A stretch of 35,408 nucleotides of DNA from Limisphaerales bacterium (lineage in GTDB: Bacteria > Verrucomicrobiota > Verrucomicrobiia > Limisphaerales > JADLHS01). The notes beneath the pieces were generated by a model. That model saw only the letters and a list, made by a program, of their open reading frames with translations. It made no database searches and was not told the origin of the DNA. The translations under genes and the position numbers were made by a program. Shown here piece after piece: positions 1 to 35,408 of this stretch. The stretch spans positions 1 to 35,408 of the forward strand of contig JADLHS010000527.1 of assembly GCA_020848635.1 (NCBI GenBank). The letters are read 5' to 3'. The first letter of the stretch is position 1. Every line of letters begins with the position of its first letter.

Positions 1-152
1 CGAATGGCTGGGCCGTGGTGACCAGCGAATTAGGCTACGTGCCGAAACAGATTCCCGAACTCACCGACGCTCAAAAAGCCGAGGTCGGTGAATTCCTGCA
101 AACGCTCGACGACCACGAGGACGTGCACCGCGTTTGGGCGGCGATCAAGTAG
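1..152 (+). CDS. YebC/PmpR-family regulator, C-terminal fragment
   Basis: Only the last 49 codons are inside the window, read from position 3 to the TAG at 150-152; the gene starts upstream. The visible part contains the segment SELGYVPKQIPEL followed by a short acidic helix and ends in a DDHEDVHRVW-like strand. This matches the C-terminal domain of YebC/TACO1 proteins, which end with an ELGYIPK segment and a DDDDVQ-type motif. YebC proteins help ribosomes translate difficult (proline-rich) stretches and were earlier described as transcriptional regulators. About 170 bases separate it from the moxR gene, so it is probably a separate transcription unit. The family call rests on a short stretch but the motif is characteristic. 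Confidence 0.75.
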   Translation, partial: NGWAVVTSELGYVPKQIPELTDAQKAEVGEFLQTLDDHEDVHRVWAAIK

Positions 153-324
153 GCTCGCTGCTGGGTGGCTGGATTGGGTCGTGGGCAGCAGAATAACCCC
201 TTGATGCGATTGGTGGCTGCCGGATGGATCCGATGCTCCGGGCGCCGGGCGGTTTCTTTTAAATAGTTTGAAACGAATTGGCGACCTTGTTGTCCAAGCA
301 TTGTTACCACCGGGAAATCAAACC

Positions 325-1332
325 ATGACCTCGACTAACTCAACTGTCGCGCCCGAAGTTTCTCCCACCGTTTCCCATCAGCTGGTTCAGGCCATCCGCG
401 AACGCGTCGCCACGGTCGTGGTTGGCCAGGACAAAGTCGTAGAACGTCTCCTGATCGCCTTGTTCACCGGCGGCCATCTGTTGCTGCAAGGTATGCCAGG
501 GCTGGCCAAGACGCTGCTCGTCAATGCCATCGCCCGGGCGATTGACCTCAAGTTCGCCCGGGTGCAATTCACCATTGACCTCCTGCCCTCGGACATTGTC
601 GGCTCGGAAATCCTCGATCAACGCACGAGCGAGTTTCGCATCCATCGCGGCCCGATCTTCACCAACCTGCTGCTGGCCGATGAAATCAACCGGGCGGCGC
701 CCAAGGTGCAGAGCGCGTTGCTGGAAGCCATGCAGGAACGCCGGGTGACGATTGGCAATACCACCTTCTCGTTGCCCGCGCCGTTTGTGGTCATCGCCAC
801 GCAGAACCCCATCGAGCAAAGCGGCACGTTCGACCTGCCGGAAGCGCAACTCGACCGCTTCATGCTGTGCCACCGGCTGGATTATCCGGATGCGAAGGAG
901 GAGGACGAAATCCTGCGCCGCCAGCTCGAACTCGGCCTGCACCGCTCGGAAAAGGGCGCGGTGCCGCAAAGCGCTTTCGACCTCTTGCGCCAGTCACCGG
1001 TAGCCACCATCACGGAACTGGTCGGGGCGATGGAAGCCGTGCAGAAGGTCTTCGTCAGCGATGTCTTCCGGAAACACTGCGTGGAACTCGTGCGGCGCAC
1101 GCGGCGGCACAAGGCGATTGACGTGGGCGGCAGTCCGCGCGCCGGCATCGCGCTCACCCTGGCGGCGCGGGCGCGGGCCTTCATCCACCAGCGGGATTAT
1201 GTCGTGCCGGAAGATTTATATGCGCTGGCCGAGGACGTTTTGCTGCACCGCACCCGGCTGACGTATGAAGCTTTGGCGGGCGGCGTGAAGGGCGCAACGG
1301 TGCTGCGCGAAATCATGGCGGAAGTGGGGTGA
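325..1332 (+). CDS. MoxR-family AAA+ ATPase
   Basis: A 335-residue AAA+ ATPase of the MoxR type, thought to act as a chaperone for vWA-domain partners. Walker A (GMPGLAKT) lies at residues 56-63, Walker B is in LLLADEINR, a sensor-1 segment is in ATQNPIEQ, and the C-terminal lid domain is complete. I chose ATG 325; an in-frame TTG at 268 would add 19 residues unlike the family N-terminus. It is followed by a DUF58 gene and two vWA genes, the classic MoxR neighbourhood (BatA-E, or MoxR-DUF58-vWA). It probably remodels or loads metal on the vWA proteins encoded downstream. The family call is secure; the substrate is inferred. Confidence 0.95.
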   Translation: MTSTNSTVAPEVSPTVSHQLVQAIRERVATVVVGQDKVVERLLIALFTGGHLLLQGMPGLAKTLLVNAIARAIDLKFARVQFTIDLLPSDIVGSEILDQRTSEFRIHRGPIFTNLLLADEINRAAPKVQSALLEAMQERRVTIGNTTFSLPAPFVVIATQNPIEQSGTFDLPEAQLDRFMLCHRLDYPDAKEEDEILRRQLELGLHRSEKGAVPQSAFDLLRQSPVATITELVGAMEAVQKVFVSDVFRKHCVELVRRTRRHKAIDVGGSPRAGIALTLAARARAFIHQRDYVVPEDLYALAEDVLLHRTRLTYEALAGGVKGATVLREIMAEVG

Positions 1333-1338
1333 TTCCCG

Positions 1339-1379
1339 CTTAATCTTAATCCCCGAGCGCTTGGTGCGGGGAGATTAAG
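1339..1379 (+). promoter_or_regulatory. two-part hairpin in moxR-DUF58 spacer
   Basis: CTTAATC (1339-1345) pairs with GATTAAG (1373-1379), and CCCCG (1351-1355) pairs with CGGGG (1367-1371), around an 11-nt loop with an asymmetric internal bulge. It sits in the only spacer (91 bp) in the first part of this cluster. No U-tract follows, so it is not a standard intrinsic terminator. It could stabilise or process the mRNA or tune expression of the downstream genes relative to moxR. The structure is seen directly; its role is a guess. Confidence 0.4.
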
Positions 1380-1423
1380 AGGGTTGCCGCGCGACAGTAT
1401 GATTCCTGGATTCAATTCCAACC

Positions 1424-2284
1424 ATGGAAGCACAACTCGAAGTTTCCGAGCATCTCGATGAGCGGCAGTTCGCGCTCGAGATCAAGCGCCTGGCCGACAG
1501 CCTGAGCTTCGGCACGGATGCCTCGCCGTTTCTCGGTTCGGGAATCGAGTATGTCCAATCCCGCCTCTATCAGCCCGGCGATCCCATCAAATCCATTGAC
1601 TGGCGGGTGACCGCGCGCACGGGCAAGGTTCACCTCAAGGAATATGAAGCGCCCAAGCGCATGTCCATTTACCTCGTGGTGGACACCTCGGCCTCCATGT
1701 GCGTCACCTCGCAGCCCGTGAGCAAATATGCCTGGGCGGTGAAACTCGCCGGTGCGCTGGCGCTGGCTTCGCTCGCGCGCATGAGTCCGGTTGGCTTCAT
1801 CGGTGGCGGCGAACGCGAACTGGACGCGCATCCCACCCTGTCGCGGGCCCGGATCTTTCTATGGCTGCACCGGCTGCGCAGTTACCGCCTCGACGAACAC
1901 ACCAACGTCGGCGCGCGGCTGCAGCGGCTCGCCAGCGTCCTGGAATCCCGCACCGCCATCATCGTCCTGAGCGATTTTCACGATCCTCAAGCCATCCCTG
2001 CCTTGAAGCTGCTGCGGCAGGAACATGATTGCGTGGCGCTGCAACTCGAGGACCCGGCGGAGCACGGCCGCCTTGGCGGCGGCGTGTTCCGGACGGAGGA
2101 GGCGGAGTCAGGGCGGGCCTTCGTGGCCACCGGGCGCAGCCAGTGGTTTTACGGCGATGCGCTGGCACAGGAACTGAAGCACGGCGGCATTGATCATCTC
2201 ACACTGCCAACGGATCAACCGTTTCTGCCAAGACTGCGGGATTTCTTGCGCCGCCGCGGCAACTTCGGGAAAGGGGCGCGATGA
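1424..2284 (+). CDS. DUF58-domain protein
   Basis: This 286-residue protein has the DUF58 signature PGDPIKSIDWRVTAR at about residue 50, leading into a vWA-like fold with the MIDAS-type sequence VDTSASM (Asp87, Ser89, Ser91). No signal peptide or membrane helix is visible, so it is likely cytoplasmic or peripherally bound. DUF58 proteins almost always sit directly after MoxR ATPases and are taken to be MoxR clients or adaptors. The stop codon overlaps the next start (ATGA at 2281-2284), which indicates translational coupling. The family call is firm; the molecular role is not known. Confidence 0.92.
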   Translation: MEAQLEVSEHLDERQFALEIKRLADSLSFGTDASPFLGSGIEYVQSRLYQPGDPIKSIDWRVTARTGKVHLKEYEAPKRMSIYLVVDTSASMCVTSQPVSKYAWAVKLAGALALASLARMSPVGFIGGGERELDAHPTLSRARIFLWLHRLRSYRLDEHTNVGARLQRLASVLESRTAIIVLSDFHDPQAIPALKLLRQEHDCVALQLEDPAEHGRLGGGVFRTEEAESGRAFVATGRSQWFYGDALAQELKHGGIDHLTLPTDQPFLPRLRDFLRRRGNFGKGAR

Positions 2285-3201
2285 GAAGGATAACCCCCGT
2301 GAAACTCCGGCCGCATTGGAACGCCGCGTTCCAGAGGCAATGCCATAATGCGCCCCGCGTCATTCAGGTTTCGTCGTGTGGGCTATTGATTGCGTTGTTG
2401 TTCTCAATCAATTCGATCCGCGCGGAAACCAATCTCATCGTCATCAACCAAAGCGCCACCCCGCCAACCGTTGGCATGGAAGGGCAATTGGAGGTTGCGC
2501 TGCCGCTCGCGGGTTTGATCACCAAGCCGGGCGACCATCGCGCGTCGCTGGTGTTGCGCATCGCAGCATCCCAACCGCACGGCACGCTCACCCGCTACGA
2601 TCTCCGTTACGCCGGACGCGTTCCGGGAGCGCATGATCTGCGGAAGTATCTGTTCACGGTCGAAGGCCAACCGGCCACCAGCCTGCCCGCGCTTAGGGTC
2701 ACCGTGGCCGGCCTGCTGCCGAATCCCCACAACGGCTGGCTCGAGGAGCAGGTGCATCGCACGCCGACGCTTTTCAGCCGTTACCGCGCGCTGCTGATCG
2801 GCGCGGGCGTTATGTGGGTCATTGCTTTCTTCGTGATCCGGCGGCTGGGCCACACGCCAAAGTCCCAATCGCTGCCGGTGACAAACTCGCGCCCGCCGTC
2901 GTTCGCCGAGAAAATCCGGCCTCTTGTCGAGCGTGCCGCGACTGGACTGTTGACGGTCGAAGAAAAGGCCACGCTCGAGCGGATGCTTATCACGCACTGG
3001 CAACAACGGCTGGCACTTTCCGAAACAAGCGCCAGTGAGCTGATGGTTCATTTACGGCAACATCCGGAAGCGGGCGCGCTGCTGCGGGCGCTGGAAGACT
3101 GGCTGCATCGCCCGCCCGGTCATGCCACCGTCCGGGTGGAGGAATTCCTTGCGCCCTATCGTAATTTACCAGCGCCGGCGGCGCCGGCCGGATCCGCATG
3201 A
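2281..3201 (+). CDS. two-helix membrane protein of the vWA cluster (BatD-like position)
   Basis: A 306-residue protein I do not recognise by sequence. A hydrophobic segment near residues 30-48 looks like a late signal or anchor. It is followed by an extracytoplasmic domain (about 50-165) that looks beta-rich, a second helix near 170-187, and a basic, probably cytoplasmic, helical tail. The layout (export signal, beta domain, helix, cytoplasmic tail) and the place among DUF58 and vWA genes resemble BatD-type or DUF4381-type partners, but no diagnostic motif is visible. The gene overlaps both neighbours by four bases (ATGA), so its product is likely made stoichiometrically with them. Confidence 0.6.
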   Translation: MRRITPVKLRPHWNAAFQRQCHNAPRVIQVSSCGLLIALLFSINSIRAETNLIVINQSATPPTVGMEGQLEVALPLAGLITKPGDHRASLVLRIAASQPHGTLTRYDLRYAGRVPGAHDLRKYLFTVEGQPATSLPALRVTVAGLLPNPHNGWLEEQVHRTPTLFSRYRALLIGAGVMWVIAFFVIRRLGHTPKSQSLPVTNSRPPSFAEKIRPLVERAATGLLTVEEKATLERMLITHWQQRLALSETSASELMVHLRQHPEAGALLRALEDWLHRPPGHATVRVEEFLAPYRNLPAPAAPAGSA

Positions 3202-4112
3202 CCTTTGCCCGGCCATTTTTGCTCCTGCTGCTGATCCTGCCCGTGCTGCTGATCTGGTGGGAATGGCGGCGGCGCGGGGAGCCGCTCGTGCTGCCCCTGG
3301 ATCATTCGCAGGCGCGTCCGAAGCCCTGGCTGGAACGGATCGTAAAACTCTTCCATCTCCTACCCGCCCTGCTGTTGGCGGTCAGCCTCGCCCTGCTCGC
3401 CGGCCCGCAACGCACCGCCACCCCCAAGGACGAGCGCGTGCTCACCAACATCGAGGTCGTGTTGGATGTCTCCGGCAGCATGATGTCACCGTTTGGCGAT
3501 GGCACGCGCTCCGACGCGGCAATGAAAGCCATCGTGGATTTCACCACCTATCGGAAAGGCGACGCCTTTGGCCTGACGATCTTCGGAACCGAATACGTGC
3601 ATTGGACGCCGTTGACCAAGGACCTCTCCGCCATCCGCCTGGCCGCGCCGTTTCTGCGGCCGGAGAAAATGCCGCCCCACATGGGTGGCACCCGCATCGG
3701 CCACGCGCTGCAGGCGGTCGGGAAAAAACTGCGGACCCGCGAGGAAGGAGATCGCATGGTGGTATTGATTTCCGATGGCGAAAGCTACGATCTGAGCGGC
3801 GGCGAAGCCCAACGCATCGGGGAAGAACTGCGCGCGGACAACATCGCCGTCTTCTACATCCATGTAGCCGAAGGTCAGCCGCAAGAGGAAACGTTCACGC
3901 TGGCGAACCTGACCGGCGGCCAGGCGTTTGCGGCGGATGATCCGTCCGCGCTGCGCGATGTTTTTCAGCGGATTGATGGAATGAAGCCGGTGAAACTCAA
4001 GCCGTCCGCGCCGGATCAGGCGGATTGGTTCTGGCCTTTCGCCATGGCGGGTTTGGGGCTGACCAGCCTGCAGGTAGTCGGCGGGCTGCGCTTCCGGTTT
4101 ACGCCATGGTGA
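3198..4112 (+). CDS. membrane vWA-domain protein, BatA-like
   Basis: This 304-residue protein has the BatA/BatB layout: two N-terminal membrane helices (about 6-23 and 52-69), a vWA domain, and a C-terminal helix near 273-294. The MIDAS motif is complete, with DVSGSM at Asp90, Ser92 and Ser94, a Thr in the HWTPLTKD loop and VLISDGES as the third metal loop. In BatA-type proteins the vWA domain faces the periplasm and binds a divalent metal and protein partners. It starts with an ATGA overlap and is followed by a second vWA gene seven bases later, as batA-batB pairs are. Bat proteins were linked to aerotolerance in Bacteroides, but the biochemical function is unsettled. Confidence 0.88.
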   Translation: MTFARPFLLLLLILPVLLIWWEWRRRGEPLVLPLDHSQARPKPWLERIVKLFHLLPALLLAVSLALLAGPQRTATPKDERVLTNIEVVLDVSGSMMSPFGDGTRSDAAMKAIVDFTTYRKGDAFGLTIFGTEYVHWTPLTKDLSAIRLAAPFLRPEKMPPHMGGTRIGHALQAVGKKLRTREEGDRMVVLISDGESYDLSGGEAQRIGEELRADNIAVFYIHVAEGQPQEETFTLANLTGGQAFAADDPSALRDVFQRIDGMKPVKLKPSAPDQADWFWPFAMAGLGLTSLQVVGGLRFRFTPW

Positions 4113-4119
4113 TGCTCAA

Positions 4120-5169
4120 ATGACCACCGCTCTGCAAATAACGCTCGCTGCCCTCCTGCTAACTGGATTGGCCGAGTGGTTGCACGTCCGTCGGTGTCGG
4201 CGCGTGGCGCGACTGGCCTTCGGCCCCGGCGGGGGTCCCCGTGAGTGGACCAAGGTCGCCCCTTGGTTGCGGATGGCAGCCTTGGGCGCGCTGACTTGGG
4301 GATTCCTAACGCTGCTGCAAATCGGTCCGCAATCCGTGCGGCGCGAGGAATTCGTCCCCGCAGGCGGCTTCCGGCATCTCGTCATCGCCCTGGATGTCTC
4401 GCCCAGCATGCAACTCGCCGACGCGGGTTTGAACGGCAAACAAACCCGGGCGCTGCGGGCGGGCGAGGTGCTGATGTCGCTGCTCCAACGCACCGCGCTG
4501 GACCAGGTCCATGTGAGCATCATTGCGTTCTACTCCGGCGCGAAGCCGGTGGTCGTGGATACCGCGGATATGGAAGTCGTGCGGAACTGTCTGAACGATC
4601 TGCCCCTGGACATCGCGTTCAACGTCGGCCAGACCGAATTGCTCGAAGGCGTGCGGCAGTCCGTCGAACTGGCCAAAACCTGGCAACCGGACAGCGCCAC
4701 GTTGGTTATTGTCAGCGACGGCGACACGCTGCCCGACAGCGGCATGCCGCAAATGCCACGCTCGATTCATCGCACGCTCGTCGTAGGCGTGGGCGACGCA
4801 TTGGCGGGCAAATACATTGACGGCCATCAATCGCGACAGGATGCCACCACGCTGCGCCAACTGGCGGCACGGCTGAAAGGCGATTACTTCGACGCCAACC
4901 AGAAGCATCTGCCCAGTGCGACCCTGGCGATGCTTTCGAAGTCCCTGCCCTTGCGCGACACCCGGGAACGTGGCTTGCGTGAAGCGGCCTTGCTCTGCAT
5001 CGGGTTTGGCAGTTTCCTGCTCGCCGCGTTGCCTGTGGCCCTTGCCTTCGCTGGCAGTGGGTGGCAGGCTGGCGTTCGTTCCCGTAGCCCCTCGTTCGTT
5101 CCCACGTTCAAACTGAATTCGCGCCTAACCGCTGCAAACCCTCAACCGGAGAAAACAACCTATGCGTAA
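4120..5169 (+). CDS. membrane vWA-domain protein, BatB-like
   Basis: The second vWA protein of the cluster has 349 residues. N-terminal helices lie at about 7-22 and 50-68. A MIDAS site, DVSPSM (Asp92, Ser94, Ser96), follows, then TLVIVSDGD as a later metal loop and a C-terminal membrane helix near 288-308. The MIDAS is intact, so it should bind metal and a ligand protein. Its C-terminal codons overlap the start of the next gene by eight bases. The tail after the last helix is polar and short. The pairing with the preceding vWA protein argues for a heteromeric complex, as proposed for BatA/BatB. Confidence 0.87.
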   Translation: MTTALQITLAALLLTGLAEWLHVRRCRRVARLAFGPGGGPREWTKVAPWLRMAALGALTWGFLTLLQIGPQSVRREEFVPAGGFRHLVIALDVSPSMQLADAGLNGKQTRALRAGEVLMSLLQRTALDQVHVSIIAFYSGAKPVVVDTADMEVVRNCLNDLPLDIAFNVGQTELLEGVRQSVELAKTWQPDSATLVIVSDGDTLPDSGMPQMPRSIHRTLVVGVGDALAGKYIDGHQSRQDATTLRQLAARLKGDYFDANQKHLPSATLAMLSKSLPLRDTRERGLREAALLCIGFGSFLLAALPVALAFAGSGWQAGVRSRSPSFVPTFKLNSRLTAANPQPEKTTYA

Positions 5170-5875
5170 GAGAATCCTGTTCGCCTTGTGGCTGCTGGTG
5201 CCGGTGGCCCTGCTGGCTTATCACTTCGGTCCCGGCCAGGCCCGGCTGGGCACGGAACGCGCCGCGAAAGCCATCGCCGAAGCCCGGGCGCTCGAAGGGG
5301 CCGAATCCTGGCCCGAGGCGGTGCAAGCCTGGGCGGATGCGCTCGCCGCCACCCCGGCGGACAAAAAGCTCGCCCGCTTCCAGCTCCGCCTGGCCCGGGC
5401 CAACGCCCGCATCTACGCCGGCGAATTACCGGAGGCGCTGGAGGACATGGAAACCCTGCTGAGTGAAACGCAGGCGGGCCAGGCGGACGCAGGATTCCAG
5501 AGCGAAGTGCGCAGTTCGCTGGGCAGCGCCCGGTATTACACCGCGTGGTTGATGCGGCTCGAAGGCGCCGCCTCCGACGAGTGGTTGATTCAATCCGAGA
5601 GCGCCCGCCAACACTTCAGGTTGCTGGCCGAAGAAGCCAAACCGACGCCCCAAGCCGCTGAATTCGAGAAGAACCTTGAAGCCACAATCCGCCTGGAGCA
5701 AATGGACTTGTCCGAATTGCAGGGATTGCCCCTGCCCAAAAAATGTTCCGGTTGCAAGAACGTCTGTCAGAAATGCCGGGGCCAGAACAAAAGCAAGTGC
5801 GAAAACCCCGCAGAAAAGGAGAAAAAAGACGCACGCGGAGCTGGATTCAATGAAGTGCCCAAAGGTGGATCGTAG
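5162..5875 (+). CDS. membrane-anchored TPR-like protein with C-terminal Cys cluster
   Basis: A 237-residue protein with an N-terminal signal or anchor (about residues 4-20), then Ala-rich paired helices resembling TPRs (about 32-175), the place taken by BatC/BatE-type TPR proteins in related clusters. The unusual part is the end: five cysteines at 195, 198, 202, 205 and 213 spaced C-x2-C-x3-C-x2-C-x7-C, in a lysine-rich tail. This looks like a zinc- or other metal-binding knuckle. If the N-terminal helix exports the chain, the cluster would be outside the cytoplasm, where free thiols could be redox-active. The start overlaps the previous gene by eight bases. No named family is recognised. Confidence 0.72.
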   Translation: MRKRILFALWLLVPVALLAYHFGPGQARLGTERAAKAIAEARALEGAESWPEAVQAWADALAATPADKKLARFQLRLARANARIYAGELPEALEDMETLLSETQAGQADAGFQSEVRSSLGSARYYTAWLMRLEGAASDEWLIQSESARQHFRLLAEEAKPTPQAAEFEKNLEATIRLEQMDLSELQGLPLPKKCSGCKNVCQKCRGQNKSKCENPAEKEKKDARGAGFNEVPKGGS

Positions 5876-5986
5876 GGGCGGATTAGTTCTCAATCCGACT
5901 CCGCCGCGGCCCGGGGACAGAGCTTGATTAAGCGGCAGGTTGAGGGAGCGGTTCGGGATTCAGCATTTGAAAACGGGAAGAAGACC

Positions 5987-8900
5987 ATGAAAAGAAACTC
6001 ACTTTGCAACCTAATGTTGCTGACACTCGCCCTCGCGGCTCGCGGCGTTTGGGCTCAGACGACGGTGACCGTTGCTCCTCCTCCGGGCGTCGAATTCTTC
6101 CCGGGCGACATCGTCGTGCCGCCGGGCGCGGAGTTGCCCGCCGGCCTCAACCTGCCCGCCCCCCCCACCAAAGCCGGCGGCACGAATTCCGCCGCCAAAG
6201 CGGTATCGCCCGAAGACAAGCGCTTGCAGGAATTGCTGAAATTGAAGTTTGATCGCTCGGCCACCACGATCATCAAAGGCCTGTCGGCCCAATTTGATCC
6301 GGCAAGCGCGGGCACGAATGAGGTCGAGCAGTTCAAGCAGAGCGTGATTATCGGCGACTGGAGCCAGGTCGGCAGGTTGCTGGCCGCCTTGCCGAAAGAG
6401 CACGGCGCACAGGTTTACCGCTCTTTGCTCAGAGAACTGCCGAACACAGCCAAACCGGCCGGAGCGCAACCCGGTGGGATGCCGGGGCCGATGATGGGCG
6501 ATGATCAACCCGTTCCCATGAACCCTGGCCAGCAAGGGCCCGGAATGATCGCGACGCCGACCTTGGTGGTGGCGGACGTGTTGGCGCTGGCGGAGATCGC
6601 GCCCGGCGAATTGACGGATGCCGATGCCAAGTCGCTGGGGCTGTTGCTGGGAAAACTTCTGGCACGCGGGGATGCGTTGGAGCCATTCCTGGCGAAGCTC
6701 GAAACCGGCGTGAAGCAACTCGGGGGCGGGCAACCGGAAGCCCGGCGCCGGGCGGCCGAATTGTTACTGGCAGCCAACCGCCTGACCGAGGCAGTGGCGT
6801 TCTTTCCGACCGTGGATGTCGCCCGGGAAAAACTGGACTGGCGCGCGTTGGAGCAGCACGCCTGCGATCTTGCTGCCCGCGGCAGTCGCGAGAAAGACAG
6901 CAAACTCCTGTTGCAGGCTTGGGATTTGAACCAGTACATCATCGGGCTGACCAATGCCGCGGCGACGAATCGGGAACCCGCCTTGCGCCGGGGGATGGAA
7001 TTGCTACCGCAAATCTCCCGTGAGATCGGCACGAACTGGTTGCGCGAGCGTTTTCTGGCGGCGCCGGCCCAGGGACTCGGTGTCTTCTCGGTGGTGAACC
7101 AACTCGTGCAGAAGGGCTTCACGGATCGCAATGCCGAAGCGAGGTGCAAGAATCTCGAACTGCAAAAGCAAGTTGTCGAAATATTCCTGACCGCCGGGGA
7201 TCCCACCCAACCGCACTGGCGGACCGCGTTGCACGTGCTCGCCCAAGGCTGGTTACAGGAGGCGACCTGGGCCAAGCAACGCTATCGGCCCCCGCGCAAT
7301 TTCGGCCCGCAATACGATTCGTTCGGCAACATGATCGGGTACGAGAATTACCCGCAGGAATTCAATGACGGCAACCAGATCCCCGCGCTGGCGCCGGATC
7401 AAGTGCTCGCCGCCGCCCCGGGCGCCGGTTGGCTCGCGCAACTGGATCCCAGCCTGCAACTCGCCACCCGGAAGCTCATCGCCGAATTGTATTCCAAAAC
7501 CGAAACGCCGGAACCCGCCCTGCCGTTCATCGAAGCGGTTGCCCAGGTCCAACCGCGCACCGGCGCCGATCTGGCGAGCGCATTTTTGCGCGCCTGGGCC
7601 GAAGCGCGGAATCCCAACCGCAATCTCCAAAACCAGAACCGCTACTACATGGGCGGCGCGGTGTATTACGGCGGCAACCCCTACGGGCAGCCGCGCACCG
7701 GCATTTCGCTCACCCGTGCCATGCAGGGGCGCAACATCAAGGAACTTGCGGCTTTGATGCACCGCTTCGCCGCGCTGTCCCTCCCCAAGCTGGACAATGA
7801 CGCAATGGTGGATGCTTTTGCCGCCGCCCATAGTCCCGCAGAGGTCTTCAAGCTCGAGGACATCGAAGCGGTATTCGGCGCGCGCGCGGAGGTCAAGCCA
7901 GACACGCTCGCCGGGCTTGCCCAGGCAATGCGCGAGCGACTGGCGCAACAATGGCGGCAGCCACGCGTGCAGCAGGAGGCCAAGACCCAGCGCACCGACA
8001 AGCAAATCGAGGAAGAAATCCTGCGGGGTTATGACGTCGTGCTGCAATTGGTGAATGACGCGTTGCACCTTGACGATCGCAACTGGCGGTTGCATCTGGC
8101 ACGCGCCTCGACCCTTTTCGACCTCGCCGAATTTCAATACGGAAAGAAGGTTGACCTGGCCATTTACGTCGAGAAACGCGAGGCGGCTTTCAAGGAATAC
8201 GAGCAGGCGGCCCGGCTTTATGCCGCGGCCCTCCCGGAGATGGAGGAAAAAGAAGAAACGCCGCTGGTGTATCAGCAATGGTTCAACGCGAATCTGGGGG
8301 CGAGTGATCTCGCCTACGTCACCCGCCAGCAGGAGCCGGAAACGAATCAACTGGCCCGGGTGAAAAGCGCCATCCGGGCTTTGCCTGGCGCAGCCGCGGA
8401 GCGGCATTTCGCCGCGTTCGCCAAACAACTGGGGCAGAGCGCCAACTCCTTGCGCCCGGAATTGAAGCCCCGCTACCTTCGGGCGGGCTTGGAGATCGTG
8501 GGCAATCATCCGAAGGCGGCGGACGCCCGCAAACTGGCCGCGTATTACGACGACCTGCTCGAGGAGCTGGAATTGGTGGTGCGGCTGGATGGCGATGCCA
8601 CGGTGGGTCATGGCCGGCCATTTGGCGTGTTCGTGGCGCTGCGCCACACGGCGGACTTGGAACGCGAAGCGGGCGGCTTCGGCCGCTATCTGCGAAACGT
8701 TAAGAATTCCAACCCCTATTATTACAACCCCTATGGCGGGGGCCAGCAGCGCAACTTCCCGGAGGAATTCGAGAAACAGGTGCGCGAAAAGCTCGCCGAT
8801 CATTATGACGTGAAGAGCGTCACCTTCCTCGATGACAAGGTGAAGTCGCGCGGCTTCGGTCGCCCCGGGTGGCGCGAAACCCCGCTCGCTTATCTCCTGC

Positions 8901-9772
8901 TGCAGGCCAAGGACGGTTCGGTGGATCAACTGCCTGCCTTCAACATGGACCTGGACTTCTCCGATGCCCGCGGGCAAGTGGTATTGCCCGTCAAATCGCC
9001 GGTGGTGCTGTTGGATGCCCGACCCAACCGGGGACCCGATCGTCCTCTCGACAAAGTTGAGATTGTTCAGACCCTGGATGACCGCGAGATGGCCCAAGGG
9101 CGCATCACGCTCGAAGTCAAAGCCACCGCCAACGGTTTGGTGCCGGACTTGAACGAACTGCTGCGCACCAACTTCACCCATCTGCGAATCGAAGAGTTTG
9201 GGGACCACGGTCTGGCGCTGAACCGACTTGATGCCGAGGCCGACCTGCTGGCACCGGTGAGCGAACGTAATTGGTTGCTCAAGTTCGCACTCGCGGAGGA
9301 TGCGCCCCCGGCCTTGGATTTCAAATTCCCCGAACCGGTTCGGGCGGACGCAAAGATCACCTACAAGCGGTACGCCGACGCCGACCTGGTCGAAGTGAAA
9401 CCGACGCTGGCGCTGGCCGGGGTTCCCCTGCGGCCGCGACCGTGGTGGCATTGGGCCGTCGGGATACTCCTCATTGCTGGTGCGGTCGCGGCGCTGGCAT
9501 TGTGGCTGCGCCGCAAAGCCCACCCGGCGGCGACGCTGGCCCCCGCCTACAGTTTGCCAACGCAAGTCACCCCGTTCGCTTTGATCCAATTGCTGCGCCG
9601 CATGGAGTCCGATGCCACGCTTCCACTCGGGGAGACCCCAAGGAGTGAATTGCTGAAAACCATCCGTGAGTTGGAGGCGCATTACTTTGCCCGGAGCCGA
9701 AACGGCCATGCGGAACCGGATCTCGCCCGCATCGGACGCGAATGGGTGGATCGCGTGGCGAATGGGAAATAG
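5987..9772 (+). CDS. giant secreted/membrane-anchored protein of the vWA cluster
   Basis: This is the largest gene of the window, 1261 residues from ATG 5987; that start gives a clean signal peptide (MKRNSLCNLMLLTLALAARG, cleavage after VWAQ). An in-frame start at 5924 would bury the signal. Most of the chain is helical, Ala/Leu/Glu-rich repeat-like sequence (TPR- or HEAT-like). It is broken by Tyr/Asn/Gly-rich loops near residues 552 and 910. A more beta-like part precedes a single membrane helix at about 1156-1177, and a short basic cytoplasmic tail of about 80 residues follows. A single C-terminal helix plus tail is the BatD arrangement, but the size is far greater. No enzyme motif was found. 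It lies 111 bp after the Cys-cluster gene, on the same strand. Confidence 0.8.
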   Translation: MKRNSLCNLMLLTLALAARGVWAQTTVTVAPPPGVEFFPGDIVVPPGAELPAGLNLPAPPTKAGGTNSAAKAVSPEDKRLQELLKLKFDRSATTIIKGLSAQFDPASAGTNEVEQFKQSVIIGDWSQVGRLLAALPKEHGAQVYRSLLRELPNTAKPAGAQPGGMPGPMMGDDQPVPMNPGQQGPGMIATPTLVVADVLALAEIAPGELTDADAKSLGLLLGKLLARGDALEPFLAKLETGVKQLGGGQPEARRRAAELLLAANRLTEAVAFFPTVDVAREKLDWRALEQHACDLAARGSREKDSKLLLQAWDLNQYIIGLTNAAATNREPALRRGMELLPQISREIGTNWLRERFLAAPAQGLGVFSVVNQLVQKGFTDRNAEARCKNLELQKQVVEIFLTAGDPTQPHWRTALHVLAQGWLQEATWAKQRYRPPRNFGPQYDSFGNMIGYENYPQEFNDGNQIPALAPDQVLAAAPGAGWLAQLDPSLQLATRKLIAELYSKTETPEPALPFIEAVAQVQPRTGADLASAFLRAWAEARNPNRNLQNQNRYYMGGAVYYGGNPYGQPRTGISLTRAMQGRNIKELAALMHRFAALSLPKLDNDAMVDAFAAAHSPAEVFKLEDIEAVFGARAEVKPDTLAGLAQAMRERLAQQWRQPRVQQEAKTQRTDKQIEEEILRGYDVVLQLVNDALHLDDRNWRLHLARASTLFDLAEFQYGKKVDLAIYVEKREAAFKEYEQAARLYAAALPEMEEKEETPLVYQQWFNANLGASDLAYVTRQQEPETNQLARVKSAIRALPGAAAERHFAAFAKQLGQSANSLRPELKPRYLRAGLEIVGNHPKAADARKLAAYYDDLLEELELVVRLDGDATVGHGRPFGVFVALRHTADLEREAGGFGRYLRNVKNSNPYYYNPYGGGQQRNFPEEFEKQVREKLADHYDVKSVTFLDDKVKSRGFGRPGWRETPLAYLLLQAKDGSVDQLPAFNMDLDFSDARGQVVLPVKSPVVLLDARPNRGPDRPLDKVEIVQTLDDREMAQGRITLEVKATANGLVPDLNELLRTNFTHLRIEEFGDHGLALNRLDAEADLLAPVSERNWLLKFALAEDAPPALDFKFPEPVRADAKITYKRYADADLVEVKPTLALAGVPLRPRPWWHWAVGILLIAGAVAALALWLRRKAHPAATLAPAYSLPTQVTPFALIQLLRRMESDATLPLGETPRSELLKTIRELEAHYFARSRNGHAEPDLARIGREWVDRVANGK

Positions 9773-9804
9773 CCCTCGCTCTCCGGATCGCTTAGCCTGC
9801 TGGG

Positions 9805-10644
9805 ATGTGCATGCGTAAGTTGATCGCCCGCCGCGCGGTTGGAAATCCCGGCCGGTCAATCCTGCTTTCCACCCTGCTCACGCTGGGTTGGTTGGGTGAG
9901 GTTCGCCTGGTGGCCCAATTCGATGGCCCCGGTTTGCCCGGCGTCACCGCGTCACTCGTCCAACTGTTCGGCACGAACACGGCGTTCACCGCGCAGGCAG
10001 AAGTCCAGATTCTCGGCCCCAACCAGAAAGAGCGCGTTGGCCTGCCGATGATTTTCACCCGCCTGGAGGGCAAAATCCGGGTGGAAGTGGACATGGCCCG
10101 GATGCGGAATCGCGAACAACCCGACGCGCTCGCCCGGCTCACCCCACTGGGTTTGGATCGCGTCATCAGCTTGATCCGTCCGGAACAACGCACAACGTGG
10201 GTGCTCTTTCCGAACTTGGCGTCGGTTGTAAAACTGGCCATGCCGAGCGCGGAAGCCGATGCCTTTCTCCAAAACGCCAAGCTGGAGCGCACCCGCTTGG
10301 CGCTGGAAAAAATGGAGGGGCATCCTTGCGTGAAATACCGGGTGGTCATCACCGATCCGCAAGCCCAGAACCACGAGGCGACGGTCTGGAGCGCCACGGA
10401 TCTCCGGGACTTCCCGGTTTGCGTTGCGACCCGGGAAGGAAGCGACACGGTGGTAATGCGCTTTCGGCAGGTGCAATTTACCCGCGCGGACGCGAAAGTT
10501 TTTGAGCCGCCGGCCGGCTACTCCAAATACGCAGACATGCAGACGCTCATGGCGGGGCCAGCGGTAAAACATCTACGAGGGCAAGCCAACTCCACTCCCG
10601 CCAGAACCCCGGCTCGGCCCGCTTCCCCGCCCAAGAAGAAATAA
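9805..10644 (+). CDS. secreted LolA/DUF4412-like protein
   Basis: A 279-residue protein with a basic N-terminus and hydrophobic signal (about 18-38, ending VAQ). The body resembles the LolA-like/DUF4412 fold: residues 45-230 contain alternating strands such as ATVWSATDLRDFPV and end in VFEPPAGYSKY, close to the 'F.vPaGY' ending of DUF4412 and outer-membrane lipoprotein-sorting-like proteins. It may bind a hydrophobic ligand in the periplasm. Either ATG 9805 or ATG 9811 could be the start. It follows the giant gene by 32 bases on the same strand. It ends two bases before the convergent folA stop, leaving no room for a separate terminator. Confidence 0.65.
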   Translation: MCMRKLIARRAVGNPGRSILLSTLLTLGWLGEVRLVAQFDGPGLPGVTASLVQLFGTNTAFTAQAEVQILGPNQKERVGLPMIFTRLEGKIRVEVDMARMRNREQPDALARLTPLGLDRVISLIRPEQRTTWVLFPNLASVVKLAMPSAEADAFLQNAKLERTRLALEKMEGHPCVKYRVVITDPQAQNHEATVWSATDLRDFPVCVATREGSDTVVMRFRQVQFTRADAKVFEPPAGYSKYADMQTLMAGPAVKHLRGQANSTPARTPARPASPPKKK

Positions 10645-10646
10645 CC

Positions 10647-11114
10647 TCAGCCCGCGCGCCGCCGATACCGCAGGATCTTGAACTCCGGCGTGGAACGGAA
10701 TTCCTCGACGAGTCCGAACTGGTCCTCAAATTGTGGAAAAAAGGCGTCGCCCGCCGCTTCGCGTTGAACCACGGTCAGCAGCAGCTCGGCACACTGGGGC
10801 AACAACTGCTCGTAGATTTGCGCTCCGCCGCAGATGAACACCTGCCGTTCGCCAACCAGCGGCGGCAGTTCTGCCAGGGCGTGAATCGTCTTCACCCCTG
10901 GATGCCGGAAGTCCGATCGGCTCAGCACCATCGTTTCGCGATTCGGCAACGGCCGGCCAATGGACTCAAAAGTTTTCCGCCCCATCAGGAGCACATGGCC
11001 GGTGGTGGTCTGCTTGAACCATTGAAAATCCTCTGGCAGGTGCCACGGGATTTGGTTGCCCGCCCCAATCACGCGGTTGAGCGACATCGCAGCAATGGCT
11101 ATGAACGGTTTCAC
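10647..11114 (-). CDS. folA: dihydrofolate reductase
   Basis: Reduces dihydrofolate to tetrahydrofolate with NADPH, in the cytoplasm. The 155-residue length is typical. Visible motifs are the N-terminal FIAIAAMSLNRVIG strand, the substrate loop IPWHLPEDFQWFK (Asp29 matches the catalytic Asp27 of the E. coli enzyme), the NADPH-binding GRKTFESIGRPLPNR and the FICGGAQIYEQ segment. The start is GTG at 11114, overlapping the trpF stop as GTGA. The open frame continues upstream only because trpF lies there. The pair is therefore translationally coupled and co-transcribed. Confidence 0.95.
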   Translation of the reverse strand: MKPFIAIAAMSLNRVIGAGNQIPWHLPEDFQWFKQTTTGHVLLMGRKTFESIGRPLPNRETMVLSRSDFRHPGVKTIHALAELPPLVGERQVFICGGAQIYEQLLPQCAELLLTVVQREAAGDAFFPQFEDQFGLVEEFRSTPEFKILRYRRRAG

Positions 11115-11743
11115 GTCTCGGTGACAGCGACACCTTTGGCCGCTGCGATGAAGGCGCGCACTTTTGCGGGGTCTTTTTTCCCCGGCGCGGATTCCACGCC
11201 GCTCGACACATCCACCGCGAACGGCTGAACTCGACGGACGGCTTCGGCCACGTTTTCCGGTGTCAACCCGCCAGCGAGGAAGATCGGACGGCCCAGCTTC
11301 TTCGCGTCCACCGCCAGTTCCCAGTTGAACCGCTCGCCCGTCCCCCCAAGTGCGGCGGGAGAAAAGGCGTCGAGCAGCCAGGCGTCGGTCCGGTATTCTG
11401 GCAGCGCGGCAAGCGAAGCGGCATCGCGGACGCGAAACGCCTTCAGGCTCATCACACCAAACTGCGTACAGAATTCGGGCCGCTCGTCGCCGTGAAATTG
11501 CAGCAGGGTCAAGCCACACTCGAGCATCGCGCGCTCCACCCCCTCCGCCGTCGGATTGACAAATACCCCGACTTTGACGACGTGCGGCGGCAACTCCCGG
11601 GCGATCTCGGCGGCAGTGACGAACGGGACATGGCGCGAACTGCGTTCATAAAACATCAGCCCGATCATGTCCGCGCCCGCAGCCGCGGCGGCCAGGCCAT
11701 CGCTCACGCAAGTAACGCCACAGATTTTCACCTTCACGTTCAT
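11111..11743 (-). CDS. trpF: phosphoribosylanthranilate isomerase
   Basis: This 210-residue (beta/alpha)8 enzyme catalyses the Amadori rearrangement of phosphoribosylanthranilate in tryptophan synthesis. The N-terminal VKICGVT carries the catalytic Cys8, and the C-terminal VDVSSGVESAPGKKD segment has the catalytic Asp and a phosphate-binding loop. FLAGGLTPENV is the other phosphate loop. It stands apart from other trp genes in this window and is coupled to folA by a four-base overlap. The promoter should lie in the 120-bp divergent spacer shared with the TPR gene. Confidence 0.96.
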   Translation of the reverse strand: MNVKVKICGVTCVSDGLAAAAAGADMIGLMFYERSSRHVPFVTAAEIARELPPHVVKVGVFVNPTAEGVERAMLECGLTLLQFHGDERPEFCTQFGVMSLKAFRVRDAASLAALPEYRTDAWLLDAFSPAALGGTGERFNWELAVDAKKLGRPIFLAGGLTPENVAEAVRRVQPFAVDVSSGVESAPGKKDPAKVRAFIAAAKGVAVTET

Positions 11744-11863
11744 TCAATTGGCGGCTCAGCGTAGGCAGGAATTAGCGGGACGGAAAGCGCCGTTTCACGC
11801 CGTTCTGCGCCCCGGCGGCGGCTTGACTTGAACCGGCAGGTTGGGAACACTCCGCCCCGAAGT

Positions 11864-12283
11864 ATGCCGGTAAAAAGCAGCACGCAAAAAAGTCGTTCCA
11901 CCCGCCAACAAACGCGGGAGCTGGATGTGCAGATCAATTTCATCGAGGGCGTCGTCCGCCGGGATCCCAGCTACGTGGAAGCCTTGCAATTGCTGGGCGA
12001 TACCTACACCAAACGGGGTCGTTTTAGCGAGGGACTGGGCGTGGACGAGCGGCTCGCGCAACTCGAACCTGGAAATCCGCTGGTATTCTACAACTTGGCG
12101 TGCAGTTACTCGCTCACGGACCAGTATGAACTCGCAGTTCGCGCGCTGGAACAGGCCTTCCAACTTGGTTATCACGACTTTGCCTGGCTGGCCCGCGACC
12201 CCGATCTCCGCAAACTGCGCAAACACCCGCTCTACGCGCAGATCCGCGCCACCATCCGCCGGCTCAAAGCCAACGCCGCTTGA
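11864..12283 (+). CDS. small TPR protein
   Basis: A 139-residue soluble protein without a signal peptide. Two TPR units (about 24-92) include YVEALQLLGDTYTKRGRFSEG and NPLVFYNLACSYSLTDQYE. A last helix pair ends with the LARDPDLRKLRKHP segment found in 'TPR end-of-group' proteins. It is probably a protein-binding scaffold; the partner is unknown. ATG 11864 is chosen over a TTG at 11828. It is transcribed divergently from trpF and lies 43 bp upstream of the mtnA-like gene, so the two may be co-transcribed. Confidence 0.8.
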   Translation: MPVKSSTQKSRSTRQQTRELDVQINFIEGVVRRDPSYVEALQLLGDTYTKRGRFSEGLGVDERLAQLEPGNPLVFYNLACSYSLTDQYELAVRALEQAFQLGYHDFAWLARDPDLRKLRKHPLYAQIRATIRRLKANAA

Positions 12284-12326
12284 ACCGGCGCTGGCGTTCG
12301 CCCGCCCGCTGACCTAGCCTTGCCGT

Positions 12327-13457
12327 ATGAACGTCACCGTTCGCGGAAAATCCCGGCTGTACCGCACCGTCACTTTTGACGCGCCGTGCAACCGCGTCCG
12401 GCTGATTGAACAACGGTTGCTGCCGCAGGCGTTCAAAATCGTTGCTGCGCGGACCTTCCGCGAAACGGCCACCGCCATTCGCGACATGATCGTGCGCGGC
12501 GCGGGTGCCATCGGGGCGACGGCAGCTTACGGGCTGGCGCAAGGTGCCCGGACATTCCAAGGCAACGACAGGAGAAAATTCTCCCGCCACATCGAAACGG
12601 TTTATTCCACCCTCGCCGGCGCCCGACCAACCGCGGTGGATCCGGTCAACGCCATGAACGCTGTCCGGCAGGCCATGGCACGGGGCAAATCCGTCGAGGA
12701 ACAGCAAGCGATCGCGCTCGCCGCGGCCGAGGAGTTTGCCAACGCGGACGTGTCCCATTGCGCCGGGATCGGTCAGCATGGCGCCAAGTTAATCCGCAAT
12801 GGCATGAACGTGTTGACGCACTGCAACGCGGGCTGGCTGGCATTTGTGGATATTGGCTCGGCCACCGCGCCCCTTTACGCGGCGCACGCGGCGGGCAAGA
12901 AATTCCACGTCTTCTGCGACGAAACCCGGCCGCGCTCCCAGGGCGCCACGCTCACCGCCTGGGAACTCGCGCAACAAGGCATCGCCCACCAAATCATTGC
13001 GGACAATGCCGCTGGTCACTTGATGCAGCGCGGTGAGGTTGACCTCGTCATAGTTGGCAGCGACCGAACCCTCGGCCGCACCGGCGAGGTGGCGAACAAG
13101 ATCGGCACCTACACCAAGGCCGTGTTGGCGAAGCGGCACGGGATTCCCTTTTACGTGGCAATCCCCCTCTCGACGATTGACTGGCAGCTGCGACATGGGC
13201 GGAATATCCCAATCGAGGAACGGCATGAAAGCGAAGTGCTGGGGGCCTGGGGTGTGGTTCAAACGCGGAGGGCGAAGGGCGGAGCACGAAACGGCAAACG
13301 GGCTTACGTGCGAGTGGCGAATCCGACGAGCGGAGCACGGAATCCAGGCTTCGATGTGACCCCGGCGGAACTGATCACTGGGATCATCACGCCGGCCGGC
13401 ATTTTCAAACCGACCCAGCTTTGGGATCGCCGCCATGAATTGGGTTTTATCCCTTAA
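12327..13457 (+). CDS. mtnA: S-methyl-5-thioribose-1-phosphate isomerase (MtnA/eIF2B-like)
   Basis: A 376-residue member of the MtnA/eIF2B-alpha family, which converts 5-methylthioribose-1-phosphate to the ribulose form in methionine salvage. Motifs in order are IRDMIVRGAGAIGATAAYG, VLTHCNAGWLA with catalytic Cys166, ETRPRSQGATLTAWEL, DNAAGHLM and GSDRTLGRTGEVANKIGTY with catalytic Asp246. The 80-residue Cys-to-Asp spacing is as in characterised enzymes. GSDRT replaces the usual GADRI. About 20 extra residues rich in Arg/Lys/Gly lie just before the NPGFDVTPAELITGIITP segment. No other methionine-salvage gene is in the window, so a related aldose-phosphate isomerase role cannot be excluded. 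Confidence 0.88.
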   Translation: MNVTVRGKSRLYRTVTFDAPCNRVRLIEQRLLPQAFKIVAARTFRETATAIRDMIVRGAGAIGATAAYGLAQGARTFQGNDRRKFSRHIETVYSTLAGARPTAVDPVNAMNAVRQAMARGKSVEEQQAIALAAAEEFANADVSHCAGIGQHGAKLIRNGMNVLTHCNAGWLAFVDIGSATAPLYAAHAAGKKFHVFCDETRPRSQGATLTAWELAQQGIAHQIIADNAAGHLMQRGEVDLVIVGSDRTLGRTGEVANKIGTYTKAVLAKRHGIPFYVAIPLSTIDWQLRHGRNIPIEERHESEVLGAWGVVQTRRAKGGARNGKRAYVRVANPTSGARNPGFDVTPAELITGIITPAGIFKPTQLWDRRHELGFIP

Positions 13458-13471
13458 CCGGACGAAAAATC

Positions 13472-14530
13472 ATGAACTCCTTAAATCGTCTTTGCTTGGC
13501 GCTGGGGCTGGCGTTGGTCGCCCACGGCGTGGCGGCTCAAGCCGTCATTGAACCGGCGGCCACGGTCGCAGCTACGAACATGGTTGCCGGCACCAACACC
13601 TTCATTGGCTGGTCAACGAATGGGGCGGCCATCTATCAGAATTTCCGGGTGGCGCGGGAATGGCGAAGTCCGTTTCCGACGAACAATCCAGCACTCGCGA
13701 CAAATCCAATGATCATGCGGTTGCGCGCGGCCAACTCGGTGATCACCAATCAGGTCTTCGCCGGCTTCCTCCCGGAATCGCTGAACCAGTTCGTCTGGAC
13801 CAATTTCATCGCCCACACCAATGGGCGCGGGACGCAAATCTGGTCGCAACGCACGCATCCGATTGGCTGGCCGGCTGTGGCCCCGGTCATTCTGTGGAAC
13901 ACGAACAGTCTCCTCTGGGGCATGCAGGGGTTGACGGCGCTCAGTCCCTGTTGGGAGGGTGAAGGAAGCACCGGCCAGGTGCCGGTCACCCTGCTCACCC
14001 GCCGACACGGCTACACTCGTGGCCATGGCATGGGCTTGGAGGGCTTCAACACCCGTCAGGCTGGCGCGAAAGTCTGGTTCCTGACGGCGGACAATTCCCT
14101 CGTCACCGCGACCATCCGTCGGGCGGTGGTGCGCACTGGCAAGCCAGGTGACTATACGATCCTGCTGTTCGACCGCGATTTGCCGGACACGATCCCGCCC
14201 ATCCGCGTTGCGACGCCCGCCGAGGTGCAATCCCGTTACCTTTCACCCGCCCAAGGCAGCGGGTGCAGCCCCATCTTCAAAACCGAACAAGCGGGCAACG
14301 TCAGCGCCGACGTCCCGGGCTTTACCGTCAACACTTGGAAAGGCGGGGATTCCGGATCGCCCAACCTGCTCCCCTTGCCGGGCGAACTGGTCTTCTTCAG
14401 TGGGCGTTCTACTTCCGGCCCCAGCCCGGAGATGCAGGCGGACATGGATGCGCTTTCGGAACTGGAAGGGTTGAATTCCGGCAAGTATCAACTCCAATGG
14501 GTGGACTTGTCGAAATACCCAAATCACTGA
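13472..14530 (+). CDS. secreted protein with chymotrypsin-like GDSGSP motif
   Basis: A 352-residue exported protein: signal peptide at 1-23 (AHGVAAQ) and an Asn/Thr-rich N-terminal part. The second half carries residues in the order expected for a chymotrypsin-fold protease: His179 and His185 in RRHGYTRGHGMG, Asp234/Asp236 in LLFDRDLPD, and Ser294 in GGDSGSPN. GDSGSP is the classic nucleophile loop; the His motif is not the usual TAAHC. It may be a divergent serine protease or an inactive relative. It starts 14 bp after the mtnA-like gene. I recognise no named family. Confidence 0.68.
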   Translation: MNSLNRLCLALGLALVAHGVAAQAVIEPAATVAATNMVAGTNTFIGWSTNGAAIYQNFRVAREWRSPFPTNNPALATNPMIMRLRAANSVITNQVFAGFLPESLNQFVWTNFIAHTNGRGTQIWSQRTHPIGWPAVAPVILWNTNSLLWGMQGLTALSPCWEGEGSTGQVPVTLLTRRHGYTRGHGMGLEGFNTRQAGAKVWFLTADNSLVTATIRRAVVRTGKPGDYTILLFDRDLPDTIPPIRVATPAEVQSRYLSPAQGSGCSPIFKTEQAGNVSADVPGFTVNTWKGGDSGSPNLLPLPGELVFFSGRSTSGPSPEMQADMDALSELEGLNSGKYQLQWVDLSKYPNH

Positions 14531-14545
14531 GCCGACAGGAATTTA

Positions 14546-14584
14546 CGGCAGAAGCTGCCGGGATTGAACCTACGCCCCCTTCCG
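14546..14584 (-). other. tRNA-Val 3' fragment beside a small palindrome
   Basis: Positions 14560-14584 match the T-arm to anticodon-stem part of the tRNA-Val gene (15714-15738) at 24 of 25 bases in the same orientation. The similarity falls away on both sides: the anticodon loop lacks U33, the T-stem partner strand is changed and no acceptor stem follows. Directly beside it is CGGCAG-AAG-CTGCCG (14546-14560), a perfect 6-bp inverted repeat. It is a tRNA remnant, not a working tRNA, possibly a relic of recombination or integration at the tRNA. The surrounding 14531-14768 holds no gene that I can support. Confidence 0.6.
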
Positions 14585-14693
14585 CGCGCAGGAGGACAAG
14601 CCTTTTCTTAAGCACCAAGGCCATTTTTCAGCAATCGCCGTTATCTGGCCGGCGCGGTCAATCCTCCCCCTGCCCTCCCTGATCGTAACGACA

Positions 14694-14716
14694 ATGCATT
14701 CGCCTTCGGCGTGCAT
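14694..14716. other. small hairpin downstream of the coiled-coil gene
   Basis: ATGCA (14694-14698) plus CGCC (14701-14704) pair with GGCG (14708-14711) plus TGCAT (14712-14716) around a TTC loop, with two bulged bases. It lies about 50 bp past the stop of the minus-strand coiled-coil gene and could act as a 3' stabilising hairpin or a weak terminator. No T-run follows on either strand. Confidence 0.25.
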
Positions 14717-14768
14717 CGGTTGAGTTCTGGGCGGCTGTGCGCTGGCAGGGGTTGCGCGGTATCCGCAG

Positions 14769-15158
14769 TTAAGACTTTGATTTCTTGGCGGGTTTTGGTG
14801 TGGCCGGGAGGGGCGACGGCATGGCATAGCGCATGTCCAGCTCTTGCAGCTTCAACCTCAACCGCGCGATGTCCTTTTGCAACTGCTCGGCCTTGCTCAT
14901 CAGGTCTTTGTCGGCCGCAAGCTCGGCTTGATTAGCCTCGTCGTTGGATATTTTTTTGGCTTGGCCCTGCAGCCGGGTCAACCCCTTCTTCTCCACGGTG
15001 TCGAGCGACAGGGCTTTAGCCTTGGCTTCAAGTTGCGCGATCTTTTTGTTGATGGCCATGTAGTCGTGCCAGGCCCCTTTCGTGAAAAACGTTTTGGTAG
15101 TTTGGCCGTGCGTGGTTAAGCAGAGCGCGGCGAAACACAGCGCGAGAATCATCTTCAT
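14769..15158 (-). CDS. small secreted coiled-coil protein
   Basis: A 129-residue protein from ATG 15158, which starts exactly at a signal peptide (MKMILALCFAALCLTTHGQ). Longer in-frame starts up to 15263 would precede it and are unlikely. After the signal comes a charged helical stretch (about 35-105) with heptad-like leucines and isoleucines, suggesting a coiled coil. It ends in a Pro/Lys tail (PATPKPAKKSKS). No cysteine or catalytic motif remains after the signal. The family is not recognised; a periplasmic structural or chaperone-like role is possible. Confidence 0.6.
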   Translation of the reverse strand: MKMILALCFAALCLTTHGQTTKTFFTKGAWHDYMAINKKIAQLEAKAKALSLDTVEKKGLTRLQGQAKKISNDEANQAELAADKDLMSKAEQLQKDIARLRLKLQELDMRYAMPSPLPATPKPAKKSKS

Positions 15159-15396
15159 GACGCAACTCTTACTGCCGACGCTGAATCGTTCAAGCCGAAA
15201 GCCGCGCGTTACGCCTCCCGCCACGACGTTTATGCGCGCGGCGAGGCCGAAGGTGACCGGCATTATCTCAGCGTATCAAAAAAGTTATCTAACATGGTAT
15301 TTGGCGGATTGGCGAGTTGCTGATTGAACGTCGCTTGCACTCCAAGCAAATTGACGGCGTTAGAAATGGTCGTTTGGTTGGTTTGAGTAATACGGT
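15159..15396. other. gene-free stretch upstream of an orphan terminator
   Basis: This region lies between the start of the minus-strand coiled-coil gene and a strong plus-strand terminator. I see no convincing protein gene; an open frame at 15317-15649 has no RBS and runs straight through the terminator hairpin. The first part must hold the promoter of the minus-strand gene. The rest could encode a short plus-strand RNA ended by the terminator, but no clear promoter stands out. Confidence 0.3.
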
Positions 15397-15433
15397 GGCG
15401 CTCCTTGTCTGGTTAACAAGGAGCGCCGTTTTT
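15397..15433 (+). terminator. strong intrinsic terminator without an obvious gene
   Basis: A perfect 12-bp stem: GGCGCTCCTTGT (15397-15408) pairs with ACAAGGAGCGCC (15416-15427) around a 7-nt loop and is followed by G and five Ts. This is a textbook rho-independent terminator reading on the plus strand; the minus strand has no T-run after it. No plus-strand gene ends nearby: the nearest upstream one stops at 14530, nearly 900 bp away. It may end a small RNA. Between here and the tRNA (15434-15699) I see nothing else supportable. Confidence 0.85.
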
Positions 15434-15699
15434 CTTGAGTCAGAAGAAACGGGCAGGCAAACCACGCCGAAAGCACGGTGCGCCCGTCAGTGCATGATAT
15501 CCGTTTGTTTGAATTCCCAGCGGCGCTTGCAACTCGCTAATCGGAATCCACACTCCAGCCCATGGCCGTTTCAAGCGCGCGTCAAGTCCGCACCCATTAG
15601 TTTACAACTCAGTTGTCGGGACTTGGCAGCGAAAACATGGGTTGCCTGACTTGATTGGTCACACTGCTGGTTTTGCTGGGGTTTTGAGGGGGAAAAAGA

Positions 15700-15774
15700 T
15701 GGTGCGCGCTGTAGGGATTGAACCTACGACCCCTTCCGTGTGAAGGAAATGCTCTACCACTGAGCTAAGCGCGC
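15700..15774 (-). tRNA. tRNA-Val (anticodon CAC)
   Basis: A complete cloverleaf reads on the minus strand from 15774. The acceptor stem is GCGCGCT/AGCGCGC and the D-arm is GCTC-AGTGGTA-GAGC. The anticodon arm is TTTCC-TTCACAC-GGAAG, with U33 and anticodon CAC (15742-15740). The T-arm is GTAGG-TTCAATC-CCTAC and the discriminator base is A. The CCA end is encoded (15702-15700). It decodes GUG as valine. A partial copy lies 1.1 kb away at 14560-14584. Confidence 0.96.
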
Positions 15775-16101
15775 AACCACAAGGAGACTAATCAGTCGCC
15801 CAAAGACTTCAAGCCCTTCTTCAATTGTTGCGCCCGCCTGACCGAAGCCAGCGCCTGCCACTGTAAGCCACCACCCCCGCAACCACCGGAGTCCACGCCG
15901 GAATTTCCCTTGGAACGCGCCGCCAACTTTGGGACACGCTGTCCGGGGAAACGCCGTCCGCCAACGCATCACCAACGATTTCCTCCCGGCATGGTGATGC
16001 CCGTGGAATTCCAAACCGTGGTACAGCCATTGCTAAAACTGCCACGGGCGGGCTGTGATATTTGGACTACTACAGAGCGCTCAAAAAGGAGTGACGTTGT
16101 T
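15775..16101. other. gene-free stretch between tRNA-Val and a small secreted gene
   Basis: No gene with a plausible start and family feature is visible here. An in-frame open stretch from 15910 leads into the secreted gene downstream, but that gene has a good ribosome-binding site and start at its end, so this part is best read as its 5' region and promoter. The upstream half must hold the promoter for the tRNA. Confidence 0.4.
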
Positions 16102-16596
16102 GTGAACCAAATTAAACCGGTCATACCCGCAAAGGGGAATGACCCACACCGGATGGGGAGCCTGCCTCGAATCCTTGTTTGCGTTGCGCTGGCAATGCTG
16201 ATCAGTTCGATCCCGTGCCGCTCCGAAATATTGTCCACCCCGACCAAACTCTCCCTGATCCCGCTGCCCGCACCGACGGCAACCACCACCAATACCGACC
16301 ATTTCGCGCTGGCCTTCGAACCGCAATCAAACACCCTGCCAGCCACCGCCGGGACAGGCGATGCCACGCGCCGGATCCTCGCGGCGGCGGCCTGCTTGAA
16401 CAAACACTCAACGGCGGCGAGCGGGCTGCTCGCCAGTATCTTCAGCGCCCAAGAGGGCGACCGCGGGTTTCGCATCGCCAATCTTCAAGCGGGCTACGGG
16501 ATGGTCTGCATGGACCCGGTCTTTACTCGGGGCCGCAACGGCACGGCCATGGAGGAACCGTCCTTCTTCTTCCTGAAAACTTCACTGAAGTTCTGA
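16102..16596 (+). CDS. small secreted protein of unknown function
   Basis: The GTG at 16102 is preceded by AAAAGGAGTG (16084-16093), one of the best Shine-Dalgarno sequences in the window, so I prefer it (164 residues); ATG 16153 is the alternative (147 residues). Either way the product has a hydrophobic export signal ending near CRSE. The mature part is Ala/Thr-rich with the segment DRGFRIANLQAGYGMVC and a tail of charged and aromatic residues. Its last 15 bases overlap the 3' end of the opposing lipoprotein gene. I recognise no family. Confidence 0.5.
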   Translation: MNQIKPVIPAKGNDPHRMGSLPRILVCVALAMLISSIPCRSEILSTPTKLSLIPLPAPTATTTNTDHFALAFEPQSNTLPATAGTGDATRRILAAAACLNKHSTAASGLLASIFSAQEGDRGFRIANLQAGYGMVCMDPVFTRGRNGTAMEEPSFFFLKTSLKF

Positions 16597-17085
16597 GGGC
16601 GGCCGGCGGGGCACGGCCGCGGGGGCATTGGTCGTTTCCAACGAGGGCGTAAAATCCTTCAAATCGAGCTTGCCTGCGCTTTCCGACTGCATCCGATTAA
16701 ACCACGACTGACCATAAAAAGTGCTGCGGATGCGGTAATCGAACCCCTTCGATTCAATGATGGCCTTGAGGCGCGTCGCCAGCGCCAGATTGCTCAAATG
16801 CACCGTCACCGCGTGCGTCACCGTGCCAAGGCGGGGCACGGTCACGGTCTGATCGCTCAAGCCGGTCCCGACGTCGAGCCCATTGAGATAAATCCGGTGG
16901 GTTTCGCCGTTGAACTGCATGGCTGATGGGCTTTCATTGCTCAGGCGCAACGTGAACACGGCGGTGGTCTCCAGCACGGTCGCATCTTGAAATTGCACGC
17001 TCACCAAACTCACCGCCGGGCCGTTCGCCCCGCCGCAACCGCCCCACAACCCCGCCGCCGCGACGAGCGCCAAGAATGGCTTCAT
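16582..17085 (-). CDS. lipoprotein with LEA14/WHy-like domain
   Basis: A 167-residue protein from ATG 17085 with a type II signal (MKPFLALVAAAGLWGGCGG; lipobox Cys at about residue 17). The mature part is a beta-sandwich-like sequence: VSLVSVQFQDATVLETTAVF, then LRLSNESPSAMQFNG, then LNGLDVGTGLSD. This is the pattern of LEA14/Water-stress-and-hypersensitive-response domains in bacterial lipoproteins. It is probably attached to a membrane, with a protective or structural role. It lies 62 bp downstream of a NusG paralogue on the same strand, so the two are likely co-transcribed. The LEA assignment comes from strand pattern only. Confidence 0.7.
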   Translation of the reverse strand: MKPFLALVAAAGLWGGCGGANGPAVSLVSVQFQDATVLETTAVFTLRLSNESPSAMQFNGETHRIYLNGLDVGTGLSDQTVTVPRLGTVTHAVTVHLSNLALATRLKAIIESKGFDYRIRSTFYGQSWFNRMQSESAGKLDLKDFTPSLETTNAPAAVPRRPPSELQ

Positions 17086-17147
17086 GACCCATAGTAAAGG
17101 CCGAAGCGCCGGGCGGGTCAAACCTCGTGTATCTGGTTCGGCGGCGA

Positions 17148-17636
17148 TCAAATCAATTCCAACTGGTCGGCGGCAATCTTCACCGCCGCGGCCTGGTTGA
17201 TGAAATCCAGCCGCAACAGCACAGTCGTCATGCCTTGCCGTTTCTCCACCCACCCTTCCACCCCCTGCAACGGCCCGCTCCGGATACGCACCTTTGTCCC
17301 TTCCCCAATGGTCGGGGCGAGCCGCACCTCCAATTTCGAGTCCAACGCCGCAAGAATTTCCTGCAACTGCCGCGCGAAAGTCTCCTGATCGAAGACTTCC
17401 AACAGATTGGCGACGTTGTCGTTCTGGCGGACACTCGAAAAGTGCTCCTTTTCGAGTTGCAGGAAGACATAGCCGGGGAATAGCGGTTTGCGAAACACCA
17501 CGGTCTTGCCGCGATACTTGTGCGCCGAGTCGTAACACGGCAGCGTCACCGCCAAGCCCTGGCGCTCGCAATGTTCAACCAGTTTCTTTTCCCGGCGCGG
17601 CCGGGTGTGAGCCACCACCCAAAGTAATTCTGACAC
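17148..17636 (-). CDS. specialised NusG paralogue (RfaH/UpxY/LoaP type)
   Basis: A 162-residue NusG-family protein. The NGN domain is visible in WVVAHTRPRREKKLVEHCE and in RKPLFPGYVFLQLE, and the C-terminal KOW motif in GTKVRIRSGPLQGVEG. Housekeeping nusG normally lies with secE and rplK, so this orphan is more like RfaH, UpxY or LoaP, which bind RNA polymerase and let it read through terminators in selected long operons. GTG 17636 is preferred; a TTG at 17672 would add 12 unlikely residues. The only gene directly after it is a small lipoprotein. Its target operon is unknown. Confidence 0.85.
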   Translation of the reverse strand: MSELLWVVAHTRPRREKKLVEHCERQGLAVTLPCYDSAHKYRGKTVVFRKPLFPGYVFLQLEKEHFSSVRQNDNVANLLEVFDQETFARQLQEILAALDSKLEVRLAPTIGEGTKVRIRSGPLQGVEGWVEKRQGMTTVLLRLDFINQAAAVKIAADQLELI

Positions 17637-18002
17637 GCGCCGGAGAATTCGGCAGCCGCGCCGTGAAGTCAATCCGAAGCTGGGCGGACAAAAGCCGCCC
17701 GGATCGCCGACCGGCAGGCGGAGGTTTGGCTGCGACCGGCCGACCGGGTGAAGTTTTCAGCATCCATTTTGGGTCACCGCTCCCTCCCGGGCTTTCACTT
17801 GAGCGTGCCTTTTCGCCACCGATACAACCGGTTGTTCAAATCACTCGCCGTGCCCATCCCCAACCGTGCCGCAAGCCAAGGCGTCAGTGGTGACGTACGA
17901 TGGCAGTGCGGCCAAAAATGAGGAACCCCTTGGAAACTCTGAAAACGGCCAGGCGCGTCGCAAGCGTACGATCAGAGCGCGGCTACTCGGCCACACAATA
18001 CG
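17637..18002. other. leader of the NusG gene and a decayed repeat-containing stretch
   Basis: The first part is the 5' region of the minus-strand NusG gene and has a 6-bp hairpin (GGGCGG/CCGCCC, 17682-17700). From about 17896 on, short similar units beginning TACGA(T/C) recur at 17896, 17967, 17999, 18033 and 18056. They translate as YDGSAAK, YDQSAAT, YDASPVK and YDAKSAK in three different frames. This suggests a repeat-containing reading frame that has since drifted through frameshifts. No intact gene is supported. Confidence 0.35.
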
Positions 18003-18158
18003 ATGCCAGTCCGGTCAAAACTGCAAAAGGCCTACGACGCCAAATCGGCCAAAAGTACGACGCCAAAAAAATCCGTAACAGACACTCCACTCACCCATTT
18101 CATTTATTTGCCGTTTGATAAACCCGCGCCCGGCGATACATATTATTGCCATTTATAG
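18003..18158 (+). pseudogene. possible 3' end of a decayed Lys/Ala-repeat gene
   Basis: ATG 18003 opens a 51-codon frame to TAG 18158. Its product begins with basic, repeat-like sequence (KLQKAYDAKSAKSTT) and continues with a protein-like tail (THFIYLPFDKPAPGDTYY). There is no Shine-Dalgarno sequence. The frame is open upstream to about 17938, and related repeat units upstream lie in other frames. I read it as the remaining end of a degraded gene rather than a complete small protein; chance is still possible. The remainder to 18247 is more AT-rich with no gene seen. Confidence 0.25.
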
Positions 18159-18247
18159 CTGAGAAGCTGCGCCAGCGCAAAAAATGGCGGCAACATTGTC
18201 GCTTTGGTTGGCGCGTGTCGTTCATATTGAAAGGATCCGCGTGAGGC

Positions 18248-18970
18248 TTACCTGTCAAGTTTGGACCATTCAATCTTTTCCATTTTATCGCCCATTTCCA
18301 ATCGCCTTCTGGTTGCGACGAAATTGGTCAACGAAGGAAAACCACTAACTGCATCTAGACAACGATAACTTACTGACGTTGAATACAACGTGATCTTTCT
18401 AAGATGCCGCAAGACGTTTAACCTCTTAAATTCAGGATCTCCAAAATGCGCAGCTCCAGCAATGGACAACTCTTCTAATCGTACGAGGTTCGTCAGTGCA
18501 ACGTAGTCTTCAACTGAAGGTTCGGCTCGATTCAGACTCAGAACCTTCAGATTTGTCAATTCGCACATACTCGCAAACATTTCGCCCGGTATTAGCTCAC
18601 AACAACCTATCTCCAATTTCTCCAGTCGCGGCAGTTTTCGCAGGCAATCAAAACCGCTCTTCGAAAGAAACGGGTTGCCTCTTTTGGTGAACCAGACCGT
18701 CACATCGGTTACAGTTGGGCACGTTGCAATGAGGGCAAGGTTGCTGTCGATGTTTAGTTTTTGGGGTAGCGCAATGCGAATGAGGTCGCCATGCTGATCA
18801 AAGCCAAAATGATTTGGAGATGGAGATTCAATCAATCTCAAGATAGGTGCGTTCCTTTCTGTCCTTGCCACTTCCTTTGAAGCGATCTCATCAGCCGCCG
18901 TTGAAAGGACTGCATAAGTCAGGACAGGGATTACAATAAAAGCCAATAGAGAATTGAAACGCTTGATCAT
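18248..18970 (-). CDS. secreted leucine-rich-repeat protein
   Basis: A 240-residue protein with a signal peptide (residues 4-26). After an N-terminal region come four or five leucine-rich repeats from about residue 108: LRKLPRLEKLEIGCCEL, MCELTNLKVLSLNRAEP, LTNLVRLEELSIAGAAHF and LNVLRHLRKITLYSTS. These are typical protein-binding LRRs. Base composition is visibly less GC-rich than its neighbours, suggesting acquisition. It lies 139 bp downstream of the RHS stub on the same strand, the usual place of an immunity gene after a polymorphic-toxin tip, but LRR proteins have many other roles. The LRR call is good; the role is unknown. Confidence 0.78.
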   Translation of the reverse strand: MIKRFNSLLAFIVIPVLTYAVLSTAADEIASKEVARTERNAPILRLIESPSPNHFGFDQHGDLIRIALPQKLNIDSNLALIATCPTVTDVTVWFTKRGNPFLSKSGFDCLRKLPRLEKLEIGCCELIPGEMFASMCELTNLKVLSLNRAEPSVEDYVALTNLVRLEELSIAGAAHFGDPEFKRLNVLRHLRKITLYSTSVSYRCLDAVSGFPSLTNFVATRRRLEMGDKMEKIEWSKLDR

Positions 18971-19109
18971 TTGTTACTGACCTTTTCCGGTTGCAGACAA
19001 TTCTACATTAACGCACCCCTTGATCTTGCACGGGCAATCGCAAGAGTAGTTTATGGATGCGTTCACTGTCCCCACGTCCTCCATCGGGCCATCTTTCCGC
19101 GTCACTCCC

Positions 19110-19685
19110 CTAATACCCAAGGTTACCCCCCGTCGCCATTGAATTGCATTTTGTCGCTCCAAGCTTGCAAGTTACGCTCCACTCTTTTCCATTATCATGA
19201 TCTGGTGACGAATTGCGAACGCCTGACGGGGCGGTCTTGTTCCCGTTGCACGTGAACTCGGCAGTTCGCTTTAACATGTCATCTGTGGTTTCATCAAAGT
19301 GCGTAAAGAAATTAAATACGACGCTGATTTCATCAGCATTGCAGTAGTTCTTATCTGCGACTGCTACGCTTACGTCCGCATGATTTTGACCCGCATCAAA
19401 CCGGAAGCCTCCGCCAAAAGATTTCTTGCCTCCCGAGGAATTGACACATTTCCCGAACCTATCCCAATGATCTATGGCATCGTTCCGTGCAAAGCCATAA
19501 AGATTCTTTCCACCCCTCTCTTCAATCGGATCGCGGCTAAGCCACCTCCCCGTGCTGGCATTGTAATACCGATACCCGTAGTAAAGCAGATCCGTCTCGT
19601 CATCCTGATATTTGGTGGAGAACCGGAAGGGGTTGGCCTTGGCCATGGGGCCGGTGGCACGGAGGAGTTCCCCTGTGCGACCAAG
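19110..19685 (-). pseudogene. 3' stub of an RHS-repeat protein with variable tip
   Basis: The frame opens immediately after the IS stop codon and reads GRTGELLRATG, then YGYRYYNASTGRWLSRDPIEE and LYGFARNDAIDHWDRFG, the hallmark end of the RHS core. A 120-residue non-conserved tip follows, with Cys/His/Asp residues (for example RFDAGQNHADVSV and NSSPDHDNGKEWSV), as in polymorphic toxins. The whole N-terminal shell-forming part is missing, replaced by an IS remnant. ATG 19646 could in principle start a 178-residue fragment. No known toxin motif is recognised in the tip. Composition is less GC-rich than the flanks. Confidence 0.82.
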
Positions 19686-20022
19686 TTAATTGTGAGACCA
19701 GATTTTGGATAAAGTGGGTGACACATTTGGTTTCTGGTATTGCCGGACGGTAATCAGGCCCTAGCAGCGGAGCCAGGCTTCCACCGTGACGCGCCACAAC
19801 GTGGCGGGTCTGGGGTGATGGCCGTTCGTCGTTTTTACGAGCATCGCTCCGAACCGTTGGAGCAGCAACCGGAAAATGGTTTGGCGCTGGCGTTTGGTCC
19901 AGCCGCGGCGTTTGGCGGCGTCGTAGAAGACGGCGCAGGCGGTGCGGCCGTTGAGGCAGCGCCGGCCATCGGCAGCCGGGGGTGTTTCCTTCGCCCATTG
20001 TCCCGCCGGCATTCCGCTGCCC
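19686..20022 (-). mobile_element. truncated IS transposase (integrase-core type), with amber stop
   Basis: The minus frame from about 20022 reads LNGRTACAVFYDAAKRRGW, TKRQRQTIFRLLLQRFG and TLWRVTVEAWLRC. This resembles the end of an rve/DDE-type transposase (IS481/IS3-like 'LNGRTPxxVf' ending). At 19763-19761 a TAG interrupts it; the frame continues as GLITVRQYQKPN and closes with TAA at 19688-19686, which is exactly where the RHS homology begins. The catalytic part of the transposase is absent, so the element is dead. The IS family is inferred from memory of similar sequences; a terminal inverted repeat cannot be confirmed with one end missing. Confidence 0.68.
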
Positions 20023-21204
20023 TTACCGGCGGGTGGGAGGAGGGCGCATCTGGCCGAGCGGCAGCAGTAAACCCGCCGTGACTTCCGTCATGCCGCGGGC
20101 GTAGTTGACGGGGTCGCGTACGGTAAAGCGCCGGATCCGGCGCGCTTCCGGAGCTGGACCGTAGGTCACGACGGCGGCATCCGTGATGCGCACCGTTACC
20201 GGTTCAAACTCAAACAGTTCGTTCCGCAGACTTGGGTTTGCGGCGCGGCCCGACGGGCGGGGTTTGGCCACGTAGCGTCGGTCCTCGCACACCAGGTCAC
20301 GGCCGGCAAGCGCGCTGAAGACCGCTGTACACCAGAGATTGCGCGTCCCGGCCAGGAGCCGCGCGCGCCGCACATCGTCCACCGGCTGCGTGAGAAAACC
20401 GCAGGGCTCGGCGCTTTCCTTTTCGAGAGCGTAGATAAAGTATTGCAGGAGTTGGGGCGACGCGGCGTGAAGCAAATCGTCGTGTTTCCCCCGCCAGAAG
20501 GAGGCGTGACCGGCATTCTGCCACGCGCCACCATCGAAGCACGGCACCCAGTAGAGGGGCAGCCCGGAACGCATCAAGCCGACGTAGGCGTGTGGATCAA
20601 GGGCAACATTCCATTCGCGAAAGTCCGCTTGGGACGCCTCGCCAATGAAGGCCAGGACGCAGCCGACCTTCCGGCGGAACAACTCCGGTTCCCGGTTGAA
20701 AGCCGCCACCAAGTCGCGGACGCTGCCCACCGTGATGATCGTCACCGGGTTGGTGGCCCGGCGCAAGGTGTCCAGGATCGCCGCAACGCCCGCCTGAAAC
20801 GGTTCCGCTTGATCCAGTCCGGGATCGTGCGGAGCGTGCAACTTGGCGCCGAGGCCGCCGAAGGCCGGCACGTTCCGGCCCGTCATCCGGTTGAGCTGGG
20901 CCACGGCTCCGTGTCCGGGTCGCTTCAATTGCTCGTCCCCCTGGTCGAGAATGACACAGCGGATATCGAACTCCGGGAGAGCGAACACTGTGGCGAGATC
21001 GAAGTGATCGTCCGGGTCATCGTAGGGATGGAACAGGTCCGTGCAGTAAATCAGCGGGATGCACGGTGGCGGCGCCGGGGGTTCGGCCAGGGCGCGGGCG
21101 ACGAGGCAAACCCACAACCCCAACAGCCGGATCACGCCAACCACGCCGCGGGCGCGGCGGCGGCCAAGGGAAGGACTCGTTTGCAGGAAAGCCGGCAGAT
21201 ACAT
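20023..21204 (-). CDS. secreted nucleoside-hydrolase-like protein
   Basis: A 393-residue protein with a basic N-terminus and signal segment (about 23-40, ending ALAEP). The domain opens with IPLIYCTDLFHPYDDPDDHFD, a variant of the DxDPGxDD calcium/ribose-binding motif of inosine-uridine nucleoside hydrolases. It then shows the family pattern of a GHGAVAQLNR helix and NPVTIITVGSVRDLVAA, equivalent to the 'itlva.GplTNla' segment. The metal motif is atypical, so the substrate may not be a nucleoside. It is transcribed divergently from cstA. The stop lies right beside the IS remnant, but the C-terminus looks complete. Confidence 0.7.
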   Translation of the reverse strand: MYLPAFLQTSPSLGRRRARGVVGVIRLLGLWVCLVARALAEPPAPPPCIPLIYCTDLFHPYDDPDDHFDLATVFALPEFDIRCVILDQGDEQLKRPGHGAVAQLNRMTGRNVPAFGGLGAKLHAPHDPGLDQAEPFQAGVAAILDTLRRATNPVTIITVGSVRDLVAAFNREPELFRRKVGCVLAFIGEASQADFREWNVALDPHAYVGLMRSGLPLYWVPCFDGGAWQNAGHASFWRGKHDDLLHAASPQLLQYFIYALEKESAEPCGFLTQPVDDVRRARLLAGTRNLWCTAVFSALAGRDLVCEDRRYVAKPRPSGRAANPSLRNELFEFEPVTVRITDAAVVTYGPAPEARRIRRFTVRDPVNYARGMTEVTAGLLLPLGQMRPPPTRR

Positions 21205-21540
21205 GGGGGTTTCTGGTTTTCAGCGTGGTCCGCCACCGCTTGGTGGCTCCGGGGAGACGCCGCTTGTCATAGTTGCGATCGTCCCTCGCAACCGTTGGCA
21301 CCGCAAGTGGTAAATCGTTCGACGGCGCCATTCGATTGGAAAGCGGTTCTTGCATTGGTCAATCTACAAACCCCGCGTCAAGGCTCGACCATCCGATGGT
21401 TCGTTGCATCGGCCCTTCCGCTCGTCGCTACCCGGCATTATGGAAAAACCTGCGCAACCCATGGAGCGAAGGCAATCCGAAGTCCCTTTGCTGCAAAAGA
21501 CCGGCTTGGACTACCACCCAGGCTTCCCTATGCTGACTCC
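21205..21540. promoter_or_regulatory. divergent promoter region between nucleoside-hydrolase-like gene and cstA
   Basis: This 336-bp spacer separates divergent genes and must hold both promoters. A short hairpin, CCACC-GCTT-GGTGG, lies at 21233-21246. The frame of cstA is open far upstream on the plus strand, but that translation has no membrane character and overlaps the divergent gene. I see no clear -35/-10 pair and no operator-like palindrome. Confidence 0.4.
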
Positions 21541-23853
21541 ATGAAGAAGTTCATCGCGAACGCCGTCTGGCTGCTCGTCGCCCTGCTGGGTGCGTGGGCC
21601 TACGGCACCCTCGCGTGGCATCGCGGCGAACGCCTCAACTCGGTCTTCATTCTCGTCGCCGCGCTTTGCACGTACGTCATCGGCTACCGCTTCTATTCGA
21701 AATGGATCGCCGCGCATGTGCTCATGCTCAACGACCGCCGCGCCACTCCCTGCGAGGTGCACGATGACGGCAAGGATTTCGTAAAGACCAACAAGTGGAT
21801 CGTCTTCGGCCATCACTTTGCGGCCATCTCCGGCCCGGGCCCGCTCGTCGGACCAGTGCTGGCGGCACAATTCGGGTATTTGCCCGGGACGCTCTGGATT
21901 CTCATCGGCGTGGTCCTGGGCGGGGCCGTGCAGGATTTTGTGATCCTGTTCGCCTCGATGCGCCGCAACGGGAAATCACTCGGGCAAATGGTGAAGGAGG
22001 AATTGAACACGGCTGCGGGTTCGATCGCCCTCGTGGCCATTCTCGCGATCATGATCATTTTGCTCGCGGTGCTCGCGCTCGTCGTCGTCAAAGCGCTGGC
22101 GGAGAGTCCGTGGGGGGTGTTCACCGTGAGCGCAACGATTCCCATCGCCATGTTCATGGGCGGTTACATGCGCTTCTGGCGCGTGGGCAAAGTTCTGGAA
22201 GCCTCGGCCATCGGCGTGGGGCTGCTGTTGCTCGCGGTCTGGGGCGGGAAGCTGGTGTATGAGAGCCCGCAGTGGGCAACGGCGTTCGGTTTGAAGGACA
22301 TCACCCTGGCGTGGGCAATCATATTTTACGGCCTCGCGGCCAGCGTGCTGCCGGTATGGCTGCTGCTCGCGCCGCGCGATTATCTCAGCACATTCATGAA
22401 GTTGGGCACGATCTTCGCGCTGGCGGTGGGAATTTTTCTCGTGCTGCCGGACTTGCAGATGCCCGCGTTGACGAAGTTCGTGGACGGCTCGGGCCTGGTC
22501 GTGGCCGGAAAAGTTTTCCCGTTCTGCTTCATCACGATTGCCTGCGGGGCGATTTCGGGTTTTCACACGCTCATCGCCAGCGGCACCACCCCCAAACTCA
22601 TCACCCGGGAAAGCTACGCGCGGCCCATTGGCTACGGCGCGATGTGCCTCGAATCGCTGGTGGCCATCATGGCCATCGTCGCCGCCTGCACGATGGAGCC
22701 GGGCGTGTATTTCGCCATGAACGTGAAGGGCGAAGCCGCGTTGACGGCGGCGAAAGTCACCGCCCTCGGCTACCCGGTGACGGTCGAACACATGCATATG
22801 CTCGCGCAAAACATGGGCGAACACACCTTGTTCGGCCGCACGGGCGGCGCGGCGACGCTGGCGGTCGGTATGGCGCAGATTTTTTCCAAGGCCGTGAGCG
22901 GACGCTGGCTCGATTTGTGGTACCACTTTGCAATCATGTTCGAGGCGCTGTTCATCCTAACCACCCTCGACGCCGGGACACGCGTGGGCCGCTACATCCT
23001 CCAGGACTTTCTCGGCAACCTGTGGAAACCGCTCGGTGACACGAAAGCCGTCGCGCCGAATTTGCTGGCGAGCGGATTGATGGTTGCCGGCTGGGGGACG
23101 TTCCTGATCCAAGGCGTGCGCGATCCGCTGGGCGGAATCAACTCGCTCTGGCCGTTGTTTGGCATCGCGAATCAAATGCTCGCCGCCATCGCCCTGTGTC
23201 TGGCGACGACTATTTTGTTGAAGATGTCGCTCGGCACGCCGCAACGCTCACCGGCCCTTGCCTTCATCACGCTCGTACCTTTGGTGTGGTTGCTGGCGGT
23301 GACGTTCACGGCTGGAGTGCAGAAGATTTGGCACCCCGATCCGCGCATTGGATTTCTGGCCCAATCAAAATCCTTGGAGGAAAAAATCCGCAATCCGGGA
23401 ACGGCGGCGCAGTCGGCGGATCCGAAATGGCTCGCGGAAAAAACCGCGTTGGATCGGACCTGGACGACTCAACAATTTAACAACCGCCTGGATGCTTTCG
23501 TCGCCGGATCGTTTCTGGCCATGGTGTCAGCCATCGTTCTGTTAAGCCTGCGCGAATGGTATCTCTTGCTCGCTCGCCGCAAGCCGGCGGTCTTGCATGA
23601 GAGCGAGCCGGTGTGGCTGCCGGATTACGCGCTGGTGGAGGGCGGGGCGAAGTTTGGCGGCATTGCGGGTACGGCCGCGTTGACGCTGGCATTGGCCAAG
23701 GAGCTTTCCGGCGAAACGCATCTGGAACGCGCCCAGATGACGCAGACCGAGGAATGCCAATGCGATCACCCCACCGCGGCGCCGAAAACGGCTTCAGAGC
23801 TTTACGTCGAGACCACGGAACAACGATTCAACGGCATCCGTCGTTGCTGCTGA
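21541..23853 (+). CDS. cstA: carbon starvation protein CstA (peptide/pyruvate transporter family)
   Basis: A 770-residue polytopic membrane protein. ATG 21541 starts right before the first helix ([13 protein letters not shown]). CstA signatures are plain: [42 protein letters not shown] (written here in parts) with [20 protein letters not shown], and the [14 protein letters not shown] segment. CstA proteins import peptides or pyruvate under carbon limitation. The chain is longer than the E. coli protein (about 700 residues) and ends in a hydrophilic tail with Cys/His pairs (ECQCDH and a terminal CC). One base separates its stop from the esterase start, so the two should be co-transcribed. Confidence 0.93.
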
Positions 23854-23854
23854 C

Positions 23855-25144
23855 ATGAAACAGAAGTTTTGCCTAGCGACCGGGGCCCTGCTGATCGCAG
23901 GCGTCACCGGGATCCTCTCCCAACCCGCAGGTGCGAACTACGACGAGGCGAACGTCCCAGTGTACACCCTGCCCGATCCGCTTGTTTGCCCCGACGGCAC
24001 GGTCGTAACTAATGCGGTGGGATGGCAGGAGAAACGCCGGCCGGAACTGGTGCGCCTGTTTGAGGAGCAGGTTTACGGTCGCGCGCCGGAACGACCCCGC
24101 GCCATGCGATTCGAAACGATTTCGGTGGTGACGAATGCCCTCGGCGGCCGGGCAACGCGAAAGGAAGTCGCGATCTGGTTCACCGGCAAAAAAGACGGGC
24201 CGAGCATGAACCTGCTGCTCTATCTGCCGAACGCCGCCCGGCAACCCGTGCCCGCGTTCCTCGGTTTGAGCTTCAATGGCAATCACGCGATCACCAGCGA
24301 ACCCGACGTCCGGCTCTCGGATCGCTGGCTGGTCGAACGCAAAGGCGGCTGCGTGACCAATAACCGCGCCACCGACGCCTGTCGAGGGAGCGAAACGTCG
24401 CGCTGGCCGGTGGAAAAAATCCTGGCCCGCGGTTACGCCCTGGCGACGGCGTATTACGGCGACCTCGAACCAGACTTCGCGGAAGGTTGGAAACAGGGCG
24501 TGCGCGCGGCGTTGAGCCCGACGGGCGCGAACCCGACATTCCCTCCCGACGCATGGGGCGCGATCGGCGCGTGGGCCTGGGGCTTGAGCCGCGCGCTGGA
24601 TTATCTGGAAACGGAGCGACCGGTGAACGCAAACCACGTCGCGGTGCTGGGCCACTCGCGGCTCGGGAAAACCGCGCTGTGGGCCGGCGCGCGGGATGAA
24701 CGGTTCGCCATCGTCATTTCCAATGACTCGGGCGAGGGCGGGGCGGCCCTAGCGCGAAGACGCTTCGGCGAACGCACCGCCGATCTCAACCGGGCGTTTC
24801 CCCATTGGTTTTCCGGCAACTTCAAAAAATATTCCGGGCGGGAGGACGATTTGCCGGTGGACCAGCACGAATTGCTCGCCTTGATTGCGCCACGACCGGT
24901 TTATGTCGCCAGCGCGACCGAGGATCTTTGGGCCGACCCGCGCGGGGAATTTTTGGCGGCGAAAGCGGCGGAACCGGTTTACCAGCTCTTTGGGCAGCCG
25001 GGCCTGGGCGTGAACCCCCAACCCGCCGCCGACCAGCCGGTGGGCGACGCCATCGGCTACCATCTGCGGAGCGGCAAACACGAGCTCACGGATTACGATT
25101 GGGCGCAGTATTTGAATTTCGCGGACCGCCATTTCCATCGGTGA
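23855..25144 (+). CDS. CE15-type glucuronoyl esterase
   Basis: A 429-residue secreted alpha/beta hydrolase (signal peptide 1-27). The CE15 nucleophile motif [11 protein letters not shown] places Ser268. His409 in [10 protein letters not shown] is the likely catalytic base, 141 residues later as in some bacterial CE15 enzymes. The acid position 23 residues after the serine is Asp291 (SNDSGEGG) where Glu is usual. Other CE15 features are [27 protein letters not shown], and [22 protein letters not shown]. These enzymes cut ester bonds between lignin and glucuronoxylan, or related uronate esters. Its fusion into a cstA operon suggests use of plant or algal polymer-derived carbon. Confidence 0.88.
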
Positions 25145-25167
25145 GCGGATGGATTACCCTTTCCGCG

Positions 25168-25743
25168 ATGCAACGCATTGGACTTTTTGGCGGATCGTTT
25201 GACCCGATTCACACCGGTCATCTTTTGCTGGCGCAGGCGGCGGTCGAAGAACTGGGTTTAACCCGGTTGTTCTTCATCCTCGCGGCGCAATCCCCCTTCA
25301 AGGCCGGCCATCAGTTCGCGCCCGCCACCGCCCGGATGCAATTGCTCCGGCTCGCCCTCGCGGGCAAAACCAACTGCGAAGTGGATGACCAGGAGATCAA
25401 TCGCGGTGGGGTTTCTTATACGATTGACACGGTGCGCGACTACGCCCGGCGCTTTCCGGACGCGCAACTGTATTATCTCATCGGTGCGGACAACGTAGCG
25501 AACCTGCCAAAATGGCGGGCGGAGGAGGAGCTGGCCCGACTCGCGGAGTTTGCGGTGATTCCCCGTCCCGGGGAGGCGGCTGAACCGCTGCCGCCGCTGT
25601 TTCGTGGACGAACACTCCAGGGCTTTCCGTTTGGCATCTCCGCGTCGCAGATTCGGGCGCGCGTCAAAACGGGTCAAACGATTGACCAGCTCGTGCCCGC
25701 CGCGGTCGCCGAGGCCATCGGCAACAATCGGCTTTATCTTTGA
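25168..25743 (+). CDS. nadD: nicotinate-nucleotide adenylyltransferase
   Basis: A 191-residue enzyme that adenylates nicotinate mononucleotide in NAD synthesis. The N-terminal GLFGGSFDPIHTGH (residues 5-18) holds the nucleotidyltransferase (T/H)xGH motif; VSYTIDTVR, LIGADNVANLPKW and the C-terminal ISASQIRARV are standard NadD segments. ATG 25168 is chosen because it begins exactly at the conserved MQRIGLFGG strand. It is followed, with the stop nearly touching, by rsfS; nadD-rsfS is a very common pair in bacteria. Confidence 0.95.
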   Translation: MQRIGLFGGSFDPIHTGHLLLAQAAVEELGLTRLFFILAAQSPFKAGHQFAPATARMQLLRLALAGKTNCEVDDQEINRGGVSYTIDTVRDYARRFPDAQLYYLIGADNVANLPKWRAEEELARLAEFAVIPRPGEAAEPLPPLFRGRTLQGFPFGISASQIRARVKTGQTIDQLVPAAVAEAIGNNRLYL

Positions 25744-25769
25744 GCCATTCTCCCGCAAGCTCCCGAGTG

Positions 25770-26147
25770 ATGGATTCAAAAAAACTGGCCCTGCTGTGCC
25801 GCGAGTTCGCTGACAACCGGAAAGCGGAGGATATCGTGGTCCTTGATGTGCGGAAGCTTTCGAGCGTGACGGATTATTTCGTGATCGCGTCCGGCACAAG
25901 CGAACCGCATCTGCGGGCCATCCTGAATGAGATCACCGACAAGCTCCGCGACGAGCACGCAGTCCGTCCGCGAGTCGTGGACGGGACAATGCAGGGCGCC
26001 TGGGTGGTGCTGGATTTCTTCGACGTGATCGTCCATGTCCTGCGCACCGACGCGCGCGCGCGTTACGACTTGGAAGGGTTGTGGGGCGATGCCCCCAAGG
26101 TGAAGCCGCGCGTGGCGAAAGTTGTGAATAAAGTCGCAAAACGGTAA
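25770..26147 (+). CDS. rsfS: ribosome silencing factor RsfS
   Basis: A 125-residue protein of the RsfS/Iojap family, which binds ribosomal protein uL14 (L14) and blocks subunit joining under nutrient limitation. Family features are AEDIVVLDVRKLSSVTDYFVIASGTS, then HLRAILNEI, and WVVLDFFDVIVHVL with a YDLEGLWGD ending. ATG 25770 is preferred over a TTG at 25740. It follows nadD, its usual partner. A 192-bp gap after it precedes the rmd gene. Confidence 0.93.
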   Translation: MDSKKLALLCREFADNRKAEDIVVLDVRKLSSVTDYFVIASGTSEPHLRAILNEITDKLRDEHAVRPRVVDGTMQGAWVVLDFFDVIVHVLRTDARARYDLEGLWGDAPKVKPRVAKVVNKVAKR

Positions 26148-26305
26148 TCGGTCGCGGACAAGAGTTCCGGGTTCGCGTCCTCCGCCTCGCTCGAACCCAA
26201 CCAAGATTCGAGGCGAAAGACGCGAATGCCGATCCGGCGGACGGCAAACGCGTTTCAACGTCAGCATCACCCCTCAACCACCTGCTTCCACGGTTCGGAT
26301 CCGCT

Positions 26306-26333
26306 TTGACAACCCCAATGGCAACGGGATACT
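26306..26333 (+). promoter_or_regulatory. candidate sigma-70-like promoter very close to the rmd start
   Basis: TTGACA (26306-26311), a perfect -35 consensus, is followed after 16 bases by GATACT (26328-26333), which matches TATAAT at four positions. The rmd ATG begins only seven bases after the -10 box. Transcription would then start at or within a base or two of the ATG, giving a leaderless mRNA; no Shine-Dalgarno sequence is present. This is a sequence match only. Confidence 0.4.
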
Positions 26334-26339
26334 CGCGCC

Positions 26340-27311
26340 ATGCGAGTGCTCATTACCGGAGTTACCGGATTTGTCGGCAGCCACATGGCGGAGTACGGAT
26401 TGGCGCAGGGGGCCGAGGTGTTCGGCGCCAGCCGCTGGCGCAGCAACACCGAAAACATCGAACGGCTCCGCAGCCAAATTCAGTTGGTGGAAGCGGACTT
26501 GCGCGACCCTTCCTCCGTGGCGGAGATGCTGGCCGTGACCCGGCCCGACTGGATTTTCCATCTCGCCGGCCAGAGTCAAGTGATGACATCCTGGCACGCA
26601 CCGGCGGAGACATTGCAGACGAACGTGATCGGTCAGGTTCACCTGCTGGAAGCGATCCGCCACCGGGGCATGCCTTTTCCCCGGTTGCTGGTGGTGGGGT
26701 CGAGCGAGGAATACGGGCTGGTGGCCGAGCGGGAGTTACCGGTGACGGAGGAACATCAGTTGCGCCCGCTCTCGCCGTACGCGGTGAGCAAAGTCGCGCA
26801 GGACCTGCTGGCCCATCAATACTTTTATAGCTACGGCATTCCCTGCCTCCGGGCGCGGGCATTCAATCATGACGGACCGCGGCGCGGCGAGGTGTTTGTG
26901 ACCTCCGCGTTTGCCAAGCAGATCGCCGAGATTGAACTGGGGCTCCGGGAGCCAGTCCTGCTCGTGGGCAACTTGAAAGCCCGCCGCGATTACACCGACG
27001 TGCGCGACATTGTGCGCGGCTACTGGCTCTTGTTGGAAAAAGGCACGCCCGGCGAAGTTTATAATCTTTGCTCCGGCAAATCCCACGCGATTCAGGAGAT
27101 TCTGGATTTCTTCCTCGCCAACTCCGCGGTCCGCACCATTGAGGTCCGCGAAGACCCGACGCGACTGCGCCCGTCCGACCTGCCCAATCTTTACGGCAGC
27201 CCCGCCCGCATCCACGCCGCGACCGGCTGGCACGCGGCGATCCCATTTGAACAGACCCTGAAGGACGTGCTCGACTATTGGCGGGAGCGGGTGCGGCGCC
27301 TGCCGCGGTAA
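26340..27311 (+). CDS. rmd: GDP-6-deoxy-D-mannose reductase (SDR, RMD-like)
   Basis: A 323-residue extended short-chain dehydrogenase. NAD(P)-binding GVTGFVGSH lies at 7-15, FHLAGQSQVMTSW at about 73, GSSEEYG near 120, and the catalytic YxxxK is Tyr147/Lys151 in SPYAVSKVA. AFNHDGPRRG and LRPSDLPNLYGSPARI follow. The SSEEYG, FVTSAFAKQI and RDYTDVRDIV segments fit RMD better than GDP-mannose 4,6-dehydratase. RMD reduces GDP-4-keto-6-deoxymannose to GDP-D-rhamnose for surface polysaccharide. The dehydratase gene (gmd) is not in the window. It converges with a glycosyltransferase gene 39 bp away, consistent with a polysaccharide role. Confidence 0.85.
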   Translation: MRVLITGVTGFVGSHMAEYGLAQGAEVFGASRWRSNTENIERLRSQIQLVEADLRDPSSVAEMLAVTRPDWIFHLAGQSQVMTSWHAPAETLQTNVIGQVHLLEAIRHRGMPFPRLLVVGSSEEYGLVAERELPVTEEHQLRPLSPYAVSKVAQDLLAHQYFYSYGIPCLRARAFNHDGPRRGEVFVTSAFAKQIAEIELGLREPVLLVGNLKARRDYTDVRDIVRGYWLLLEKGTPGEVYNLCSGKSHAIQEILDFFLANSAVRTIEVREDPTRLRPSDLPNLYGSPARIHAATGWHAAIPFEQTLKDVLDYWRERVRRLPR

Positions 27312-27350
27312 GTTCTCCGCCAGGCCGCAACGCTGCGGGCCCAGCGGAAA

Positions 27351-28478
27351 TTAGAGCTTGGGAATCATCTTCGGCCCGGCCGTTTCTCCGCGGGCCCGCG
27401 CCTCGAACCAATCACACGCCGCCGGCAGGATGCGATCCCAATGCATCGTCTGGGCGCGTTCCCAGGCGCCACGGCGATACCGTTGATAACGCGCGTCATC
27501 GCCGAGCAAGCGGGCGAGGCAATCGGCCAATGCGGCCGGGGTTTCCTGCGGCGCCACGAGGCCGGTCTGGTCATGCAACGTGGATTCCCGCAAGCCTGCC
27601 ACGGGATAAACCACCGCTGGCGTGCCCAGCGCGTTGGCCTCAATCACATTCAACCCCCAGCCTTCGCGCACGGAGGTGTGCAGCAGGAGATGGGCTTCGC
27701 GCAGAATCAGATCCTTGTCCGCCTCGGACAAAAGCCCGGTGAACTTGATGGCGTCACCCAATTGCAAACTCGCGGCTTCCTGCCGGAGGGCGGCTTCCAA
27801 CTCGCCACCGCCCACAACCGTCAACCGGGCCGGCACACCGCGCTGCCGCAGTTCAGCCAGCGTTTGGAGGCAATGATTGACCCGTTTGTTGGGCGCGAGC
27901 CGACAGACAACGGCCAGCCGCAACGGCGCGGAGAGGGGCTTGGCATCCAGGACCGGCAACGCCCGCGTGTGAACACCGTACCGGATGATGGTGACATTCT
28001 GCACGCCGTGACCATGGAGCCCATCGCGGGTGGACTCACACGCTGTCCAAAACGGCACGCGGCGGTAAAGCCAGTGCGTCCAGCGATCCTGCCAGCGGCC
28101 GAAAGCAGCCACCGGCGGCGAGTAGAAAGTATCCCAAATCGGACCCAACACTTCGTGCAGATAGGCGATGCACTGGGTCCGACACCACCACGGTGCAAAC
28201 CAGGCAATGCCATGATGCTGATCTATGACCAGCTGGAACGGCAGCTGGAGGCGGTACCATTTTATGGCTTTGAAGATGGAACCACCCACACCTCCACCGC
28301 GAATAATGTGGATCCCTTCGATGGTCTCCTCGGCCGGCGCTCCGGCAAATTGATTGGCATACCAATAAACCTCATGCCCGCGTTGCACCAAGGCCGCAAG
28401 ATACGCTTGGGTTACCCGCTCGGCCCCACCCGCGAGCGGATTCTTCGGATCGCGCCAGTTCAGCATCAAGAAGCGCAT
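27351..28478 (-). CDS. GT4-family glycosyltransferase
   Basis: A 375-residue GT-B glycosyltransferase. The N-terminal domain begins FLMLNWRDPKNPLAGGAE, an acceptor-side glycine loop. The C-terminal domain has VCRLAPNKRVNHCL and the donor-binding signature REGWGLNVIEANALGTP. It would use a nucleotide sugar, possibly the GDP-deoxyhexose made by the neighbouring RMD, to extend an extracellular glycan at the cytoplasmic membrane face. ATG 28478 is preferred to TTG 28487. It lies 45 bp after the heptose-phosphate adenylyltransferase on the same strand, probably in one operon. The exact donor and acceptor cannot be read from sequence. Confidence 0.9.
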   Translation of the reverse strand: MRFLMLNWRDPKNPLAGGAERVTQAYLAALVQRGHEVYWYANQFAGAPAEETIEGIHIIRGGGVGGSIFKAIKWYRLQLPFQLVIDQHHGIAWFAPWWCRTQCIAYLHEVLGPIWDTFYSPPVAAFGRWQDRWTHWLYRRVPFWTACESTRDGLHGHGVQNVTIIRYGVHTRALPVLDAKPLSAPLRLAVVCRLAPNKRVNHCLQTLAELRQRGVPARLTVVGGGELEAALRQEAASLQLGDAIKFTGLLSEADKDLILREAHLLLHTSVREGWGLNVIEANALGTPAVVYPVAGLRESTLHDQTGLVAPQETPAALADCLARLLGDDARYQRYRRGAWERAQTMHWDRILPAACDWFEARARGETAGPKMIPKL

Positions 28479-28523
28479 GTCACGCAAATATCACCAACCC
28501 CTGGCCCCGTGTGCGCACCGCTT

Positions 28524-29009
28524 TCATAGCCGCATGATTTTTTCCAGCAAGGTAGTGGTGGATTTGCCCGGCACAAACGGAAGAAAGACAATTCGTCCCC
28601 CGTCCTGCTCCACCGCCCGGCGCTCATCTTGATTGACGGTTTCCAACGTATAGTCGCCCCCCTTGACATAGATGTCGGGCCGGGCCGCAGCGAGAAAGCG
28701 GGTGGCGGTCTTTTCAGCAAAGATGCAAACGCCGTCCACACTTTGCAGCGCAGCGACCACGGCGGCGCGATCGGCTTCCGGGTTCACCGGGCGGGTGTCA
28801 CCTTTCAACTGCCGCACCGAAACGTCGCCATTCAGGCCCAAGAGGAGCGCGTCGCCCTGATTGCGGGCGGATTCCAGATAAGTAACGTGGCCAAGGTGAA
28901 GCAGATCAAAGCAGCCGTTGGTGACGACCAGCCGCTGGCCGCTGGCACGCCGGGCCGCACGCCACGCCGGCAAATCTTCCCATGCCACAATTTTGTCCTG
29001 GAAACGCAT
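28524..29009 (-). CDS. hldE2/rfaE2: D-glycero-beta-D-manno-heptose-1-phosphate adenylyltransferase
   Basis: A 161-residue nucleotidyltransferase equivalent to the C-terminal half of E. coli HldE. The catalytic motif TNGCFDLLHLGHVTYL is at about residues 30-45, followed by GLNGDVSVRQLKGDTRPVN and PDIYVKGGDYT. It activates heptose-1-phosphate with ATP to ADP-heptose for lipopolysaccharide core or S-layer glycan. The kinase half is a separate gene elsewhere, as in many non-enterobacterial genomes. ATG 29009 starts at a natural N-terminus. It lies between ubiE and the glycosyltransferase on the same strand. Confidence 0.92.
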   Translation of the reverse strand: MRFQDKIVAWEDLPAWRAARRASGQRLVVTNGCFDLLHLGHVTYLESARNQGDALLLGLNGDVSVRQLKGDTRPVNPEADRAAVVAALQSVDGVCIFAEKTATRFLAAARPDIYVKGGDYTLETVNQDERRAVEQDGGRIVFLPFVPGKSTTTLLEKIMRL

Positions 29010-29089
29010 GCGATAATTCTGACCGAAGCGGTTTCGCCTTGGCAACGAGATTCAAGACCGGGAGGGAGATTTCCGCAGCGACCACAAAG

Positions 29090-29812
29090 TTACCTGGCCT
29101 TCTCCCCGTAATTGATGCTCATCGCGCCGCCAAGGAAATTTTCGACGCGCACCTGGATCAATCCCAGTTCCCGCATCCGGGCCGCCACGCCCCGCTGCGC
29201 CGGGTAATGCCGGAGTGATTCCAAAATATAGGCGTAGGCGCTGGCATTCCGGCAAACCACCAGACCCAGCAAGGGCACAAACAAGCGCAGGTAGCTGAAA
29301 TAAACCGCGCGCCACAGGCGGTTGTCCGGCTTGCCAAAGTCCAGCACGAGTAGGCGCGCGCCGGGTTTGGCGACCCGCACCATTTCGCTCAAACCAGTCT
29401 CCCAGCTCGCCAGGTTGCGCAAACCATAGCCCACCGTAACGATGTCAAAACCGGTGTCAGCAGGAAACGGAAGGCACATCGCATCCCCCTGAATGAACTG
29501 GGGGCCAACCCCACCGGCGCCCGCCGCCCGCCGGGTGGCAACCGCGAGCATCGGCGCACTGAAGTCCAGCCCGATGACTTCCGCTCCGCCGGCCGCCAGC
29601 ACGAAGGCTAGGTCGCCGGTACCACAGCAAATGTCCAGGGCGCGGTCGCCAGGCCTTGGGGCGGCGCAAGCCACCAAGCGCTGCTTCCAGCGGCGGTGCA
29701 GCCCCAGACTCTGCAGATCGTTGATAAAATCGTAGCGCGGAGCGATGGCGGCGAACAATTCGTTCACCTTGCCGGCGCGTTCGGCGCCCGGACTAAAAAA
29801 AGCGTTTCCCAT
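29090..29812 (-). CDS. ubiE/menG: demethylmenaquinone/ubiquinone methyltransferase
   Basis: A 240-residue class I SAM-dependent methyltransferase of the UbiE/MenG family, methylating the quinone ring in menaquinone (or ubiquinone) synthesis. Signature segments are VNELFAAIAPRYDFINDLQSLGLHRRWK, split here across residues 16-44, the SAM site LDICCGTGDLAF near 58-69, and GYGLRNLASWETGLSEM, the second UbiE signature. ATG 29812 is preferred; open codons upstream are unlike the family. Verrucomicrobia usually use menaquinone, so menG is more likely. It is transcribed away from the receiver gene across a 167-bp spacer. Confidence 0.94.
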   Translation of the reverse strand: MGNAFFSPGAERAGKVNELFAAIAPRYDFINDLQSLGLHRRWKQRLVACAAPRPGDRALDICCGTGDLAFVLAAGGAEVIGLDFSAPMLAVATRRAAGAGGVGPQFIQGDAMCLPFPADTGFDIVTVGYGLRNLASWETGLSEMVRVAKPGARLLVLDFGKPDNRLWRAVYFSYLRLFVPLLGLVVCRNASAYAYILESLRHYPAQRGVAARMRELGLIQVRVENFLGGAMSINYGEKAR

Positions 29813-29979
29813 GTTGGACAAAGCCGTCCCGATATTGAGCAGCCGGCGCGGGCACGGCGAATCAATTCGTCCGCCAAGGCCGAGCACAAACCGGCAATAC
29901 CGGCTGGGCCGGCAAGGGAATGGCGCTTGGTTTGATTGTTGCTAAAGAAACAGCACCCGCGAGGCGGGAATAAAACATT

Positions 29980-30384
29980 ATGAACAAAAAGAAGATTTTG
30001 GTGGTAGATGACGACGCCGTGGTCATCAAATCGCTATCCATCAAACTCATGGCCAATGGATTTGCGGTTGTCAGCGCTCGGGACGGCGCCGACGCCGTCA
30101 ATGCCGTTCGCACCCAAAAACCAGATCTCATCCTGCTCGACATCACTTTTCCGACGGACGTGAGCAGCGTGGCGTGGGATGGCTTTCTCATCATGGAGTG
30201 GTTAAAACGTTTGGACGAAGCGGCCACGATTCCGATTATTGTGATTACGGGCGGTGATCGCGAGAAATACGAGCCGCGGGCAAAAGCCGCCGGGGCCACG
30301 GCCTTCTTTCACAAGCCAATCAAGCATGATGAGCTTTGCGAGCTGATTCGCCGGACGCTGAATCTGGAACCCGCGACCGCCTGA
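29980..30384 (+). CDS. stand-alone response-regulator receiver
   Basis: A 134-residue CheY-like protein with no output domain. The acidic triad DDD is at residues 10-12, the phospho-acceptor is Asp54 (LILLDITFP), the switch Thr is Thr90 (IVITGG) and Lys112 is in FFHKPIKH. An extended loop follows Asp54 (TDVSSVAWDG). It would be phosphorylated by a histidine kinase or phosphotransfer protein. The next gene, 20 bp later, encodes a small HDxxN protein, so the two likely form a phosphorelay module. The divergent spacer at 29813-29979 must hold promoters for this gene and for ubiE. Confidence 0.93.
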   Translation: MNKKKILVVDDDAVVIKSLSIKLMANGFAVVSARDGADAVNAVRTQKPDLILLDITFPTDVSSVAWDGFLIMEWLKRLDEAATIPIIVITGGDREKYEPRAKAAGATAFFHKPIKHDELCELIRRTLNLEPATA

Positions 30385-30404
30385 CGCACCAACGCAAACC
30401 GCGT

Positions 30405-30674
30405 ATGCCCACCGCGAACCTGAACCTGCCCAGCCAACCGGTGACCCTGGCGGTCAGCCAGATTGAACAGTTGAACCAGCAACTCTCCAACCTGCGGCAC
30501 GACATTAACAATCATCTTTCACTCATGCTGGCGGCGGCCGAAGTCATGCGCCGCAAGCCCGAAGCGGCCGAACGCATGTCCGCGACGTTTGAAGACCAGC
30601 CGCGCAAAGTCACCGCCGCAATGCTCAAGTTTTCGGCGGAGTTCGAAAAAAGCCTCGCGATCAAGAAAAGCTGA
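30405..30674 (+). CDS. small helical HDxxN protein, possible phosphotransfer partner
   Basis: An 89-residue protein with a long helix containing LRHDINNHLSLML, where His32-Asp33 and Asn36 match the HDxxN H-box of Spo0B-type and LytS/AgrC-type dimerisation domains. A second helix runs from about residue 54 to 88, giving the helical-hairpin size of a DHp domain without any ATPase domain. This arrangement, next to a lone receiver, suggests a Spo0B-like phosphotransferase. ATG 30405 is preferred to an in-frame ATG 30336 that would overlap the receiver gene. Family assignment is by motif only. Confidence 0.6.
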   Translation: MPTANLNLPSQPVTLAVSQIEQLNQQLSNLRHDINNHLSLMLAAAEVMRRKPEAAERMSATFEDQPRKVTAAMLKFSAEFEKSLAIKKS

Positions 30675-30799
30675 CGCCCGTCAGGTTTCCGCTGCCTTTC
30701 GGTTATCTCCGTGCCGCCGTGTAACCACGGCGGGCTGCCCGGCGTCCTTTCCTCCAACGAACCGGAAGGTTTTAACACCGCCCGGACGAAAGGTACTGA

Positions 30800-31390
30800 A
30801 TGAAATGCCCACTTGAGCCAAAGCCGCTTGTGCGCAAGATGGCTTTTGCCATCACCGTCTCTGTGTTGCTCCATAGCCTGCCTGCCGCCCTCGCCCAACC
30901 CAATCCTAAAGCGCCCAACCGTCGCCCGCCGCCGGCGGGAGCTGAGCGGCAAGGCGGGCAACCCCAACCGGGCGTCCCGGAGGGTCGGGCCTTGCCCGTG
31001 CTGGAACGGGTGTTGACCGAGGAACAACGCGAAACCCTGCACGCCGCGATGGCAGCACAGCGCGCCCCGATGCGCAGTCTGGAGGCAAAGGTCCGCGCCG
31101 CCCGCCAGGCACTCATGCGGGCCTCGCTCAACGATAAGTTTGATGAAGAGGCGGTGCGCGCCAAGGCATTGGAAGTTGGCAAGCTGGACGTCGAGTTGGC
31201 CGTACTGCGGGCCAAAGCATTATCCCAGGTGCAACCACCGCTTTCCATGGAACAGCTCGAGAAAATTGTAAATCCACTGCCGCCGCGGGAAATGGATGGC
31301 CCGCCCGATGGCCCGCGCCCCCGGCGGGATAATCGTCTCCCGCCCGCCCCCCGCGACCGGCCAGTCGCACCGAAACCTGATTCGCAATAG
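30800..31390 (+). CDS. secreted LTxxQ-like (Spy/CpxP-type) protein
   Basis: A 196-residue protein with a signal peptide (about 12-32, ending ALAQ), a Pro/Arg-rich linker, and a helical middle. LTEEQRETLHAAMAAQ begins the helices at about residue 72, which continue through RAARQALMRASLNDKF, and a Pro/Arg tail follows. The LTxxQ motif and the helix pattern resemble Spy/CpxP/ZraP periplasmic chaperones or sensors. Its stop (31390) is one base before ATG 31392 of the ECF sigma gene. It heads the operon and may be a regulated target or a ligand-sensing component. Confidence 0.65.
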   Translation: MKCPLEPKPLVRKMAFAITVSVLLHSLPAALAQPNPKAPNRRPPPAGAERQGGQPQPGVPEGRALPVLERVLTEEQRETLHAAMAAQRAPMRSLEAKVRAARQALMRASLNDKFDEEAVRAKALEVGKLDVELAVLRAKALSQVQPPLSMEQLEKIVNPLPPREMDGPPDGPRPRRDNRLPPAPRDRPVAPKPDSQ

Positions 31391-31391
31391 A

Positions 31392-32057
31392 ATGGTTTCA
31401 GATGTGATCTCGGCGCCAACGCTTCCGGGAGCGGCGGCTTTTGCGATTGAGCCCAAGAATCGCTCTGGCATAGTCGCACGCATGGAACCGACCGAGGCGG
31501 AGTTGATCGTGGCCGCTGTCAAAGGCGACGCCGCGAGCTTCGAGCCGTTGGTGCAAAAATACTCGCCCCGCGTCTTCGCCACGGCCCGGCGCTACGCCCG
31601 GTTGGAACGCGAGGTCGAGGACATCGCCCAGGAAATCTGGGTCAAGGCCTTTCAGAAACTAGGCAGCTTCCGCGGGGAAGCGCCGTTCGAGCATTGGCTG
31701 ATGCGCCTGGCGGTACGGACGTGTTACGATTTTCTCCGCGCCCACCAACGCAATCGCGAGTCCGCCTTTTCCGAGCTTTCCGAACCCGAGGATGACTGGC
31801 TGGAGCGATTCGCCGCCGCGCCCGAATCCGTTAATGAACACGCGGAGGCCGCGAAGTTGCTCGTCGAGCGGGTTCTCGCGCAGATGGCCCCCGCCAGCCG
31901 GCTCATCATCACGCTCCTGGAAATTGAGGATCGCAGCGTGAAGGAGATCGCCGGACTCACCGGCTGGTCCGTGCCCCTCGTCAAAGTCCGGGCTTTCCGC
32001 GCCCGCGCCGAAATGCGAAAAATCCTCACCCGCATTGCCCAGGACAAGTATTTGTAA
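31392..32057 (+). CDS. ECF-family RNA polymerase sigma factor
   Basis: Sigma-2 is seen in FEPLVQKYSPRVFATARRYA, then VEDIAQEIWVKAFQKLGSF and APFEHWLMRLAVRTCYDFLR. Sigma-4 is in MAPASRLIITLLEIEDRSVKEIAGLTGWS, shown here in parts, with VPLVKVRAFRARAEMRK as the recognition helix. ATG 31392 (221 residues) is one base after the preceding stop, favouring coupling; ATG 31482 (191 residues) gives the standard ECF length and is a strong alternative. Downstream lie a one-helix protein and an LTxxQ protein, which fits an anti-sigma/sensor pair. It would direct transcription of an envelope-stress or metal-response regulon. Confidence 0.93.
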   Translation: MVSDVISAPTLPGAAAFAIEPKNRSGIVARMEPTEAELIVAAVKGDAASFEPLVQKYSPRVFATARRYARLEREVEDIAQEIWVKAFQKLGSFRGEAPFEHWLMRLAVRTCYDFLRAHQRNRESAFSELSEPEDDWLERFAAAPESVNEHAEAAKLLVERVLAQMAPASRLIITLLEIEDRSVKEIAGLTGWSVPLVKVRAFRARAEMRKILTRIAQDKYL

Positions 32058-32096
32058 CCCCCAAAACCCCGTGTCCGTCTGGCATAATTGTTCACG

Positions 32097-32402
32097 ATGA
32101 ACCTAGAACCTCTGCAACAAAAACTGCTCGCCGCCGCCCGCGCCCACCCGCCGGCGGATCGCGTGCCGTACGCGTTCGAGCAGCGCATCCGCGCCCACCT
32201 TAGCACGTTGCCGCCGGTTGACCTCGCCGCGCTTTGGGCCCGGGCGCTGTGGCGCGCGGCGGTTACTTGTGTTGCCGTCACCCTTTTGCTCGCCACTTGG
32301 TCGTTCGTCCAGTCCCCCGCGTCCTCCACGACCGAAGACCTTTCCCAGCAGTTTGAACAAACCCTGCTCGCGGCGGCGGATCAACTGGAGGAAACCTGGT
32401 GA
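32097..32402 (+). CDS. short one-helix membrane protein, putative anti-sigma factor
   Basis: This 101-residue protein has a cytoplasmic-type N-terminal half (about 1-50), one membrane helix (about 51-68, AAVTCVAVTLLLATWSFV), and a short outer acidic segment. There is no zinc-binding H-x3-C-x2-C anti-sigma motif. Its size, topology and place directly after the ECF gene match CnrY-like anti-sigma factors. ATG 32097 is preferred to TTG 32088. It overlaps the next gene by four bases (GTGA). Function inferred from context. Confidence 0.68.
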   Translation: MNLEPLQQKLLAAARAHPPADRVPYAFEQRIRAHLSTLPPVDLAALWARALWRAAVTCVAVTLLLATWSFVQSPASSTTEDLSQQFEQTLLAAADQLEETW

Positions 32403-32980
32403 ACGCCTGGAAAATTGTCTGCGCAACGCTGGTCATATTCATCACCGGGATCATCACCGGCGCTTCCTTGGTCCGATTCGCCGAACGCGGACAGAAACCC
32501 TGGCAACGGATGCCCAAGACTGTGGCCAGCCTTCCGTTACCACCGAATCATCCGGCGTTGCCCAACGACCCACGCCCCGCGAATGCCGCCTCGTCCGGCT
32601 CTCCGCTGCTCAACCGGGAATTTGTTCAAATCCTCGCCCGCCAGTTGCGCCTCACGCCCGAGCAACGCGAGCGGATTGGCCAAATCATGGCAGACGGGCA
32701 GGAGCGAATGCGCGAAATACGCGCCAGCCTCGAGCCGCAAACTCGCAAACAGTTGTCGGAAACACGGGAGCAAATTCACGCCCTCCTAACCCCGGAACAA
32801 CGCCCCCAGTTTGAGCAGTTGGTGAAACAGCGGGCCGGGCGCCGGAGCGAGGGGTCGGGCCAACCGGAACGCGAACGCCGTTTTCGCGATCAACGCACTC
32901 CGCTCACGCCGCGCGACACCCTTCCGGGCGGTGAATCGGGCGCGGCCCCATTGCCCCGCAACCCGGCCCCGCCGCAGTAA
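32399..32980 (+). CDS. membrane-anchored LTxxQ-domain protein, CnrX-like sensor candidate
   Basis: A 193-residue protein starting at GTG 32399, overlapping the previous stop. An N-terminal helix (about 5-24) anchors it, a Pro-rich linker follows, and the periplasmic part has two LTxxQ motifs: LTPEQRERIGQIMADGQ near residue 84 and LLTPEQRPQFEQLV near 128. The tail is Arg/Pro-rich. Spy/CpxP/CnrX-type domains have just such paired helices. Very few His residues remain, so the nickel/cobalt site of CnrX is not conserved. It could bind misfolded protein or another ligand and control the anti-sigma protein. Confidence 0.75.
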   Translation: MNAWKIVCATLVIFITGIITGASLVRFAERGQKPWQRMPKTVASLPLPPNHPALPNDPRPANAASSGSPLLNREFVQILARQLRLTPEQRERIGQIMADGQERMREIRASLEPQTRKQLSETREQIHALLTPEQRPQFEQLVKQRAGRRSEGSGQPERERRFRDQRTPLTPRDTLPGGESGAAPLPRNPAPPQ

Positions 32981-33036
32981 ACTCCAACTTCCGCCGCAGC
33001 GGGAATTCTCTTCTTTCGCCCCTGGCTGAAACCTGA

Positions 33037-33171
33037 CCAATCGCGCCCGGCGCCAACGACGCCGGACCTTGGCGCTGGTGTCCCCAGTGCGGGCACGAAT
33101 TACACAATGAGAAGTGCAAACTCCGCTGCCCGAGGTGCCTCTATTTCATGAGTTGCTCGGAATTCGACTGA
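33037..33171 (+). pseudogene. small zinc-ribbon protein, possibly frameshifted
   Basis: The frame ending at TGA 33169-33171 encodes WRWCPQCGHELHNEKCKL, then RCPRCLYFMSCSEFD, a clear six-cysteine treble-clef or ribbon pattern with a Trp and an acidic end. It is open only from 33037 and has no ATG, GTG or TTG start. A plausible N-terminus, KPDQSRPAP, lies just upstream in another frame from a CTG at 33026; one base lost or gained near 33053-33060 would join them. It may be a frameshifted pseudogene or a sequencing error. The protein would be about 45-50 residues. Confidence 0.5.
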
Positions 33172-33207
33172 AACCCGACGGGCTAACTGCCTCGTAAACC
33201 CCAATCC

Positions 33208-34038
33208 CTACTTTTCCGCAACTCGCTCCACGCGCAGATCGTCGAACAAGATCGGCGTCCCCGCGAACGGGCTTCCCAGTACAGATGCGCGGCCGCCCAC
33301 AGGCGCTTCCGTTTCGTCGAATGAAACCATCCACTCCTTCGGCTCGGCGCTTCCTTGTGACCACGCCTTGCCTTCGATCTTCCACGCTCCCGTTTTGGCT
33401 TTGCGAATCTGTAAGCGCAACTGAGTCCACGCCCCCGTCTGCCACTCAAAAGCCACACTCGTCTTCACTTCCTGATCCTTGAGCAATTCCAGTGCTTTTT
33501 TAGCAGGCGCGACCTGCAACTTGAAACCCGCCACGCCACCCAACCCTACGCCAAACGTTGGGGCGCGCCGACCTTTCGCCGTACCGAAAACTCGTGCGCC
33601 GGCGACCACATCCACGCTTTCGGTCGGGCCGAATTGCACCGCGTAACTATCCAACGGCGAGCCCGGCAAATCGAGGCACTGGTTGGTGCCGTCGCGCTTC
33701 ACCAGGAAATCCCCCGCCAACGCCATGAACTCGTCGGGCAGTTTGCCCGCTTCGGCCTTCTCAAAATTGTTTTCGTACAGCGCGGCGGGCTGGGCTGGTT
33801 CGGTCTTCCCGGCTTGGTCGCGCTTTAGATTGGTCGCTATCCATTTCGCCAGGGTCGAACTGCCGTGACCATAGTCCGCGGGCAGCTCAACGTAGTCCTG
33901 CGTTTGGATCTCGGGCGGTTTACCCCAATGCGCGGGAAACTCCTTGGCCACCTTTCCCCAAACCAAATTCAGCGAGAAGCCCAAAGTCACCACTAATGCA
34001 ATGATTCGGAGATTCAATCCGTGTTCTTGTGTTTTCAT
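33208..34038 (-). CDS. secreted beta-sandwich (LamG-like) protein
   Basis: A 276-residue exported protein with a signal peptide (about 10-28). After a short linker comes a beta-rich domain from about residue 85, beginning YENNFEKAEAGKLPDEFMAL, with paired strand segments such as SVAFEWQTGAWTQLRLQI and ending ILFDDLRVERV. This is the pattern of concanavalin/LamG-like or DUF1080-related domains found in many verrucomicrobial and planctomycetal surface proteins. It probably binds sugar or polymer outside the cell. It lies 11 bp after the permease gene on the same strand. Family call is tentative. Confidence 0.6.
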   Translation of the reverse strand: MKTQEHGLNLRIIALVVTLGFSLNLVWGKVAKEFPAHWGKPPEIQTQDYVELPADYGHGSSTLAKWIATNLKRDQAGKTEPAQPAALYENNFEKAEAGKLPDEFMALAGDFLVKRDGTNQCLDLPGSPLDSYAVQFGPTESVDVVAGARVFGTAKGRRAPTFGVGLGGVAGFKLQVAPAKKALELLKDQEVKTSVAFEWQTGAWTQLRLQIRKAKTGAWKIEGKAWSQGSAEPKEWMVSFDETEAPVGGRASVLGSPFAGTPILFDDLRVERVAEK

Positions 34039-34049
34039 CGTTGTTCCAC

Positions 34050-35408
34050 TTACTCATTTCTCAACGCCGCCAGCAAATCCCCGCGCAGCGCCACCCGCGT
34101 GGCCGCCCACGTCCACAGGGCCCCATTCCCCAGCACGGCGGCCAGGGTGACTGCGAGTGACCCATAGGGCAATGGGGCCGAAGGCGAAACCACCGCCGGC
34201 AAAACCGCCACCGCCGCCGCAATCATCCCCAGCGCCAACCCCACCACCAGCAACGCACCGTTCTCGATCAGCAACAGCCACTGCAGGGTCCGTTTGCGGA
34301 AGCCCACCGCCATCAACAGCGCCAGCTCCCCGCGCCGTTCCAAAACATTTCGCAACACCACAATCCCCAGTCCCACGCTGCCGAGAAGCAAGCCGAGCCC
34401 ACCTAACACCTGAAACGTTCCAAGATACGTGTTCTGCACCGCGTTGAACTGCGCGAGCCGTTGCGCAGCGGGCGTCAATTCCAACCCCACATCCTGCATT
34501 GCGCGCGACAGCGTCGCCGACACCTGCGCCACCGCGTTCGACGGCGCATCCACCAGAAACATTCGATACCCGCTCTCGCCCGGAAACCGTTTCACGAACT
34601 CCGTCTCATCAATGATGAGCTGCCCTTGCAAAATCGAATTCGCTACCGCGCCGACGATGCGCACCTTGAACGGCTGCCCGCGCTCGTCCACGTAATCAAT
34701 CGTGTCGCCGACTTGCTTGCCCATGGCCCACTGGATGGAGTTCGCGTCGCCGATGGCGGGAATTTCGGCTCGTTCCACTCGCGCACGGTCGGGAACACTG
34801 GTCTTGCTAAGGAGCGACCACGCGTCTGTCTTCACGAACGTATCCGACATTAATTTTGCGAACGTGAATCGCCCCTCCAGCATCTCTGGTTTCACTCCCA
34901 GCAGCCGCGGTTTCTGCGCGCGATTCAGATTCAAGCAGCTTGCTTCGTCGCCTTCCCGTACTCGGAACGGCACGAAGTTCACGTCCACAAGCTCACCCTC
35001 GTTTAAAGCAAAGAATTCCTGCCCCGACTTGAAATTCAAATCCTGGACTACCGGCATCGTCGTTTCGCCGATCAACGCGAAACCACCAGTTCCGGAACTG
35101 CGTTCCGTCGCGTCGCGATTAGCGTCTAGTCGGAATACGCCAATGGAGACGATGAGAAAACTTCCACACGCCAGCATCGCCACCGTCCCGAGACTTCGCT
35201 TCCGCCGGCGCGCACACCCACGAACGGCAAGGGAGGCCAGTGTCATTGGAGCGCCAGCCTCCGCCCCGGGGCGTTGGTCGTTTTCGCCGCCTCCAGAATC
35301 ACGCCGAGTCGGAGACTGGCGCTCCTTTCCCACCAGCCACGCGCCGGTGAAGCTCAGGCCGGACACGAGTACCAACGCCCCGGCGCCGAAGAAAATCCCA
35401 GCATTCGC
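34050..35408 (-). CDS. FtsX/MacB-type ABC permease, C-terminal part
   Basis: The frame is open to the window edge, so the N-terminus is missing; at least 452 residues are visible. Membrane helices occur at the cut end (AGALVLVSGLSFTGAWLV), in LGTVAMLACGSFLIVSIGVF, near QVLGGLGLLLGSVGLGIVVL, and in two final helices (LLVVGLALGMIAAAVAVLP and LAVTLAAVLGNGALWTW). The order helix, large periplasmic domain, three helices near the C-terminus is the FtsX/MacB/LolCE type. The ELALLMAVGFRK segment is the typical cytoplasmic coupling element. It would work with an ABC ATPase encoded upstream (beyond the window), exporting or extracting a substrate from the membrane. Confidence 0.88.
   Translation of the reverse strand, partial: ANAGIFFGAGALVLVSGLSFTGAWLVGKERQSPTRRDSGGGENDQRPGAEAGAPMTLASLAVRGCARRRKRSLGTVAMLACGSFLIVSIGVFRLDANRDATERSSGTGGFALIGETTMPVVQDLNFKSGQEFFALNEGELVDVNFVPFRVREGDEASCLNLNRAQKPRLLGVKPEMLEGRFTFAKLMSDTFVKTDAWSLLSKTSVPDRARVERAEIPAIGDANSIQWAMGKQVGDTIDYVDERGQPFKVRIVGAVANSILQGQLIIDETEFVKRFPGESGYRMFLVDAPSNAVAQVSATLSRAMQDVGLELTPAAQRLAQFNAVQNTYLGTFQVLGGLGLLLGSVGLGIVVLRNVLERRGELALLMAVGFRKRTLQWLLLIENGALLVVGLALGMIAAAVAVLPAVVSPSAPLPYGSLAVTLAAVLGNGALWTWAATRVALRGDLLAALRNE

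Follow-up and report, generated by a model that had tools for sequence, protein, structure and literature searches.

The stretch of DNA analysed here (the window) comprises the 35,408 nucleotides of contig JADLHS010000527.1 from a Limisphaerales bacterium of the phylum Verrucomicrobiota. The genes of interest are listed in Table 1. A gene for a ubiE/COQ5-type methyltransferase is divergent from a gene for a lone receiver, which is followed on the same strand, after a gap of 20 bp, by a gene for a small protein designated HD. Next comes an ECF sigma factor operon that spans 30800-32980. A sequence-only reading of this DNA had reported an HDxxN protein encoded 20 bp past a complete receiver with Asp54, Thr90 and Lys112, and both open reading frames were confirmed.

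Table 1. Genes between positions 28524 and 32980 of the window
Feature	Coordinates	Strand	Evidence and remarks
Cytidylyltransferase-like gene (which we take to be rfaE)	28524..29045	-	PF01467, 61.9 bits (cut-off 21); adjoins ubiE
ubiE/COQ5-type methyltransferase	29090..29887	-	PF01209, 194.8 bits (cut-off 20.1); divergent from receiver
Lone receiver (REC), single-domain response regulator, 134 aa	29980..30384	+	PF00072, E 1.6e-21, 77 bits (cut-off 30.2)
HD, 89-aa stand-alone DHp-like protein	30405..30674	+	RHDINN motif at 31-36
lt1, Metal_resist/LTXXQ (CpxP-like) protein	30800..31390	+	PF13801, 45.4 bits (cut-off 29.2); PF07813, 28.6 bits (cut-off 24.3)
ECF sigma factor, 191 aa	31482..32057	+	TIGR02937, 89.0 bits (cut-off 42.9); PF04542
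101-aa protein with one hydrophobic stretch (by eye), possible anti-sigma	32097..32402	+	Position and size
lt2, LTXXQ (Spy/CpxP/CnrX-like) protein	32399..32980	+	PF07813, 31.2 bits (cut-off 24.3); Metal_resist below cut-off

The length of 191 aa given for the ECF sigma factor corresponds to the start that is conserved in relatives; the open frame itself opens earlier, at 31296. Between 29800 and 33100 there was no appreciable excess of promoter-like sites (1 versus 0.5 in shuffled sequences) or terminator-like sites (6 versus 5.1), and nothing convincing was found as an upstream motif common to the HD, ECF and receiver genes. Elsewhere in the window, between 20443 and 25144, a match to the CstA carbon-starvation protein (PF02554) is followed by a match to a glucuronyl esterase (PF22244, E 3.6e-33).

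The receiver is a single-domain response regulator, with a complete domain, the active-site residues D10, D11, D54, T90 and K112 in its translation, and no output domain. Among 18 aligned relatives D10, D11, D54 and K112 are invariant and position 90 is T or S. The predicted structure has the usual fold (pLDDT 86.4). Relative to PleD it contains a 6-residue insertion after Pro58, between beta3 and alpha3 and beside the active site, and one guess is that this loop recognises HD. Scoring the best 14 candidates per genome placed the receiver subfamily, at E<=1e-20, in 72 of the 293 genomes sampled from the order. ubiE divergently adjoins the receiver in 16 of the 19 fetched loci in which the receiver lies away from HD (L120-L138), and two receivers stand in tandem in three loci near HD (L040, L041, L044).

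The residues around His32 of HD are LRHDINNHLSLMLAAAEVM, with the motif R31-H32-D33-I34-N35-N36. The protein matches Pfam HisKA (PF00512; E 4e-4, 20.7 bits) below the curated cut-off of 26.9 and SPOB_a (E 3e-3) likewise below its cut-off; an HPt profile is absent among the three Pfam families matched at E<=1. Across 61 members of the HD family, HisKA is matched by 52 and SPOB_a by 49 at E<=0.1, the best HisKA match having an E of 1.3e-6. NCBIfam matches are weak and scattered, and the best-shared of them, CreC, is found in 13/61 members (best E 0.0025). A comparison of the HD profile with solved chains returned a de novo designed protein first (E 0.0094) and the DHp part of a blue-light kinase second (E 0.015).

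An AlphaFold2 model built from the 61-row alignment predicts two helices, 17-50 and 52-83, with a mean pLDDT of 92.5. It thus agrees with the earlier suggestion, made from the sequence, that the 89-residue protein has the size of a helix hairpin. The two helices take up all 89 aa, and there is no second domain; HD is a HisKA-like protein with no HATPase domain. Foldseek returned nothing for the model at E<=0.001; the top row was HK853-RR468 (E 0.15), and CnrX and others came next. With VIA-align, Z values between 7 and 9 were obtained for a large number of unrelated hairpins as well as designed bundles; CpxA (7.7) and DesK (7.4) fall in this range. Fold comparison was rejected as proof of DHp identity because unrelated hairpins score similarly and no Foldseek match reached E<=0.001. 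The model is compatible with a DHp hairpin, although the fold match does not single DHp out.

HD is present as a single copy in its own genome, where the next matches have E values of 0.63 and 1.06. Homologues occur in all 12 genomes of the window's family, its own included. A search with the window protein identified them in 146 of the 293 genomes of the order, which were sampled evenly from a larger group, at E<=1e-3. The 61-row profile matched 158 of these genomes at the same threshold and 143 were kept; the 15 dropped had best E values of 5e-6 to 1e-3, and those with places listed sit in kinase-size open frames. When the search was widened to 288 genomes of the phylum, four had HD at E<=1e-8, all in one class and the window's own among them. 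HD was also found in named relatives, 'Verrucomicrobia bacterium' and 'Pedosphaera sp.', and there was no match to plasmids. HD of the window is short, and every curated family it matches scores below its cut-off, as might be expected of a spurious open reading frame or a decaying kinase remnant. Such an origin is very improbable given the uniform length and strong conservation over 143/293 genomes of the order, and HD is a real conserved family rather than a chance frame. Searches of open-licence PMC papers turned up none on a DHp-only family of this kind, nor on the size, operon and distribution of HD. Other proteins of this sort may escape notice, given how short HD is and that its scores lie under curated cut-offs.

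Loci were fetched from 102 of the 143 genomes; the choice was non-random, with the best scores taken first and weaker ones after. The sequence-only reading had staked its proposal on conservation of His32 and on a helical hairpin or dimer; the hairpin is predicted as described above, and the phospho-acceptor His is kept in all 102 loci. Arg precedes it in 101/102 and Asn stands at +3 in 97/102; the His with its Arg and Asn surroundings is the most constant part of HD. The +1 position is occupied by D (79 loci), N (15), E (4), S (2), A (1) or K (1), and the +4 position by N (77) or G (25). Eighteen of the 25 loci with Gly belong to f43, a family in which the receiver is frequent. In HisKA kinases, as stated in PMC3510030, the +1 acid is required for kinase activity and not for phosphatase activity, and a +4 Thr or Asn is required for phosphatase activity and not for kinase activity. 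Because the His is held while the +1 acid and the +4 Asn are relaxed, HD looks, as far as residues can indicate, most like a phosphotransfer protein.

The same positions bear on what else HD might do. It might mainly strip phosphate from the receiver, as a phosphatase or a sink that damps signalling, and the phosphatase residue of HisKA proteins (PMC3510030) is indeed present at +4 in 77/102 loci. However, Gly replaces it in the other 25, mostly in the very family where the receiver is common, and a pure phosphatase does not explain a His kept everywhere. We regard this role as distinctly unlikely. HD might also be one half of a split histidine kinase, in which the ATPase domain of another kinase would phosphorylate HD, and HD then the receiver. 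Of the 102 loci, 83 retain the +1 acid that kinase chemistry requires, 63 HATPase_c matches occur in the genome of the window, and PMC3591291 describes an EnvZ split into two active halves and counts 1556 of 42417 HisKA proteins without HATPase. Against this stand the 19 loci without the acid. Further, none of the 63 HATPase_c matches is tied to HD (the two shortest frames are 153 and 177 aa), and kinase matches lie within 2.5 kb of HD in only 7/102 loci (L056, L064, L079, L092, L106, L107, L164), and across the 102 no kinase or ATPase gene recurs next to HD. A split kinase is therefore an improbable description of the family.

Among the seven, L079 has a NarL-like regulator and a kinase adjoining HD. 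At L106 and L107, which have no ECF gene, HD is flanked on one side by a hybrid kinase and on the other by receivers and a kinase in a convergent cluster. In another order (L181 and L184; 3463-5819 in L184), a divergent HD is followed by a PhoB-like regulator and a kinase and then by genes that by eye resemble phoU and ppk. A uvrA-like gene, again by eye, is divergent from HD in L184-L186.

Profiles of the window genes were run over the fetched loci. The most frequent neighbour of HD is an ECF sigma gene, located no more than 2.5 kb downstream in the same orientation in 70/102 loci; some of the 32 loci with no ECF gene just downstream sit on contigs that end early. The usual order, found in the window as well, is HD, an optional CpxP-like gene, ECF, the 101-aa protein and an LTXXQ protein. 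Where no gene intervenes, the HD-ECF spacing in family f43 ranges from overlap to about 60 bp. The 101-aa protein matched no Pfam or NCBIfam family and is present in 242 of the 293 genomes of the order, far beyond HD. Its position and size make it a possible anti-sigma factor. Among the ECF operons fetched with no adjoining HD, the ECF gene, the 101-aa protein and the LTXXQ protein occur together in 19/19, of which 17 come from HD-free genomes and two (L146, L147) from genomes with HD on another contig. Since HD-free genomes keep the ECF operon, HD is inessential to it and is an added rather than a core part.

A receiver gene lies directly upstream of HD (within 200 bp, same strand) in 12/102 loci from two families. 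Eight are from family f1 (the window, L040, L041, L042, L044, L046, L051 and L139) and four from f43 (L100-L103). In three more f43 loci (L069, L104, L105) ubiE and the receiver are 3.6-5.5 kb upstream of HD. L046 has Ala at +1 and no ECF operon within the fetched 6 kb. The arrangement in which ubiE diverges from a receiver-HD-ECF series is thus shared by two families and is most simply read as ancestral and split later; separate assembly in the two families is also conceivable. Genomes with the receiver subfamily have HD more often (63/72) than the others (80/221; Fisher 6e-15, kinship ignored), and 9/72 lack it.

Asp is found at +1 in 55/58 receiver genomes and in 24/44 others, and by family in 12/13 with the receiver versus 9/22 (p 0.004). 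On a tree of the ECF and 101-aa proteins from 67 loci, the observed difference is reached in 20 of 737 coupling-free simulations. Of four independent contrasting pairs, two point each way. The +1 Asp was set aside as proof of receiver coupling on these two results, and tree-aware support for a functional receiver-HD link is weak. The window-type receiver was likewise rejected as the one fixed partner of HD. The His is still kept in the 44 HD genomes, out of 102, that lack such a receiver at E<=1e-20, so this receiver is not the only partner of HD. The link of HD homologues to receiver genes that had been anticipated from the sequence is thus real and limited in extent. The two-gene phosphotransfer module proposed there fares similarly: the receiver does adjoin HD, but the larger unit was missed. 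HD precedes an ECF operon in 70/102 loci, the window included, so the locus is not simply a two-gene module.

That ECF adjacency (70/102) is far above receiver adjacency (12/102), and that hairpins such as that of HD are structurally common, would also fit a protein that acts in the ECF system by binding alone, to sigma, anti-sigma or receiver, with no phosphate involved and with receiver proximity incidental. Binding alone offers no account of why the His and its Arg and Asn surroundings are the most constant part of HD, and the His is kept as well in the 32 loci with no ECF gene just downstream, some of which are on contigs that end early. This too appears unlikely.

A weak relative from Mucilaginibacter (L007) pointed the way to another, separate set of DHp-only proteins. 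Of 151 genomes drawn from the order of Mucilaginibacter, 47 match at E<=1e-9, 44 of them in open frames of 65-83 aa and three in kinase-size frames. The Sphingobacteriales proteins are 64-76 aa long (L187, L189-L196, L200-L229). The best 30 loci were examined; they include the nine seed-profile genomes, and in one pair the proteins are identical. In 30/30 the gene directly upstream on the same strand encodes a response regulator of 468-499 aa, with a coordinate difference of -10 to +6, and the motif HD..NQLSN is invariant in all 30 mini-proteins. The one regulator scanned contains PF00072, PF00158 and PF02954 and is of the NtrC type. A profile comparison of this set with the HD family of the window (probability 95.6, E 1e-8, 52 columns) may reflect only shared DHp ancestry. 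The strict pairing lends weight to the general idea of a regulator-coupled mini-protein and does not extend to the particular receiver of the window.

Several known systems resemble HD in part. Spo0B of Bacillus is a dimeric hairpin phosphotransferase that acts between two receivers and has an HD-type box; SPOB_a matches HD below cut-off. Spo0B also has a second, ATPase-like C-terminal domain. HD, by contrast, is 89 aa with no second domain, and has other neighbours in another lineage. In the PhyT/PhyK pathways, which end on an ECF sigma factor, phosphate passes from a single-domain receiver (SdrG, MrrA) to a DHp His. The nearest functional parallels to HD would be, by analogy, the Pak-SdrG-PhyT-PhyR relay, described as ending on the ECF sigma factor EcfG (PMC5898713), and the MrrA-PhyK-PhyR relay (PMC5964349). 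However, ChpT and PhyT/PhyK retain a degenerate ATPase domain, described for ChpT as a degenerate Bergerat fold (PMC3433190), and PhyT also a membrane anchor, whereas HD is the hairpin alone and its 89 aa contain no such Bergerat-fold domain. Unlike in the PhyT/PhyK pathways, the operon of HD contains no gene for a PhyR-like regulator. HD is not a member of the Spo0B, ChpT or PhyT families.

Split histidine kinases likewise carry a HisKA-like region on its own polypeptide (PMC3591291). HD differs in having no identified ATPase partner and in forming a conserved, order-specific family. Since HisKA proteins lacking HATPase have been counted before, such proteins are already known as a kind. The window also resembles envelope systems of the CnrYXH/CpxP type, which bring together an ECF sigma factor, a small membrane protein and an LTXXQ/Metal_resist protein; it differs in the addition of HD and sometimes a receiver, and the 101-aa protein is an anti-sigma factor by inference only. 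The main new element is the association of HD with the ECF operon.

With the gene order, the conserved family, the invariant His, the predicted hairpin and the intact receiver active site in view, we favour HD as a minimal histidine phosphotransferase, similar in action to Spo0B, ChpT and PhyT, with the upstream receiver as likeliest partner and the ECF operon as output. We place the probability of this reading slightly above one half (about 0.55). The hairpin of HD would pair into a four-helix bundle with no ATPase domain of its own. A phosphoryl group would pass between His32 and the conserved Asp of a receiver, in the lineage of the window most likely the one encoded just upstream. That receiver would itself be loaded by one or more separate cellular histidine kinases, and the receiver-HD pair would feed into the operon of the ECF sigma factor and its CpxP/CnrX-like envelope proteins.

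Coupling of two-component systems to ECF sigma factors is known mainly from the alphaproteobacterial general stress response. A bolder and rather doubtful extension is that a relay was invented outside Alphaproteobacteria, running from a lone receiver, distinguished by its beta3-alpha3 insertion, through a DHp-only dimer to an ECF sigma factor or membrane anti-sigma factor with no PhyR-like sigma mimic. Were this so, DHp-only mini-proteins would be a general, overlooked class of signalling proteins, as the Sphingobacteriales set, with a regulator coupled to the mini-protein in 30/30 loci, also suggests. If the phosphotransferase reading of HD holds, a protein consisting of a DHp hairpin alone would connect the flow of phosphate through two-component systems in Verrucomicrobia with an ECF sigma factor. 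The receiver and HD would also make a small two-protein model for studying how receivers are recognised by a DHp surface on its own.
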